NCBI RefSeq assembly: GCF_041227145.1
Contig: NZ_JBGFSP010000004.1
Span: 186,001 to 250,000, forward strand
Direction of reading: 5' to 3'
From: Bacteroides sp. AN502(2024)
GTDB taxonomy: Bacteria; Bacteroidota; Bacteroidia; Bacteroidales; Bacteroidaceae
Length of the DNA: 64,000 nucleotides
This document shows, one piece after another, positions 1 to 64,000 of this stretch. The notes beneath the pieces are model-generated. The model was not told where the DNA came from. It saw only the letters and a list, made by a program, of their open reading frames with translations, and did no database searches. The first letter of the stretch is position 1, and each line of letters starts with the position of its first letter. The translations under genes were made by a program, and so were the position numbers.

Positions 1-457
1 GATTCCGGCCTTCGTTCATAATCTCAAAGATTATCTTGCTGTTTTCTCCCGCATCAATCACATGGCTGCGGTTATCATCAATGAAACGAATCCTGCGCAA
101 TTTCAGTTGGGCAAGCGGGCGCTGAACCTGCTGTGGCTGTTTCTTGTGTTTCTGAACACGGACCTCACGCACTTCAGGGACATAAGCATCTTCCTCTATT
201 TGCTCTTGTCTTGGTGCTGTCAATGCGTTTCCAATAGCCGCACCGGCAATGGTTCCCACAATATTTCCAATAGCTGAACCACGATAACCGCCGCGCCATC
301 CACGATTATTATCTCCGATAAGTCCACCTATCGAACTTCCCAGACTGCCTCCGATAGAAGCACCTGCCATGATAGCTCCGGGATTCCCCATACGCCCCGA
401 CGCACATCCACCCAAAAGCAAAGCGGAAAGTAAAATTACTGTTAATTGTTTCTTCAT
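1..457 (-). CDS. Glycine-zipper lipoprotein (3' end outside window)
   Basis: The reading frame starts at the ATG at 457 and runs leftward off the window edge, so only about 152 residues are seen. It opens with a lipoprotein signal peptide (MKKQLTVILLSALLLGGC), with Cys18 as the lipidation site. A glycine-rich stretch with repeated small residues follows (about residues 25-80, motifs such as GASIGGSLGSSIGG and AGAAIGNAL), typical of glycine-zipper outer-membrane lipoproteins. The later part is charged (QEQIEEDAYVPEVREVRVQK) and soluble. The likely location is the inner face of the outer membrane. The precise function is unknown. Confidence 0.8.
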   Translation of the reverse strand, partial: MKKQLTVILLSALLLGGCASGRMGNPGAIMAGASIGGSLGSSIGGLIGDNNRGWRGGYRGSAIGNIVGTIAGAAIGNALTAPRQEQIEEDAYVPEVREVRVQKHKKQPQQVQRPLAQLKLRRIRFIDDNRSHVIDAGENSKIIFEIMNEGRN

Positions 458-481
458 AAGTCTCTTTATTTAATGTTACTA

Positions 482-2794
482 TTATTCTACTACTTTAAAA
501 CGGGCGAAACGCAACAATAGTTGCTTGTCTCCCGCATTTTTAAAATGAATAGTGGCTTTCGCGTTGTCTCCCGTTCCTTCTACTTTCAGCACTTCGCCCA
601 GTCCGAAACGTTCGTGCTCTATCATCTGTCCGACTTGTACGCCTACTACCGACACCGAACCGGGAGACGCCACCTGTGCACTGTTACTTCCACCAACAGC
701 ACTTACCTTCTTCAAATTTCTCGGTACACCGGGAGCAATAATCTGTGCTTTCGGACGTTGCTGTAAGGAAGCGCGGAAACGCCCCACACCTTCATCAACA
801 GCCCGAGCCACTCTTGCCTCATGCGGCAATTGCAAATAATCAACATCAATATCACGTAAAAAACGACTGGGACTTCCAAATTCCATCTTTCCATAACGGA
901 AACGGGTTTTGGCAAAAGACAGATAACAATGTTCTTCCGCACGGGTAATAGCCACATAGAACAAGCGGCGTTCTTCTTCCAGCGCCCGGGGGGAATCCCC
1001 TACCATCCCACTGGGAAACAGATTTTCTTCCAGACCGACCACAAATACATTCTTAAACTCCAATCCTTTAGCCGAATGGACTGTCATCAACGTTATCTTT
1101 TCCACATCATCCTCCTTGTCGGAATCCTGATCGGTAAGCAATGCAATCTCCGAAAGGAAATCAGTAAGAGACACATTCGGATTGCCCTCTTCCTGCCGCA
1201 TAGTGCAGAAGTCGTTCATACCATTCACCAACTCTTCTATATTTTCCTTACGGCTTAAATTCTCGGGTGATGTGTCCTGACAGACATCATTGGCAATGTC
1301 GGACCGACGAATAATATCCATTCCTATTTCATAAGCGTTTTTATCCGCCTGATCGACAATGAGTCCCTCTATCAACTCACGAAAACCTTGCAGTTTCGCA
1401 TGAGTTCCTTTATTTATAGTCAGCCCATAGCTCAATGGCTCACAGAGTACCGCCCAAAGACTTACGCCATGATCGGTAGCCGCTGATATAATCTTCCCGA
1501 CCGTCGTATCTCCAATGCCACGCGCCGGATAATTAATGATTCGCTTGAATGCTTCTTCATCATTCGGATTCACAACCAAACGGAAATAAGCAATCACATC
1601 TTTTATCTCTTTCCGCTGGTAGAACGAAAGTCCCCCGTAAATCTTATAAGGTATACTTCGTTTCCGAAGAGCCTCTTCAAAAATACGGCTTTGTGAGTTC
1701 GTGCGATACAGGATGGCAAAATCAGCATATCCGTAGCGATGCTCCCGTCGCAACTCTACAATCTTATTAGCCACAATATCACCCTCTTCCACATCGCTAT
1801 ACGCCTGAAACACACCGATAGGTTCGCCCTTTTCCTTCTCCGAGAACACGGCTTTCCGTATCTGGCGTTCATTCTTCTCAATCAGGCTATTGGCAGCACA
1901 AACAATGGTTTGCGTGGAACGGTAATTCTGCTCCAGTTTAAAGACTTTCGTGTTGGGATAGATTTTTGTAAAATAGAGAATATTGTCAATATCCGCCCCA
2001 CGGAAAGAATAGATACTTTGCGCATCGTCTCCCACTACGCAGACCCGTTGATTTTCCTTAGTCAGTTGCAGGACAATGCTATGCTGCGCATAATTCGTAT
2101 CTTGATATTCATCTACCAGTACATAACGAAACTGGTCCCGGTAACGTGCCAGCACTTCCGGAAAGTCACGGAACAAAATATAAGTGTATACCAGTAAATC
2201 ATCAAAATCCATTGCATCCGCCTGACGGCATCTGTCCCAATAACGGGTATAGATATCACGGATAGCAGGCATTTTAGCAGCCATATCTCCTTCGTAAGCC
2301 TCTTTATTAGCAGCATACCCCGCGGGAGTAACCAGATGGTTCTTGGCATTGGAAATACGTGCTTGCACTACTCCGGGCTTATAAATTTTCTCGTTCAGTT
2401 CCATCTCCTTGATGATGGAGCGAAGCAAACTCTTACTATCAGCTGCATCATAAATGGTGAACTGGGGAGTAAACCCGATAAATGTCGCTTCGGCACGAAG
2501 AATGCGTGAAAAAATGGAATGGAAGGTTCCCATCCACAAATAACGTGCCCGTTCCATACCCACCTGACGGGCAATACGCTCTTTCATCTCACGTGCGGCC
2601 TTATTAGTAAAGGTCAATGCAAGGATATTCCACGGATTATACCCGTTCTCCTGCTCCAGCAGATAAGCGATTTTGTAAGTCAATACGCGCGTTTTTCCCG
2701 AACCGGCACCGGCTATCACCAGTGAAGGGCCATCGTTATAAGTCACCGCTGCACACTGACTCTCATTTAATTCCTCTATATAATTGGTATTCAT
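482..2794 (-). CDS. uvrD: ATP-dependent DNA helicase UvrD/PcrA family
   Basis: 770 residues, normal for a superfamily 1A 3'-5' helicase used in nucleotide-excision and mismatch repair. Visible motifs are Walker A AGAGSGKT (residues 28-35), the Walker B/motif II DEYQDTN (about residue 230), motif III GDDAQSIYSFRGAD, motif V TVHSAKGLEF and motif VI LFYVAITRAEE. The C-terminal tail (about 720-770) carries the small Tudor-like PcrA domain (VGQMIEHERFGLGEVLKVEG). It is transcribed alone, leftward, away from sodB. A TACTTTTG -7 box lies at 2859-2866. Confidence 0.97.
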   Translation of the reverse strand: MNTNYIEELNESQCAAVTYNDGPSLVIAGAGSGKTRVLTYKIAYLLEQENGYNPWNILALTFTNKAAREMKERIARQVGMERARYLWMGTFHSIFSRILRAEATFIGFTPQFTIYDAADSKSLLRSIIKEMELNEKIYKPGVVQARISNAKNHLVTPAGYAANKEAYEGDMAAKMPAIRDIYTRYWDRCRQADAMDFDDLLVYTYILFRDFPEVLARYRDQFRYVLVDEYQDTNYAQHSIVLQLTKENQRVCVVGDDAQSIYSFRGADIDNILYFTKIYPNTKVFKLEQNYRSTQTIVCAANSLIEKNERQIRKAVFSEKEKGEPIGVFQAYSDVEEGDIVANKIVELRREHRYGYADFAILYRTNSQSRIFEEALRKRSIPYKIYGGLSFYQRKEIKDVIAYFRLVVNPNDEEAFKRIINYPARGIGDTTVGKIISAATDHGVSLWAVLCEPLSYGLTINKGTHAKLQGFRELIEGLIVDQADKNAYEIGMDIIRRSDIANDVCQDTSPENLSRKENIEELVNGMNDFCTMRQEEGNPNVSLTDFLSEIALLTDQDSDKEDDVEKITLMTVHSAKGLEFKNVFVVGLEENLFPSGMVGDSPRALEEERRLFYVAITRAEEHCYLSFAKTRFRYGKMEFGSPSRFLRDIDVDYLQLPHEARVARAVDEGVGRFRASLQQRPKAQIIAPGVPRNLKKVSAVGGSNSAQVASPGSVSVVGVQVGQMIEHERFGLGEVLKVEGTGDNAKATIHFKNAGDKQLLLRFARFKVVE

Positions 2795-2858
2795 AACAGC
2801 ATTATAAAAACTATGCGGATTTTTAACAAACCCTGGGCACTCAAACTTGTTCTCAATA

Positions 2859-2866
2859 CAAAAGTA
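2859..2866 (-). promoter_or_regulatory. -7 box of uvrD promoter
   Basis: On the minus strand this reads TACTTTTG, a match to the Bacteroidetes -7 consensus TAnnTTTG, 65 bases before the uvrD start. No clear -33 TTTG was seen at standard spacing. Confidence 0.5.
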
Positions 2867-3109
2867 TAATATTCATTCGAGAATGAAGGTATTTTTATAA
2901 ATTTTCACCACTGACTATTTTAACCTTACACCAATCCCCGAGACCACTGCATCTTTGAAGTGCAAACGAATCCAAAAGCCCAAGCAGTTCCCAAATAAAG
3001 CAAGATGCTGTGAACATTTTGCAGAAGGCTTCTGTTATTATAGTATAACAAGCCGATTAAAACTTGTAACATTATGAATACTATATTAATGTCTTTAATT
3101 ATGATGACT

Positions 3110-3691
3110 ATGACTTACGAAATGCCTAAACTTCCTTATGCAAACAATGCGTTGGAACCTGTAATCAGTCAGCAAACAATAGATTTCCATTACGGAAAAC
3201 ATCTACAAACCTATGTAAATAATCTGAATAATCTCGTGCCCGGCACAGAATATGAAGGTAAAACGGTAGAAGAAATCGTTGCCACCGCACCGGATGGAAC
3301 TATATTCAATAACGCCGGGCAAGTATTGAATCATAATCTGTACTTCCTGCAATTTACCCCTCAACCTTCGAAAAAGGAACCGACCGGCAAACTGGGAGAA
3401 GCTATCAAACGTGACTTCGGCAACTTTGAAAACTTCAAAAAAGAATTCAATGCGGCAGCAGTCGGATTGTTCGGTTCAGGATGGGCCTGGCTATCCGTAG
3501 ATAAAGACGGTAAATTGAGAATCACTAAAGAAATAAATGGAAGCAATCCTGTACGCGCCGGTTTGAAACCGCTTCTCGGATTTGACGTTTGGGAACACGC
3601 TTATTATCTGGATTACCAAAACCGCCGTGCCGACCATGTTAACGCCCTGTGGACTATCATCGACTGGGACGTGGTTGAAAAAAGAATGTAA
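3110..3691 (+). CDS. sodB: Superoxide dismutase [Fe/Mn]
   Basis: Converts superoxide to H2O2 and O2 in the cytoplasm of this anaerobe. The conserved N-terminus MTYEMPKLPYANNALEP begins at the ATG at 3110 and gives 193 residues, the usual length of Bacteroides SOD. The frame is open from an upstream ATG at 3074, which would add 12 hydrophobic residues, so 3074 cannot be excluded. Metal ligands are visible: His in TIDFHYGKHL, His in VLNHNLYFLQF, and Asp and His in FDVWEHAYYLDYQNRR. Fe/Mn cambialism is known for the Bacteroides enzyme but cannot be read from the sequence. A monocistronic unit with a hairpin just downstream. Confidence 0.95.
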   Translation: MTYEMPKLPYANNALEPVISQQTIDFHYGKHLQTYVNNLNNLVPGTEYEGKTVEEIVATAPDGTIFNNAGQVLNHNLYFLQFTPQPSKKEPTGKLGEAIKRDFGNFENFKKEFNAAAVGLFGSGWAWLSVDKDGKLRITKEINGSNPVRAGLKPLLGFDVWEHAYYLDYQNRRADHVNALWTIIDWDVVEKRM

Positions 3692-3724
3692 GCGGATATC
3701 ATAGACTAGACTATACTATAAAAA

Positions 3725-3761
3725 GAGGGTGTATCAAATCGGATAGATGGGATGCACCCTC
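3725..3761 (+). terminator. Hairpin terminator after sodB
   Basis: Inverted repeat GAGGGTGTATC / GATGCACCCTC followed by AAATTTTAT, 34 bases after the sodB stop. The left arm resembles the ends of the inverted-repeat elements at 10255-10350 and 21406-21516 (AGGGTGTGTCAAAA), so it may be a shortened member of that family acting as a terminator. Confidence 0.6.
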
Positions 3762-3924
3762 AAATTTTATCCCTACGAGCGTCCTATTATTTTCAGATAT
3801 CCAGATTGACAAAAGCCATAAGAATGAAGCCCGGGTTATCTTTTCCCATCTCATCCGAAAACAAGAATCAACAGAAAAATGAAAAAAAATCGGATGATTT
3901 AGTGTTTTTCTGTTTCTTTTTCAC

Positions 3925-3932
3925 TTACTTTG
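3925..3932 (+). promoter_or_regulatory. Probable -7 box of thiamine operon promoter
   Basis: TTACTTTG differs from TAnnTTTG at one position. A transcription start about 7 bases downstream would fall near 3939, directly before the riboswitch P1 helix, which is the expected arrangement. Confidence 0.45.
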
Positions 3933-3942
3933 CCCCTGTAAA

Positions 3943-4018
3943 GACAAAGGGGTGCCCCACGAGGGGCTGAGATTATACCCTAGGAACCTGATGCAGTTAG
4001 TACTGACGTAGGGATTGT
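3943..4018 (+). promoter_or_regulatory. TPP riboswitch (thi box)
   Basis: The conserved TPP-aptamer segments are present in order: GGGGTGCC, GGCTGAGATTATACCC, ACCTGATGCAGTTAGTAC and GACGTAGGGA. A closing P1 helix forms between ACAA (3944-3947) and TTGT (4015-4018). It sits 73 bases upstream of thiS and should lower expression of the thiamine operon when TPP binds. No strong terminator hairpin was seen between the aptamer and thiS. An AGGA lies 4-7 bases before the thiS ATG, so translational control is the more likely mechanism, but this is inference. Confidence 0.95.
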
Positions 4019-4091
4019 ATTTCTTCGTATTGCCTTTCCATTTAAGCACACTCTTTGTATTTACTTTCAATTTATTTATTCTGATAGGACA

Positions 4092-4292
4092 ATGAAAGTA
4101 CAAGTGAACAACAAAGAGGTGGAAATTACTCCTGATTCTCCCCTTACACAACTGACAGCACAGCTCGAACTTCCGGTTCAAGGCATTGCTATCGCCGTAA
4201 ATAACCAAATGATTCCCCGTACCGAATGGGAGCGTTTCATACTGCATGAAAACGACAACCTGGTGATTATCAAAGCAGCTTGCGGAGGATAA
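4092..4292 (+). CDS. thiS: Sulfur carrier protein ThiS
   Basis: 66-residue ubiquitin-fold sulfur carrier ending in Gly-Gly (IIKAACGG). ThiF adenylates this terminus, which becomes a thiocarboxylate and donates sulfur to the thiazole ring made by ThiG. The motif AIAVNNQMIPRTEWERF is typical. First gene after the TPP riboswitch and only 3 bases from thiE, so it is co-transcribed with it. Full length. Confidence 0.97.
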   Translation: MKVQVNNKEVEITPDSPLTQLTAQLELPVQGIAIAVNNQMIPRTEWERFILHENDNLVIIKAACGG

Positions 4293-4295
4293 AAA

Positions 4296-4913
4296 ATGAT
4301 CAGTCTACAATTTATCACGCATCAGACAGAACGGTATTCGTACCTCGAATCGGCACGTATGGCACTCGAAGGAGGGTGCAAATGGATCCAGCTACGCATG
4401 AAAGACGCTTCCCTCGAAGAAGTGGAGACAGTAGCCTTGCAACTGAAGCCGCTCTGTAAAGAACACGAAGCCATCTTGATTCTGGACGACCACGTCGAAC
4501 TGGCCCGAAAGCTGGAAGTGGACGGTGTGCATCTTGGTAAAAAAGATATGCCTATCAGCCAAGCTCGCCAGATACTTGGAGAAGCCTTTATTATCGGTGG
4601 TACCGCAAATACATTCGAAGACGTCTTACAGCACTACCGTGCCGGAGCCGATTATCTCGGCATCGGTCCTTTCCGGTTTACTGCCACTAAAAAGAACTTA
4701 AGCCCTATACTGGGGTTGGAAGGCTATTCCTCCATCCTTTCACGGATGAAAGAAGCGAATATTGAAATCCCCGTAGTAGCAATTGGAGGAATCACGTACG
4801 AGGATATTCCCGCCATACTTCATACAGGAGTCGACGGAATAGCCCTGTCGGGAACCATTCTTGGAGCGGACAATCCGGTAGAAGAGACACGTAGAATTAT
4901 TGAAAGTGATTAA
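4296..4913 (+). CDS. thiE: Thiamine phosphate synthase
   Basis: Joins HMP diphosphate to the thiazole phosphate to give thiamine phosphate. 205 residues, a complete TIM barrel. Motifs: WIQLRMKD, ILDDHVELA, DGVHLGKKDMP, IIGGTANTFED (pyrophosphate site), GADYLGIGPFRFTATKKN, VVAIGGITYEDI and GIALSGTI. Second gene of the riboswitch-controlled operon. A 194-base gap with a large imperfect inverted repeat separates it from thiG. A second ThiE-superfamily gene lies at 9484-10092; this copy carries the better-conserved substrate loops and is the likelier true ThiE. Confidence 0.95.
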   Translation: MISLQFITHQTERYSYLESARMALEGGCKWIQLRMKDASLEEVETVALQLKPLCKEHEAILILDDHVELARKLEVDGVHLGKKDMPISQARQILGEAFIIGGTANTFEDVLQHYRAGADYLGIGPFRFTATKKNLSPILGLEGYSSILSRMKEANIEIPVVAIGGITYEDIPAILHTGVDGIALSGTILGADNPVEETRRIIESD

Positions 4914-4929
4914 TAATTTGTCAAATGAT

Positions 4930-5075
4930 TCACCACAGAGGATGCAAAGGGCACAGAGTTTTTCAATCTTTTCGCAAGTAAAGCAAGGCGACTAATCATA
5001 CGTATACTCTGTGTGACTCCATAATGAATAAAAAATGATCAGACCTCCGTGTACCTCCGGGTCCTCTGTGGTGAA
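4930..5075. repeat. Imperfect inverted repeat (CACCACAGAGG type) between thiE and thiG
   Basis: The left arm begins TTCACCACAGAGGA at 4929-4942. The right arm ends TCCTCTGTGGTGAA at about 5062-5075. The arms match over roughly 30 bp with a few mismatches. Related in sequence and architecture to the inverted repeat at 48795-48882. It lies inside the thiamine operon and could fold in the transcript, attenuating or stabilising part of the mRNA. Confidence 0.75.
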
Positions 5076-5107
5076 CTCATAAATTAGCATTTAAAACAGT
5101 ATACAGA

Positions 5108-5884
5108 ATGGAAAAATTAGTAATTGCGGGACGCGAATTTAATTCCCGCCTTTTTCTGGGAACAGGAAAATTCAACTCCAATGAGGTAATGGAACAAGCG
5201 ATTCTGTCTTCAGGCACGGAAATGGTAACCGTTGCCATGAAACGAATCGACATGGATAATAAAGAAGACGATATGCTAAGACATATTATTCATCCGAATA
5301 TTCAGCTATTACCGAATACCTCCGGTGTGCGTAATGCGGAAGAGGCCGTTTTCGCCGCACAATTGGCTCGGGAAGCTTTCGGCACAAACTGGCTGAAACT
5401 GGAAATTCATCCCGACCCGCGTTATCTGCTCCCCGACTCTGTCGAAACACTGAAAGCTACGGAAGAGCTGGTAAAACTAGGATTTATCGTATTGCCTTAC
5501 TGTCAGGCCGACCCTGTACTCTGCAAACGCCTGGAAGAGGCAGGCGCAGCTACCGTTATGCCACTCGGTGCCCCGATTGGCACGAATAAAGGATTGCAAA
5601 CGAAGGAATTCCTGCAAATCATTGTCGAACAGGCAGGTATTCCCGTTGTCGTGGATGCCGGTATCGGTGCGCCCAGTCACGCTGCCGAAGCAATGGAACT
5701 GGGAGCTTCTGCCGTACTGGTCAATACTGCCATAGCCGTTGCCGGGAATCCGGTAGAAATGGCCAAGGCTTTCAAAGCGGCTACAGAAGCCGGAAGACAA
5801 GCCTACGAAGCCGGGCTGGGGCTACAAGCCGCTGACTTTGTGGCCGAAGCAAGTTCACCACTGACCGCTTTTCTGGATAAATAA
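5108..5884 (+). CDS. thiG: Thiazole synthase ThiG
   Basis: Builds the thiazole phosphate ring from deoxyxylulose 5-phosphate, the ThiS thiocarboxylate and dehydroglycine made by ThiH. 258 residues, normal length. Motifs: [10 protein letters not shown] near the N-terminus, [14 protein letters not shown], the [10 protein letters not shown] strand with the Schiff-base lysine, [34 protein letters not shown] and AVLVNTAIA. Cytoplasmic, working with ThiH. Twelve bases before thiC. Confidence 0.97.
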
Positions 5885-7597
<1,713 letters not shown>

Positions 7598-7598
7598 A

Positions 7599-8723
7599 AT
7601 GTTCTCCGACGAATTAGAAAAAATATCCTGGGAAAAGACGACCCAAGCCATCTATTCCCAAACAGATGCCGACGTGCGCCGTGCGTTGGGTAAGAAAGAG
7701 CATCTGGATGTCAACGACTTTATGGCGCTGATATCACCTGCCGCCACTCCTTATCTGGAAGTGATGGCACGCCTTAGTCAGAAATATACCATGGAACGAT
7801 TCGGTAAGACGATCTCCCTGTTCGTGCCACTCTACCTGACTAATTCATGTACCAACTCCTGTGTCTATTGCGGTTTCCACATCAGCAATCCGATGAAGAG
7901 AACCATATTGACGGAGGAAGAGATGGTCAACGAATACAAAGCCATCAAACGATTGGCTCCTTTTGAAAACCTGCTGCTTGTAACCGGTGAGAATCCTGCC
8001 GCAGCAGGCGTTCCGTACATTGCCAAAGCGCTGGATTTGGCGAAGCCTCACTTCAGCAATCTGCAAATCGAAGTGATGCCTCTGAAAGCGGAGGAATACA
8101 GGGAACTGACCCATCATGGCCTGAACGGAGTGATCTGTTTTCAGGAGACTTATCATAGCGCCCATTACAAAACGTACCATCCGAGGGGCATGAAATCCAA
8201 ATTCGAATGGCGTGTCAACGGCTTCGACCGCATGGGACAGGCTGGCGTACACAAAATTGGCATGGGGGTACTGATCGGTCTGGAAGAATGGCGGACCGAC
8301 GTAACGATGATGGCTTATCATCTGCGTTATTTGCAGAGACATTACTGGAGAACCAAATACAGCGTAAATTTCCCGCGTATGCGTCCGTCGGAAAATGGCG
8401 GGTTCCAGCCGAATGTAGTCATGACCGACCGGGAACTGGCTCAACTTACATTCGCCATGCGAATCTTCGATCATGACGTAGATATCTCCTATTCCACCCG
8501 TGAGAGTGCGGAATTTCGAAACCGGATGGCAACGCTCGGTGTCACCACCATGAGCGCGGAAAGCAAAACAGAACCGGGAGGGTATTACAGTTATCCCCAA
8601 ACGCTGGAACAATTTCATGTAAGTGACGAGCGAAAAGCGGTTGAAGTGGAACGTGATTTAAGGAAATTAGGTCGCGAACCGGTCTGGAAGGATTGGGACC
8701 GGTCTTTTGATTTCAAGCAATAA
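7599..8723 (+). CDS. thiH: 2-iminoacetate synthase ThiH
   Basis: Radical SAM tyrosine lyase making dehydroglycine for ThiG, the anaerobic route instead of ThiO. The cluster motif is CTNSCVYCGF (CxxxCxxC, about residues 87-94). I place the start at the ATG at 7599 (MFSDELEKISWEKTT), one base after the thiC stop, giving 374 residues. An alternative start at 7575 would overlap thiC by 23 bases and lacks family similarity. The oxygen-sensitive enzyme fits an anaerobe. Confidence 0.95.
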   Translation: MFSDELEKISWEKTTQAIYSQTDADVRRALGKKEHLDVNDFMALISPAATPYLEVMARLSQKYTMERFGKTISLFVPLYLTNSCTNSCVYCGFHISNPMKRTILTEEEMVNEYKAIKRLAPFENLLLVTGENPAAAGVPYIAKALDLAKPHFSNLQIEVMPLKAEEYRELTHHGLNGVICFQETYHSAHYKTYHPRGMKSKFEWRVNGFDRMGQAGVHKIGMGVLIGLEEWRTDVTMMAYHLRYLQRHYWRTKYSVNFPRMRPSENGGFQPNVVMTDRELAQLTFAMRIFDHDVDISYSTRESAEFRNRMATLGVTTMSAESKTEPGGYYSYPQTLEQFHVSDERKAVEVERDLRKLGREPVWKDWDRSFDFKQ

Positions 8724-8727
8724 ACAG

Positions 8728-9420
8728 ATGCGGTACGACAGACAAATCATACTTCCCGAAATCGGAGAAGAGGGTCAGCAGAAACTACAGGCAGCCAAAG
8801 TGCTTATTGTCGGCGTGGGAGGGTTGGGCTCTCCCATCGCCCTTTACCTGGCAGGTGCGGGTGTGGGCTGTCTCGGACTGGTCGATGACGATCGGGTAAG
8901 CATCAGCAACTTGCAACGGCAAGTCCTCTATACCGAAAAGGAATTGGGTAAACCGAAAGCCTTGTGTGCCGCCGGACGACTCTCCGCCCTCAACAGTGGA
9001 ATCGATATCCATCCCTACCCTACCAAGCTGACGAAGGATAACGCGTATGAGATGATTCAGCAATACGACATCGTGGTCGACGGCTGCGACAATTTTGCCA
9101 CCCGCTACCTGATCAACGACATTTGCATGAAACAGGAGAAGCCCTACGTATATGGAGCCATCTGTGGTTTTGAAGGACAGGTTTCCGTGTTCCATTACGG
9201 AAAACAGAAGAAAAGCTACCGGGACCTTTATCCTGACGAACAGGAAATGCAACGGATGCCTCCTCCGCCCAAAGGAGTGATGGGGGTTACTCCTGCGATT
9301 GTCGGGAGCGTGGAAGCGACGGAAGTGTTGAAGATTATCTGTGGTTTTGGGGATGTTTTAGCCGGTCAACTATGGACAATCGACCTGCGGACCTTGCAAT
9401 CTAACAAATTTTCACTCTAA
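8728..9420 (+). CDS. thiF: ThiF/HesA/MoeB-family adenylyltransferase
   Basis: E1-like enzyme that adenylates the ThiS C-terminus. Start taken at 8728 (MRYDRQIILPEIGEEGQ), four bases after thiH; an open frame begins at 8707. 230 residues. The nucleotide-binding GVGGLGSPIALYLAGAGVG, the arginine motif SNLQRQVLYTEKELGKPKA and the metal-site DGCDNFATRYLIND are present. The zinc-binding CxxC pairs of ThiF/MoeB are missing, and the region that carries the catalytic Cys in E. coli ThiF reads MPPPPKGVMGVTP. Operon position supports ThiF, but sulfur transfer may differ from the E. coli scheme. Confidence 0.9.
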   Translation: MRYDRQIILPEIGEEGQQKLQAAKVLIVGVGGLGSPIALYLAGAGVGCLGLVDDDRVSISNLQRQVLYTEKELGKPKALCAAGRLSALNSGIDIHPYPTKLTKDNAYEMIQQYDIVVDGCDNFATRYLINDICMKQEKPYVYGAICGFEGQVSVFHYGKQKKSYRDLYPDEQEMQRMPPPPKGVMGVTPAIVGSVEATEVLKIICGFGDVLAGQLWTIDLRTLQSNKFSL

Positions 9421-9448
9421 AGGGTTGGTTTCTGACATGGTTAATTAG

Positions 9449-9456
9449 TAACTTTG
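9449..9456 (+). promoter_or_regulatory. Possible internal promoter -7 box
   Basis: TAACTTTG, an exact match to TAnnTTTG, in the 63-base gap between thiF and the TenI/ThiE-like gene. It would let the last gene be transcribed independently of the riboswitch. Confidence 0.4.
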
Positions 9457-9483
9457 CTAAACAATCTAAATTCAACGAAAGAA

Positions 9484-10092
9484 ATGAAACTAATTGTAGT
9501 TACCACCCCTACCTTCTTTGTCGAAGAAGACAAGATAATCACCGCTCTTTTCGAAGAGGGGCTGGACATCCTACATCTTAGGAAACCGGAGACTCCGGCC
9601 ATGTATTCGGAACGGCTGCTGACGCTTATCCCGGAGAAATATCACCGCCGCATTGTCACGCATGAGCATTTTTATCTAAAAGAGGAATTCAATCTGATGG
9701 GAATCCACCTGAATGTCCGTAATCCCAAAGAGCCGCACGACTATGACGGGCATATCAGTTGTTCGTGCCATTCGGTGGAGGAGGTGAAACACAGAAAGCA
9801 TTTTTACGACTATGTTTTTATGAGTCCCGTGTATGACAGTATCTCTAAAGCGAATTACTATTCGACCTACACTCCCGAAGAGTTGCGCGAAGCACAAAGA
9901 GAGAAAATCATCGACTCTAAAGTAATCGCATTGGGAGGCATCAACGCAGAGAATTTACTGGAGATTAAAGATTTCGGTTTCGGAGGAGCTGCCATATTAG
10001 GAGATCTTTGGAATCGGTTCGATGCCTGCTCGGATCAGGATTTTGAGGCTGTGATTGACCATTTCAAGAAGTTGAAGAAGTTGGCGGATTGA
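9484..10092 (+). CDS. TenI/ThiE-superfamily protein, possible thiazole tautomerase
   Basis: 202 residues from the ATG at 9484 (MKLIVVTTPTFF); the frame is open from 9454. TIM-barrel motifs of the ThiE/TenI superfamily are visible: DILHLRKPE, IHLNVRNPKEP, DYVFMSPVYDSISK, VIALGGINAENL and GAAILGDLW. The ThiE pyrophosphate loops (GGTAN, TxTKK) are not conserved, and the SPVYDS loop is closer to TenI, which in Bacillus aromatises the ThiG product. Position next to thiGHF supports a thiazole role; a second thiamine phosphate synthase is the alternative. It may have its own promoter. Confidence 0.85.
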   Translation: MKLIVVTTPTFFVEEDKIITALFEEGLDILHLRKPETPAMYSERLLTLIPEKYHRRIVTHEHFYLKEEFNLMGIHLNVRNPKEPHDYDGHISCSCHSVEEVKHRKHFYDYVFMSPVYDSISKANYYSTYTPEELREAQREKIIDSKVIALGGINAENLLEIKDFGFGGAAILGDLWNRFDACSDQDFEAVIDHFKKLKKLAD

Positions 10093-10141
10093 TGAAAAAG
10101 CCGATGGTAAACCGACTATATCAGCGTAATCTGACGTGCCC

Positions 10142-10254
10142 ATGGAAGAGAATAATCAAATACTGATCCATACAGATAATGATGGTCTGACCCCAATAGA
10201 TGTGAAACGCATATTAAGCACATCTTCGAGGAAGGCGAACTACAGGAGAATTCG
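10142..10254 (+). pseudogene. RhuM-family virulence protein remnant
   Basis: The ATG at 10142 opens MEENNQILIHTDNDGLTPID, the N-terminus of Bacteroidetes RhuM-family proteins. After about 23 codons the similarity jumps to another frame (HIKHIFEEGELQENS, about 10209-10253), which in intact homologues lies some 25 residues further on. An internal deletion with a frame change has therefore occurred. Just after QENS the reading is cut by the inverted-repeat element at 10255-10350 and the rest of the gene is absent. Identification rests on remembered family sequences. Confidence 0.65.
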
Positions 10255-10350
10255 AGGGTGTGTCATAATGCCTGAATATAAAGATTTACCCCTGCCACAG
10301 ATAGCTATAGCAGGGGTCATTTCTTCAAAAAGGGAATTTTGACACACCCT
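10255..10350. mobile_element. MITE-like inverted-repeat element
   Basis: About 96 bp bounded by AGGGTGTGTCA (10255-10265) and its complement TGACACACCCT (10340-10350). The centre holds a perfect 8-bp stem ACCCCTGC / GCAGGGGT (10288-10317) around GATAGCTATA. The element at 21406-21516 in the opposite orientation shares the core GATAG(C/T)TATAGCA(A/G)GGG and a TTTTGAC(A/G)CACC end. It has no coding capacity. It interrupts the RhuM remnant, which suggests insertion. A duplicated target site is not obvious. Confidence 0.6.
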
Positions 10351-10372
10351 TGCCGCAGATGGCAAGGCGTAT

Positions 10373-13102
10373 ATGACTCCTGATAAAACACATACCATGG
10401 ACACAAGGAAATACATGATAGTTGATTTAGAACGAGAGGGTGATAAACGGATGTTTATAACCGAACGAGTTTCCTTTATTAAGGAGAACGAGAATGGTCT
10501 TTGGACTGTCCGGTTCTCGTCATCCCCTCGTGTGTTCACTTACAACAAAGTCCGTCTGCTCTGTCTTACTCATCCGGAAATCATAGATTTTAGCGAAAAA
10601 GGGCTGTACATCAAGAATAAACACATCAATAACGTGGCTGAATTGTTAAGGTTTTCTGATGGCTGCTACACATTCTATCGAGTGACCTATAACAACGGTT
10701 ACTATGAGAACTTGGAGGGAGAAGAAGTCTATATCACCCGTACCCCTATGGACAAGAATGGTGGTTCTACATGGGATTATCTGCGAAAATTGGCTGCTGA
10801 AACCGGATTATTGACAGAGGATGAAGACAACATTTTATCCAGACAATATGACTTGGTAGATACGATGCGCGATAATGTGCCTTTGGCGCAATACCTTGGT
10901 GATAAGACGAAATTGGCAACTTATCACTTGCCCAAGCAGGTTTATTATCCTTTCGGATGCAATGCCAGCCAAAAGTCAGCGGTAGAGAAAGCTTTGACAC
11001 ATCAGGTTAGCATCATACAAGGACCTCCGGGAACAGGCAAGACACAAACAATTCTCAATATCATAGCCAACTTGCTTGTTGCAGGAAAAACGGTACTTGT
11101 CGTATCGAACAACAATTCAGCCGTTAAAAATGTAGCAGAGAAGTTAGAAGGTGAAGGCTTTGGTTTTATAGTAGCCCAACTTGGCAGAACGAAGAATAAA
11201 GAGACGTTCATTGCCAATCAACCCAATTATCCCGATATGACCGGCTGGAGCATAGAGGAACATTCAACCATTTATCAATTGGCAAAAGACTCTCTCCAAA
11301 ACGTGTCACAAGGATTTGATAGTCAGCTACGCCAGGCACAATTGAAAGCGGAGTATGATGCGTTGCTGAAGGAGACAAAATACAATGTACTATTAGAAGC
11401 TAACCGTGTTGATGAAAACCGGCTTCACGGTAAACCATCTGACAAACTGATAACCCTGTTCAATCTTTACCAAATCATAGTAGAGAAAGAGCGGAGGCCG
11501 AGCTTTTGGTTCAAGCTGAAATGGTCGTTTGCCATGGGATTAAAAATGTTATCATTCCTCAATGGTAAGCCATCAGAAGTAATAGCCAGTTTGGGAAATG
11601 CTTACTATTTCTCTCGTAAGACTGAGATTGAGCAAGAGCTGAAAGCCATTGAAACCAAACTTCAGTCCATCAACATCAAGCAAAGCGTAAAAGACTTACG
11701 CTTCTCTTCATTACAAATCTTAAAAAGTAAGATTGCCAAACGATATGAGACCGACGAAAGGACTAAGTTTACCATCAAGGACATCAAACATAGGACAGAG
11801 GAGTTCTTGAAAGAATATCCTGTTGTGCTCAGTACCACTTATTCCGCCAAGAGTTGCATCAGCAAAGACATGGTGTTTGACTATGTGATTATGGATGAAG
11901 CCTCACAAGTGGATATTAAAACCGGTGCATTGGCACTTTCATGTGCGACAAATGCCGTGATTGTGGGCGACGACAAGCAGTTGCCGAATGTTGTGAGTCG
12001 TGAAGAAGCACTTGCACTCAATGCTATTCGGACAACCTATAGTGTAGATGACAGATACAACGCTGTGACACATAGCTTTCTGCAATCATGTGCGGAGGTA
12101 TTCACGGAAGCCCCTGTGACGTTGCTGCGTGAGCACTATCGTTGCCACCCCAGAATTATCGAGTTCTGCAATCAACATTTTTATAATGGAGAGCTGGTGA
12201 CAATGACCACCGACAACGGTGAAGAGAATGTGTTGCAGGTAGTACGTACAGTTAAAGGCAATCATGCAAGAGGACATTTCAACCAGCGGGAGATTGATGT
12301 CATTGCACAAGAAGTAATGCCTAAATATACGGACATGGGTAGCATGGGCATCATCACTCCCTATCGCAATCAAGCGGAGGAAATCAATAAAGCATCAGGG
12401 AAAGATATAGCCAGCACGGTACATAAATATCAAGGCCGGGAGTGTGATACCATCATCATCAGCACAGTTGACAACGAGCCAACAGAGTTCTCCGATGATG
12501 CCAACTTACTCAATGTTGCCATATCACGTGCCAAGACTCATTTGTGTATCGTAACCAACGGAAATGAAATATCCAAAGGCTCGAACCTTGCCCAGCTTAT
12601 CGCCTATATACAGTACAATAATTTTGAGATCAAGGAAAGCAAACTTCACTCCGTGTTCGATTTGCTCTACAAGTCATACACCGCAGAGCGTTTGGCGTAT
12701 GAAACATCCCATCCTTCGGTATCGAACCATCTATCCGAGAATCTCGTTTATGAGGTTTTAGTAAAAGCCATTACTGATTTGAAATTAGTTAATACCGAAG
12801 TGATATGCCATTATCCGCTCTCCCGGTTAATCAACGATTGGAGCCTGCTTGACGATGAGGAAAAGGCTTTTGCCGAAAGTCGGTTCTCTCATGTCGATTT
12901 CCTAATCTATAATTCACTCACCAAACAACCGCTTCAAACGATTGAGGTCGATGGTTGGCATTTCCATAAGAACCGTGATGTACAACAATCACGAGATGCC
13001 CTCAAAGACCGATTACTCACGAAGTTTGGTCTTTGTCCGCATCGTATATCCACTACAGATACGGTGAATGTGGAAACAATAAAGAAATTCCTAAATGTGT
13101 GA
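10373..13102 (+). CDS. SF1 DNA2/UPF1-like helicase with C-terminal nuclease-like domain
   Basis: 909 residues; an alternative start is Met9 (10397). The N-terminal 190 residues are of unrecognised type. The helicase core follows: a Q-like motif NASQKSAVEKAL (197-208), Walker A GPPGTGKT (217-224), DEAS Walker B (about 508), GDDKQLPNVV, LREHYRCHPRIIEFCNQ, GIITPYRNQAEEI, STVHKYQGRECDTIIIS and LLNVAISRAKTHL. The C-terminal segment has VDFLIYN (841-847) and IEVDGWHFH (857-865), then a charged helix, resembling DUF2726/DUF559/Vsr-type PD-(D/E)xK nucleases. Followed after 6 bases by a macro-domain gene. Such architectures are often found in defence islands, but function here is unproven. Confidence 0.85.
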   Translation: MTPDKTHTMDTRKYMIVDLEREGDKRMFITERVSFIKENENGLWTVRFSSSPRVFTYNKVRLLCLTHPEIIDFSEKGLYIKNKHINNVAELLRFSDGCYTFYRVTYNNGYYENLEGEEVYITRTPMDKNGGSTWDYLRKLAAETGLLTEDEDNILSRQYDLVDTMRDNVPLAQYLGDKTKLATYHLPKQVYYPFGCNASQKSAVEKALTHQVSIIQGPPGTGKTQTILNIIANLLVAGKTVLVVSNNNSAVKNVAEKLEGEGFGFIVAQLGRTKNKETFIANQPNYPDMTGWSIEEHSTIYQLAKDSLQNVSQGFDSQLRQAQLKAEYDALLKETKYNVLLEANRVDENRLHGKPSDKLITLFNLYQIIVEKERRPSFWFKLKWSFAMGLKMLSFLNGKPSEVIASLGNAYYFSRKTEIEQELKAIETKLQSINIKQSVKDLRFSSLQILKSKIAKRYETDERTKFTIKDIKHRTEEFLKEYPVVLSTTYSAKSCISKDMVFDYVIMDEASQVDIKTGALALSCATNAVIVGDDKQLPNVVSREEALALNAIRTTYSVDDRYNAVTHSFLQSCAEVFTEAPVTLLREHYRCHPRIIEFCNQHFYNGELVTMTTDNGEENVLQVVRTVKGNHARGHFNQREIDVIAQEVMPKYTDMGSMGIITPYRNQAEEINKASGKDIASTVHKYQGRECDTIIISTVDNEPTEFSDDANLLNVAISRAKTHLCIVTNGNEISKGSNLAQLIAYIQYNNFEIKESKLHSVFDLLYKSYTAERLAYETSHPSVSNHLSENLVYEVLVKAITDLKLVNTEVICHYPLSRLINDWSLLDDEEKAFAESRFSHVDFLIYNSLTKQPLQTIEVDGWHFHKNRDVQQSRDALKDRLLTKFGLCPHRISTTDTVNVETIKKFLNV

Positions 13103-13108
13103 AATGCC

Positions 13109-13374
13109 ATGGAAGATATGGCAAAGAGAATACAAATTGGAATGGGTGACATCACACGACTGGGTGTGGATGCGATTGTAAATGCAGCCAACAACACTTT
13201 GCTGGGTAGCGGTGGTGTAGATGGAGCCATACATCGCGCTGCCGGTAAGGAACTGTTGGACGAATGTCGCACACTGAGTGAGTTGCCCGACAGGTGAAAG
13301 CAAAATGACGGGTGCCTGTAAACTTCCATGTAAGAAAATACTCCATACGGTAGGTCCTGTACGGCATGGGGACG
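13109..13374 (+). pseudogene. Macro-domain protein (ADP-ribose binding), frameshifted and truncated
   Basis: Starts [21 protein letters not shown] and contains the macro-domain hallmarks [27 protein letters not shown]. The frame stops at 13297 after LSELPDR. One frame over, the family sequence resumes as [29 protein letters not shown] (from about 13290). Removing one T near 13285 would read LSECPTGESK, so a one-base insertion is the likely lesion. After HGDG (about 13374) the rest of the domain is missing and replaced by a 20-bp tandem repeat. Homologues hydrolyse O-acetyl-ADP-ribose or protein-linked ADP-ribose; this copy is probably inactive. Six bases from the helicase gene, so formerly co-transcribed. 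Confidence 0.85.
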
Positions 13375-13455
13375 GAAGAAACAACGGAATACGCGAAGAA
13401 ACAACCGGGATATGCGAAAAAACAACGGAATACGCGAAGAAACAACCGGAATAGG
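13375..13455. repeat. Four 20-bp tandem repeats at the break in the macro gene
   Basis: Four units of the form GAAGAAACAACGGAATACGC start at 13375, 13395, 13416 and 13436. The second has one extra base; the others differ at 1-4 positions. A fifth, degenerate unit may follow at 13456. Unit length is not a multiple of three and there are no spacers, so this is neither a protein repeat nor CRISPR. Confidence 0.85.
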
Positions 13456-13468
13456 AACAAGAAACACG

Positions 13469-13726
13469 GTTTCCGGCTTCTCCCAGACCTGTGGCAATGC
13501 CTTGTCGCCTGTTTTTTGCCCCATTCACCTTTGGAAATAACAAGAAACCTGGTCTTTTCCATCAATCGAATCGAAAAGTAGCCATAATCGGCAAACAATT
13601 CGTCCAATCGCTTCCGGAATACGTTAGAAACGCTGTTTTTAGGTCCTTCCTGTTTGGAAACACGCTAAAGACAGCGTTTCCAGCTTCTTCCAAACCTGCG
13701 GCAATGCCTTGTCGCCTGTTTTTTGC
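13469..13726. repeat. Pair of 51-bp direct repeats
   Basis: Copies lie at 13469-13519 and 13676-13726, matching at 47 of 51 bases by eye. Both begin GTTTCC and end GCCTTGTCGCCTGTTTTTTGC. Between them lies a hairpin with arms GAAACGCTGTTTTTAG (13628-13643) and CTAAAGACAGCGTTTC (13666-13681), which overlaps the start of the second copy. No open frame accounts for this. Confidence 0.8.
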
Positions 13727-14232
13727 TTCCCGAGAATCCCCGCCCTACGCTCTACAGCGTAAATCAGTGTCCAGCACAATTATCGGGGGACAGATACGGT
13801 TGCTCTTGCCTCCAAGAAGCGGTGATCGTTATCGTTTACCGGTTTGATGACGCGGTCGGGATACTCCGTGTTTGGGTTGCATAGCGCACGGCCCTGTATC
13901 ACCTACCCTGACCGAGTGAGAACTCCACCGTCCCGATTCGGCTGCCTCGAAAGTCGTGAGCCGACAGGATAACCGAGTCCGTTTGGGCACAGTATGCGCA
14001 TCGGCACACACATCCAGAAAAGGCTTTACCATTTTTTAAGCATAATCAAAAGATGATGTTTCAAGGGATAGAAAAGTATCGCCCATTGATCTCTTCAAAC
14101 GATTCTATTGAACAAAAAACAATGAACTAAAAAAATATATGTCAAATATAATATCCTGATACTCAATATTTGTAAGCTCTATTAAACAAATTCTATCGGA
14201 CAAACGATAACAAAGTGTCCAATAGAAATAGC
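13727..14232. other. Non-coding stretch with unlike base composition
   Basis: No convincing gene. Bases about 13780-14010 look richer in G and C than the flanks and do not match the codon style of neighbouring genes. Several short frames are open on the minus strand (for example 13829-14032), but none shows a recognisable domain. From about 14030 to the end of the AlbA_2 gene the sequence turns AT-rich. It may be debris of an inserted element. Confidence 0.4.
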
Positions 14233-15900
14233 TTAATCCTCAGAGACCAATTGATACTTAGTCCATCTATACGAACCCACTTTTTCAACAATGCCTTCTT
14301 CAATCAATTTACTGAGCTGGTATTTAATTCTACGTTCAGAAATCTCGCTTCCTATTCTTGTTTGAATATCAGCTAAAGAAGCGCATTGGTACAACTTCAA
14401 ATCCTCAAGTATTAGCTCTTTCAAACGATAATCCTCAATACGTTTCAATGAAGTTTTCCCCTTATATTCAGATCCTTGTAGGATATTCGGATTCACACGA
14501 TACTCAACCCCTCTTCCACGTACTGACGCAGAAACTACCATTTCATTTTTTAGTAGAGGCTGTATCCATGCCATCAAAGCATCCGAATCTTCCAATTCAA
14601 GGTATTTTTCAAGTTCACGGGCAGTCAAGCTTTCGTATTGGGCTATTAGTCCCAAACAGATAGTTTGTTTTTGGCGAAGATGATAATGTTCGCTCACGTA
14701 CTTCATGAAGTTGGCCACTTCTGCCTTGATAACTCTACGGTCCACTCTTACCGTTACGAAATCATCACCTTCTTTGACGATAGGCAATTGTTTCCCGTTC
14801 TGAAGCAGTATCTCATAAATTTTATCGAATCCAGAGCCCTCCTTCTCCATATAATGCAGCGCATATAGTAAGGCGGTCATGTGTTCATTACGCTTTCTCG
14901 AACGGTGCAGGATGTTGTCAGGAGTTACGCCCAAAGGTAATCGACCGGGATTGGTAATCTCAATATATTGGGGATGGATATTAAGGAAAATGTCACCACG
15001 TATAGTATAAGGTCTATGAGCCAAAGCGTTACAGACCAGTTCTCTGATAATATCCTTATCGTAAGCCGGAATATTACGGCGTTGAAGTTCATCGCTGATT
15101 TCTTGGCTTTCCTTCCATTCAGGAATATCATTCCACACTTCATCAATTATTTCAATAGGCGATTTGGTATAGTCAGCCCACAGCCATTTATTCACCTTTT
15201 CACCATATTCATCATACTTGATACATTGCAAGTTAGGCGCATTGGTGATTCGTCCTCTTTGTGTCTGGTTACCGATGAAAAGTACACCAAGATTGGTCAT
15301 GTAGTCACTATCTTCCGCTATTAGGAAGAAGTAGGCTAACAGTTCCCGGTCTGTTTTATCTTTGCAGAAGTCTGAAACCCGGTCGGAAGTACGCAAACGA
15401 GTGAGTACATCATGCAACTTTACCTCATCAGCATCCTGCCATACATATTTCGTCACTTGGTCTTCCCAAGAGAACCCACTCTTATCAGCCACCAAACGGA
15501 CAACGTCATCTCCTGAAACCGGTACACTATTATCACCAACACGAACAAAAAGCTTTCCGGAAGTAGTAGATGCTACGGTATTAGGATTACGTAGAATTTT
15601 ATACTTGATGGTCTGACCCCCATTCTTATAAGTACACAATTCTCCTGTCGCAATTACTCCCGTAGTGAGACCACTAATCTTGTTTTCAAGTTTAGTAATC
15701 AATTCTTGCGTAATTCGCTGCTCTGGATTAGGTTCTGTTTCCCAGTCTTCCAAACCGATCTCCAATGTGCCTCCCTGTGCATTGCTGAATGCTACAGCAT
15801 CCTTTGCTATTTCAGAGAAATCTGCTGTTTTGCCAGTGATAGAACGGATTGATTTTTTATCGTATAATGAGTTTTCTTTCATACTTTCTATTCGTTTCAT
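14233..15900 (-). CDS. AlbA_2/Schlafen-type ATP-binding protein, putative regulator
   Basis: 555 residues. The N-terminal AlbA_2 (divergent AAA/Schlafen) domain covers about residues 10-140 (DFSEIAKDAVAFSNAQGGTLEIGLED, KLFVRVGDNSVPVSGDDVVRL). The middle holds a RecG-like HATPase_c_4 region (RELVCNALAHRPYTIRGDIFLNIHP, EITNPGRLP, ILHRSRKRNEHMTALL, GSGFDKIYE). The C-terminus carries winged-helix segments (LTARELEKYLEL; ASLADIQTRIGSEISERRIKYQLSKLIEEGIVEKVG). Members of this family are often accessory transcription regulators, and some lie in defence loci. Alone on the minus strand, converging on the broken macro locus. A 9-bp inverted repeat upstream (15981-16014) could be an operator. Confidence 0.8.
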   Translation of the reverse strand: MKRIESMKENSLYDKKSIRSITGKTADFSEIAKDAVAFSNAQGGTLEIGLEDWETEPNPEQRITQELITKLENKISGLTTGVIATGELCTYKNGGQTIKYKILRNPNTVASTTSGKLFVRVGDNSVPVSGDDVVRLVADKSGFSWEDQVTKYVWQDADEVKLHDVLTRLRTSDRVSDFCKDKTDRELLAYFFLIAEDSDYMTNLGVLFIGNQTQRGRITNAPNLQCIKYDEYGEKVNKWLWADYTKSPIEIIDEVWNDIPEWKESQEISDELQRRNIPAYDKDIIRELVCNALAHRPYTIRGDIFLNIHPQYIEITNPGRLPLGVTPDNILHRSRKRNEHMTALLYALHYMEKEGSGFDKIYEILLQNGKQLPIVKEGDDFVTVRVDRRVIKAEVANFMKYVSEHYHLRQKQTICLGLIAQYESLTARELEKYLELEDSDALMAWIQPLLKNEMVVSASVRGRGVEYRVNPNILQGSEYKGKTSLKRIEDYRLKELILEDLKLYQCASLADIQTRIGSEISERRIKYQLSKLIEEGIVEKVGSYRWTKYQLVSED

Positions 15901-15980
15901 GTTACTTTCAGTCCCAAATGAAGTACATCGAACACCTTATCAAGGAACGCTTTCTTCATTGGAAAGTGTATGCAAATGCC

Positions 15981-16014
15981 GTTCATTTGGCTTAATTTCT
16001 GCGGTCAAATGAAC
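15981..16014. promoter_or_regulatory. Inverted repeat upstream of the AlbA_2 gene
   Basis: Perfect 9-bp arms GTTCATTTG (15981-15989) and CAAATGAAC (16006-16014), 16 bases apart and about 80 bases before the AlbA_2 start. It could be an operator or a small hairpin; its distance from the ppdK terminator (16032-16074) argues against the latter being its main role. Confidence 0.4.
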
Positions 16015-16031
16015 GAACCACTAAAAAGCGA

Positions 16032-16074
16032 CTTAGGCTGTAACCTCCTTGCTTTCGGAGAATTACAGCCTAAG
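16032..16074 (-). terminator. Terminator of ppdK
   Basis: Stem CTTAGGCTGTAA / TTACAGCCTAAG, 25 bases beyond the ppdK stop codon in its direction of transcription, followed on the minus strand by TCGCTTTTTAG. A good intrinsic terminator. Confidence 0.75.
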
Positions 16075-16099
16075 CCTATCATTAGGAACCTATTCGAAT

Positions 16100-18820
16100 T
16101 TACTCCTCGATTGCCGCTTGGGCCGCAGCCAGTCTGGCAATCGGCACTCTGAACGGAGAACAACTAACGTAATTCAAACCTACCCGGTGGCAGAACTTCA
16201 CAGAAGAAGGTTCACCGCCATGTTCGCCACAGATACCGCATTTCAGTTCCGGACGGATGGCACGACCTTTTTCGGTAGCCATGCGTACCAATTGTCCCAC
16301 ACCATTCTGGTCGAGAACCTGGAACGGATCCACTTTCAGAATTTTCTTTTCCAGATAAACGGGAAGGAAAGAGGCGATATCATCACGAGAGTAACCGAAA
16401 GTCATCTGCGTCAAGTCATTCGTACCGAATGAGAAGAACTCGGCAGAAGAAGCAATACGGTCAGCGGTCAGGGCTGCACGCGGAATTTCGATCATCGTAC
16501 CTACTTTGAAATCGATGCTGTCGCCCACTTCCTCAAACAACCTCTTTGCCTCCGAGCGGATTACATTTTCCTGCTCCTTGAATTCATACAGGATACCGGT
16601 CAACGGAACCATGATTTCCGGATGGGTTTCCACCCCTTCTTTCTTCAGTTCCAATGCAGCACCCAAGATGGCACGTGTCTGCATCTGGGTAATTTCAGGA
16701 TAAGTGTTTCCCAGACGGCAACCACGGTGACCCAACATCGGATTGTGCTCACACAGTGATTCTACACGCTGCTGGATGTATTGCAAGCTCACTCCCATCG
16801 CATCCGCCATCTCCTGCTGTCCCTTCAAGTCGTGAGGAACGAACTCGTGCAAAGGAGGATCGAGCAAACGGACAGTCACCGGACAACCCGCCATTGCTTT
16901 AAAGATACCCTTAAAGTCTTCCTGTTGGTATGGAAGAATCTTGGCCAATGCTTTCCGACGTCCTTCGGCATCTTCTGCCAGAATCATTTCACGCATGGCC
17001 TTGATCTTTTCACCTTCAAAGAACATGTGCTCCGTACGGCAAAGACCGATACCTACCGCACCGAAGCTACGGGCCACTTCCGCATCATGAGGAGTATCCG
17101 CATTCGTACGTACCTGCAAACGGGTATATTTATCGGCCAATGTCATCAATTCGGCAAAGTCGCCGGAAAGTTCGGCAGCTTTCGTTTCCACCTTGCCATT
17201 ATATACCACACCCGTACTTCCGTTCAGAGAAATATAATCTCCTTCTTTCAAAACAACACCGTCGATTTCTACAGTACGGTTCTTATAATCAATATTCAAT
17301 GCACCCGCACCCGATACGCAGCACTTGCCCATACCGCGAGCCACCACGGCAGCGTGAGAAGTCATACCGCCACGAGCTGTCAGAATACCTTCGGCAACTG
17401 CCATACCCGCCAAGTCTTCCGGAGAAGTCTCGATGCGAACCATCACCACGCGTTTACCGGCAGCACGCCATTCGGCAGCGTCATCAGCGAAGAATACAAT
17501 CTGACCGGCTGCGGCACCCGGAGAAGCCGGCAGACCCCGAGTCAGCACTTTGGCTTTCTTCAAGGCATCCTTGTCGAATACAGGATGAAGCAATTCGTCC
17601 AGCTTATTCGGCTCCACACGCATCAAAGTAGTCTTTTCGTCAATCATGCCCTGACGGAGCAAATCCATGGCAATCTTCACCATGGCGGCACCCGTACGTT
17701 TACCGTTACGTGTCTGAAGGAACCACAGTTTGCCTTCCTGTACGGTGAACTCCATGTCCTGCATGTCTTTATAGTGATTTTCCAGTTTGGTCTGAAGGGC
17801 ATCCAATTCTTTATAAATTTCCGGCATGGCTTCTTCCATAGAAGGATATTTCGCAGCACGTTCCTCTTCGCTTACACCGGCCAGTTGAGCCCAGCGCTGA
17901 GAACCGATCTTGGTAATCTGTTGCGGAGTACGGATACCGGCCACCACGTCTTCACCTTGCGCATTGATCAGGTACTCACCATTGAAAAGATCTTCACCTG
18001 TAGCGGCATCACGTGAGAAACAAACACCGGTTGCCGAGGTGTCTCCCATATTACCGAACACCATTGCCTGTACGTTTACGGCTGTTCCCCATTCGTCGGG
18101 AATACCTTCCATCTTACGGTAAAGGATGGCGCGTTCGTTCATCCATGAATCGAATACCGCACAGATGGCACCCCAAAGCTGTTCGTATGCAGAGGTCGGA
18201 AAGTCTTTTCCGGTCCGTTCTTTCACGGCAGCCTTAAATTTCGTCACCAGCTCTTTCAGGTCTTCTACCTCCAGCTCGTTATCCAGTTTCACGCCTTTCG
18301 CTTCTTTCACCTCTTCGATGATGGCTTCGAACGGATCGATGTCATCCTTATTGGTAGGCTTCATGCCCAGCACCACATCACCGTACATCTGTACAAAACG
18401 GCGGTAAGAATCCCAGGCAAAACGTGCATTGCCGGTCTTACGGATAATACCTTCCAGCACTTCATCGTTCAATCCGAGGTTTAAGATCGTATCCATCATA
18501 CCCGGCATGGATGCGCGGGCACCGGAACGTACAGACACCAACAAAGGATTCTCAATGTCACCGAATTTGGATTTCATCAACGCTTCCACATGAGCGATTG
18601 CCTTCACCACATCCTCCTTCAGCAACTCAATCACTTTATCACGCCCCAGCGTATTATATTCCGTACAAACATCTGTCGTTATCGTGAATCCGGGAGGAAC
18701 TGGAATTCCAATTAAATTCATTTCAGCTAGGTTTGCACCCTTACCACCCAACAAATTCCTCATGTCAGCTTTTCCTTCTGCCTGACCATTTCCAAAGGTA
18801 TAAACTCTTTTTTTATCCAT
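16100..18820 (-). CDS. ppdK: Pyruvate, phosphate dikinase
   Basis: Interconverts pyruvate, ATP and phosphate with PEP, AMP and PPi, a key step of PPi-linked glycolysis or gluconeogenesis in anaerobes. The conserved start MDKKRVYTFGNGQAEGKADM is at 18820, giving 906 residues, the usual length; the open frame extends further upstream to 18958 without similarity. The N-terminal ATP-grasp domain has LLGGKGANLAEM and the swivelling phosphohistidine domain has GGMTSHAAVVARGMGKCCV (catalytic His). The C-terminal PEP/pyruvate barrel has LGHRGCRLG, GTMIEIPRAAL and CGICGEHGGEPSSV. A single-gene unit divergent from rlmD. Confidence 0.97.
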   Translation of the reverse strand: MDKKRVYTFGNGQAEGKADMRNLLGGKGANLAEMNLIGIPVPPGFTITTDVCTEYNTLGRDKVIELLKEDVVKAIAHVEALMKSKFGDIENPLLVSVRSGARASMPGMMDTILNLGLNDEVLEGIIRKTGNARFAWDSYRRFVQMYGDVVLGMKPTNKDDIDPFEAIIEEVKEAKGVKLDNELEVEDLKELVTKFKAAVKERTGKDFPTSAYEQLWGAICAVFDSWMNERAILYRKMEGIPDEWGTAVNVQAMVFGNMGDTSATGVCFSRDAATGEDLFNGEYLINAQGEDVVAGIRTPQQITKIGSQRWAQLAGVSEEERAAKYPSMEEAMPEIYKELDALQTKLENHYKDMQDMEFTVQEGKLWFLQTRNGKRTGAAMVKIAMDLLRQGMIDEKTTLMRVEPNKLDELLHPVFDKDALKKAKVLTRGLPASPGAAAGQIVFFADDAAEWRAAGKRVVMVRIETSPEDLAGMAVAEGILTARGGMTSHAAVVARGMGKCCVSGAGALNIDYKNRTVEIDGVVLKEGDYISLNGSTGVVYNGKVETKAAELSGDFAELMTLADKYTRLQVRTNADTPHDAEVARSFGAVGIGLCRTEHMFFEGEKIKAMREMILAEDAEGRRKALAKILPYQQEDFKGIFKAMAGCPVTVRLLDPPLHEFVPHDLKGQQEMADAMGVSLQYIQQRVESLCEHNPMLGHRGCRLGNTYPEITQMQTRAILGAALELKKEGVETHPEIMVPLTGILYEFKEQENVIRSEAKRLFEEVGDSIDFKVGTMIEIPRAALTADRIASSAEFFSFGTNDLTQMTFGYSRDDIASFLPVYLEKKILKVDPFQVLDQNGVGQLVRMATEKGRAIRPELKCGICGEHGGEPSSVKFCHRVGLNYVSCSPFRVPIARLAAAQAAIEE

Positions 18821-18858
18821 AATATTGCGTTTAAAGTTATTATGACTTTTTCTGTTCG

Positions 18859-18866
18859 CAAATCTA
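18859..18866 (-). promoter_or_regulatory. -7 box of ppdK promoter
   Basis: Minus strand reads TAGATTTG, an exact TAnnTTTG match, 39 bases before the ppdK start. Confidence 0.5.
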
Positions 18867-18981
18867 AGGATATTTCGCAAATCAGAAAACTTTTTGCGAA
18901 AAAACTTTCTATCAAAATGCAATTTCGACATTACAATCTGGATTATTTCTACAGACACGAAAGTTTTCCAAAAAAAATACC

Positions 18982-18989
18982 TACATTTG
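18982..18989 (+). promoter_or_regulatory. -7 box of rlmD promoter
   Basis: TACATTTG, an exact TAnnTTTG match followed by C, 28 bases before the rlmD start. Confidence 0.6.
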
Positions 18990-19016
18990 CAAGGTAATTA
19001 TTAGACTGGTGTAAAA

Positions 19017-20435
19017 GTGGCAAGAAAGAAAAAAGAGCTTCCCTTATTGGAGAAGGTAACAATCATGGATGTGGCTGCCGAAGGAAAAGCCATCGCAAAA
19101 GTAAACGACCTGGTGATTTTTGTTCCCTATGTAGTGCCGGGTGATGTGGTAGACCTCCAAATCAAGCGTAAAAAAAATAAATATGCCGAAGCCGAAGCGG
19201 TGAAATTTCACGAGCTGTCGCCTCATCGCGCTGTTCCTTTTTGCCAACACTATGGCGTATGCGGTGGCTGCAAGTGGCAGGTGCTCCCCTATTCGGAACA
19301 GATCAGATACAAGCAAAAGCAAGTGGAAGATAATTTGAGACGCATCGGCAAAATCGAACTTCCCGAAATTTCCCCGATTCTCGGTTCCGCTAAAACAGAA
19401 TTCTACAGAAACAAGCTGGAGTTCACCTTTTCAAATAAGCGCTGGCTGACAAACGAGGAAGTCCGTCAGGATATAAAATACGACCAGATGAATGCCGTGG
19501 GGTTCCACATTCCGGGAGCCTTCGACAAAGTGCTGGCCATTGAGAAATGCTGGTTGCAAGATGATATTTCCAACCGCATCCGGAATGCAATACGCGACTA
19601 CGCTTACGAGCACGATTACTCTTTCATCAATCTGCGCACGCAGGAAGGTATGCTGCGGAATATGATCGTACGCACCTCCTCAACCGGGGAACTGATGGTG
19701 ATCGTTATCTGCAAGATTACGGACAATCACGAAATGGAACTGTTCAAGCAGTTGCTCCAATTCGTAGCGGACTCTTTCCCCGAAATCACATCCCTGCTGT
19801 ACATTATTAATAATAAGTGCAACGATACCATCAACGATTTGGATGTACACGTATTTAAAGGGAAAGATCATATCTTTGAAGAGATGGAGGGGCTACGGTT
19901 CAAAGTCGGTCCGAAATCATTCTACCAGACCAATTCGGAACAGGCTTATAACTTGTATAAAGTGGCCCGTGACTTTGCCGGATTGACGGGCAACGAACTG
20001 GTATATGACCTCTATACCGGAACAGGAACGATTGCCAATTTCGTTTCACGACAGGCCCGCCAGGTGATCGGTATCGAATACGTACCGGAAGCCATCGAAG
20101 ACGCAAAGGTGAATGCGGAAATCAATCATATCCGGAATGCCTTGTTTTATGCCGGTGACATGAAAGACATGCTGACGCAGGATTTCATCCATCAGCATGG
20201 ACGTCCGGATGTGATTATCACAGACCCTCCTCGTGCCGGCATGCATCAGGATGTGATTGATGTCATCTTGTTTGCCGAGCCGAAGCGGATTGTTTATGTG
20301 AGCTGTAATCCTGCTACCCAAGCGCGTGATCTGCAGTTGTTGGATGAGAAGTATAAAGTGAAAGCCGTTCAACCGGTAGATATGTTCCCTCACACTCATC
20401 ACGTAGAAAATGTTGTGTTGCTGGAACTTCGATAA
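19017..20435 (+). CDS. rlmD: 23S rRNA (uracil-5-)-methyltransferase, RumA/RlmD family
   Basis: SAM-dependent methyltransferase forming m5U in 23S rRNA. 472 residues from a GTG start (MARKKKELPLLEKV). An N-terminal TRAM domain (about 10-70) is followed by the Fe-S cluster motif CQHYGVCGGCKW. The SAM-binding VYDLYTGTGTIANF, the PPRAGMHQDVID loop and the catalytic VYVSCNPATQARDL (nucleophilic Cys) lie in the C-terminal half. Which uracil is methylated cannot be told from the sequence. 34 bases before the RluA-family gene and likely co-transcribed. Confidence 0.92.
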   Translation: MARKKKELPLLEKVTIMDVAAEGKAIAKVNDLVIFVPYVVPGDVVDLQIKRKKNKYAEAEAVKFHELSPHRAVPFCQHYGVCGGCKWQVLPYSEQIRYKQKQVEDNLRRIGKIELPEISPILGSAKTEFYRNKLEFTFSNKRWLTNEEVRQDIKYDQMNAVGFHIPGAFDKVLAIEKCWLQDDISNRIRNAIRDYAYEHDYSFINLRTQEGMLRNMIVRTSSTGELMVIVICKITDNHEMELFKQLLQFVADSFPEITSLLYIINNKCNDTINDLDVHVFKGKDHIFEEMEGLRFKVGPKSFYQTNSEQAYNLYKVARDFAGLTGNELVYDLYTGTGTIANFVSRQARQVIGIEYVPEAIEDAKVNAEINHIRNALFYAGDMKDMLTQDFIHQHGRPDVIITDPPRAGMHQDVIDVILFAEPKRIVYVSCNPATQARDLQLLDEKYKVKAVQPVDMFPHTHHVENVVLLELR

Positions 20436-20469
20436 CCTGTGGTGATATCTATTTCAAAAGAAAAAAGAA

Positions 20470-21390
20470 ATGAAAAAAAGACCAAGAAGAACTCCTGCTG
20501 AAAGAGTACATGCTCAATATACAAATTATGCAGTGAAAGAACCCATGGAATTAATGGAGTTCCTCGCTGCCAGGATGCCGGATGCAAGTCGCACGAAATT
20601 AAAATCGTTGCTAAGCAAGCGGGTGGTGTTTGTTGACAATGTGATAACTACACAATTCAACTTCCCGTTGGAACCGGGCATGAAGGTACAGATCAGCAAA
20701 GAGAAAGGAAAGAAGGAATTTAATAACAGACTGCTGAAAATCGTGTATGAAGACGCATATATCATTGTTGTCGAAAAGATGCAGGGACTTTTATCCGTCA
20801 ATACGGAACGCCAGAAAGAGCGAACGGCCTACACGATACTCAATGAATATGTGCAACGCTCCGGACGTCAGTTCCGTGTGTATATCGTTCATCGCCTGGA
20901 CAGGGACACCTCCGGTCTGATGATGTTTGCCAAAGACAAAAAAACACAGCACACCCTACGCGACAACTGGCACGATATAGTGACCGACCGCCGATATGTA
21001 GCTGTAGTGGAAGGAACTATGGAGAAAGATTATGATACGGTGGTATCCTGGCTGACTGATAAAACGCTTTATGTCAGTTCCAGCGAATATGATGACGGCG
21101 GTTCGAAATCAATCACACATTATAGGACCATCAAACGTGCCAATGGATATTCTCTGTTGGAGCTCGAGCTGGAAACCGGACGGAAGAATCAGATTCGGGT
21201 ACACATGCAGGACTTAGGTCATCCTATTATCGGCGACGGAAGATATGGAAGGGAAGATTCTCCTAATCCTATCGGACGCCTGGCACTCCATGCTTTCAAA
21301 CTTTGTTTCTATCATCCGGTAACTGGAGATTTGATGGAGTTCGAGACACCTTATCCGGGAGAGTTCAAGAAGTTGTTTCTGAAAAAATAA
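20470..21390 (+). CDS. RluA-family RNA pseudouridine synthase
   Basis: 306 residues. An N-terminal S4 RNA-binding domain (about 35-90: MPDASRTKLKSLLSKRVVFVDN) precedes the pseudouridine synthase core. The catalytic Asp lies in VHRLDRDTSGLMMFAKD, and the later motifs GRKNQIRVHMQDLGHPIIGDGRYG and RLALHAFKL are intact. The target RNA is not predictable. Downstream of rlmD, so the two RNA-modifying enzymes probably form one unit, ended by the hairpin at 21441-21483. Confidence 0.9.
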   Translation: MKKRPRRTPAERVHAQYTNYAVKEPMELMEFLAARMPDASRTKLKSLLSKRVVFVDNVITTQFNFPLEPGMKVQISKEKGKKEFNNRLLKIVYEDAYIIVVEKMQGLLSVNTERQKERTAYTILNEYVQRSGRQFRVYIVHRLDRDTSGLMMFAKDKKTQHTLRDNWHDIVTDRRYVAVVEGTMEKDYDTVVSWLTDKTLYVSSSEYDDGGSKSITHYRTIKRANGYSLLELELETGRKNQIRVHMQDLGHPIIGDGRYGREDSPNPIGRLALHAFKLCFYHPVTGDLMEFETPYPGEFKKLFLKK

Positions 21391-21405
21391 AGCAACTATG
21401 CCACA

Positions 21406-21516
21406 CATAGAAAAGAGGTGCGTCAAAACTCCTCTTTATCAAAATCACCCTTGCTATAACTATCCGTAGCGAGGGTGATTTTTAGTTTACGGAAGTGATG
21501 ACATCCTCTTTCTATG
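21406..21516. mobile_element. MITE-like inverted-repeat element, second copy
   Basis: About 111 bp bounded by ACATAGAAAAGAGGTGCGTCA on the left (about 21405-21425) and an imperfect complement on the right (about 21498-21516). Read on the minus strand, its core (GGATAGTTATAGCAAGGGT) and flank (GTTTTGACGCACCTC) align with the element at 10255-10350. Its central stem also serves as a terminator between the converging RluA and lipoprotein genes. Confidence 0.55.
21441..21483. terminator. Bidirectional terminator between convergent genes
   Basis: Stem AAAATCACCCT-GCTA / TAGC-AGGGTGATTTTT with a 10-base loop and T or A runs on both sides, located between the converging RluA-family and lipoprotein genes. 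Confidence 0.7.
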
Positions 21517-21533
21517 TAAATGATAACCTTATT

Positions 21534-21932
21534 CTACTGCATTTGCAACTCAATATAAGCAATATATCTTCCATCAATATATAAATCGCCTTGCAAATAA
21601 CGTCCTCTGACACAAACACCTCTTATCTCGCGCAAAGCAAAATCACGACCATAATCCAGATACAATGTACCATACTCCACCCCCCATTGAAAAGGTAGCT
21701 CACCGGCAGGTTTCCCGTCATAGTCAAAAACCTGATAATCTATACCCAGCCCATTACCATCTAAACGAATACCGCTTTCTATTGGATCATCATCATAACC
21801 AAATCCCAGATCACCCACCCAGGTACGTCCCATCAGATCATCATAAATATCCTCATCGTCCTCACACGAAGTAAAGCCAACCAATAAAGTCAGCATCATT
21901 AAGATACCTGCATATCTCTTAATCATTTTCAT
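21534..21932 (-). CDS. Small acidic lipoprotein, function unknown
   Basis: 132 residues. A signal peptide (about 1-23, AGILMMLTLLVGFTSC) ends at a lipobox Cys followed by Glu-Asp-Asp-Glu. The mature part is acidic and rich in Gly and Tyr (TWVGDLGFGYDDD, GTLYLDYGRDFALREIRGVCVRGRYLQGDLYIDG), suggesting a small beta-rich domain like those of lipocalin-like Bacteroides lipoproteins. No family is recognised with confidence. A single-gene unit; the -7 box lies at 21962-21969. Confidence 0.8.
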   Translation of the reverse strand: MKMIKRYAGILMMLTLLVGFTSCEDDEDIYDDLMGRTWVGDLGFGYDDDPIESGIRLDGNGLGIDYQVFDYDGKPAGELPFQWGVEYGTLYLDYGRDFALREIRGVCVRGRYLQGDLYIDGRYIAYIELQMQ

Positions 21933-21961
21933 AATTTTCCAGTTTATTGCGTTTATAAATA

Positions 21962-21969
21962 CAAAATTA
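21962..21969 (-). promoter_or_regulatory. -7 box of lipoprotein promoter
   Basis: Minus strand TAATTTTG, an exact TAnnTTTG match, 30 bases before the start codon. Confidence 0.5.
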
Positions 21970-22011
21970 GTGTTTTTATTTTACTGTACGCTCCAAGCCA
22001 TAAGTTTTTTG

Positions 22012-22019
22012 TACCTTTG
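22012..22019 (+). promoter_or_regulatory. -7 box of radical SAM gene
   Basis: TACCTTTG, an exact consensus match, 26 bases before the start codon at 22045. Confidence 0.6.
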
Positions 22020-22044
22020 TCCCCGATAATATAACAAATGCTAC

Positions 22045-23685
22045 ATGAAACTTCTTTGGCTTGATTTAAATAGTTCTTATGCCCACTCCTCATTGGCACT
22101 CCCTGCACTCCACGCTCAAATAGCAGACGATGCTACGATTGAATGGTGCGTAGTCTCTGCCACAATCAATGAAAATACCGGCAGCGTTGTCAATCAAGTC
22201 TATCGTCACCAGCCGGATATCCTTGCTGCTACCAACTGGCTATTTAATCACGAGCAACTATTACATATCGTTTCACGTGCAAAAGCATTATTGCCTCACT
22301 GTTGCATCATACTCGGCGGTCCCGAGTTTTTAGGAGACAACGAAGCTTTCTTATATAAGAACAAATATGTAAGCGGAGTGTTTCGCGGAGAAGGTGAAGA
22401 AGTATTCCCTTTATGGCTAAAAGTGTGGAATCACCCCAAAGCAGAATGGAAATCAATAAAAGGACTCTGTTATATCGATGAAGCCAATAAGTATCAGGAC
22501 AACGGCATTGCCCGTGTCATGAATTTCTCACAACTCATCTCCCCGGAAAAGAGCTGTTTCTTCAATTGGAGCAAGCCCTTTGTCCAACTTGAAACGACCC
22601 GGGGATGTTTCAACACATGTGCTTTTTGCGTCAGCGGCGGTGAAAAGCCTGTCCGCACCATTCCTTTGGAAGCTATCCATGAGCGCCTGAAGGTCATTCA
22701 CCAACATGGAATCAAGAACGTACGTGTCCTCGATCGTACCTTTAATTACAATCATAAGCGGGCGAAAGAATTACTCGGTTTATTCCGCAACTATCCGGAC
22801 ATCTGCTTTCATCTTGAGATTCACCCGGCTCTCCTTTCCGAAGAATTGAAGCGGGAATTATCTACCCTGCCGAAAGGGTTGTTACACCTGGAAGCCGGAA
22901 TCCAGAGTTTGAAAGAACCGGTTCTGCAACAAAGCCGGCGTATCGGAAAGCTATCCGATGCCCTCGAAGGATTAAAATATCTCTGCTCTCTTAAAAACAT
23001 GGAAACACACGCCGATTTGATAGCAGGGCTCCCACTTTATCACCTGTCAGAGATATTCGAAGATGTCCGCACGCTGGCGGAATATGGCGCAGGAGAAATC
23101 CAACTGGAATCCCTAAAACTACTTCCCGGCACGGAAATGCGAAGAAGAGCAGAAGAGTTAGGCATCCAATACTCACCGCTCCCACCGTATGAAGTATTAC
23201 AAACCCGCGAAATATCTGTAGACGAACTGCAGACAGCCCGTTACCTGTCCCGTATGTTAGACGGATTCTACAATACTTCTATCTGGCAGAAGATTACCCG
23301 GACACTCATCCTTGAAAATCCGCATTTCTTACATGAATTCCTTGACCATTTGGTTCAAACAGATGTCATCGACACTCCTCTTAGTTTGGAAAGAAGAGGT
23401 ATTATCCTATATGATTTCTGCAAAAATCACTATCCGGATTACTTGACGCAAGTCAGCATCGCATGGATAGAAGCAGGTATGTCGCTAAAGAAAGCTCCGG
23501 CAGAAAGAGTAAGGACCAAAAGACAAGTTCCCCCTGAAGATTGGGAAGTAGTCTATGGCTCGTATCGTGAGAACCTACGTTTATGCTTTCTTCCCGTTGA
23601 CGAAGAGGGACATGGATACTGGTTCGGCTTTGAATCGGAGATTCAGAAGATACAACCGGTTTTCAAAGCAACAAAACGATTATAA
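22045..23685 (+). CDS. B12-binding radical SAM protein (DUF4080), C-terminus probably frameshifted
   Basis: 546 residues as read. The N-terminal B12-binding-like domain (about 1-150) includes PDILAATNWLFNHEQ and CCIILGGPEFLGDN. The radical SAM cluster motif CFNTCAFC lies at about residue 190, followed by the barrel (IPLEAIHERLKVI, HLEAGIQSLKEPVL, HADLIAGLPL). A DUF4080 C-terminal domain completes it. The frame ends at 23685, but protein-like sequence continues one frame over to a stop at 23782 (YGGKWFRVTRTSGEIIHKDD, then PQWFFP). An indel in the A run at 23673-23676 would restore a tail of about 30 residues. The substrate is unknown. Confidence 0.85.
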   Translation: MKLLWLDLNSSYAHSSLALPALHAQIADDATIEWCVVSATINENTGSVVNQVYRHQPDILAATNWLFNHEQLLHIVSRAKALLPHCCIILGGPEFLGDNEAFLYKNKYVSGVFRGEGEEVFPLWLKVWNHPKAEWKSIKGLCYIDEANKYQDNGIARVMNFSQLISPEKSCFFNWSKPFVQLETTRGCFNTCAFCVSGGEKPVRTIPLEAIHERLKVIHQHGIKNVRVLDRTFNYNHKRAKELLGLFRNYPDICFHLEIHPALLSEELKRELSTLPKGLLHLEAGIQSLKEPVLQQSRRIGKLSDALEGLKYLCSLKNMETHADLIAGLPLYHLSEIFEDVRTLAEYGAGEIQLESLKLLPGTEMRRRAEELGIQYSPLPPYEVLQTREISVDELQTARYLSRMLDGFYNTSIWQKITRTLILENPHFLHEFLDHLVQTDVIDTPLSLERRGIILYDFCKNHYPDYLTQVSIAWIEAGMSLKKAPAERVRTKRQVPPEDWEVVYGSYRENLRLCFLPVDEEGHGYWFGFESEIQKIQPVFKATKRL

Positions 23686-23782
23686 ACATACATTATTATA
23701 CGGCGGCAAGTGGTTTCGGGTAACTCGGACGTCGGGTGAAATCATACATAAGGATGACTCTCCTCAATGGTTCTTCCCATAA
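23677..23782 (+). pseudogene. Out-of-frame C-terminal tail of the radical SAM gene
   Basis: This frame reads NDYKHTLLYGGKWFRVTRTS and continues to a stop at 23782. It has no start codon or promoter of its own and directly continues the upstream protein if one base is removed from the run of four A at 23673-23676. Best read as the displaced end of the radical SAM gene, by a real mutation or a sequencing error. Confidence 0.55.
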
Positions 23783-23831
23783 AAACAGCAAAGTTTTAGA
23801 AGCCAAACAAACTATCTTCCATTTTATTCTC

Positions 23832-23839
23832 TACCTTTG
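23832..23839 (+). promoter_or_regulatory. -7 box of map promoter
   Basis: TACCTTTG, an exact consensus match, 28 bases before the map start. Confidence 0.6.
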
Positions 23840-23866
23840 TAGAACGATAAAAAATACCCTATAATA

Positions 23867-24721
23867 ATGAAGAACTTTATCAAGGGATTCCGGTTTACCC
23901 CCTCTAATTATCCGGCAGCAGTAGAAGAGAAAATACAGAAATACAGAAAACAAGGGTACAAACTTCCACCGCGTAAGGTGCTCCGTACTCCCGAGCAACT
24001 GGAAGGTATTCGGGAAAGTGCCAAAATCAATACGACACTATTGGATTATATCTCGGAGAATATTCGGGAAGGAATGTCCACCGAAGAGATTGACGTGATG
24101 GTTTATGATTTTACGACCAGTCATGGTGCCATCCCTGCCCCGCTCAACTACGAAGGATTTCCCAAAAGTGTTTGTACGAGCATCAATGATGTGGTATGCC
24201 ATGGAATACCCAACAAAAATGAGATTTTGAAAAGCGGCGATATCATCAATGTGGACGTTTCTACCATTTACAAAGGATACTTCTCCGATGCATCCCGCAT
24301 GTTCATGATTGGCGATGTTAGCCCTGAAATGCAAAAGTTGGTTCAGGTAACGAAAGAATGTATGGAAATAGGCATTGCCGCCGCACAGCCGTGGAAACAA
24401 TTAGGCGATGTAGGCGCAGCCATCCAGGAACATGCCGAGAAGAACGGATTCAGTGTTGTCCGCGACCTTTGCGGGCATGGCGTGGGAATGAAATTCCATG
24501 AAGAACCGGATGTAGAACACTTCGGACGCCGCGGCACAGGCATGATGATTGTACCGGGCATGACCTTCACCATCGAACCGATGATTAATATGGGATCTTA
24601 CGAAGTATTCATCGACGAAGCTGACGGATGGACAGTCTGCACCGACGACGGGCTACCCTCAGCCCAATGGGAAAACATGATTCTGATTACTGAAACCGGA
24701 AACGAAATTCTGACATATTGA
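23867..24721 (+). CDS. map: Methionine aminopeptidase, type I
   Basis: Removes initiator methionine from nascent proteins. 284 residues, some 20-30 longer at the N-terminus than the E. coli enzyme (MKNFIKGFRFTPSNYPAAVE). The five metal ligands sit in INVDVSTIYKGYFSDASR (two Asp), LCGHGVGMKFHEEP (His), FTIEPMINMG (Glu) and SAQWENMILITETG (Glu). Its stop codon overlaps the rmuC start by one base (TGATG), which suggests translational coupling. Confidence 0.96.
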   Translation: MKNFIKGFRFTPSNYPAAVEEKIQKYRKQGYKLPPRKVLRTPEQLEGIRESAKINTTLLDYISENIREGMSTEEIDVMVYDFTTSHGAIPAPLNYEGFPKSVCTSINDVVCHGIPNKNEILKSGDIINVDVSTIYKGYFSDASRMFMIGDVSPEMQKLVQVTKECMEIGIAAAQPWKQLGDVGAAIQEHAEKNGFSVVRDLCGHGVGMKFHEEPDVEHFGRRGTGMMIVPGMTFTIEPMINMGSYEVFIDEADGWTVCTDDGLPSAQWENMILITETGNEILTY

Positions 24722-25959
24722 TGGAACTGATTCTACTTATTGTTATTGCCGTATTAGTGGTAGTCCTACTGGTATTATCACTGACAAAGGGCAATAACCA
24801 AACTCAAGCGGAACAATTGCAGATAGCTTTGCGCCAACAAATGCAAGAGAACCGGGAAGAGCTGAACCGCAGCATCCGGGAACTTCGCATGGAAATGACG
24901 CAAACGCTCAATCAGAATATGCAGCAACTGCAAGATGTCCTGCATAAGAACATGATGACCAGCGGAGAGTTGCAACGGCAGAAATTCGATTCGATGGCAC
25001 GTCAGCAGGACACTCTGATTAAATCAACCGAGAAACGTCTCGATGATATGCGCCTGATGGTAGAGGAAAAGTTGCAAAAGACACTCAACGAACGAATCGG
25101 ACAGTCATTCGAGATAGTCCGTTCGCAACTCGAAAATGTGCAAAAGGGACTGGGGGAAATGAAGTCTTTGGCACAGGATGTCGGCGGACTAAAAAAAGTG
25201 TTGAGTAACGTAAAAATGCGGGGAACATTCGGCGAAGTGCAACTCGGAGCATTATTAGAGCAAATGATGAGTCCCGAACAGTATGACGCTAACGTTAAAA
25301 CGAAAAAGAGCGGAACCGAATTCGTCGAATTTGCGATCAAACTTCCGGGCAAAGATGACGCAAACAGTACCGTTTATCTTCCGATTGACGCTAAATTCCC
25401 GAAAGACATATACGAGCAATATTACGATGCCTTCGAAGCAGGAGATGCCGCGTTGATGGAATCATCCGGCAAGCAGTTGGAGAGTACAATCAAAAAAATG
25501 GCTAAGGATATCCATGATAAATATGTGGATCCGCCTTTCACGACCGATTTCGCCATCATATTCTTGCCTTTTGAAAGCATTTATGCCGAAGTAATCCGGA
25601 GAACAAGTCTCGTAGAGACACTCCAGAAAGAATATAAAATCGTAGTGACGGGACCGACGACGTTAGGAGCCATCTTGAACAGCCTTCAGATGGGCTTCCG
25701 TACCCTCGCCATCCAAAAGCGTACCGGTGAAGTCTGGACGGTATTAGGAGCCGTCAAAACGGAATTCGGCAAGTTTGGCGGACTGCTTGAGAAGGTACAG
25801 AAGAACCTGCAAAGTGCCGGTGACCAATTGGAGGAGGTAATGGGAAAACGGACGCGCGCCATCGAACGGAAATTACGCCAAGTGGAACAGTTACCGCTTG
25901 AAGAAAGCAGGAAAATCCTGCCGATTGACGGTATAGACGATGAACTTACAGATGAGTAG
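24721..25959 (+). CDS. rmuC: DNA recombination protein RmuC
   Basis: 412 residues from the ATG at 24721. An N-terminal membrane anchor (LILLIVIAVLVVVLLVLSL) leads into a long coiled coil (about 25-140, rich in Gln, Glu and Arg). The RmuC nuclease-like core follows, with MRGTFGEVQLGALLEQMM, PIDAKFPKDIYEQYYDA, PPFTTDFAIIFLPFESIYAEV and VVTGPTTLGAILNSLQMGFRTL. E. coli RmuC limits inversions at short inverted repeats, of which this window has several. Coupled to map. Confidence 0.93.
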   Translation: MELILLIVIAVLVVVLLVLSLTKGNNQTQAEQLQIALRQQMQENREELNRSIRELRMEMTQTLNQNMQQLQDVLHKNMMTSGELQRQKFDSMARQQDTLIKSTEKRLDDMRLMVEEKLQKTLNERIGQSFEIVRSQLENVQKGLGEMKSLAQDVGGLKKVLSNVKMRGTFGEVQLGALLEQMMSPEQYDANVKTKKSGTEFVEFAIKLPGKDDANSTVYLPIDAKFPKDIYEQYYDAFEAGDAALMESSGKQLESTIKKMAKDIHDKYVDPPFTTDFAIIFLPFESIYAEVIRRTSLVETLQKEYKIVVTGPTTLGAILNSLQMGFRTLAIQKRTGEVWTVLGAVKTEFGKFGGLLEKVQKNLQSAGDQLEEVMGKRTRAIERKLRQVEQLPLEESRKILPIDGIDDELTDE

Positions 25960-25976
25960 TAACATTGCTACTTTTA

Positions 25977-27299
25977 TCAATGTCCCTGCCCCCTTGCAAG
26001 CACCACCCGAAGTACCATATACCCCAACACTCCGGAAAGTATGGAACCCGACAGCACACCAAACTTTGCCTGATTCAACAAGACCGGAGCATCGGCTCCG
26101 AAAGAGAGGTTGGCAATGAAAAGAGATACGGTAAAACCGATGCCGCCTAACAAAGCAATACCGACAAGATTCATCCAGTCCATTCCCAATGGTTTGGGAG
26201 TCAGTCTTATTCTGATAGCCAGCCAGGTAAACAAATAAATGCCAACAGATTTCCCCAGCAACAATCCGGCCGCTACCGCAATGCCCACATTACCGACCAA
26301 CTCACCACCACTTCCGCTAAACACAACACCCGCATTGACAAAAGCAAAAAGCGGAAGAATCAGGTAATTAACCACCCCGTGCAGATTATCCTCCAATGAC
26401 TGCAACGGGCTAATCACGCGGTCGGAAGCCGACTCCACCTCTTTCAGTTTGGCAATCTGCTCATTGGTCAACACAATACTCCCCGACTCCATGGTCGGAA
26501 AACCGGCTATCGTATGACGGATATGCTCAATATACTTTCCCACATCCAGACGAGGTTTCGCGGGAATAACAAAAGCCAGAATAACCCCTGAGATCGTACT
26601 ATGAATGCCCGATTGCAGAAATAAATACCAGATAACCACCCCAATCACCAAAAAGAATATCTTATTGGTTGCTCCCCGCTTACCTATAAAATAAAGTAAA
26701 ACATAAAGCAACACAGCCATTAGCAGATAGCCATAAGCAACATGCGAACTATAAAAAATGGCAATCACCAGGATACCACCAATATCATCGACTACCGCAA
26801 AAGCTGTCAGGAAGATTTTCAGACTTAACGGAACACGCTTCCCCAATAAACTCAGCACACCCAGTGAAAAAGCAATGTCCGTTGCCATCGGTATGGCAAG
26901 CCCTTGCCCACCGACACTGCCCGGTGGACAAATCAGCATATATATCATGACAGGAACCAGCATACCACCGCAAGCAGCAATAAAAGGCAATGCAGCCTTA
27001 CGGAAAGAAGAGAGTTCACCGACCAGCAATTCTCGCTTAATTTCCAATCCTACCAACAAAAAGAAAATCGTCATCAAGCCATCATTGATAAACTCGAGCA
27101 TTCGCAAATTTTCCCCGCCATGCGACAGTAAATTAAAGTTGCCAATTCGCAAATGAAGTTCATGCGACAAAAATTCCTGATACACCGGAGCCACTGAAGA
27201 GTTCGCAATGATGGCTGCCGAAATAGCAGCCAGAAACAATAGAATACTCGCCGTGATATTCATGGACGAGAAGTTCCGCATAGTCCGCAAAATAGTCAT
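25977..27299 (-). CDS. nhaA: Na+/H+ antiporter NhaA
   Basis: 440-residue inner-membrane antiporter with about 11-12 hydrophobic segments. Family motifs are visible: FFLLVGLEIKRELLVGEL, PMATDIAFSLGVLSLLG, FLTAFAVVDDIGGILVIA (the paired Asp of the ion site) and GGIGFTVSLFIANLSF. It maintains pH and sodium balance. It lies 87 bases downstream of lepA on the same strand and could share its transcript; no clear promoter was seen in the gap. Convergent with rmuC. Confidence 0.95.
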   Translation of the reverse strand: MTILRTMRNFSSMNITASILLFLAAISAAIIANSSVAPVYQEFLSHELHLRIGNFNLLSHGGENLRMLEFINDGLMTIFFLLVGLEIKRELLVGELSSFRKAALPFIAACGGMLVPVMIYMLICPPGSVGGQGLAIPMATDIAFSLGVLSLLGKRVPLSLKIFLTAFAVVDDIGGILVIAIFYSSHVAYGYLLMAVLLYVLLYFIGKRGATNKIFFLVIGVVIWYLFLQSGIHSTISGVILAFVIPAKPRLDVGKYIEHIRHTIAGFPTMESGSIVLTNEQIAKLKEVESASDRVISPLQSLEDNLHGVVNYLILPLFAFVNAGVVFSGSGGELVGNVGIAVAAGLLLGKSVGIYLFTWLAIRIRLTPKPLGMDWMNLVGIALLGGIGFTVSLFIANLSFGADAPVLLNQAKFGVLSGSILSGVLGYMVLRVVLARGQGH

Positions 27300-27386
27300 A
27301 ACGAAAAGTTTTTAGTTTTTTCACCCCAAGCACAAAAATTCCGGTCACGATAGAAGAACAGATCTCTGGAAAATTACTTGAGACAA

Positions 27387-29168
27387 TTAATCCAGCTTCA
27401 GTACGGCAAGGAATGCTTTCTGCGGCACTTCCACATTACCGATTTGCTTCATTCGTTTTTTACCTCTTTTCTGTTTTTCAAGCAATTTGCGTTTACGGCT
27501 CACGTCACCACCATAACACTTCGCAGTCACATCCTTACGGACTGCCTTAATCGTTTCACGGGCAATGATCTTTGCTCCGATAGCTGCCTGAATGGCAATA
27601 TCAAACTGCTGACGCGGAATGAGCTCTTTCAGTTTCTCACACATCCGTCGTCCCATATCGTAAGCATTGTCAAAATGTGTCAAAGTAGAAAGAGCGTCCA
27701 CAGGCTCACCGTTCAACAGGATATCCAGCTTCACCAGTTTAGAAGTACGGAAACCATTCGGATGATAATCAAACGACGCATACCCTTTGGAAATACTCTT
27801 CAACTTATCGTAGAAGTCGATTACAATCTCTCCCAAAGGCATGTTGTAATAAATTTCCACACGGTTACCGGAGATATATTCCTGCTTGATCAATTCACCG
27901 CGTTTACCCAGACAAAGCGTCATGATAGGACCGATATAATCGGTGGTTGTAATAATAGATGCTTTGATATACGGCTCCTCGATATGATCAATCATAGTCG
28001 GGTCGGGCATACCGCCGGGATTGTGCACCTCCTTCATATTACCTTGCTTATCATATATATGGTATGACACGTTCGGCACGGTAGTAATCACATTCATATC
28101 AAACTCCCGATCCAACCGTTCCTGCACAATCTCCATGTGGAGCAATCCGAGGAAACCGCAACGGAAACCAAAACCCAAAGCCAACGAAGACTCCGGCTGG
28201 AAAGTCAACGACGCATCATTCAACTGCAACTTCTCCAAAGATGCGCGAAGATCTTCAAAATCTTCCGCCTCAATCGGATAAACTCCGGCAAACACCATCG
28301 GCTTCACTTCCTCAAAACCGGCAATAGCCTTATCACACGGACGGGCAATATGTGTAATGGTATCTCCTACCTTCACCTCCTTGGAAGTTTTGATACCGGA
28401 AATAATATATCCTACATCCCCCGTACGAAGCTCGTTGCGAGGTACCATATCCATCTTCAGCACTCCCACTTCATCGGCATCATACTCTTTTCCCGTATTG
28501 AAGAACTTCACCTTATCCCCCTTACGAATCACACCGTTTTCAATCTTGAAATAAGCAATAATTCCACGGAAAGAGTTGAATACTGAATCGAAAATCAACG
28601 CCTGCAACGGAGCCTCTTCATCTCCTTCCGGATGAGGAATACGCTCAATCACAGCTGCCAGAATCTCTTCCACTCCCATACCCGTTTTGCCGGATGCACG
28701 GATCACTTCCTCCCGCTTGCAGCCCAACAAATCAACAATCTCGTCCTCCACTTCTTCGGGATTGGCACTCGCCATATCGCATTTATTAATCACCGGAATA
28801 ATTTCAAGGTCGTGCTCAATTGCCATATACAGATTCGAGATAGTCTGTGCCTGCACTCCCTGCGAAGCATCAACAATCAGCAACGCACCTTCACACGCAG
28901 CGATAGAGCGCGACACCTCATACGAAAAGTCCACATGTCCCGGAGTGTCAATCAGGTTAAGAATATACTTCTCACCCTTGTAGGCATATTCCATCTGGAT
29001 GGCATGGCTCTTGATAGTGATTCCCCTTTCTTTTTCCAGATCCATATTATCAAGCATCTGCCCCGAAGTCACCTGAATAGTGTGTGTAAACTCCAACAAA
29101 CGGTCGGCCAAAGTCGACTTCCCATGGTCAATATGAGCGATAATGCAAAAGTTGCGTATATTCTTCAT
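27387..29168 (-). CDS. lepA: Elongation factor 4 (LepA)
   Basis: Translational GTPase acting on stalled or initiating ribosomes. 593 residues, the normal length. GTPase motifs: AHIDHGKST (G1, about 11-19), [12 protein letters not shown] (G2 region), DTPGHVDF (G3), NKCDM (G4) and SGKTG (G5). The LepA-specific C-terminal domain is present ([43 protein letters not shown]). The -7 box is at 29202-29209. Confidence 0.97.
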
Positions 29169-29201
29169 TCTGAATTCTTGTTAGTATAGCTTTTTGGTGT
29201 G

Positions 29202-29209
29202 CAAAGATA
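29202..29209 (-). promoter_or_regulatory. -7 box of lepA promoter
   Basis: Minus strand TATCTTTG, an exact consensus match, 34 bases before the lepA start. Confidence 0.6.
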
Positions 29210-29227
29210 CGTAAATGACAGAACAAA

Positions 29228-29273
29228 AAAAAATGCGTTGATAACATTATGATCATGTACCAACGCATTTTTT
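29228..29273 (-). terminator. Terminator of the wHTH gene
   Basis: Stem AAATGCGTTG / CAACGCATTT flanked on both sides by A or T runs, lying between the end of the wHTH gene and the lepA promoter. It separates the two units. Confidence 0.75.
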
Positions 29274-29295
29274 ATTGCTTAAGTGAGTTACTCGC

Positions 29296-29496
29296 TTAGA
29301 TCAATTTGATGAAGAGTCCATCTTCAACTTCTTCCACAGAGACTTTGTCTTCTCTCAATAACCAGCCAAGACCGAGGAACAGATCTTTGTCAACCAATTT
29401 AGTTGCTTTTTTAAGCTGCTTGGCAGTCATTCCTTCTGTTTGGTTCAGTGCATTCCAGATAGTACCTGCAATTACACCAGCTTTTTCTTTCAACAT
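29296..29496 (-). CDS. Small winged-helix protein (DUF2582 type)
   Basis: 66 residues covering one winged helix-turn-helix: KAGVIAGTIWNALNQTEGMT, then KQLKKATKLVDKDLFLGLGW, then a short wing KVSVEEVEDGLFIKLI. It is a complete small domain of the type annotated as DUF2582. DNA binding is likely but untested, and the targets are unknown. It has its own promoter (29569-29576) and terminator. Confidence 0.85.
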   Translation of the reverse strand: MLKEKAGVIAGTIWNALNQTEGMTAKQLKKATKLVDKDLFLGLGWLLREDKVSVEEVEDGLFIKLI

Positions 29497-29568
29497 TTGC
29501 TTTGCAATTTTAGTTAGACATGCTTAAAATCATCCGGTCAAAAAGACTTTCAGGTTTTATTTCGGGGA

Positions 29569-29576
29569 CAAAGATA
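29569..29576 (-). promoter_or_regulatory. -7 box of wHTH promoter
   Basis: Minus strand TATCTTTG, an exact consensus match, 73 bases before the start codon. Confidence 0.55.
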
Positions 29577-29649
29577 GTTATTTTTATGTTATATAACATT
29601 TTATTGAGTACTTTTTATTGTTTTTGTAATAAAAAAGCATCTTCAGACC

Positions 29650-30108
29650 TCATTTAGGATGTTTCTCGAGATACTCCGACCAAATTCTTGCCGCTTCTTC
29701 CACCATTTTAGCACAGGGACGCTTGCTATAATATTGAGCAGTACGCTCTTCCGGAATCGTTGAAACAGGATCTTTTTTCTTTAATCCCAACAATTCACGA
29801 CAAATGAGAGAACCGTTACGCTTCTTGAATTCAGTCGCCAGCTCTTGCACTACCGCATAATTGGCAGCTTTTCCTTCCCGGTCTGTCGCTTCCGTAGCGC
29901 CGGTTTCCAAGCCCGCCACCAAGAACATACCGCAGGCAGCTCCACACGTTTCGCGCATTCGTCCGATGCCCCCGCCAAAAGAGGCACCCATACGCAACGC
30001 CTGTTCCTGTGTAAATCCATACATATCCGCAAAGGCCGCTACCACCGACTGTGAACAGTTATATCCGCTCTTAAAAAGCTCCACTGCTTTCTGTATTCTA
30101 TCTTCCAT
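29650..30108 (-). CDS. C_GCAxxG_C_C family protein
   Basis: 152 residues with the spaced cysteines that name the family: YNCSQSVVAAFADMYG (about 18), METCGAACGMFLVAG-type signature (RETCGAACGM, about 55-65), SLICRELLG and RPCAKMVEEAAR. The pattern suggests a redox or metal site. The biochemical role is unknown. Divergent from yjbQ, with overlapping promoter regions at 30151-30181. Confidence 0.9.
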   Translation of the reverse strand: MEDRIQKAVELFKSGYNCSQSVVAAFADMYGFTQEQALRMGASFGGGIGRMRETCGAACGMFLVAGLETGATEATDREGKAANYAVVQELATEFKKRNGSLICRELLGLKKKDPVSTIPEERTAQYYSKRPCAKMVEEAARIWSEYLEKHPK

Positions 30109-30150
30109 AAACTATTCAGCATTTTTATTTTGCACAAAAATATAAAAAAG

Positions 30151-30158
30151 TACCTTTG
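30151..30158 (+). promoter_or_regulatory. -7 box of yjbQ promoter
   Basis: TACCTTTG followed by CA, an exact consensus match, 57 bases before the yjbQ start. Confidence 0.55.
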
Positions 30159-30173
30159 CATCGGATATTATAG

Positions 30174-30181
30174 CAAAGATA
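30174..30181 (-). promoter_or_regulatory. -7 box of the C_GCAxxG_C_C gene
   Basis: Minus strand TATCTTTG, an exact consensus match, 66 bases before the start at 30108. It lies downstream of the rightward yjbQ -7 box, so the two promoters point across each other. Confidence 0.5.
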
Positions 30182-30214
30182 AAAATCAAAACCCCGGAAA
30201 ATAGGAACAAAACA

Positions 30215-30622
30215 ATGGCTACAACATTCGATATTCAACTCCCTCATTACCCGCGCGGATTTCATTTAATCACGCGTGATATCATTTCACAACTACCAGC
30301 ACTTCCCGAAAGTGGTCTGCTGGTAGTCTTTATCAAACACACCTCTGCCGGACTAACCATCAACGAAAATGCAGACCCGGACGTGCGGCATGACTTCCAG
30401 ACATTCTTTAATAAACTGGTTCCCGACGGTGCTCCCTATTTCATCCATACCCTCGAAGGGCCCGACGATATGAGCGCCCATATAAAAGCCTCCCTGACAG
30501 GAAGCTCGGTCACTATCCCCATCAAGAATCACCGCCTGAACTTGGGAATATGGCAAGGTGTCTATCTCTGCGAATTTCGCGACGGAGGAGACACCCGTAA
30601 ATTGAGTATTACTATCCTATAA
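30215..30622 (+). CDS. YjbQ/UPF0047 family protein (secondary thiamine-phosphate synthase type)
   Basis: 135 residues, the family length. The signature HTSAGLTINENADPDVRHDF, with conserved His and Asp, and the later DDMSAHIKASLTGSSVTIPI and LGIWQGVYLCEFRD segments are intact. E. coli YjbQ can make thiamine phosphate as a side activity, hence the usual product name. The true role is uncertain, and no TPP riboswitch precedes this gene. Its stop overlaps the end of the convergent exonuclease III gene by 6 bases. Confidence 0.93.
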   Translation: MATTFDIQLPHYPRGFHLITRDIISQLPALPESGLLVVFIKHTSAGLTINENADPDVRHDFQTFFNKLVPDGAPYFIHTLEGPDDMSAHIKASLTGSSVTIPIKNHRLNLGIWQGVYLCEFRDGGDTRKLSITIL

Positions 30623-31378
30623 TATTTCCAACGCCATCGGACAATGGTCAGAATGTACGACCTCATTCAGGATATACGCCCGTTTCAACAGCGGGCGTAC
30701 CGGCTCACTGACCATACAATAGTCAATTCTCCAACCTTTATTCTTGGCACGCGAATTAAAACGATAGCTCCACCAAGTATATTCCTGTTTCTCGGGACAA
30801 AGCGTACGGAAAGAATCCACATACCCGGCAGACAGGAAACGTGTCATCCACTCCCGTTCTTCAGGAAGAAAACCACTGTTTGTCGCATTTCGGACAGGAT
30901 CATGAATATCAATCGGTTCGTGGCAAATATTATAATCACCACAAAGAATCAAATTGGGACGGGACTTCTGCAACTCCGTCACATACTTCTGAAAATCTTC
31001 CAGCCATACCATTTTAAAAGCCTGACGTTCGTCCCCGCTCGTTCCCGAAGGGTGATAGACACTGACTACCGATAAATCTCCAAAGTCCGCCCGGATAAAA
31101 CGTCCTTCATTATCATAAGCCTCCATTCCCATCCCATATTCCACATGGTCCGGTTCCTGCTTGGTAATTATGGCCACTCCACTGTATCCTTTCTTCTGTG
31201 CCGAATACAAATAAGACTTGTAACCCAACGCTTCAAACACCTCTCCCGGATATTGGTCCGGTTGCAGTTTCGTCTCTTGCAGACAAAGAATATCAGGATT
31301 CTCCTGCGCCAACCACTCCGGCAGACCTTTAGATACGGCAGCACGCAGTCCGTTCACATTATAAGTAATAATCTTCAT
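30617..31378 (-). CDS. xth: Exodeoxyribonuclease III
   Basis: 253-residue AP endonuclease and 3'-5' exonuclease of base-excision repair. Motifs: MKIITYNVNGLRAA (Asn), ILCLQETKLQPDQ (catalytic Glu), YSGVAIITK, VSVYHPSGTSG, LCGDYNICHEPIDIHDP (Asp, Asn), WWSYRFNSRAKNKGWRIDY and SDHCPMALEI (catalytic Asp-His). Twenty-nine bases after the mntH stop on the same strand, so it probably shares that transcript. Confidence 0.95.
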   Translation of the reverse strand: MKIITYNVNGLRAAVSKGLPEWLAQENPDILCLQETKLQPDQYPGEVFEALGYKSYLYSAQKKGYSGVAIITKQEPDHVEYGMGMEAYDNEGRFIRADFGDLSVVSVYHPSGTSGDERQAFKMVWLEDFQKYVTELQKSRPNLILCGDYNICHEPIDIHDPVRNATNSGFLPEEREWMTRFLSAGYVDSFRTLCPEKQEYTWWSYRFNSRAKNKGWRIDYCMVSEPVRPLLKRAYILNEVVHSDHCPMALEIL

Positions 31379-31407
31379 CGATCTCTATTTATTGATTTAT
31401 ATTCATT

Positions 31408-32661
31408 TTATGAAAACAAAAGCATGATGTTCAGTACCGAAACAATAATAGCAATCGAATACAACACAAACGTGCTCCAACGACTATTGACATAATCTCC
31501 CATCACCTTGCGGGAAGACGTCAGCCCCACCTGCAAAAACACAGTAAAAGGCAATTGAATACTAAGTATCATTTGCGAAATAATCAGTCCTTTGAAAGGA
31601 TCTCCAATAAAGAAAATCAGCAATAAGGCAATGCCCAAAGACAAAAGTACCCCTACCTGAGAGTGGCTGTCTTTGATATGATACGATTCGCCGAAAATAC
31701 CTGCAAAGATAGAACCCGCCGCCATTCCGCTCGTAATGGTGGATGAAATACCCGCCATCAGCAATGCCAGTGCAAATACGATGGCAGCATTACTTCCCAA
31801 CAAAGGTTCAAGCAACGATTTGGCCTGTTGCAGTTCCTCTACCTGAATACCGCTTTTAAAGAAAGTAGCGGCAGCCAGCAGAATCATAGCACTGTTAATC
31901 GCCCAGCCGACAATCATGGAAAAAAGAGTATCAAACAACTCATATTTCAAGACCTTCTTAATAGAAGCATCATCTTTCTTATTATATTCGTGACTCTGTA
32001 TCACCTCCGAATGAAGGAACAGATTGTGAGGCATCACTACCGCTCCCAACACACTCATGATAATCAGCATACTTCCTTTCGGGAAAGAAGGAGTCACCCA
32101 CCCTGTCGTCGCAGCTGGCCAGTCTATTTCCACCAGAAACAATTCGTAGATAAACGAAAGCCCGATGACGGAAACAAACGCAATGATGGAACGCTCTATC
32201 TTCTTATACGAATTAGTAAAAAGCATGATGGAGACAAAAAGCGTAGTCAACACAGCTCCCCATATAATAGGAATATCAAACAACATTTCCAACGCGATGG
32301 CACCTCCTAGGATTTCCGCTAAGGAAGTAGAAATCGATGCCAGCACTGCTGTACCAAGAATAGGTTGCGACACCCATTTAGGAGTATATTTAGTAGCCGC
32401 CTCCGAAAGACAAAGTCCGGTAACAATCCCCAGGTGGGCAACGTTATGCTGAAGAATGATCAGCATGACGGTAGACAAGGTAACCACCCAAAGCAAAGAA
32501 TAGCCGAATTCGGAACCGGCGGCGAAATTAGAAGCCCAGTTTCCCGGATCAATAAATCCTACAGTCACCAGCAATCCCGGACCGATATATTTAAAAACAT
32601 CCAGTCCACCCAGATAGCGTTTATGATCTTTTCGTTTTAAGTCTTGAAAAATATTCTTCAT
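31408..32661 (-). CDS. mntH: Nramp family divalent metal transporter
   Basis: 417-residue inner-membrane proton-coupled importer of Mn2+ or Fe2+. The metal-site DPGNWASNF lies in the first membrane helix (about residue 38) and MPHNLFLHSEV in the sixth (about 210). About 11 membrane segments can be counted. Metal preference cannot be told from the sequence. Upstream of xth. The -7 box at 32689-32696 is well placed. Confidence 0.93.
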   Translation of the reverse strand: MKNIFQDLKRKDHKRYLGGLDVFKYIGPGLLVTVGFIDPGNWASNFAAGSEFGYSLLWVVTLSTVMLIILQHNVAHLGIVTGLCLSEAATKYTPKWVSQPILGTAVLASISTSLAEILGGAIALEMLFDIPIIWGAVLTTLFVSIMLFTNSYKKIERSIIAFVSVIGLSFIYELFLVEIDWPAATTGWVTPSFPKGSMLIIMSVLGAVVMPHNLFLHSEVIQSHEYNKKDDASIKKVLKYELFDTLFSMIVGWAINSAMILLAAATFFKSGIQVEELQQAKSLLEPLLGSNAAIVFALALLMAGISSTITSGMAAGSIFAGIFGESYHIKDSHSQVGVLLSLGIALLLIFFIGDPFKGLIISQMILSIQLPFTVFLQVGLTSSRKVMGDYVNSRWSTFVLYSIAIIVSVLNIMLLFS

Positions 32662-32688
32662 CCTTGCATAATAGTATCTTTAACTTCA

Positions 32689-32696
32689 CAAATATA
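32689..32696 (-). promoter_or_regulatory. -7 box of mntH promoter
   Basis: Minus strand TATATTTG, an exact consensus match, 28 bases before the mntH start. Confidence 0.55.
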
Positions 32697-32784
32697 CATC
32701 TAAATAACGAATGAAATTTAATTTTAGTTCAAAACACCAGCAAAGAAATAGACAATAAAAAGGGTATTAAGGTTAAGCAATAAA

Positions 32785-32815
32785 CAGTCTCCGACAAACT
32801 AATTGCCAGAGACTG
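32785..32815 (-). terminator. Hairpin after the TSCPD gene
   Basis: Perfect 7-bp arms CAGTCTC / GAGACTG with a 17-base loop, about 40 bases past the TSCPD stop. Only a weak T run follows on the minus strand. Confidence 0.45.
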
Positions 32816-32853
32816 CAAGATTTTAATCTAAAAAAGATAAAAAAAGAAATCAA

Positions 32854-33099
32854 TTAATATCCCATCTCATGCAATGCATGACATAATTGATCGGGACAAG
32901 ACGTTGGTCTGCCACCACAACGCACTCCTTCGAGTTTTGCGATTACATCCTCCACCTTCATTCCTCTCACAAGGCGGGAAATACCTTGCAGGTTACCATT
33001 GCATCCTCCCCAGAAAGCAACTTCTTTCACCACTCCATCTTCTACCTTCAGTTCGATATTCGTGCTGCAAGTCCCCTGGGTCTTATACACATATTCCAT
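32854..33099 (-). CDS. TSCPD domain protein (TIGR03905 type)
   Basis: 81 residues with the name-giving TSCPDQLCHAL near the C-terminus and conserved cysteines in TQGTCSTNIEL, FWGGCNGNLQG and VRCGGRPTSC. Related to the C-terminal domain of adenosylcobalamin-dependent ribonucleotide reductases, but free-standing; function unknown. Nine bases after yebC, last gene of the pheT-yebC-TSCPD unit. Confidence 0.92.
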   Translation of the reverse strand: MEYVYKTQGTCSTNIELKVEDGVVKEVAFWGGCNGNLQGISRLVRGMKVEDVIAKLEGVRCGGRPTSCPDQLCHALHEMGY

Positions 33100-33108
33100 A
33101 ACCCTGCC

Positions 33109-33846
33109 TTATTCTTCTCCCCCTTCCGGCTGCATATTGGTATAAACAGTCTGCACGTCATCAAATTCTTCCAGACGTTCGATCATCTTATCCAATGTTT
33201 CGCGTTGTTCCGGAGTCACCTCTTTCAGGTCGTTCGGGATATACGTGAAGTCTCCGCCGACATCTTCAAAACCACATTCTTCCAAATGCTTCTGAATAGC
33301 AGCATAGCTCTTCGGGTTACCGTAGATCGTGATGGTCCCTTCCTCTTCGTCCTCATCATATTCATCTTCCACATCATAATCAATCAGATCCAGAATCAGT
33401 TCTTCCATATCCAATCCGTCTTTTTTCTTGAAAGTGAATACACATTTATGGTCGAACAGAAACGCAAGAGATCCCATTGTGCCGAGATTACCGCCAAACT
33501 TATTAAATACCGAACGAACATCAGCCACTGTACGGGTTGTGTTGTCAGTCAGAGTATCAACAAATACAGCAACACCGTGAGGACCATATCCTTCATAAGT
33601 CATGCTCTTGTAGTCGCTCTGGTCCTTACCCAATGCATTCTTAATAGCACGTTCAATATTATCCTTCGGCATATTTTCACGCTTACAAGTAGCGATAATT
33701 GAACGCAGTCCCGGGTTATTTTCTGGTTCCGGTCCGCCAGCCTTTACAGCAATAGCGATCTGCTTGCCCAATCTTGTGAATGTTTTAGCCATATGGCCCC
33801 ATCTTTTCAATTTCGTGGCCTTTCTATATTCAAAAGCTCTTCCCAT
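33109..33846 (-). CDS. yebC: YebC/PmpR family protein
   Basis: 245 residues. Typical start MGRAFEYRKATKLKRWGHMA and motifs KTFTRLGKQIAIAVKAGGP, NPGLRSIIATCKRENMPKDN and YEGYGPHGVAVFVDTLTDN. An acidic stretch (DVEDEYDEDEEEG) lies in the middle. The family is annotated as transcriptional regulators, and more recent work links members to relief of ribosome stalling. Located between pheT and the TSCPD gene on one strand, with short gaps. Confidence 0.95.
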   Translation of the reverse strand: MGRAFEYRKATKLKRWGHMAKTFTRLGKQIAIAVKAGGPEPENNPGLRSIIATCKRENMPKDNIERAIKNALGKDQSDYKSMTYEGYGPHGVAVFVDTLTDNTTRTVADVRSVFNKFGGNLGTMGSLAFLFDHKCVFTFKKKDGLDMEELILDLIDYDVEDEYDEDEEEGTITIYGNPKSYAAIQKHLEECGFEDVGGDFTYIPNDLKEVTPEQRETLDKMIERLEEFDDVQTVYTNMQPEGGEE

Positions 33847-33885
33847 TGGTTTATATTTTTAGATTGAAATTTAAAGTTTATCTGA

Positions 33886-36347
33886 TTATCTAAGTTTGGC
33901 ACCCAGCTTATCTTCCAGGTTCTTTACCAGTTTCGACATGATCTTATCAATCATTTTATCATTCAAAGTCTGGTTCTCGTCTTGAAGCAAGAAGCTCACT
34001 GCATACGACTTCTTACCCGCTTCCAGATTCTTACCCTCATATACATCAAATAGTTCCACTTCTTTCAGCAGCTTCTTCTCCGTTTCGTAAGCAATCTTTT
34101 CAATTTCGGCAAATTGTATATGCTTGTCAAGCAGTAATGCCAGATCACGTTTCACGGCCGGGAACTTGGAGATTTCCTTGTAGCTGACCTTTACGGAACG
34201 GATTGCTTTCATCAGCTCCTTCCAGTTCAAATCGGCAAAATACACTTCATTGTCGATATCAAATGCTTTCAACAGTTTCTTCGTCACAATACCGAAGGAA
34301 GCAAGACGTTTCCCCCCCTCGTATTGACAGAGAGTGCGGCAGCAAAAATATCGTCCGTCAGATTACCGACAACCAGATTGTGCAAATCCAGCCCCAGACG
34401 CTTCAATATATTTTCCACATAAGCCTTCAATTCGTATACCGAACTGTTCTCATCTGCATGTGCCCATGAATTGGAAACTTTCTTACCGGTTACCCACAAA
34501 CTCAAGTGATACTCTTCCGAGTAAGGATTCAATAACCTCTCTCCATTCTTCTTGTCAGCATCGAAATGATAGCAATTACCGAATTCGAAGAACTTCAAAT
34601 CAGCCTTCTTACGATTCACATTATGAGCGATACTTTCCAGTCCCCCGAACAGTAAAGTCTGCCGCATAGCGTTCAAATCCGCACTCAACGGATTGAGCAA
34701 CATCACCAGACGATTGGACGGGTAAGTCTCCAGACCATCATAATAAGCAGCACGAGTCAATGAGTTGTTCAGAATCTCATTAAATCCGCAGCCCACCAAT
34801 TGCTCTGCCACCAGATTCTGCAATTTATTCGATTTATCATGTTCACCTTTTGTAGTCAGGCTGGAGTTCAGCGTAGTCGGGATTTCCACATTATTATATC
34901 CGTAGATACGAAGAATATCTTCAATCACGTCACAATCACGCTGCACATCTACACGATAAGGAGGAACGGCCAAAGTCAGTCCTTGTGTCGTTTCATTGAT
35001 AATCTTCATTTCCAGACTGGTCACAATGCTCTTGATTGTCTCTACCGGAATCACTTTCCCTACCAAAGAATGTACTTTCTCATAAGCCAAATCGACGATA
35101 AAATCCTGTGCAGGAGTAGTGAACACGTCTTTTATTTCTGAAGAAATCGTACCGCCGGCCAGTTCTTTCACCATCATGGCAGCCAGTTTCAGGCAATAGA
35201 TGACCCCATTCGGATCAATACCGCGTTCGAAACGGAAAGAAGCATCCGTATTCAAACCGTGACGACGGGCCGTCTTGCGCACCCATGTAGGATGGAAATA
35301 AGCACTTTCAATGAATACATCCGTTGTAGCTTCCGTAGAACCGGAGTTCAATCCGCCAAATACACCGGCGATACACATGGCTTCTTCCTTGTTACAAATC
35401 ATCAGATCGCGTTCGTTCAATTTACGCTCCACTTCATCCAGCGTCACGAACGGAGTTCCTTCCGGCATTGTCTTGACAATCACTTCATTGCCTTTAATCT
35501 TTCCGGCATCGAAGCAGTGCAATGGCTGACCGAAAGCATGCACAATATAATTGGTAACATCCACAACATTATTAATAGGACGCACACCAATCAGACGCAA
35601 TTTATTTTGCAGCCATTCCGGACTTTCCTTCACAGTGACACCTCTCACGGTAACGCCGGCATAATGCGGACAAGCCTCACTGTTTTCAACCTTCACTTCA
35701 ATGTTTAAGTCATGGTTTTCCACTTTAAAACCGTCTACCGACGGACGCTGCAAAGTAGCCTGTTTGCCATTCTGAATCAGATAAGCGTATAAGTCACGAG
35801 CCACCCCATAGTGCGAGCAGGCATCCGCACGGTTAGGCGTAATGTCAACCTCAAGCACATAGTCGCTCTTGATATCGTAATAATCCTTGGCAAGCGTACC
35901 CGGAACAGCATTTTCCGGCAATACGATGATACCTGCATGATCCGTACCGAGACCTATTTCATCTTCGGCACAAATCATACCGGTAGATTCCACCCCACGG
36001 ATTTTTGATTTCTTGATGGTAAAACATTCGTCACCGTCATAAAGTTTCGTACCTAAGGTAGCTACCACCACTTTCTGTCCGGCAGCCACATTCGGGGCAC
36101 CACAAACAATCTGTACCGGTTCACCGTCCCCCAGATTGACTGTAGTAATATGCAAATGGTCGGAATTGGGGTGTTCAATGCAGGTCAGCACCTCGCCGAT
36201 CACCAGTCCTTCCAAACCACCTTTAATGGTTTGCACTTCTTCCACACCACCAGTTTCCAAGCCGATAGACGTCAACGCAGCAGCTGTTTCATCAGGTGTA
36301 AGATCGAAGTTGACATACTCTTTCAGCCAGTTATAAGAGATATTCAT
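33886..36347 (-). pseudogene. pheT: Phenylalanyl-tRNA synthetase beta subunit, split by a one-base deletion
   Basis: Charges tRNA-Phe with PheS. The first frame (36347 to 34284) gives 687 residues: the tRNA-binding domain (about 40-150), B3/B4 and B5 editing/core domains (NVVDVTNYIVHAFGQPLHCFDAGKI, SFRFERGIDPNG). It then ends abnormally after SVNTRGGNVLLPSVL. The second frame (from about 34316 to 33886) carries the rest of the catalytic-like region and the FDX-ACB anticodon-binding domain (FPAVKRDLALLLDKH). The break is at seven G on the minus strand (34312-34318); eight would read TRGGKRLASFGIVTKKLL and yield about 820 residues. pheT is essential, so an assembly error is likely. Confidence 0.9.
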
Positions 36348-36381
36348 ATATTTAATTTTTATTGTTCCTCAAAAATATTTG

Positions 36382-36389
36382 CAAAGTTA
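36382..36389 (-). promoter_or_regulatory. -7 box of pheT promoter
   Basis: Minus strand TAACTTTG, an exact consensus match, 35 bases before the pheT start. Confidence 0.55.
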
Positions 36390-36442
36390 ATAAGATTTTT
36401 CGGTTGACCGAGAAGGATTTAAAGAAAAATGCAAAAGAAGCG

Positions 36443-38002
36443 TCAGAATGGCAAAGGACCATCTCCGGGTGCTCCAAATGGATTCTCTGTCTGCGGTGCA
36501 AAATCGGGTGTAGGAGGAGCTATCAAACTGGCATTACCCTCATTCATCTTCGATCCTAACATAGCCCCTGCAGGCTCACCCGGCATCGGGATCACCGTAT
36601 CATCCTCCGGATTGGAGAAACGGGTATACTCACCCTTAAAGCGGAGCAGCACCTCTCCTACCGCACCATTACGGTGCTTGGCGATAACAATTTCCGCCAT
36701 ACCGCGCAAATCATTGCCGCGGTCATCCTGATAAATCTTATAGTATTCCGGACGGTGGATAAAGCACACTATATCGGCATCCTGCTCGATGGCTCCCGAT
36801 TCACGAAGGTCACTCAACTGCGGACGTTTACCATCGATACCTTCACGACTTTCCACCCCACGATTCAACTGTGACAGTGCGATAATCGGAATATTCAACT
36901 CTTTCGCCAATCCTTTCAACGAACGTGAAATGGTGCTAACTTCTTCCTGACGACTGCCAAATGCCATACCACTCGCATTCATCAACTGAAGGTAGTCGAT
37001 GATAATGATTCGCACCCCATGTTCACGTACCAGACGACGCGCTTTCGTTCGAAGTTCAAACACAGACAGAGACGGCGTATCATCCACATAAAGCGGTGCA
37101 TCCATCAGGTACTTCAGTTTATAATCCAATTGCTGCCATTCATAATTTGCCAGCTGTCCACTTTTAATTTTTTCACTCGGAATCTCACAAACATTGGAAA
37201 TCAAACGGTTCACCAACTGAACATTACTCATTTCAAGAGAAAACAAAGCCACCGGCTTCCGATAATCCACCGCAATGTTCTTGGCCATAGAAAGCACAAA
37301 AGCCGTCTTACCCATGGCTGGACGCGCAGCAATAATAATAAGATCGGAATTCTGCCAACCGGAAGTCATCTTGTCCAACTTCTTAAAACCACTCTCCAGT
37401 CCACTCAAACCGTCCGTTCGTGCCGCAGCTTTCTGAATCAGTTTATAAGCCTCATCAATCACGGGATTGATCTGCGTATAATCTTTTTTCATGTTCTGCT
37501 GCGAAATTTCAAAAAGCTTGCCTTCCGCTTCCTGCATCAGGTCGTCCACATCCAAAGTCTCGTCAAACGCCTTACTCTGGATATTACTTGTAAACGTTAT
37601 CAACTCACGCGCCAAAGATTTCTGTGCAATGATACGGGCATGATACTCAATATGTGCCGATGAAGCCACCTTGCTACTCAATTGAGTAATATAGAAAGGC
37701 CCCCCCACCTCTTCCAATTCACCGCGTTTGCTAAGCTGTTCCTTTACAGTCAGAATATCCACCGGTTTCTGGTTCACTGCAAGGTCGGTGATAGCAGAGT
37801 AAATCAACTGATGCCGATGTTCGTAAAAAGATTCGGGACGAAGAATTTCACTCACCAATGAATAAGCATCCTTTTCAATCATTAAAGCTCCTAAAACAGC
37901 TTCTTCCAATTCAGGAGCCTGCGGCTGAATACGACCATAATCATTTACCGGTTGCACTTTAGTAGACTTTGTTTTGCGGATATATTTTTTCTGTTCAGCC
38001 AT
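36443..38002 (-). CDS. dnaB: Replicative DNA helicase DnaB
   Basis: 519 residues. The N-terminal domain (about 25-130: PQAPELEEAVLGALMIEKDAY) binds primase. The RecA-like motor has Walker A ARPAMGKTAFVLSMA (about 228-240), VALFSLEMS, IIIIDYLQLM (Walker B), ALSQLNRGVESR and DLRESGAIEQDADIV. No intein interrupts the Walker motifs. The C-terminal tail is rich in Pro, Gly and Ala. Single unit, divergent from ispE. Confidence 0.97.
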   Translation of the reverse strand: MAEQKKYIRKTKSTKVQPVNDYGRIQPQAPELEEAVLGALMIEKDAYSLVSEILRPESFYEHRHQLIYSAITDLAVNQKPVDILTVKEQLSKRGELEEVGGPFYITQLSSKVASSAHIEYHARIIAQKSLARELITFTSNIQSKAFDETLDVDDLMQEAEGKLFEISQQNMKKDYTQINPVIDEAYKLIQKAAARTDGLSGLESGFKKLDKMTSGWQNSDLIIIAARPAMGKTAFVLSMAKNIAVDYRKPVALFSLEMSNVQLVNRLISNVCEIPSEKIKSGQLANYEWQQLDYKLKYLMDAPLYVDDTPSLSVFELRTKARRLVREHGVRIIIIDYLQLMNASGMAFGSRQEEVSTISRSLKGLAKELNIPIIALSQLNRGVESREGIDGKRPQLSDLRESGAIEQDADIVCFIHRPEYYKIYQDDRGNDLRGMAEIVIAKHRNGAVGEVLLRFKGEYTRFSNPEDDTVIPMPGEPAGAMLGSKMNEGNASLIAPPTPDFAPQTENPFGAPGDGPLPF

Positions 38003-38086
38003 TAATCAATTAAAAATTAAAAATTAAACATTAAAAGTCGCAACCGGATAGATCCATTCACAACAACATTCTTCCGGTCGGGAGGG

Positions 38087-38094
38087 CAAAGATA
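38087..38094 (-). promoter_or_regulatory. -7 box of dnaB promoter
   Basis: Minus strand TATCTTTG, an exact consensus match, 85 bases before the dnaB start. Back to back with the ispE promoter. Confidence 0.55.
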
Positions 38095-38138
38095 GAATAT
38101 AATAACGAAGAATAGATAAGGAAAAATGAAGATTTTAG

Positions 38139-38146
38139 TAACTTTG
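38139..38146 (+). promoter_or_regulatory. -7 box of ispE promoter
   Basis: TAACTTTG, an exact consensus match, 44 bases before the ispE start. Confidence 0.55.
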
Positions 38147-38189
38147 CCCCCTGTGCTGCATTTTTATATTTTTTAATTTTTAATTGATC

Positions 38190-39014
38190 ATGATCACTTT
38201 TCCTAATATCAAAATAAACCTGGGACTTTCCATCACGGAAAAACGCCCGGATGGATACCATAACCTAGAAACAGTTTTCTATCCGGTGGCTCTTGAAGAT
38301 GCTCTAGAAATACGGACTTCTGCTGAAGCAGAAAAAAAGATCACCCTCCACCAGTATGGCATGGCAATAACTAGCAATCCGGAGGACAACCTCGTTGTAA
38401 AGGCTTATTCACTGCTGGACAATGAATTTCACCTTCCCCCTGTCGAAGTTCATTTGTACAAACATATTCCTTCGGGAGCCGGACTGGGGGGAGGTTCATC
38501 CGATGCCGCTTTTATGCTGAAGTTGCTCAATGATCATTTCCAGCTGGAATTGTCCGAAGAGCAACTGGAGGTATATGCTGCTACCTTGGGAGCAGACTGT
38601 GCTTTCTTTATTAAAAACAAGCCGACCTATGCCGAAGGTATCGGAAACATCTTCTCCCCAGTCGAACTTTCATTAAGCGGCTATCCAATCATAATTGTCA
38701 AACCGAATGTTTTTGTTTCCACCCGGGAAGCCTTTTCCAACATTCATCCCCACCGTCCGGAATATCCGGTCAGGGAAATAATCCGGCGTCCGGTGCAAGA
38801 ATGGAAAGATACCTTAATCAATGATTTCGAAGCAAGTGTATTCCCGCAATACCCCGTTATCGGAGAAATCAAAGAAGAGATCTATCGTCGAGGAGCAATC
38901 TACGCATCCATGAGCGGCTCCGGATCTTCGGTGTTCGGGTTGTTTGCTCCCGAAATCACCCTACCGGAGGTTGATTGGGGGACGGACGTATTCTGTTTTA
39001 AAGGAAAGCTATAA
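38190..39014 (+). CDS. ispE: 4-diphosphocytidyl-2-C-methyl-D-erythritol kinase
   Basis: GHMP kinase of the non-mevalonate isoprenoid pathway. 274 residues from the ATG at 38190 ([13 protein letters not shown]). Motifs: [23 protein letters not shown] (substrate site), the ATP loop [17 protein letters not shown] (about 90-106) and [11 protein letters not shown] near the C-terminus. Single gene on the plus strand. Confidence 0.96.
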
Positions 39015-39070
39015 CGAGCCCTACAGCGTGGGATATTCAGTAATGTCTCTAATGCTTAAAGACAATAAAA

Positions 39071-39100
39071 ACGGTACCACGACTCACGCCGTAGTACCGT
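39071..39100 (+). terminator. Hairpin after ispE
   Basis: Stem ACGGTAC-ACG / CGT-GTACCGT, 56 bases past the ispE stop. There is no T run, so termination efficiency is doubtful. A smaller hairpin TATGCCTGAGAGGCATA follows at about 39156-39172. Confidence 0.45.
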
Positions 39101-39282
39101 CACAACACAAACACAAAATAAAACACGACAAAACTACTATGTAATCTTTCCTGTCTATGCCTGAGAGGCATACGTACTATCTATGTATATTCACATACTC
39201 ATAAATAGCTTCAGGTCGATTAGCATTAAATAAACAAACCGCATGCACGATTTGTTCAGTTCCCTATTTAATTAAAAAATCC

Positions 39283-40320
39283 TCATTTATGAGATCCTTT
39301 TTCACGAAGTTTCAATTGCCAGTTCCATGCAGAGCGTAAAGTATCCTCTAAAGTCTCTACGGCCTTCCATCCCAGCTCTTTATTAGCAAAATCCGGATTA
39401 GCCCAGACCTTTTCAATGTCACCCGCACGACGTCCGACAATCTGATAATTCAATTTTACACCGGTGGCTTTTTCAAAAGCATTTATCAATTCCAATACAG
39501 AAACGCCACGTCCTGTACCGATATTAAACACTTCCACTTTTTCTTTTTGTGTCTTTTCCAAGATACGACGGATAGCAATCACATGTGCTTTAGCTAAGTC
39601 AACCACATTAATAAAGTCACGGATACAAGAACCGTCCGGTGTATCATAATCATCCCCAAACACGCTTAGTTTCTCACGGATACCGATAGCTGTCTGAGTC
39701 AGATATGGAATCAGGTTTTGAGGAACCCCGTTGGGCAGTTCACCCAGCAATGCAGTAGGATGTGCACCAATCGGATTGAAATAGCGCAACATGATTGCAT
39801 TGATCGGAGCACCTGAAGCTACCGTATCACGAATAATCTCTTCGTTGATCTGTTTGGTATTTCCATAAGGTGATTCCGCTTTCTTAATGGGAGCCTTCTC
39901 CGTTACCGGCAGTTCATCCGGCTGGCCGTATACTGTACAAGAAGAAGAGAACACAATACCTTCTACTCCATGTTTTGGCATCAATTCGAGAAGATTAATC
40001 AAAGAAACCAAGTTATTACGGTAGTAAAGCAACGGTTTCTGTACCGACTCTCCTACAGCTTTGCTTGCTGCAAAGTGAATGATCGCCTTAATTCCTTTAT
40101 ATTTTGTAAATACTGCATCCAGACCGGCAAAGTCCAAACAATCCAATTTCTCAAAAACCGGGCGAATACCGGAAACTTTCTCTATATTGTCAACAACGTC
40201 AGCATTAGAATTTGATAAATTATCGATAATGATTACTTCATATCCACTGTTTTGTAACTCCACAACAGTATGAGACCCAATATATCCTGTCCCGCCTGTC
40301 ACTAAAATTCTTTCTTTCAT
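39283..40320 (-). CDS. galE: UDP-glucose 4-epimerase
   Basis: Interconverts UDP-glucose and UDP-galactose. 345 residues, short-chain dehydrogenase fold. The NAD-binding GGTGYIGSHT (about 8-17), the FSSSCTVYG strand and the catalytic pair in SPYGNTK (YxxxK, about 150) are intact. Motifs LRYFNPIGAHP, DYDTPDGSCIRDFINVVDLA and FNIGTGRGVSVLEL support GalE. Single unit with a -7 box at 40377-40384. Confidence 0.96.
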   Translation of the reverse strand: MKERILVTGGTGYIGSHTVVELQNSGYEVIIIDNLSNSNADVVDNIEKVSGIRPVFEKLDCLDFAGLDAVFTKYKGIKAIIHFAASKAVGESVQKPLLYYRNNLVSLINLLELMPKHGVEGIVFSSSCTVYGQPDELPVTEKAPIKKAESPYGNTKQINEEIIRDTVASGAPINAIMLRYFNPIGAHPTALLGELPNGVPQNLIPYLTQTAIGIREKLSVFGDDYDTPDGSCIRDFINVVDLAKAHVIAIRRILEKTQKEKVEVFNIGTGRGVSVLELINAFEKATGVKLNYQIVGRRAGDIEKVWANPDFANKELGWKAVETLEDTLRSAWNWQLKLREKGSHK

Positions 40321-40376
40321 ATATTTTATAAATGGTTAGTTTCTCGGTTTATTATTGTTTGAGTTACAAATATATG

Positions 40377-40384
40377 GAAATAAA
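40377..40384 (-). promoter_or_regulatory. -7 box of galE promoter
   Basis: Minus strand TATATTTG, an exact consensus match, 57 bases before the galE start. Confidence 0.5.
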
Positions 40385-40465
40385 ATGGATTTGCAATACC
40401 TTATCACGAATTTATTTACCGAGAAGCAAAAAAAGTACAAATTAGGGGATTCAGGTAAAAAAAGA

Positions 40466-40511
40466 ATTGGAAACTCCGGCTTGTATGTCACTACATAGCA
40501 GAGCTTCCAAT
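40466..40511 (-). terminator. Terminator of the rnf operon
   Basis: Arms ATTGGAA-CTC / GAG-TTCCAAT, 29 bases past the rnfA stop. On the minus strand the stem is followed by CTTTTTTTAC, a good intrinsic terminator. Confidence 0.75.
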
Positions 40512-40539
40512 CCTCTATTTAATTATCAACTGTAAATCC

Positions 40540-41112
40540 TTACACCACGCCGGAGAATCCCATGAATGCCATAGCAAGCAAACCGGCGGTAATCAAGGCA
40601 ATCGGAGTTCCTTGCATTCCTTTCGGAACTTTCACGAGGCTCATCTGTTCGCGCAACCCGGCAAAAAGCACCAGTGCCAGACCGAAGCCAAGAGCCGTAG
40701 AGAATGCATACACAACGCCTGTTAGCAGATCATAGTCTTTCTGAATCACCAGGATAGCCACACCAAGAATACAACAGTTGGTCGTAATCAGCGGCAAGAA
40801 CACACCCAAAGCCTGATATAGAGCCGGGGATACCTTTTTCAGAATGATTTCCACCATTTGCACCAGTCCGGCAATCACCAAAATGAACGTAATCGTCTGC
40901 AAATAGCCCAGTCCGAAAATATCCAATACAAACTTCTGTATCAGGAAGGTGACGATGGTAGCAATGGTCAGCACGAAAGCAACCGCAGCGCTCATACCCA
41001 ACGCAGTCTCCACCTTCTTGGATACTCCCAAGAACGGGCAGATACCCAAGAACTGCGACAACACGATGTTGTTTACAAAGATTGCCGAAATAAATATCAA
41101 TATATATTCCAT
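40540..41112 (-). CDS. rnfA: Rnf electron transport complex subunit RnfA
   Basis: 190-residue inner-membrane subunit with about six membrane helices (start MEYILIFISAIFVNNIVLSQFLGICPFLGVS). The conserved NNIVLSQFLGICPFLG and NCCILGVAI segments identify RnfA; in related complexes the cysteines of RnfA and RnfE hold a [2Fe-2S] cluster in the membrane. Last gene of rseC-rnfBCDGEA. The complex moves electrons from ferredoxin to NAD+ while pumping Na+ or H+. Confidence 0.96.
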   Translation of the reverse strand: MEYILIFISAIFVNNIVLSQFLGICPFLGVSKKVETALGMSAAVAFVLTIATIVTFLIQKFVLDIFGLGYLQTITFILVIAGLVQMVEIILKKVSPALYQALGVFLPLITTNCCILGVAILVIQKDYDLLTGVVYAFSTALGFGLALVLFAGLREQMSLVKVPKGMQGTPIALITAGLLAMAFMGFSGVV

Positions 41113-41134
41113 ATTCTTTTCTTATTTAATTGAA

Positions 41135-41719
41135 TTAGGCCTTCTTTAAACTGTTAATCAGCGCAATGAGGTATCCCAAAGCGATGAAAGCACCCGGAGC
41201 CAATACAAATACCAACATTCCATATTCTTCCGGCATGATGGTCAGATTGAAGATTTTACCGGTTCCCAAAAATTCGCGAACAGCCCCCAGCAAAGTCAGG
41301 GCGATGGTAAAACCAAGTCCCATGCCGATACCGTCGAACATAGAGGCAACCGGATTATTCTTGGCAGCGAAAGCTTCGGCACGCCCCAGTACGATACAGT
41401 TTACTACAATCAACGGAATGAAAAGACCGAGTGTAGCATATAGTCCCGGCACGTAAGCCTGCATCACCATTTGAAGCAAAGTCACGAAAGACGCGATCAC
41501 CACAATAAAGGATGGAATACGCACCATATCCGGAATCAGATTCTTTATTAAAGAGATCACCACATTCGAGCAGATTAACACGAACATGGTGGCCAGTCCC
41601 ATGCCCATACCATTGATGGCCGATGACGTGGTACCCAATGTAGGACACATACCGAGCAGGAGTACAAACGTAGGATTCTCTTTAATAATCCCGTTCATCA
41701 TTACTTTAAAGTTATTCAT
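41135..41719 (-). CDS. rnfE: Rnf electron transport complex subunit RnfE
   Basis: 194 residues, six membrane helices, paralogous to RnfA. Motifs: KENPTFVLLLGMCPTLG, the cysteine-bearing IPLIVVNCIVLGRAEAFA and GMGLGFTIALTLLGAVREFLGTG. Sits 14 bases after rnfG and 22 before rnfA. Confidence 0.96.
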   Translation of the reverse strand: MNNFKVMMNGIIKENPTFVLLLGMCPTLGTTSSAINGMGMGLATMFVLICSNVVISLIKNLIPDMVRIPSFIVVIASFVTLLQMVMQAYVPGLYATLGLFIPLIVVNCIVLGRAEAFAAKNNPVASMFDGIGMGLGFTIALTLLGAVREFLGTGKIFNLTIMPEEYGMLVFVLAPGAFIALGYLIALINSLKKA

Positions 41720-41733
41720 ATCTGTCTCCTTTC

Positions 41734-42501
41734 TTATTTTGCACTGACTGAATCAGTGAGTTCAACTCTAATAGTAGCTTGGGTAGTGGTATTCGTCTCT
41801 TCAGTAATAGTTTCCGCTGAAGCAACATTTTCGGGAGCCGCTACTTGAGAGGCACCGGTCACTCCGTCCGCCTCTCCGCCCTCAGCCTTATAGACTCTAT
41901 AAGCAGCGTTGACAGCATTCAGAAAAGCACGTGAAGTAATAGTAGAAGCCGTAATAGCATCCACCTCTCCCCCATCTTTGCTGACAGTCAATGGAGTTTC
42001 ACCCGGATTCATACCCAAAATAGATTTTTTGCTCTCTTCGTGAGATACCGCCTTTTCTCCCTTGGCAGGATCATAAGCCCCGAACCATTTATCGGCTTTA
42101 GAACCCAATCCCGGAGTTTCCGCATGGGCCAACAGGGAGTAGTTATAAATTTTACCTTCAGCATTAAAACCAACCAAGACTTTCAGCTCGCCACCAAATC
42201 CCATTGATTTAGCTTCCACAGCCGTACCCACCAGTTCTTCTCCATTCTTAGCCGGATAAACGATAAAATCTACGTTCTTCTTTCCGTCTTTCTCGCTGAA
42301 GATCGTATCACTCTCCGCTACCGGATTATTGGTAAATTCAGGAAGAACCTTTTTCAAAGCCTCGTTCAGCGTCTTCGCATTTGCTTCAGCGATGGGATCT
42401 TTCGTCAGTTCATTCACATAAGCCAGCAACGCTACGGAGACAGCAGTCACTCCCGTAAGCACTAGCAACATATTCTTTAAAGATGATTCTAACTTTTTCA
42501 T
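41734..42501 (-). CDS. rnfG: Rnf electron transport complex subunit RnfG
   Basis: 255 residues. One N-terminal membrane helix (about 8-28) anchors a periplasmic FMN-binding domain. The flavinylation segment reads DAITASTITS (about 180-190), a variant of the usual (S/T)GAT-type motif whose Thr carries FMN. GLGSKADKWFGAY is typical. The C-terminal 45 residues (after VYKAEGGEADG) are Thr/Glu/Ala-rich, low-complexity and probably flexible. Overlaps the rnfD end by 4 bases. Confidence 0.94.
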   Translation of the reverse strand: MKKLESSLKNMLLVLTGVTAVSVALLAYVNELTKDPIAEANAKTLNEALKKVLPEFTNNPVAESDTIFSEKDGKKNVDFIVYPAKNGEELVGTAVEAKSMGFGGELKVLVGFNAEGKIYNYSLLAHAETPGLGSKADKWFGAYDPAKGEKAVSHEESKKSILGMNPGETPLTVSKDGGEVDAITASTITSRAFLNAVNAAYRVYKAEGGEADGVTGASQVAAPENVASAETITEETNTTTQATIRVELTDSVSAK

Positions 42502-43505
42502 TTCTTCTTCGCTACCTCCCCAAAGCGTTTAGGTTTACAATAGGTGTTAATCAGCGGAGTGAACGCATTCATAATCAGGATGGCGAACGACATACCTTCG
42601 GGATAGGCTCCAAACAGGCGGATAACCACCGTCAGCAAACCGATACATACACCATAAATCAACATTCCTTTCTTGCTCATCGGAGAAGTCACATAGTCGG
42701 TTGCCATAAAGACGGCCCCCAGCATCAGACCACCGGAAAGCAACTGCAATACCGGAGAAACATATTTTTCCGGATCTGTAAGGTGCATGATACCGGCAAA
42801 GATAAATACGGTAGCCAGGATAGATACAGGAATATGCCAGGTGATAATCTTCTTCCAAAGCATATAAACCAACCCGATCAATAGAGCCAGTGCGCTCACT
42901 TCACCCAAACATCCGCCGTTCTGTCCGATCAGCAAGCTCAATGCATCCGGAATCTGGCTTAAAGCATCCATAGCTGCGCTCTTATCTGTAGCATGAATCG
43001 CCTGTTTCATCAATGCTAGCGGAGTAGCACCGGTGGTAGCGTCCGTATAGGCTGTCAACTGTCCGACTACCGGCCAGCTGGTCATCTGCACGGGGAAAGA
43101 GAGCAACAAAAATACACGTCCTGCCAATGCAGGGTTGAAAGGATTGCATCCCAGTCCGCCAAAAGACATCTTGCCTACACCGATAGCAAACAATGCGCCC
43201 ACGATGATAATCCATATAGGCAGGTTAGACGGTAAGTTAAATGCCAGTAACACACCTGTGATGATGGCAGAGCCGTCACAAATGGTAGTGGCAGGCTTCT
43301 TCATTACATATTTTCCGATCGCCCATTCAAAAAACAAACAAGCCGCAACGGAAGTAGCCGTGACAATCAGGGCACCCAGTCCGAAGAAATAGAGAGACAC
43401 CAGAAAAGCCGGAATCAGTGCGATCAGCACGCCATACATATTTTTCTGTACGCTGTCTCCGCCATGGACGTGGGGCGATAGTGATACGATTAATTTATTT
43501 TCCAT
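42498..43505 (-). CDS. rnfD: Rnf electron transport complex subunit RnfD
   Basis: 335-residue membrane subunit with about nine helices. The flavinylation motif TGATPLALMK (Thr-linked FMN, about 170) is intact. MSFGGLGCNPFNPALAGRVFLL and FFMATDYVTSP-like (FMATDYVTSPMSKKG) are signature segments. Five bases after rnfC and overlapping rnfG, so tightly coupled. Confidence 0.96.
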   Translation of the reverse strand: MENKLIVSLSPHVHGGDSVQKNMYGVLIALIPAFLVSLYFFGLGALIVTATSVAACLFFEWAIGKYVMKKPATTICDGSAIITGVLLAFNLPSNLPIWIIIVGALFAIGVGKMSFGGLGCNPFNPALAGRVFLLLSFPVQMTSWPVVGQLTAYTDATTGATPLALMKQAIHATDKSAAMDALSQIPDALSLLIGQNGGCLGEVSALALLIGLVYMLWKKIITWHIPVSILATVFIFAGIMHLTDPEKYVSPVLQLLSGGLMLGAVFMATDYVTSPMSKKGMLIYGVCIGLLTVVIRLFGAYPEGMSFAILIMNAFTPLINTYCKPKRFGEVAKKK

Positions 43506-43510
43506 ATTCG

Positions 43511-44848
43511 TTATTTTTTAGCTTGACGTGCACGAATCATACCTCCCACTTTGCCTTTACCCAGACGACAATAGTCGAGCAACGGACGGTTGGCAGGACA
43601 AGTGAACTGGCAAGAGCCGCACTCGATACAATCCATGATTCTTTCTTTTTCCATTCTTTCAAAATCTCCGTTTTCAGACAAGGCTCCGAGCAGGTACGGC
43701 TCCAGTCCCATCGGACAGGCACTCACACACTTCGCACAACGGATACAAGTCTGTGCCTCACCACGTTTGGCTTCCTTTCTGTTCATAATCAAGATACCGG
43801 AACTGCCCTTTGCAGTAGGAACCTCTGTGTTTACCAACGCCTTACCCATCATCGGACCACCACCAATCACCTTACCGGTATCTTCGGGAAGTCCACCGCA
43901 AGCGTCGATCAACTGCTTCATCGGCGTACCGATACGAGCCAGGAAGTTAGACGGTTTGGCAACCGACTTTCCTGTCACGGTAACCACCCGTTCGAACAAC
44001 GGCTTATTCTTCTGTACCGCTTCATAAACGGCAAATGCTGTTCCCACATTCTGCACGACTGCTCCCGTAGAGATAGGCAACGCACCGCTGGCCACCTGTC
44101 GTTTGGTAATTGCATCGATCAACTGCTTTTCACCTCCTTGCGGATATTTCACCTTCAAGGGCACAATCTCGATGCCTGCGTAGTTGACAGCCACTTTCGT
44201 CATCAGCTCGATAGCATCCGGCTTATTATTTTCGATTCCGATAAATGCCTTGTTCACTTTCACCGCTTTCATCAGGATAGAAACACCTACCATGATTTCT
44301 TCCGCATGTTCCAGCATCAGCTGATGGTCGGCAGTCAGGTAAGGTTCACACTCTACGGCATTGATGATCACACATTCAGCCTTGAAAGAAGGAGGAGGAC
44401 AAAGTTTCACTTGAGTAGGGAAACATGCACCGCCCAGCCCTACGATTCCGGCATCGGCAATCTTCTTCACAATTTCTTCTGCAGAAAGATTGCACTCTTT
44501 CACCAGTGTAGTGCTACGGTCGATCGTTTCTTCCCATTCATCGCCTTCCACATCAATGAAGATAGCAGGTTTCGCATAACCGCTGGCATCGACTATGGTA
44601 TCAATCTTCGACACTTTACCACTGACTGAAGAGTGAATTGCTGCCGAAACAAAGCCGGCAGGTTCGGCAATCTTGGTGCCTACCTTTACCACATCCCCTT
44701 TCGCAACAATCGGTTTTGCAGGAGCACCGATGTGCTGTCCCAGCAAAATAACAGCCTTTGCAGGAACTTCCGCTGTGATAATGGGTTGATGTGCCGACAA
44801 TTTATTTTCGTGTGGATGAACTCCACCAATTGAAAATGTCTTTAACAT
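43511..44848 (-). CDS. rnfC: Rnf electron transport complex subunit RnfC
   Basis: 445 residues. NADH- and FMN-binding subunit on the cytoplasmic face. GLGGACFPTQVKL and GGGPMMGKAL are the nucleotide-binding segments; two 4Fe-4S motifs follow, CIRCAKCVSACP (about 375) and CIECGSCQFTCP (about 415). The short C-terminal tail lacks the long repeat extension seen in E. coli RsxC. Between rnfB and rnfD. Confidence 0.97.
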   Translation of the reverse strand: MLKTFSIGGVHPHENKLSAHQPIITAEVPAKAVILLGQHIGAPAKPIVAKGDVVKVGTKIAEPAGFVSAAIHSSVSGKVSKIDTIVDASGYAKPAIFIDVEGDEWEETIDRSTTLVKECNLSAEEIVKKIADAGIVGLGGACFPTQVKLCPPPSFKAECVIINAVECEPYLTADHQLMLEHAEEIMVGVSILMKAVKVNKAFIGIENNKPDAIELMTKVAVNYAGIEIVPLKVKYPQGGEKQLIDAITKRQVASGALPISTGAVVQNVGTAFAVYEAVQKNKPLFERVVTVTGKSVAKPSNFLARIGTPMKQLIDACGGLPEDTGKVIGGGPMMGKALVNTEVPTAKGSSGILIMNRKEAKRGEAQTCIRCAKCVSACPMGLEPYLLGALSENGDFERMEKERIMDCIECGSCQFTCPANRPLLDYCRLGKGKVGGMIRARQAKK

Positions 44849-44872
44849 ACAATTCTGTATTTTATTCTGTTA

Positions 44873-45778
44873 TTATTCTGTTACTTTCGGAGCTTCAGCC
44901 GGAGCTTTCGGAGCAGCCGTTTCTTTCGGAGCATCCGGAGCCTCTTCCGTCTTCGGTTTGCGCGGCGGAAAATTCAACTCGACAATGGCATTCTGCGGAC
45001 AAACTTCCACACATTTCCGGCAAGATTTGCACTTGTTCGGATCGATGTAAGCCAAGTTGTTTTCCAACGTAATAGCTTCGAACGGACAAGTCTTCACACA
45101 CTTGCCACAACCGATACAACTAACCGTACAAGCCTTGCGTGCCACCGCTCCCTTATCCTTATTCACACAAGAGACGTATACACGGCGCGACTTCTTTCCT
45201 TGAGGGCGAATCTCGATAATCGCCTTCGGACAAGCCTTCACACAAGCACCACAAGCCGTACATTTCGCTTCGTCCACTTCCGGAATTCCTGTTTCAGGAT
45301 TCATGTGGATGGCATCGAACCGGCAGGCAGCCACACAATCGCCACATCCCAAACAACCGTAGCTGCACCCGGTTTCTCCGCCATACAGCGAAGCAGCGAT
45401 CGCGCAACTCTTAGCACCGTCGTACTGGTTGATACGCGGACGATTGCTACAAGTTCCATTACATCTAACCACTGCTACCATCGGTTCAGCCTCACCGGCT
45501 GCCAGTCCGAGGATATCAGCAACCTTTGCCATAACAGGCTGTCCGCCTACGGGGCAGAACTTGCCATCCAGTGATCCGGCTTTGACACAAGCGTCGGCAA
45601 ATCCGCTACAACCAGGGTAGCCACATCCACCACAATTAGCCTGGGGCAAAACTTCCCCCACCTGGGCAATCCGCGGGTCTTCATACACGGCAAATTTCTT
45701 GGAAGCTACATAAAGAATAGCGGCCAATACAAGCGCTATCGCTCCCAATGAAATCACTGCAATCAGAATCAAATTCAT
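44873..45778 (-). CDS. rnfB: Rnf electron transport complex subunit RnfB
   Basis: 301-residue ferredoxin-like subunit that accepts electrons from soluble ferredoxin. An N-terminal helix (about 3-25) anchors it. The cluster motif CGGCGYPGCSGFADAC lies near residue 50. Four further CxxCxxCxxxC motifs follow: CLGCGDCVAACR, CTACGACVKACP, CIGCGKCVKTCP and CKSCRKCVEVCP. The tail is rich in Ala, Pro, Glu and Lys and is probably disordered. More clusters than the E. coli RsxB, as is usual in Bacteroides and clostridia. Confidence 0.97.
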   Translation of the reverse strand: MNLILIAVISLGAIALVLAAILYVASKKFAVYEDPRIAQVGEVLPQANCGGCGYPGCSGFADACVKAGSLDGKFCPVGGQPVMAKVADILGLAAGEAEPMVAVVRCNGTCSNRPRINQYDGAKSCAIAASLYGGETGCSYGCLGCGDCVAACRFDAIHMNPETGIPEVDEAKCTACGACVKACPKAIIEIRPQGKKSRRVYVSCVNKDKGAVARKACTVSCIGCGKCVKTCPFEAITLENNLAYIDPNKCKSCRKCVEVCPQNAIVELNFPPRKPKTEEAPDAPKETAAPKAPAEAPKVTE

Positions 45779-45784
45779 AATGTT

Positions 45785-46210
45785 TTAGTTATTTATTGGT
45801 TTTATAGTAAATGAAAATTTCTGTTTCAGTCGCATTTTATTGAGCCACAAGACGAAATAATAAGGCATAAGGACAGCTAAGGAAAAAAGAGCTGCATACA
45901 ATTCATTCTCCATCAATGCCATAAAAAGGAATAAAGAAAAAATCAGAAGTATGAAAGGAAGTACAAAAGCCAATACTACCGCCATCATGCCCATCGACAT
46001 TTCGCCAACTACCATCACCCTCTCTCCTACTTGATAAGAAGCAGCCGCAGTATCCGTTATATCTATGATTTTGTCCTTACTATCCGATGAGGAACAGTGC
46101 CCCTTTGCACTACAAGCCGCACAAGCCGATGTCTGGACAATCCTCACCGACAGATGAGAATCTTGTATGTTTTCCACAATACCTAGATGCTTTATAATAT
46201 TATTAGTCAT
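45785..46210 (-). CDS. rseC: RseC-family (SoxR-reducing system) protein
   Basis: 141 residues. The N-terminal part has TSACAACSAKGHCSSSD, a cysteine cluster typical of RseC, and two membrane helices follow (about 75-125). First gene of the rnf operon, 6 bases before rnfB, a standard position in Bacteroides. In E. coli RseC assists reduction of SoxR and modulates sigma-E; here a role in Rnf assembly or redox balance is inferred. Confidence 0.92.
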   Translation of the reverse strand: MTNNIIKHLGIVENIQDSHLSVRIVQTSACAACSAKGHCSSSDSKDKIIDITDTAAASYQVGERVMVVGEMSMGMMAVVLAFVLPFILLIFSLFLFMALMENELYAALFSLAVLMPYYFVLWLNKMRLKQKFSFTIKPINN

Positions 46211-46237
46211 TTTGCAAACTCCGCATTACAAATCGCG

Positions 46238-46245
46238 GCAAATTT
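46238..46245 (-). promoter_or_regulatory. -7 box of rnf operon promoter
   Basis: Minus strand TAAATTTG, an exact consensus match, 28 bases before the rseC start. Confidence 0.55.
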
Positions 46246-46815
46246 AATCATTATTTGTGAACTACGAAGCATTCCCCGTATTTTTTCTACATAATAATCT
46301 GTTATTTTCGTGTTTGCGTTATCGTACACGGGAAATAATACAAATTTACTTTACACGCTTTTAACGCTACGTTAAAAGAATCAATTTTATTTATTTGCGT
46401 TAATCATTTAATAATAAACACATTAAATGATTATTTTTCTTCCTATATTCCATAGTAAAACATGCAATTTGCATACGAAGCCAGCAATTACAAAAAAACA
46501 GAAGAATATATGACTTATTCGAAATTTTATTCATATCCTACGCAGTTCCGAGCTAAAACCGGTTCGTTTCCACACGGTTTTGCACAAAATATTCTTTCTC
46601 ATATAAGATAAAAAGTGCAAAACATCTGCCATCTGCAACAAAATCGAGATTATAGATTAATTATCAATCAGTTATAGCGTTGCAGATACCTGTTGCAGAT
46701 AGTTACAGATAATGGTATCTACAACACTCTGTGTGGCGATGGAAAGCTGTCTTTCAAGAGCAAGGTAACTGGTAAGAACAAGGTAACCCAGCCAAACAGC
46801 TACGCATAAATCTCC

Positions 46816-46976
46816 GTTTCCTTACTTTGAAACTCCAGTTTCCTTACTTTGAAACTCCAGTTTCCTTACTTTGAAACTCCAGTTTCCTTACTTTGAAACT
46901 CCAGTTTCCTTACTTTGAAACTCCAGTTTCCTTACTTTGAAACTCCAGTTTCCTTACTTTGAAACTCCAGTTTCCT
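46816..46976. repeat. 22-bp minisatellite, seven identical units
   Basis: Units start at 46816, 46838, 46860, 46882, 46904, 46926 and 46948, all identical, beginning GTTTCCTTACTTTG; a partial eighth unit begins at 46970. Each junction contains GAAACTCCAGTTTC, an almost perfect palindrome. There are no spacers and the length is not a multiple of three. Confidence 0.95.
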
Positions 46977-47008
46977 GCTTGGAAACGAGAGTTCCCACGC
47001 AGGAAACT
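46969..47008. repeat. Long hairpin ending the minisatellite
   Basis: AGTTTCCTGC pairs with GCAGGAAACT, and inside it TGGAAAC pairs with GTTCCCA (one mismatch) around a GAGA loop. About 17 base pairs, a stable RNA or cruciform structure. Confidence 0.75.
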
Positions 47009-47199
47009 ATGAATCGGAAGTAGGATACTGACGGAATGACCGGTACGATTCGTTTACGGTGTTGCAGATAACGGGCTATCTGCAACCATCTGCAACAGTA
47101 TCTGCAACGTTGTAACCAACTGTTTATTAATACATTATATCGATTTCGTTGCAGATGGCAGATGTTTTGCATTTTAAGAATGATATGTGTATAAACAAT

Positions 47200-47230
47200 T
47201 ATGACACCATACCATTGGTACGATGTCATA
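47200..47230 (-). terminator. Hairpin after xylE, possible terminator
   Basis: Arms TATGACA-C / G-TGTCATA with ACCATTGGT inside, 66 bases past the xylE stop. The T run on the minus strand is weak. Confidence 0.45.
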
Positions 47231-47295
47231 ATATCAATAGAACCACGTCAAAATACCGAGGTCGTAATGACATGATGTAATTACGCTAACCTAAT

Positions 47296-48750
47296 TTATT
47301 TATTTTTCTTCCAAAGCTTGCTCATATCCTCCAATGTCTTGCCCTTCGTTTCAGGCACCCAACGCCAAACGAAGATGGCAGCAGCTACGCAGATTATGCC
47401 ATATAAACTATACGCAAACATCGGGCTGAAATCGTACAATGCCGGAAAAGTAGAAGATACAATATAGTTAAATATCCATTGGAAAGCTACAGCGATAGCC
47501 ACTGCTTTACCACGAATGGTGTTTGGGAAAATTTCCGAGATCAATACCCAGCAAATCGGTCCCCAGGACATCATGAAGAATGCTGCATATACAATCACTG
47601 AAAGTACCGGAAGAATGCCCTTTATTGCCATGCTATCACACATTGCCACTGCAAATGCACCTACGGCCATACCGATAGAACCGATAATCAAAAGAGGTTT
47701 ACGCCCAAAGCGATCTACTGTAAAGATAGCAACCAGTGTAAAGACAATATTTACAACACCCATAATAACTGTCTGCATCATGCCACCTCCTTCTGCACCC
47801 GCATTTTCAAATATACGAGGAGCATAATATAGTACCGCATTAATACCGATAGCTTGTTGGAATACAGAAAGCAAAATACCGATCACAATTACTGCCATTC
47901 CATAAGTCAATATTTTCTCTGTCTTCTCATGAGCAGTAGCTTTAATATCATTAAGGATTTCCTGTGCTTTTGTCTTACCATTGATCTTTTCCAGAATTGA
48001 GTAAGCCTTTCCATCCTGCTGTATCAATACAAGATAACGGGGAGTCTTCGGAACAAAGAACAACAACAAACCAAAGAAAGCAGCAGGAAAAGCTTCCGAA
48101 CCAAACATGTAACGCCATCCTTCATAAACAGTCCACATATCAGATTCAGCACTAACAGACAGTGCACCGGCCGCATCTTTCAATATAACAGGATTCTGAT
48201 GATCGCCCATAATCAGGAAATTCACAAAGTACACTACCAACATACCAAAGATGATAGCAAACTGGTTACATGACACAAGCGTTCCACGAATATGGGAAGG
48301 GGCTATTTCAGCAATATACATCGGGCAGACTGCAGAAGCCAGTCCTACTCCGACACCCCCCAAAACACGATACAAATTAAAGGCAATCAACAGATCCATG
48401 TTCGGTTTTCCATATTCGAAGAATAAGAATTCCGGATAATAAGAACCTAATGCTGAAAGAAAAAAGAGTACGGCTGCAAGCCTTAAGGAATTACGGCGCC
48501 CCAAACGGGAAGCAAATATACCGGAGATCGCACCACCCAGTACACAGCCAATCAATGCACTGGAAGATGTGATTCCATGCATTACTTTATTATATTGAAA
48601 ATCGGAAGCCGAAAGGAAAAATGCCTCCAATCCTTTCTCTGCACCCGAAATAACGGCTGTATCATATCCAAACAGCAGTCCTCCCAAAATGGCGACAGAG
48701 GTTATCGAATATAGGTAGAGTTTACTACCCTCGTTCGTTGTATTAATCAT
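47296..48750 (-). CDS. xylE: D-xylose:H+ symporter, sugar porter MFS
   Basis: 484 residues from the ATG at 48750 (MINTTNEGSKLYLYS); the open frame extends to 48819 but that part lies in a repeat. Twelve membrane helices. Sugar-porter signatures: GGLLFGYDTAVISGA (helix 1), RLGRRNSL, YRVLGGVGVGLASAVCPMYIAE, FQQAIGINAVLYYAP (sugar site), DRFGRKPLL and WVPETKGKTLEDM. The long insert around NPVILKDAAGALS is typical of Bacteroides XylE. Last gene of the xylose operon. Confidence 0.93.
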   Translation of the reverse strand: MINTTNEGSKLYLYSITSVAILGGLLFGYDTAVISGAEKGLEAFFLSASDFQYNKVMHGITSSSALIGCVLGGAISGIFASRLGRRNSLRLAAVLFFLSALGSYYPEFLFFEYGKPNMDLLIAFNLYRVLGGVGVGLASAVCPMYIAEIAPSHIRGTLVSCNQFAIIFGMLVVYFVNFLIMGDHQNPVILKDAAGALSVSAESDMWTVYEGWRYMFGSEAFPAAFFGLLLFFVPKTPRYLVLIQQDGKAYSILEKINGKTKAQEILNDIKATAHEKTEKILTYGMAVIVIGILLSVFQQAIGINAVLYYAPRIFENAGAEGGGMMQTVIMGVVNIVFTLVAIFTVDRFGRKPLLIIGSIGMAVGAFAVAMCDSMAIKGILPVLSVIVYAAFFMMSWGPICWVLISEIFPNTIRGKAVAIAVAFQWIFNYIVSSTFPALYDFSPMFAYSLYGIICVAAAIFVWRWVPETKGKTLEDMSKLWKKNK

Positions 48751-48794
48751 AGTTATAAGTAGATAAAATAGTGTTGTAGTAGTTGGACATATAT

Positions 48795-48882
48795 CACCAC
48801 AGATTTCACAGATTGACACAGATAAGATTCAAAATGAGAGAGAAGAGAAATCTGCCTGTGAGAATCCGTGTAATCTGTGGTG
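48795..48882. repeat. Inverted repeat (CACCACAGATT type) between xylA and xylE
   Basis: Begins CACCACAGATTTCACAGATT at 48795. The right end (to 48882), read on the minus strand, begins CACCACAGATTACACGGATT. The arms cover about 38 bp each with some mismatches. Same family as the repeat at 4930-5075. It begins 8 bases after the xylA stop codon and could trim or stabilise the xyl mRNA. Confidence 0.8.
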
Positions 48883-48889
48883 GGTTTAA

Positions 48890-50206
48890 TTAGCAATACA
48901 TATTCAGAATTGCTTCATAAAGCTCTTGTTTACCGCTGGTCTGCTTCGGTTCGCCGTTTGCTTTAGCATAAGCGACTACGTCTTCCAAAGTCAACTTGCC
49001 ATCTTCAAATTCCTTACCTTTACCACCATCGAATGAAGCGTAACGGTCAGCCAACATTTTCTTATATGGAGATTCGTTCAACAGAGCAGCTGCACTTTCT
49101 AATGCACGAGCCATAGCATCCATACCTGCGATATGAGCGATGAAGATATCTTCCAGATCAGTAGAGTTACGACGAGTTTTAGCGTCGAAGTTTGTCCCAC
49201 CGTTACCCAAGCCACCATTACGGATAATTTGCATCATAGCTTGTGTCAGCTCGTAGTTGTCAATCGGGAACTGGTCTGTATCCCAACCATTCTGATAGTC
49301 ACCACGGTTAGCATCGATAGAACCCAACATGCCGTTGTCTACCGCTACTGCCAATTCGTGTTCAAAAGTATGACCAGCCAAAGTTGCGTGGTTTACTTCA
49401 ATATTTACTTTAAAATCTTTATCCAAACCATGAGCTTTCAGGAAGCCGATTACAGTTTCTGTATCTACATCATACTGGTGTTTAGTCGGCTCCATCGGTT
49501 TCGGTTCAACCAGGAAAGTTCCCTTGAAACCACGAGCACGAGCATAATCGCGAGCCATAGTCAACATTTGCGCAAGATGTTCTTTTTCACGTTTCTGATC
49601 TGTATTCAGCAGAGACATATAGCCTTCACGCCCACCCCAGAACACATAGTTCTGGCCACCCAGTTCAATCGTTGCGTCGATTGCATTCTTGATCTGAACA
49701 GCAGCACGAGCTACCACGTCAAAATCAGGATTAGTAGCAGCACCGTTCATATAACGTGCATGACCAAATACATTGGCAGTGCCCCACAACAGTTTGATAC
49801 CTGTTTCAGCTTGTTTCTGTTTAGCATAAGCTACGATTGTTTTCAGGTTGGCTTCGTATTCTTCGATGCTTGCACCTTCGGATACTAAGTCTACATCGTG
49901 GAAACAGTAGTATTCAATACCCATTTTCTGCAAGAACTCGAAACCTGCATCCATTTTATCTTTTGCAGCTTGTATAGCATCAGCATTACTATTCCAAGGG
50001 AATTGTTTGGTTCCGCCACCAAATTGGTCACCGCCTTCAGCACACAAGGTATGCCACCATGCCATAGAAAATTTCAACCAATCTTTCATCTTCTTACCGT
50101 TGATAACCTTTTCAGCATCGTAATAACGGAATGCCAACGGATTCTTACTATCTTTACCTTCGAACTTAATCTTTTCAATTCCCGGGAAAAATTCTTTTGT
50201 TGCCAT
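48890..50206 (-). CDS. xylA: Xylose isomerase
   Basis: Converts D-xylose to D-xylulose. 438 residues, class II length. Motifs: [22 protein letters not shown] (catalytic His and substrate region), [45 protein letters not shown] (metal-ligand Glu), [19 protein letters not shown] and [19 protein letters not shown] (metal-ligand Asp). Thirty-six bases after xylB. Confidence 0.98.
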
Positions 50207-50242
50207 AATTCTTTTATTTTTAAATGGTTATTATTTAGATTG

Positions 50243-51766
50243 TTATTTATCTGTAGATAAAACCGAAGCCGGTATGCTACCGGTCATCGACTTCTCGAGA
50301 CGATATTTCCACTTTGCATAAGCGTCGGCATATTCCTGCCGTTTCGCCACATTAGGCTCGATCACATCCAGTTTGTCAAGCGTAGCAAACGCTTCATTGT
50401 TATCTTTGTAAATGCCTGCACCGATACCTGCACCTTTCGCAGCCCCCACAGAACCGTCTGTATCATAAAGCTCGATAGTAGCTCCTGTAACTCCCGCCAA
50501 CGTATCGCGGAAGATAGAGCTCAAGAACATATTAGCATGTCCGGCATGGATCATCTTCACGGGAATTCCCATCTGCTCCATGATATCAATGCCGTATTTA
50601 AAAGAGAATACGATACCCTCTTGAGCGGCACGAATCATGTGGTGTCTACTATGTGTATTGAAGTCCAGTCCACAGATGCTACAACCGATTTCTTTATTGT
50701 TCAACATGCGCTCGGCACCGTTACCAAAGGGCAGGATACTGATTCCTGCGCTACCGATAGGAGCTTTGGAAGCCAACACATTCATTTCATTATAAGATAT
50801 TCCTTCGGGAGCAATGTTCCGTTTTACCCATGAATTAAGAATACCTGTTCCATTAATGCAAAGCAGTACTCCCAGACGTGTCTGGTCCATCGTATGATTG
50901 ACATGGGCAAAGGTGTTGACACGTGACTGCGGATCATAGTCCACTTCACCATTCACACCATAAACCACTCCTGATGTTCCCGCCGTAGAAGCTATTTCAC
51001 CCGGGTTGAACACGTTCAGAGAGAGAGCATTGTTAGGCTGGTCACCTGCACGATAAGTAATCGGTGTTCCTTTTTTCAATCCAAGTTCTTCGGCAGCTAT
51101 TGCACTGACGCATCCCTGCTCTGCGAAGGTCGGTTTAATATCTGCAATCAAAGAAGAGTTGAATCCGTAATAATCCATTAGGAAATCAGCCACTCGGTTG
51201 TGCTTGAAATCCCAAAACATACCTTCCGAAAGTCCGGAAACGGTTGTGCAAATTTCTCCACTCAACTTCATGGCAATATAATCACCCGGCAGCATTATCT
51301 TGTAAATCTGCTCATAAATGGCAGGTTCGTTTTCTTTAATCCATGCCAACTTGGAAGCTGTAAAGTTTCCCGGTGAGTTCAACAAATGAGAAAGACATCT
51401 CTCCTCTCCGATTGTTTCAAACGCTTTCCGGCCGTATGGTACCGCACGGGAGTCACACCAGATAATAGCAGGACGCAGGACATGCTGATTCTTATCAACA
51501 CATACCAATCCATGCATCTGATAAGAGATACCAATGGCTTTAATTTCAGCAGCACTCACTCCGGATTCTGTCATAATAGCCTGTGTAGCCAATTTTAAGT
51601 TTTCCCACCAACTTTCCGGATCTTGTTCCGCCCACCCGGGGTTCACTGCAATGATATTTGCCTCCGTTTTCGGAAAAAATGCCGATGATACACATTTACC
51701 TGTTTCAGCATTTACCAAACTCGCTTTTACAGACGAGCTACCTATGTCATAACCTAATAAAAACAT
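50243..51766 (-). CDS. xylB: Xylulokinase
   Basis: 507-residue FGGY carbohydrate kinase phosphorylating D-xylulose to xylulose 5-phosphate. The N-terminal phosphate loop LLGYDIGSSSVKASLVN, the substrate region SYQMHGLVCVDK and IIWCDSRA, the ATP-site STAGTSGVVYGVNG and the C-terminal DTDGSVGAAKGAGIGAG are visible. Second gene of the operon, 55 bases after the Nudix regulator. Confidence 0.96.
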   Translation of the reverse strand: MFLLGYDIGSSSVKASLVNAETGKCVSSAFFPKTEANIIAVNPGWAEQDPESWWENLKLATQAIMTESGVSAAEIKAIGISYQMHGLVCVDKNQHVLRPAIIWCDSRAVPYGRKAFETIGEERCLSHLLNSPGNFTASKLAWIKENEPAIYEQIYKIMLPGDYIAMKLSGEICTTVSGLSEGMFWDFKHNRVADFLMDYYGFNSSLIADIKPTFAEQGCVSAIAAEELGLKKGTPITYRAGDQPNNALSLNVFNPGEIASTAGTSGVVYGVNGEVDYDPQSRVNTFAHVNHTMDQTRLGVLLCINGTGILNSWVKRNIAPEGISYNEMNVLASKAPIGSAGISILPFGNGAERMLNNKEIGCSICGLDFNTHSRHHMIRAAQEGIVFSFKYGIDIMEQMGIPVKMIHAGHANMFLSSIFRDTLAGVTGATIELYDTDGSVGAAKGAGIGAGIYKDNNEAFATLDKLDVIEPNVAKRQEYADAYAKWKYRLEKSMTGSIPASVLSTDK

Positions 51767-51821
51767 GATGATGTTTACGATTTAACGATTTACTATTGAA
51801 TACTTAATACTCGAATTAATC

Positions 51822-52553
51822 TCACCTTCTCACCTTATTATATATCTTCTTATCAAATTTATAATAACGGGCAGCACGGTGAGCCACTCCTTGTTGTTTT
51901 TCTTCCAAAGGAACCACATATTCCATCATGGATATTTTCTTATGAAAGTTGCGTACATCCACAGTTTTGTCGTATACCAATTCAAAAAGAGTTCTTAATT
52001 GTGCAGCTGTAAATTTGCGCGGAAGCAGTTCGAACAATATGGAAGGGTTAAATTCTACAAACTGGCGAATATAAGTCATCGCTTCCTTAATAATCAGATT
52101 ATGATCGAAAGCCAATGTTTTCACCTCTTTCAAAGCAATCCAACAAGCCTGATGATCGTCCAGATTCTTGTCCAATGTACGGTCTATCTTTACCATCGAC
52201 AAATATGCAATGGTCACAATACGTTCCACTCTTGACTGCATAGCTCTTTCCAGCCAACGCACATCTTTCGGATTACTCGTTCTGTTTTTAGAGCCGAATG
52301 CTTTAAACTGTATCAGATTCACATTCTTAAGTCCTGTCAGTTCATACAAAACCCGTTGTGCCGCTTCATCCAGATCCTCATCCATATATATAAGACTTCC
52401 GGGAAGTTTCATATCGTGATATACTTCTCCATTATCCTCTCCTGCACGTTTTACAAGCAACACTTTCAGCTGTTCTCCGTCAAAACCAATCACTACACAG
52501 TCCACTGATATATGATTGTTTGCTAAAGGTGTATTTTTCCGTAAATTTTGCAT
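51822..52553 (-). CDS. Nudix-domain transcriptional regulator, probable xylose regulator
   Basis: 243 residues from the ATG at 52553 (MQNLRKNTPLANNH). The N-terminal Nudix-like domain (about 15-150) includes LKVLLVKRAG, MKLPGSLIYMDEDLDEAAQRVLYELTGL. The Nudix box is degenerate, suggesting ligand binding without hydrolysis. The C-terminal winged helix (about 165-240) has LPRKFTAAQLRTLFELVYDK. Related to the Bacteroides AraR/NrtR-type regulators. Being first in the xylB-xylA-xylE operon, it most likely senses xylose or a pathway intermediate. Confidence 0.88.
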   Translation of the reverse strand: MQNLRKNTPLANNHISVDCVVIGFDGEQLKVLLVKRAGEDNGEVYHDMKLPGSLIYMDEDLDEAAQRVLYELTGLKNVNLIQFKAFGSKNRTSNPKDVRWLERAMQSRVERIVTIAYLSMVKIDRTLDKNLDDHQACWIALKEVKTLAFDHNLIIKEAMTYIRQFVEFNPSILFELLPRKFTAAQLRTLFELVYDKTVDVRNFHKKISMMEYVVPLEEKQQGVAHRAARYYKFDKKIYNKVRR

Positions 52554-52574
52554 ATCCTTTTCTTTAATCCGATG

Positions 52575-52582
52575 CAAATATA
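52575..52582 (-). promoter_or_regulatory. -7 box of xylose operon promoter
   Basis: Minus strand TATATTTG, an exact consensus match, 22 bases before the regulator start. A second leftward match, TATCTTTG, lies at 52803-52810 and could give a long leader. The rest of the 52554-52893 gap shows no gene. Confidence 0.5.
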
Positions 52583-52837
52583 GAGGCTAATATTCATCAA
52601 AACAAACATCGAAACTATGCTATAAAACATTGTTTATCATACAAATACATATCATACATTCTACAATATGAACAGTTAGTGTTATCTTACGAATTACAAT
52701 ATGTATTTTACTATTTCCACAAGTGAGTAATTGTATATAGTACGAAAACCAGATGGATGCTTTATTATCAGTACTTTTCATCTCATTTCCAACAGATACC
52801 GGCAAAGATACTTATTGTATTTTAAACGATATATCAT

Positions 52838-52868
52838 TTTGTACCTTATCGTTTTTATTCTATCTTTG
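52838..52868 (+). promoter_or_regulatory. thiD promoter (-33 and -7)
   Basis: TTTG at 52838-52841 and TATCTTTG at 52861-52868 are separated by 19 bases, the canonical Bacteroidetes sigma-ABfr arrangement, 25 bases before the thiD start. Confidence 0.65.
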
Positions 52869-52893
52869 TCAAGTAAATATTAAAAAAACTAAA

Positions 52894-53730
52894 ATGGATC
52901 GTCATCCAGTCATTTTATCCATTGCCGGTTCCGATTGTTCGGGAGGTGCGGGTATTCAGGCAGACATAAAAACAATCTCTGCTTTAGGAGGCTATGCGGC
53001 ATCAGCCATTACTGCCCTCACCATACAAAACACATTGGGAGTACGTGCCGTACAATCCATCGCTCCTGATATTGTCTATGGGCAAATAGAAGCAGTGATG
53101 GATGACCTGCAACCGGTTGCCATAAAGATAGGGATGATTCATGATATTCAGATTGTACGTATCATTGTCGATTGCCTCCAAAAGTACACACCGGAATATG
53201 TCGTGTATGATCCGGTGATGGTATCTACCAGCGGACAAAAACTGATGACGGACGAAACTATAGAAGAAATAAAAAAAGAGTTGCTGCCACTTGCTACCTT
53301 AATTACGCCCAATATTAACGAAGCAACTGTGCTCACAGGCAAAAATATCCACAACATTCAGGAGATGCAGGCGGCTGCCAAAATGCTGACAGATGATTAT
53401 CACACTAGCGTCTTGCTAAAAGGCGGACATCTGGAAGGAGATAAGATGTGTGATGTGTTGCATACGCCCGAATCCATCTACCATATATATGAGGAGAAAA
53501 AAATAGAAAGCCGTAACCTACACGGAACGGGATGTACCCTCTCCTCTGCTATTGCTACCTGTCTAGCCAAGGGCTACCCTATACAAGAATCCATCCAATA
53601 TGCAAAAACATATATCACGCAAGCCATTATTGCAGGAAAAGACTTGAATATCGGTCATGGCAACGGTCCCTTATGGCATTTTCCAGACTCCATTGCACAA
53701 ATGTGTACATTTTGTGCGGTTATATCATAA
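52894..53730 (+). CDS. thiD: Hydroxymethylpyrimidine/phosphomethylpyrimidine kinase
   Basis: Phosphorylates HMP and HMP-P to HMP-PP for thiamine synthesis. 278 residues from the ATG at 52894 (MDRHPVILSIAG); the open frame to 52753 crosses the promoter. Ribokinase-fold motifs: SIAGSDCSGGAGIQADIKTI, YGQIEAVMDD, DPVMVSTSGQKL, ITPNINEATVL, LLKGGH and the catalytic LHGTGCTLSSAIA. It lies 43 kb from the thi operon and no TPP riboswitch precedes it, so it may escape that control. Confidence 0.96.
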   Translation: MDRHPVILSIAGSDCSGGAGIQADIKTISALGGYAASAITALTIQNTLGVRAVQSIAPDIVYGQIEAVMDDLQPVAIKIGMIHDIQIVRIIVDCLQKYTPEYVVYDPVMVSTSGQKLMTDETIEEIKKELLPLATLITPNINEATVLTGKNIHNIQEMQAAAKMLTDDYHTSVLLKGGHLEGDKMCDVLHTPESIYHIYEEKKIESRNLHGTGCTLSSAIATCLAKGYPIQESIQYAKTYITQAIIAGKDLNIGHGNGPLWHFPDSIAQMCTFCAVIS

Positions 53731-53737
53731 AAATACG

Positions 53738-53745
53738 TAACTTTG
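53738..53745 (+). promoter_or_regulatory. -7 box of fabD promoter
   Basis: TAACTTTG, an exact consensus match, 35 bases before the fabD start. A TTTG lies at 53711-53714, slightly far (23-base spacer). Confidence 0.55.
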
Positions 53746-53779
53746 CAACGCAATTAAAAATCAATAAAACAATAAAAAT

Positions 53780-54667
53780 ATGAAAGCATTTGTATTTCCC
53801 GGTCAAGGCGCTCAATTTGTGGGAATGGGCAAAGACCTGTATGAAAACTCAGCTTTAGCAAAAGAATTGTTCGAAAAAGCAAATGATATCCTCGGATATC
53901 GCATTACAGATATCATGTTCAATGGCACAGACGAAGACCTCCGGCAGACAAAGGTTACCCAACCTGCCGTATTCCTTCATTCTGTTATCTCCGCTCTTTG
54001 CATGGGGGATGATTTTAAACCGGAAATGACAGCAGGTCACTCACTCGGTGAGTTCTCCGCATTGGTCGCTGCCGGTGCGTTGAGTTTTGAAGATGGACTG
54101 AGACTCGTTTATGCTCGTGCAATGGCTATGCAAAAAGCTTGTGAAGTTACTCCTTCCACAATGGCTGCAATTATTGCATTACCGGATGAGAAAGTAGAAG
54201 AAATTTGTGCAACAGTAAATGCAGAAGGTGAAGTTTGCGTACCGGCCAACTACAACTGTCCGGGACAAATCGTGATTTCCGGTTCTGTACCGGGCATCGA
54301 AAAGGCTTGCGAACTAATGAAAGCTGCCGGAGCAAAGCGTGCTCTTCCACTGAAAGTGGGCGGTGCTTTCCATTCTCCGCTGATGGACCCTGCGAAAGTA
54401 GAATTGGAAGCTGCTATCAAAGCGACCGAAATACATACCCCCAAATGTCCGGTATATCAGAATGTGGACGCACTTCCACATACAGATCCTGCAGAAATCA
54501 AAAAAAACCTGGTTGCCCAGCTGACAGCTTCCGTACGTTGGACACAGTCTGTTAAGAATATGGTTGCCGACGGTGCTACTGATTTCACAGAGTGTGGTCC
54601 GGGTGCAGTACTTCAAGGACTGATTAAAAAGATTGACGGTACTGTCAATGCTCACAGTATTGCATAA
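53780..54667 (+). CDS. fabD: Malonyl CoA-acyl carrier protein transacylase
   Basis: Loads malonyl groups onto ACP for fatty-acid synthesis. 295 residues. FPGQGAQFVGMGKDLYE at the N-terminus, the nucleophile elbow GHSLGEFSALVAAGAL (Ser, about 90), a later VGGAFHSPLMDP with the catalytic His (about 198) and TECGPGAVLQGL. Single unit ended by the hairpin at 54696-54731. Confidence 0.97.
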   Translation: MKAFVFPGQGAQFVGMGKDLYENSALAKELFEKANDILGYRITDIMFNGTDEDLRQTKVTQPAVFLHSVISALCMGDDFKPEMTAGHSLGEFSALVAAGALSFEDGLRLVYARAMAMQKACEVTPSTMAAIIALPDEKVEEICATVNAEGEVCVPANYNCPGQIVISGSVPGIEKACELMKAAGAKRALPLKVGGAFHSPLMDPAKVELEAAIKATEIHTPKCPVYQNVDALPHTDPAEIKKNLVAQLTASVRWTQSVKNMVADGATDFTECGPGAVLQGLIKKIDGTVNAHSIA

Positions 54668-54695
54668 ATATCTGTAAGAGAGACTTTATCTAAAT

Positions 54696-54731
54696 AAAGC
54701 GTGTTGGCAATAGTTATCAACACGCTTTTTT
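54696..54731 (+). terminator. Terminator of fabD
   Basis: Stem AAAGCGTGTTG / CAACACGCTTT with a 10-base loop and a T run, about 30 bases past the fabD stop. Confidence 0.85.
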
Positions 54732-54761
54732 AATCCCGCACTTATACGGTATGAAGTGCTT

Positions 54762-55559
54762 TTATTTGGATGAAGTGATGATCAAATCTCCTTTAAAACT
54801 TACTTCCATATTTACAATACTATATATGGACGTTTCCGGAATGGCCAAGACTGCTTGATAATGAAAACCGCTCCGATCTACCTTCACAAACTTTGTATCT
54901 GATAAGATAGATTGCTCCAGAAAATCTTCCGGAAGCACTTTGCCAAACATTTGCTTGGTAATATCACTGGCAAACAGACTCTTTTTACCTTCGTATACAC
55001 AAATGTGCATGACATTGTCATAGTACACATTATCCATGCTAATCCCATCTTCGGAATAAGTAGTCTTGACGACTTTCATTTTGGAAGGATTAATATATAC
55101 GTATGCACGATAGCGAATGCCATTATAGGTCACTACACTATCTCGTTGGGTCACTTCCGTATATGTCGGAATTACTAATTCCTGACGGACAAAATAGATC
55201 GAATCATTAAAATCTTCGGATTTGTGCAGTTTAATTACATCATCTGTTATGGAATGAAACCAGAATATATGTTCTGTCTGCTTATCTATTTTATAATAAG
55301 TAGTATCATTTCCATAAGTATACAGAGTATCCCTTATTATTTTAAATGCAATGGGAGTACTTTGCACATCTGCATAGTAGATAGTATCTCCTTCTACTTG
55401 CATCAACGGGCTCTCCGTCTCATCGTCCAGCCAAATTCCCTGTAGCAGCCCTTTTGCACCGAAATTCTCCTTCTCTTGTTGGAGAGAATGAGACCCCTTA
55501 TTGACGCTACATGCCGCGAAAAAGATTGCCATTAACGATACAGCCACATTTTTCATCAT
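54762..55559 (-). CDS. DUF4738-type lipoprotein
   Basis: 265 residues. Signal peptide with lipobox (VAVSLMAIFFAACS, Cys17). The mature part is rich in beta strands (ISYY-like turns such as TIYYADVQSTPIAFKI, TYYKIDKQTEHIFWFHS, FKGDLIITSS). It resembles Bacteroides DUF4738 lipoproteins, with no known function. It lies 34 bases downstream of ugd on the same strand, possibly on the rfbC-ugd transcript. Confidence 0.8.
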   Translation of the reverse strand: MMKNVAVSLMAIFFAACSVNKGSHSLQQEKENFGAKGLLQGIWLDDETESPLMQVEGDTIYYADVQSTPIAFKIIRDTLYTYGNDTTYYKIDKQTEHIFWFHSITDDVIKLHKSEDFNDSIYFVRQELVIPTYTEVTQRDSVVTYNGIRYRAYVYINPSKMKVVKTTYSEDGISMDNVYYDNVMHICVYEGKKSLFASDITKQMFGKVLPEDFLEQSILSDTKFVKVDRSGFHYQAVLAIPETSIYSIVNMEVSFKGDLIITSSK

Positions 55560-55593
55560 CTATTTTTGTTTTGTATAAAGATACTCCTGTTTT

Positions 55594-56907
55594 TTATCTG
55601 CCAATACAATGATAAACAAATCCGAGCTCTTCCATCTCTTTTTTGTCATATATATTACGCCCATCCAGCACAATCTGCCGAGACATCGTTTTCTTGATAA
55701 CAGCCCATGAAGGCAGACGGAATTCTTTCCATTCGGTAACCAGCATCAACACATCAGCATCCAGTACTGCATCGTACATATCACAAGCATAATAGATAGT
55801 GTCTCCAATCCTGCGCTTGCATTCTCGCATGGCAGCCGGATCATACGCACGCACCTTACAACCGGCTTTCAGCAATTTGTCAATCAGGATTAATGCCGGA
55901 GCCTCGCGCATATCATCCGTTTCCGGTTTAAATGCTAATCCCCACAGAGCAACAGTCTTACCTTGCAAATCACCATTAAACAGTTTCACAAGTTTTTCAC
56001 ACAAGATACTTTTCTGACGTTCATTCACTTCTTCCACAGCCGTAAGTAGTCGCATGGTATAGCCGTTCTGTTCCGCAGTTTTAATCAATGCCTTCACATC
56101 TTTAGGGAAACAGGAACCACCATATCCGATACCCGGATATAGGAATTTACGTCCGATACGAGTATCCGACCCTATTCCACTACGCACCATATTCACATCC
56201 GCACCAACAATCTCACATAAGTTTGCGATATCATTCATAAAGCTGATACGGGTTGCCAGCATCGAATTTGCCGCATATTTAGTCATTTCTGCAGACGGAA
56301 TATCCATGAAGATCACACGAAAATTATTCAACAAGAAAGGTTTATACAACTTGGACATCAGTTTCTCCGCACGTGCCGACTCCACTCCCACCACCACACG
56401 ATCCGGGCTCATAAAGTCACTGATAGCATTTCCTTCTTTCAGGAATTCCGGATTAGAAGCCACATCAAAATCAACCTTCACGCCTCTCTTATCCAACTCT
56501 TCCTGAATAACCGCGCGAACCTTACTGGCAGTCCCCACCGGAACGGTACTTTTAGTAACTACCAATTTATATTGTTTCATATTACGTCCGATGGTACGGG
56601 CCACCTCCAACACGTATTTCAAATCAGCGCTGCCATCTTCATCCGGAGGGGTGCCGACTGCACTGAATATAACCTCCACGTCATCCAGACAACTTTCTAA
56701 TGAGGTTGTAAACTTCAATCGCTTTGCTTTCATATTACGGAGTACCATCTCTTCCAATCCGTTTTCATAAATTGGAATGTTCCCCTTTTGCAAAGATTCG
56801 ATTTTCTCTTTGTTCGTATCAACGCATGTTACGTTTACACCAATTTCAGCAAAACATGTGCCTGATACCAGCCCCACATACCCTGTTCCTACGATTGCAA
56901 TTTTCAT
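55594..56907 (-). CDS. ugd: UDP-glucose 6-dehydrogenase
   Basis: Oxidises UDP-glucose to UDP-glucuronate for surface polysaccharides. 437 residues. The NAD-binding MKIAIVGTGYVGLVSGTCFAE, the conserved VTKSTVPVGTA, SNPEFLKEGNAI, AEMTKYAANSMLATRISF and the catalytic Cys in GYGGSCFPKDV (about 262) are intact. Twenty-seven bases after rfbC, so it is part of a polysaccharide-precursor unit. Confidence 0.96.
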   Translation of the reverse strand: MKIAIVGTGYVGLVSGTCFAEIGVNVTCVDTNKEKIESLQKGNIPIYENGLEEMVLRNMKAKRLKFTTSLESCLDDVEVIFSAVGTPPDEDGSADLKYVLEVARTIGRNMKQYKLVVTKSTVPVGTASKVRAVIQEELDKRGVKVDFDVASNPEFLKEGNAISDFMSPDRVVVGVESARAEKLMSKLYKPFLLNNFRVIFMDIPSAEMTKYAANSMLATRISFMNDIANLCEIVGADVNMVRSGIGSDTRIGRKFLYPGIGYGGSCFPKDVKALIKTAEQNGYTMRLLTAVEEVNERQKSILCEKLVKLFNGDLQGKTVALWGLAFKPETDDMREAPALILIDKLLKAGCKVRAYDPAAMRECKRRIGDTIYYACDMYDAVLDADVLMLVTEWKEFRLPSWAVIKKTMSRQIVLDGRNIYDKKEMEELGFVYHCIGR

Positions 56908-56934
56908 ACTGTACTCTATTGTTTATTTAGAAAT

Positions 56935-57483
56935 TCATTCAAAATAAACGGCGTCTTTGAAAGCAGTTCCTTCTCTGTCTTTCGCAGATAATAACATTTG
57001 CGACTCTGCCAACGGCCAATCGATCCCCAATGTTTCATCATTATATAAAATAGAAGCTTCGGCTTGTGGAGCATACTTGTTATCTACCTTATATGTAAAA
57101 ACAGCTTCTTCACTCAAGACAGCAAAGCCATGAGCAAAACCACGAGGTATAAAAAATTGTCTTTTGTTTTCCTCACTAAGCAATACGCTGACGTACTTTC
57201 CAAACGTAGGCGATGATTTACGCAAATCAACAGCCACATCCAGCACTTCTCCTTTAAGAACACGAACCAGTTTCGCCTGACTGTATTCTCCTTTCTGATA
57301 GTGCAACCCGCGTAACACGCCAAAAGATGATTTCGATTCGTTGTCCTGTATAAAGTCCACAGGACCGATATGGGCATCAAACTCTTCTTTCTTATAGGCT
57401 TCCATAAAATACCCCCGTTCATCGGAGAAAACTTTAGGCTCTATCAGCCATACTCCGTCTATTTCCGTTTGTATATAGTTCAT
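56935..57483 (-). CDS. rfbC: dTDP-4-dehydrorhamnose 3,5-epimerase
   Basis: 182-residue cupin enzyme of dTDP-L-rhamnose synthesis. Motifs: LIEPKVFSDERGYFMEAYKK, RGLHYQKGEYSQAKLVRVLKG (catalytic His) and FIPRGFAHGFAVLSEE. The rmlA, rmlB and rmlD partners are not in this window. Ahead of ugd on the minus strand, divergent from the HU-SPOR gene. Confidence 0.95.
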   Translation of the reverse strand: MNYIQTEIDGVWLIEPKVFSDERGYFMEAYKKEEFDAHIGPVDFIQDNESKSSFGVLRGLHYQKGEYSQAKLVRVLKGEVLDVAVDLRKSSPTFGKYVSVLLSEENKRQFFIPRGFAHGFAVLSEEAVFTYKVDNKYAPQAEASILYNDETLGIDWPLAESQMLLSAKDREGTAFKDAVYFE

Positions 57484-57509
57484 GATTGATTGTGATAAAT
57501 AAAACGATG

Positions 57510-57517
57510 CAAAAGTA
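57510..57517 (-). promoter_or_regulatory. -7 box of rfbC promoter
   Basis: Minus strand TACTTTTG, an exact consensus match, 27 bases before the rfbC start. Confidence 0.5.
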
Positions 57518-57560
57518 GTGATTTTTTCGAAGTTTTCTGGGATATATTCAATTTATCTCT

Positions 57561-57568
57561 TAATTTTG
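57561..57568 (+). promoter_or_regulatory. -7 box next to the HU-SPOR start
   Basis: TAATTTTG followed by CAG, an exact consensus match only 5 bases before the ATG at 57574. If used, the transcript would start at or about the start codon (leaderless). Confidence 0.45.
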
Positions 57569-57573
57569 CAGAC

Positions 57574-58653
57574 ATGATTGAATTGGCACAACATATAGAG
57601 ACTTTACTATTGGAAAATGACTGCGTCATTGTTCCGGAATTTGGTGGTTTCGTAGCGCATTACTCGCCGGCAACCCATGTAAAGGAAGAAAATATATTTT
57701 TACCCCCTACCCGCACAATCGGCTTTAGTCCGCAATTAAAACTGAATGACGGTGTATTGGTACAATCTTATATGTCAGCGTACGAAACGAGTTTTGCTGA
57801 CGCCAGCCGCATCGTAGAAAAGGAAGTAAACGAGTTCATCGGTCTCCTTCATGAAGAAGGGAAAGCCCATTTGGATAATATAGGCGAGATTCGTTATAAC
57901 ATTTATGGCAACTATGAGTTTGTTCCTTATGACTATAAGATGGCGACTCCTTCATTATACGGTCTTGACTCCTTCGAAATGCACGAACTTTCCGTTCTTC
58001 AACAGAAAGAAAAAGTATGGATACCGACTCATACCGAAAAGGAAAAGAAAACCTTTGAAATTAGTATCAACCGTGCATATCTTCGCAATGCTGCAGCGAT
58101 GATTGCTGCCATCGTTTTGTTCTTCGTTTTTTCAACTCCGGTAGAGAATACCGATGTTCAAAAGAACAACTATGCGCAATTATTGCCCGGCGAGCTTTTT
58201 GAGCAAATAGAAAAGCAATCGGTTGCAGTAACTCCTGTTCTTGTAAAAAACGATGTTGCAGTTGCACAACAAACCAAGAAGTCTCCTGCTTCAAGCAAGA
58301 CCTCATCTAATCCAAAGCTAACGGCAAATAAAATACAAACATCAAGACCTATTGCCGTAAAAGAGGTAAAAGTTAGCAGACAGGAACCAACTCCTACCCT
58401 TACATCAGTTAAACCGCAAGCGGATAATCATCCTTACCATATTATTGTAGCAGGTGGAATTAGTTTTAAGGATGCAGAAGCTATGGCAACCCAATTAAAA
58501 TCAGAGGGATTTGCAGATGCAAAAGCTCTGAACACTGATGGCAAAGTACGTGTCAGTATCAGTTCATTCAACAACCGTGGTGAAGCGACCAAGCAATTAC
58601 TTGAACTGAGAAAAAACGAAACTTATAAAAATGCCTGGTTACTGGTTAAATAA
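57574..58653 (+). CDS. HU-CCDC81 and SPOR domain protein
   Basis: 359 residues. The N-terminal CCDC81-like HU domains (about 1-130: MIELAQHIETLLLENDCVIV, FGGFVAHYSPATH, LDNIGEIRYN) resemble those found in Bacteroidetes. A single membrane helix follows (about 165-185, NAAAMIAAIVLFFVFST). A Ser/Pro/Lys-rich linker leads to a C-terminal SPOR domain (about 285-359, HPYHIIVAGGISFKDAEAMA) that binds denuded peptidoglycan. A cell-division or envelope role is likely; the function of the HU part is unclear. Eighteen bases before the FHA gene. Confidence 0.9.
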   Translation: MIELAQHIETLLLENDCVIVPEFGGFVAHYSPATHVKEENIFLPPTRTIGFSPQLKLNDGVLVQSYMSAYETSFADASRIVEKEVNEFIGLLHEEGKAHLDNIGEIRYNIYGNYEFVPYDYKMATPSLYGLDSFEMHELSVLQQKEKVWIPTHTEKEKKTFEISINRAYLRNAAAMIAAIVLFFVFSTPVENTDVQKNNYAQLLPGELFEQIEKQSVAVTPVLVKNDVAVAQQTKKSPASSKTSSNPKLTANKIQTSRPIAVKEVKVSRQEPTPTLTSVKPQADNHPYHIIVAGGISFKDAEAMATQLKSEGFADAKALNTDGKVRVSISSFNNRGEATKQLLELRKNETYKNAWLLVK

Positions 58654-58671
58654 AAATCCCTTTTAGAAAGC

Positions 58672-59208
58672 ATGAAACGAGTTCTTTGTCCCAAATGCGA
58701 GAATTATCTTTATTTTGATGAAACCAAGTATAGCGAAGGGCAATCGCTGGTATTTGAATGCGAACATTGTGGCAAGCAATTCAGTATCCGGCTAGGAAAA
58801 AGTAAAGTTAAAGCTCTTAGAAAAGAAGAAGATCTGGAAGAAGAAGCTGCATCTCACAAAGAAGAATTCGGATATATCACTGTTATTGAAAATGTATTTG
58901 GCTTTAAACAGTTGCTTCCCTTGCAAGAAGGTGACAATGTCATAGGCCGCCGTTGTATCGGAACAGACATTAGTACTCCCATTGAAAGTGGTGATATGAG
59001 CATGGATCGACGCCATTGCATCATTAATATAAAACGTAACAAGCAAGGAAAGTTAGTCTACACGTTACGAGATGCTCCCAGCCTCACAGGCACTTTCCTC
59101 ATGAATGAAATTCTAGGAGATAAAGACCGTGTACGTATCGAAGATGGTGCTATTGTGACAATTGGGGCCACGACTTTTATTTTGCATACGGCTAAACAAG
59201 AAAAATAA
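58672..59208 (+). CDS. Zinc-ribbon and FHA domain protein
   Basis: 178 residues. A zinc ribbon at the start (CPKCENYLYFDE, then FECEHCGKQF; residues 5-36) is followed by a charged linker and an FHA domain (about 75-175) with IGRRCIG, SMDRRHCIINI and LTGTFLMNEIL. FHA domains bind phosphothreonine, but no Ser/Thr kinase gene is in view. Probably co-transcribed with the HU-SPOR gene; the partner is unknown. Confidence 0.9.
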   Translation: MKRVLCPKCENYLYFDETKYSEGQSLVFECEHCGKQFSIRLGKSKVKALRKEEDLEEEAASHKEEFGYITVIENVFGFKQLLPLQEGDNVIGRRCIGTDISTPIESGDMSMDRRHCIINIKRNKQGKLVYTLRDAPSLTGTFLMNEILGDKDRVRIEDGAIVTIGATTFILHTAKQEK

Positions 59209-59217
59209 ATAACTTGA

Positions 59218-59267
59218 TCATAAAAATAGCGCCACTGTCCTCTGAACAAGTGGCGCTATTTTTATGA
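59218..59267. terminator. Bidirectional terminator between FHA and uxaB genes
   Basis: A perfect 19-bp stem: TCATAAAAATAGCGCCACT and its complement, with a 12-base loop and A or T runs on either side. Serves both converging genes. Confidence 0.9.
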
Positions 59268-59279
59268 CCCATCTTCTAA

Positions 59280-60719
59280 TTACAGAATACCTTTCACAGT
59301 TTCAAGCATTCCTTTTTCCTGAATAGAATCCAGGTTTGCTTTCACAGCTTCTGTCAATCCCGGAATCTTATTCAAATTTTCTCCCCAGATAAAATCTGCT
59401 GCCAGAACACCTTCAGCTACTTTCTTCGTGCAACCGGTTGTCCAAAGTTCTTTCAACAGGTTCATGATTTCAGGAGCATCATTCGGAACAATCTCAGCAC
59501 CATCAGCACGTACACCACCCTTATAATAAGTAATGATAGCAGCTAAACCAAGCACCAGTCCTTTAGGAAGTTCACCTTTACGTTCCAAATAAGTCTTCAA
59601 TCCCGGCAAATCACGAGTTTCGTATTTAGGGAAAGAATTCAGCATGATACTGGTTACTGCATGATCCACGAAGGGATTGTTGAAACGCTCCAACACATCA
59701 TTTGCAAATTTCTCCAATTCATCCTTCGGCAAGTTCAAAGTTTCCATCAGTTCGTCAAACATTACCTTGTGGATATATTTACCAATCACTTCGTGCTGAC
59801 AGGCATCACGTACAATATTCACTCCCGAGAGATAAGCAACCGGAGAAAGAACAGTATGCGGACCATTTAATAAAGTAACCTTACGTTCGTGATAAGGAGC
59901 TTCCGACGGTACAAACAATACATTCAAGCCAGCCTTGTCAGCCGGAAACTCTTTCGCAACTTCCTGCGGAGCCTCAATCACCCACAAATGGAAGATTTCA
60001 GCCTGAACAACCAGATTATCATCATATTGCAGTTTTTCTTTAATAGCAGCAATATCTTTGCGCGGGAATCCCGGAACAATACGGTCCACCAATGTTGCAT
60101 ATACACCACAAGCTTCTTCAAACCAAGTTTTAAACTCGCTACCTAAGTTCCACAATTCAATATATTGATAAATGGTTTCTTTCAACTTATGACCATTCAG
60201 GAAAATAAGTTCGCAAGGGAAAATAATCAAACCTTTTGTCTTATCCCCATTGAATGTTTTAAAACGATGATACAGTAATTGAGTCAGCTTACCCGGATAA
60301 GATGAAGCAGGAGCATCTTCAAGTTTACAAGTCGGATCAAAAGCAATACCAGCCTCTGTAGTGTTTGAAATAACAAAACGCATTTCAGGTTGCTCCGCCA
60401 ACTTCATAAACTCTTCATTTTGAGTATATGGATTTAGCGCACGGCTGATTACATCAATCATTGTCAAGCTGTTAACCACCTCCCCTTTATCCAATCCTTG
60501 AAGATTAACATGATAAAGATCATCTTGTGCGTTCAGCATATCGACCATACCTTTCTCAATGGGTTGAACCACTACTACACTGCTGTTAAAATCAGCTTTC
60601 CGGTTCATGTTGTAAATAATCCAATCTACAAATGCACGCAAAAAGTTACCTTCACCAAATTGAATAATACGCTCCGGACGTTGTGTTTTAGGAGCCGTTT
60701 CTTTGTTTAATGCTTTCAT
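59280..60719 (-). CDS. uxaB: Tagaturonate reductase
   Basis: Reduces D-tagaturonate to D-altronate with NADH in galacturonate catabolism. 479 residues, mannitol-dehydrogenase family. Motifs: PERIIQFGEGNFLRAFVDW (NAD site), VVQPIEKG, PCELIFLNGHKL, VDRIVPGFPR, LFVPSEAPYHERKVTLLNG with PHTVLSPVAYL, and DVLERFNNPFVDH. A fructuronate reductase (UxuB) is the main alternative, but similarity to UxaB and the uxaC neighbour favour this call. Downstream of the LacI-type gene by 26 bases. Confidence 0.92.
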   Translation of the reverse strand: MKALNKETAPKTQRPERIIQFGEGNFLRAFVDWIIYNMNRKADFNSSVVVVQPIEKGMVDMLNAQDDLYHVNLQGLDKGEVVNSLTMIDVISRALNPYTQNEEFMKLAEQPEMRFVISNTTEAGIAFDPTCKLEDAPASSYPGKLTQLLYHRFKTFNGDKTKGLIIFPCELIFLNGHKLKETIYQYIELWNLGSEFKTWFEEACGVYATLVDRIVPGFPRKDIAAIKEKLQYDDNLVVQAEIFHLWVIEAPQEVAKEFPADKAGLNVLFVPSEAPYHERKVTLLNGPHTVLSPVAYLSGVNIVRDACQHEVIGKYIHKVMFDELMETLNLPKDELEKFANDVLERFNNPFVDHAVTSIMLNSFPKYETRDLPGLKTYLERKGELPKGLVLGLAAIITYYKGGVRADGAEIVPNDAPEIMNLLKELWTTGCTKKVAEGVLAADFIWGENLNKIPGLTEAVKANLDSIQEKGMLETVKGIL

Positions 60720-60745
60720 GTTAGTTGTAATTTATAAAATTGATA

Positions 60746-61813
60746 TTATACAAATTCAAAATAAAAATCAATATTCTCCTTCATCAGGATATCAATAGGC
60801 ATATACTTTACAGGTTCAACAGACTTTTTAAACACGACAGAGTCACACAAAGCCTTCACCCCGCAATATCCTTGCAATCCCGGACGTTGTCCGATTAGAT
60901 AATGCACATCACCGGATTTTAGCAATTCTACGTTTGCTTTCAAAAGGTCATATCCTATCAGTCCCTTCATGCTACGTCCCGCACGGCGAAGATACTCTCC
61001 CAACTGATACACTCTGGAATTAAATACAACTCCCAATACCGCCTTCGGATGCGCCTGAAAAAACTCATCTAATGTCTGTTGGTTACTTTCTTGATCGGAT
61101 TTATTGAGTACCACTTCATGGATTACCAGATTATTATATTCTTCGGAAATATAATTCATAAAACCGTCCAAACGACGTTGCATCTGTATTTCAGCCGGAT
61201 TATCCTTATTGTTACTTAAAAACAAAACCAACTCCTGACCTTCTCCTGCCGAATAATTACGCATCAATATTTTTGCTGCGATATATCCGCTTTTATATGA
61301 ATCCTGCCCGATATACGTCAATGCTTTCGCTTCTTCCATATTGAAATCGACAAAAGCATAAGCTATTTTATTTTCCTGTAAATAAGCTGTCAGCGCCAGT
61401 GTCCCTTCCCGGAAATTCGGAGAAATCAATACCGCATCCACATTCTTTTCTTTGATGGCAAGACAGGCTTCTTGATAACTCCTCTCATCCCCATGACGAT
61501 AGAACAGATAATCTATACTCACATTAAAAGGATGCAACTCTTGACGGGCACGCTCAATCCCCCCTATTACCGAATGCCAATAATCATGCTCTATATAATA
61601 AGGTATCAAACAGAGAAAAGAATATTTCTTTTTAGCAGCCAAGCCAATAGCAAACACATTGGGCTGATAATGAATCTCATCCAACACCTTTTGTACTTTA
61701 GCTTTGCTTTTAGGAGATACGTCACCGCGATTATGCAACACCCTGTCGACCGTTCCGGCAGAAACGCCGGCCATGCGGGCAATGTCTTTAATGGTATAGT
61801 TCCGGTTCTCCAT
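60746..61813 (-). CDS. LacI-family transcriptional regulator of hexuronate genes
   Basis: 355 residues. The N-terminal helix-turn-helix is clear: YTIKDIARMAGVSAGTVDRVLHNRGDVSP (6-34), followed by the hinge helix (VFAIGLAAKKK). A periplasmic-binding-protein-like sugar domain follows (about 65-340: DAVLISPNFREGTLALTAYL, YIGQDSYKSGYIAAKILM, AVLGVVFNSRVYQLGEYL). Placed between uxaB and the divergent uxaC, it probably represses both until a hexuronate or intermediate binds. A candidate operator lies at 61902-61910. Confidence 0.92.
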   Translation of the reverse strand: MENRNYTIKDIARMAGVSAGTVDRVLHNRGDVSPKSKAKVQKVLDEIHYQPNVFAIGLAAKKKYSFLCLIPYYIEHDYWHSVIGGIERARQELHPFNVSIDYLFYRHGDERSYQEACLAIKEKNVDAVLISPNFREGTLALTAYLQENKIAYAFVDFNMEEAKALTYIGQDSYKSGYIAAKILMRNYSAGEGQELVLFLSNNKDNPAEIQMQRRLDGFMNYISEEYNNLVIHEVVLNKSDQESNQQTLDEFFQAHPKAVLGVVFNSRVYQLGEYLRRAGRSMKGLIGYDLLKANVELLKSGDVHYLIGQRPGLQGYCGVKALCDSVVFKKSVEPVKYMPIDILMKENIDFYFEFV

Positions 61814-61848
61814 AGTACTAAAACTTAAATATTATAAATAATCGCTGC

Positions 61849-61856
61849 AAATATAC
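61849..61856 (-). promoter_or_regulatory. -7 box of the LacI-uxaB promoter
   Basis: Minus strand TATATTTG, an exact consensus match, 36 bases before the regulator start. Confidence 0.55.
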
Positions 61857-61886
61857 GAATTATTTTGTTACTCCAAGTAAATTTTC

Positions 61887-61910
61887 TATTTTTGTGTTCG
61901 ATAACGGTTA
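61887..61910 (+). promoter_or_regulatory. uxaC promoter with candidate operator
   Basis: TATTTTTG (61887-61894) matches the -7 box. TAACGGTTA (61902-61910), palindromic around a central base, sits at the expected transcription start, a good place for a LacI-type repressor to bind. The leader to uxaC would be about 110 bases. Confidence 0.5.
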
Positions 61911-62012
61911 ATAAAACCAAAAACATAAATAAAGCCTATTAGCTTTAAAATCAATACTATATAGGTATAAATGCAGAAAGTAATAATTTTATATACTTAA
62001 AACACAGTAATA

Positions 62013-63419
62013 ATGAAGAACTTCATGGACGAAAACTTCTTGCTGCAAACAGAAACTGCGCAAAAGTTGTATCACGAGCATGCGGCTAAAATGCCGATCA
62101 TCGACTATCACTGCCACCTTATCCCTCAAATGGTAGCTGACGACTACAAGTTTAAATCACTGACCGAAATCTGGCTGGGTGGTGACCACTACAAATGGCG
62201 TGCAATGCGTACAAACGGAGTAGAGGAACGTTTCTGCACAGGAAAAGACACCACAGACTGGGAAAAATTCGAAAAATGGGCAGAAACAGTGCCTTATACT
62301 TTCCGTAACCCATTGTATCACTGGACTCACCTCGAGCTGAAAACAGCATTTGGCATCAATAAGATATTGAATCCGCAGACTGCACGTGAAATTTACGATG
62401 AATGTAACGAGAAACTGGCTCAACCTGAATATTCAGCGCGCGGAATGATGCGCCGTTATCACGTGGAAACCGTATGTACTACGGATGATCCTATCGACTC
62501 ATTGGAATACCACATCCAAACACGCGAAAGTGGATTCGAAATCAAGATGTTGCCGACTTGGCGTCCTGATAAGGCAATGGCTGTAGAAGTCCCTGCTGAT
62601 TTCCGTACTTATGTAGAAAAGCTGGCAGCAGTAAGCGGTGTCACTATTTCTAATTTTGATGATATGATCGCTGCTTTGCGCAAACGTCATGACTTCTTCG
62701 CAGAACAAGGCTGCCGTTTGTCTGACCATGGTATTGAAGAATTCTACGCAGAAGATTATACGGATGCTGAAATCAAAGCAATCTTTAACAAGGTATATGG
62801 TGGCACAGAATTGACTAAGGAAGAAATTCTGAAATTCAAATCAGCCATGCTTGTGATCTTCGGTGAAATGGATTGGGAAAAAGGCTGGACCCAGCAATTC
62901 CATTACGGTGCGATTCGCAACAATAACACGAAAATGTTTAAATTACTGGGTGCTGATACAGGTTTCGATTCTATCGGTGAGTTTACAACCGCCAAAGCAA
63001 TGGCTAAATTCCTTGATCGCCTGAACACCAATGGCAAATTGACTAAAACAATCCTCTACAACTTGAACCCATGCGCCAACGAAGTGATTGCAACAATGCT
63101 GGGCAACTTCCAAGAGGGCTCTATTCCGGGAAAAATCCAATTTGGTTCCGGATGGTGGTTCCTTGACCAAAAGGATGGAATGGAAAAACAAATGAATGCT
63201 TTGTCAGTACTTGGCCTTTTAAGCCGCTTCGTAGGTATGTTGACAGACTCCCGCTCATTCCTATCCTATCCGCGTCATGAATATTTCCGTCGTACATTGT
63301 GTAACCTGATAGGACGTGACATAGAAAACGGAGAAATTCCGGTGTCTGAAATGAATCGTGTAAATCAAATGATTGAAGATATCAGCTATAACAATGCCAA
63401 GAACTTCTTCAAGTTCTAA
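62013..63419 (+). CDS. uxaC: Glucuronate/galacturonate isomerase
   Basis: Isomerises D-glucuronate and D-galacturonate to the ketouronates. 468 residues. Metal-dependent amidohydrolase-like barrel: MPIIDYHCHLIPQMVADDY (metal His pair, about 28-36), EIWLGGDHYKWRAMR, YHVETVCTTDDPIDSLEYH, ILYNLNPCANEVIATML and the C-terminal DSRSFLSYPRHEYFRR. Forms a hexuronate locus with uxaB and the LacI gene. Confidence 0.97.
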   Translation: MKNFMDENFLLQTETAQKLYHEHAAKMPIIDYHCHLIPQMVADDYKFKSLTEIWLGGDHYKWRAMRTNGVEERFCTGKDTTDWEKFEKWAETVPYTFRNPLYHWTHLELKTAFGINKILNPQTAREIYDECNEKLAQPEYSARGMMRRYHVETVCTTDDPIDSLEYHIQTRESGFEIKMLPTWRPDKAMAVEVPADFRTYVEKLAAVSGVTISNFDDMIAALRKRHDFFAEQGCRLSDHGIEEFYAEDYTDAEIKAIFNKVYGGTELTKEEILKFKSAMLVIFGEMDWEKGWTQQFHYGAIRNNNTKMFKLLGADTGFDSIGEFTTAKAMAKFLDRLNTNGKLTKTILYNLNPCANEVIATMLGNFQEGSIPGKIQFGSGWWFLDQKDGMEKQMNALSVLGLLSRFVGMLTDSRSFLSYPRHEYFRRTLCNLIGRDIENGEIPVSEMNRVNQMIEDISYNNAKNFFKF

Positions 63420-63436
63420 CAGATAGCTGACACTAT

Positions 63437-63488
63437 AAAAAAATACCGCTACCCAAGTCGAACATAACTTTCAGTAGCGGTATTTTTT
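63437..63488. terminator. Bidirectional terminator after uxaC
   Basis: Stem AAAAAATACCGCTAC / GTAGCGGTATTTTTT with a 21-base loop. Serves uxaC on the plus strand and the small minus-strand gene at 63499-63687. Confidence 0.9.
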
Positions 63489-63498
63489 ATTCTTACAA

Positions 63499-63687
63499 CT
63501 AAACCGGGTACTTTTCATATAGCACAACCGCCTTTATCAGAGGCAGATTCTCCTTGCAGAACCACGGAAAATCAACACATCTGAAATCTACATGACTCTC
63601 CTCAACCATTCGAATGGGATGAACAGAACCCTTGCCACATTTCTTTCTCAACTTAATAGAGTGCATAGACACTCTGGAAATCTTCAC
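63499..63687 (-). CDS. Possible 62-residue small protein
   Basis: An open frame of 62 codons (MKISRVSMHSIKLRKKCGKG...), basic at the N-terminus, with three Cys and no membrane segment or known domain. Support for a real unit: a TATCTTTG -7 box at 63724-63731, 37 bases upstream, and a strong terminator directly after the stop. A small non-coding RNA is the alternative. Confidence 0.4.
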   Translation of the reverse strand: MKISRVSMHSIKLRKKCGKGSVHPIRMVEESHVDFRCVDFPWFCKENLPLIKAVVLYEKYPV

Positions 63688-63723
63688 TACAGTCCATTAT
63701 CTTTTAATTTGGGTTGGATAGGG

Positions 63724-63731
63724 CAAAGATA
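63724..63731 (-). promoter_or_regulatory. -7 box of the small minus-strand gene
   Basis: Minus strand TATCTTTG, an exact consensus match. No annotated-size gene other than the 62-codon frame lies downstream before the terminator. Confidence 0.5.
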
Positions 63732-63839
63732 GTGAACTATTGTCTTTCATCTTTAAACGCTATTGAGTGCTTACAAATCCTTTGAGCCATTTTGCTAAAT
63801 AAATCTGTATCAATCGCCTGTTTTACCGGAAATTTGCAT

Positions 63840-63847
63840 TACTTTTG
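63840..63847 (+). promoter_or_regulatory. -7 box of the ATPase gene
   Basis: TACTTTTG followed by C, an exact consensus match, 65 bases before the ATG at 63912. The leader contains repeated TTTCGGAAA words (about 63870-63888). Confidence 0.5.
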
Positions 63848-63911
63848 CAGTAACGAAACAGCCATTTCGGAAACAACCGTTTCGGAAATAGCAATAAAAA
63901 AGGATAAGGAC

Positions 63912-64000
63912 ATGAGATTTTTTGACAGGACAGAAGAAATAACCTCTCTTCGCAAGATTCGCGAAATGGCGCTAAACAATGCTCAGTTCACAGTGGTAAC
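63912..64000 (+). CDS. AAA ATPase of the archaeal-ATPase/DUF234 type (5' end only)
   Basis: Only 29 full codons are inside the window: MRFFDRTEEITSLRKIREMA, then LNNAQFTVV. This opening (F-x-R-x-x-E-I-x-x-L, then a strand TVVTG leading to Walker A) is typical of single-domain ATP-binding proteins of the ATPase_2/DUF234 family in Bacteroides. The Walker A itself lies beyond the edge. Function unknown. Confidence 0.65.
   Translation, partial: MRFFDRTEEITSLRKIREMALNNAQFTVV

Follow-up and report, generated by a model that had tools for sequence, protein, structure and literature searches.

An intergenic Bacteroides element with inverted, word-bearing arms as a probable gene-less relative of arm-bracketed VirE genes

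The window (the whole stretch of 64,000 nucleotides analysed here) contains, between two minus-strand genes, an element bounded by two long inverted arms, which is probably a gene-less derivative of a family in which such arms bracket a VirE gene. By analogy with the replication origin of SaPIs, the arms would be iteron-like recognition sites of the VirE protein, and binding, replication and movement are what we infer.

The element occupies a gap that runs, as the earlier note had claimed, from the start of a minus-strand gene (46210) to a minus-strand ORF (47296-48819); from their translations, and not from a profile result, we take these neighbours to be rnf and xylE. The inverted arms were refined (Table 1), and their best local alignment score was reached by none of 1000 dinucleotide shuffles (mean 17.6, maximum 31). 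When 633 equally spaced pairs of stretches were tiled across the window, the pair on the element scored 119 and the runner-up 31. The iterated words reported in the arms were found by a word scan as ATCTGCA-type words (at most one mismatch) at six sites per arm, and the minisatellite and the strong hairpin between the arms were likewise recovered, each unit of the array holding a small palindrome (GAAAC-TCCA-GTTTC). Among the listed ORFs of 60 aa or more, just one overlaps the element (46954-47229, minus strand, 91 aa); it crosses the right arm, and we take it for a chance ORF. Between the arms no complete ORF of that length is present and hence no VirE gene is found there, so that the element is placed only as a gene-less relative of the VirE-bracketing family.

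Table 1. The element, its parts and the adjoining hairpin (positions in the window)
Feature	Position	Strand	Basis or remark
Left arm	46612..46727	+	Inverted partner of 47059-47175; score 123
Left arm, outer word pair ATCTGCC-ATCTGCA	46624..46637	+	Spacing 7; word scan
Left arm, three inner words TGCAGAT, TGCAGAT, TACAGAT	46681..46710	-	Opposite orientation, spacings 13 and 10
Left arm, terminal word ATCTACA	46717..46723	+	Word scan
Tandem array, 22 bp x 7.5	46812..46976	.	TRF; period 22, 7.5 copies, 99% matches
Hairpin closing the array	46969..47008	.	Arms of 18 nt (46969-46986 with 46991-47008), 89% complementary
Right arm	47059..47175	-	Partner of left arm
Right arm, terminal word and inner words	47063-47069 (terminal); 47078-47084, 47088-47094, 47100-47106 (inner)	.	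Word scan
Right arm, outer word pair	47150..47163	-	Word scan
Neighbouring hairpin, between element and xylE-type gene	47198..47232	.	Outside the element

By the earlier note, a single occurrence with unconserved arms and no transcription would speak against its observation; the first two of these do not hold, since the arms recur. In the own genome (G000; 4.8 Mb, 15 contigs) there are 88 matches to the element, which, once overlapping matches are merged and two full-length and four array-only rows are excluded, correspond to 43 arms at 27 places, 26 of them away from the window. Sixteen places have two arms: seven are short and without a visible gene (the window, L038, L039, L040, L041, L044 and L045), eight enclose an IS3-family element (L030, L031, L032, L033, L035, L036, L037 and L047) and one encloses a 698-aa gene (L034). 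The closest copy, L041, matches almost all of the element at 88% identity, and its flanks are unrelated; the number of copies and their unrelated flanks show that the window-type element is dispersed. Arrays of 22-23-bp units, with a different unit sequence, are also present in L034, L037, L038 and L041, and an altered form of the array-closing hairpin was recognized by eye in L041 and L042. Similarity to copy L042 extends at least 32 bp beyond the left arm, as far as the query reaches (46580), and therefore the outer edge of the element need not coincide with the arm. L044 and L045 form a diverged sub-family in which hairpins replace the long array, and L044 shares about 40 bp of its left outer flank with the right outer flank of L045. 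The IS3 insertion of L037 sits within the array, and 17 of the 25 IS3-family orfB matches in the genome fall outside the eight enclosed by arms; these eight may reflect a target preference or the amplification of a single insertion. The IS3-family and IS110-family insertions between arms are later passengers.

Dispersed non-coding copies with terminal inverted repeats, as expected of a MITE, are thus found, and the element could be an ordinary MITE moved by the DDE transposase of an insertion sequence, the link to VirE being an incidental capture. A precedent exists in BrickBuilt of Porphyromonas gingivalis, an intergenic MITE which has a 23-nt minisatellite inside inverted ends and 19 copies in strain ATCC 33277 (PMC4596501). 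In the own genome, a related sub-family (L030-L033, L035-L037, L040 and L047-L049, some incomplete) lies inside a larger unit with outer repeats, namely a 19-bp outer inverted repeat, CACGGCTCTTTCCATTTAA (L030, L031, L033 and L035 among the copies), and 9-bp duplications were seen by eye in L031, L033 and L035. The right part of this unit is the end of a DUF6078 gene and the left part reads like a fragment of a transposase that we presume to be of the ISAs1 type. Nevertheless, the outer unit is absent from the window copy and from L041, and at the ends of both no target-site duplication was seen by eye. Incidental capture, moreover, does not explain why VirE genes are bracketed by paired arms whose words are so varied. 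In addition, the 23 gene-bearing elements examined have no convincing target duplication, only scattered short matches. The window arms are common to the VirE element L034, and no intact transposase element with such ends was seen among the copies read. We consider this explanation unlikely.

The preferred reading, a gene-less derivative of VirE elements, starts from L034, whose gene product has a BT4734-like N-terminal domain, a VapE-like domain and DUF3874 (hereafter VirE). The same arms, palindromes and gene arrangement are present in G012, where a DUF6078-like gene follows the right arm. Sixty genomes of the genus were sampled, the own genome among them: the element itself was matched in 14 and relatives of VirE/BT4734 in 46; since the latter are this widespread, VirE genes in general were examined for arms. 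We took 50 VirE loci (L111-L160), 30 of them the best of their genome and 20 picked among the matches listed, and aligned the left flank locally to the reverse complement of the right flank (1.4 kb each) in 47 of them, L113, L140 and L114 being dropped for flank length. At a score of at least 45, a threshold set after the arm-start data had been seen, matching inverted arms were found at 23 of these 47 Bacteroides loci, which are not independent and include several close relatives, versus 4 of 2024 mismatched flank pairs (flanks of different loci, with proteins less than 70% identical or too short to align) and none of 36 window ORFs. With a threshold of 36 the counts are 25/47 versus 25/2024, and with 50 they are 21/47 versus 1/2024. 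At about half of the VirE loci no arms are seen.

In 21 of 24 arm-bearing loci the start of the right arm falls within a range from 16 bp ahead of the VirE stop codon to 40 bp past it (exceptions: L116, 77; L133, 338; L145, 912). The left arm lies further upstream, and in the elements read there is, between it and VirE, an array (L034 and L117 type), a HU-HIG-like gene or a DUF6078 gene, these companion genes facing outward or inward (profiles for five of these proteins). The gene-bearing elements are 1.7-4.3 kb long, as measured in 23 of them (21 of the 23 arm-positive loci, that is without L116 and L118, plus L144 and L157). A clean empty site was looked for at arm-bounded elements and none was found, and in the twelve elements for which ORFs were read, no integrase or phage genes were seen between the arms. 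Beside arms in several genomes we also noticed a small gene family (M..WISIE.AA.KY; L144:1530-2222, L077:441-872, L081:4191-4640 and L191:723-1229), of which the one member scanned, that of L144, has no Pfam match. A second set of loci, taken from the bacterial family, gave inverted arms, with other words, in 8 of 24 usable loci (of 29; one of the 24, L222, belongs to the same genus), although L241 among these eight resembles another repeat; mismatched pairs gave 2 of 552.

The word differs among elements: ATCTGCA (window, L111 and L112), CTGTCAC (L115, L117 and L119), ACCCTCA (L148), ATTCCGC (L136), TACAACC (L138), TTACGAA (L137), TCGTCAC (L125) and GATCTAG (L160). It tracks no single VirE domain among 43 of 45 proteins (L142 and L113 excluded). 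Many arms are nevertheless built alike, with two direct words, a spacer of about 35-45 bp and three inverted words, often followed by one more, the start-to-start spacings being 7-8, 45-59, 11-13 and 8-11. The window arms have layout scores of 23/24 (left) and 24/24 (right), which none of 100 shuffles reached in either case, and 26 of 48 arms, both window arms included, beat all 100 of their own shuffles, the gene-bearing elements scored being the 23 that were measured. Because these arms had themselves supplied the layout, the scores serve as a consistency check. Under the strict layout, the arms of the second set that surpassed all 60 shuffles were only those of L233 (both) and L247 (right). 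Of two loci from G009 and G059 (L087 and L091), L087 holds a GAAAC/GTTTC palindrome array flanked by GTGACAG-type words (L087:1260-1900), which is apparently the same design with another word; the genes on either side in L087 are presumably queC and queF, and L091 has the same neighbour genes.

The earlier note had also offered a nucleoid or recombination site and a structured RNA as readings of the element. In favour of a regular chromosomal site, serving the nucleoid, recombination or inversion and resembling the arms by chance, a related element lies at the same place in G021, adjoining the same hairpin after xylE (L080, L162). Yet among 30 xylE loci examined, of 86 genomes with a match, the words were present at only two (G000 and G021), the scan covering the element's words only and the flank of L190 being too short to judge, so that the site is not conserved; together with the 26 own-genome places that lie elsewhere, this makes a chromosomal site very improbable. 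The hairpin after the xylE-type gene is common to relatives, and the sequence adjoining it varies by species, so the site may be a frequent junction. In G021, IS110-family and IS3-family transposase genes lie together between two arms (L078). Among the seven VirE loci read in that genome, of eleven, none has the same word as its gene-less copies.

As for RNA, the arms could act as 3' regulatory or terminator structures, with the window copy being a stray duplicate. In several elements two genes face outward, a HU-HIG-like gene and VirE, each ending near an arm, so that either stop codon is followed by an arm in the same sense (L123, L125, L133, L148, L150 and L156; the HU-HIG profile covered L148, L150 and L160 only), and the words of one arm are able to pair with each other. 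Covariance models, however, gave no Rfam match for 45800-47800 at E values of up to 1, no gene was seen to end at the left arm in the array type (L034, L117), and both arms are kept at the seven two-armed places without a gene; a role in RNA is improbable. The non-autonomous mobile element is the option of the earlier note that comes nearest: the dispersed arms and array, the seven gene-less two-armed places and the own-genome relative that shares the word and carries a gene agree with it, and movement is the part that we infer.

In the gene-bearing members, two inverted arms bracket a gene whose protein combines BT4734_N, a VapE-type ATPase and DUF3874; the left side often holds a companion gene (HU-HIG or DUF6078) or a palindrome array as well. 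We hypothesize that the words are bound by one of the element's own proteins, in all likelihood by the C-terminal domain of VirE, which would then open or copy the DNA there, as SaPI Rep does at its iteron origin. Copying from both ends may have helped the elements to spread, and the copy in the window, lacking the gene, would be a relic or passenger. A bolder version, which we regard as doubtful, is that these are self-spreading elements of a categorically new kind, in which a BT4734/VapE initiator-helicase uses two inverted word-specific iteron origins as ends, without transposase or integrase, the word changing per lineage while the layout stays constant and the gene-less copies being satellites.

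If the arms are cognate recognition sites, the VirE genes would define a family of elements whose replication or spread can be tested, and the varying word in a recurrent layout would be a natural set of protein-DNA specificities to decode. The VirE-arm family could also explain some of the long inverted repeats found between Bacteroides genes. Our literature search found, by title or beginning of the abstract, no paper treating arms at VirE genes, and it found no assigned role for VirE/BT4734 genes; iterons, VapE helicases and MITE-like copies are each known, and their combination seems undescribed within the literature searched.

Among known systems, BrickBuilt is the closest described minisatellite-bearing MITE, with different ends: its ends are 12-nt IS5-like repeats, whereas here the ends are word-bearing arms, some 115 bp long, with a tie to VirE genes. 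The BT4734-like AEP family, named in PMC5862659, has VirE (VapE) helicase domains, predicted there to be mobile-element helicases, and 'iteron' has no occurrence in the main text. The VirE proteins described here share Pfam domains with that family, but lack its motif I acids. SaPI Rep, according to PMC7581432, recognises short repeated words through its C-terminal domain. Unlike in SaPIs, here two inverted sets of words bracket the gene, the family is BT4734/VapE/DUF3874, and the role as origin is proposed by analogy. Repeated words beside an initiator gene, as in SaPIs, are found at the VirE loci, the window copy being without the gene. As at the SaPI origin and SCCmec Cch2, the short repeated words adjoin the 3' end of a helicase-type gene, and VirE combines a VapE-type ATPase domain with a winged-helix-like C-terminal part.
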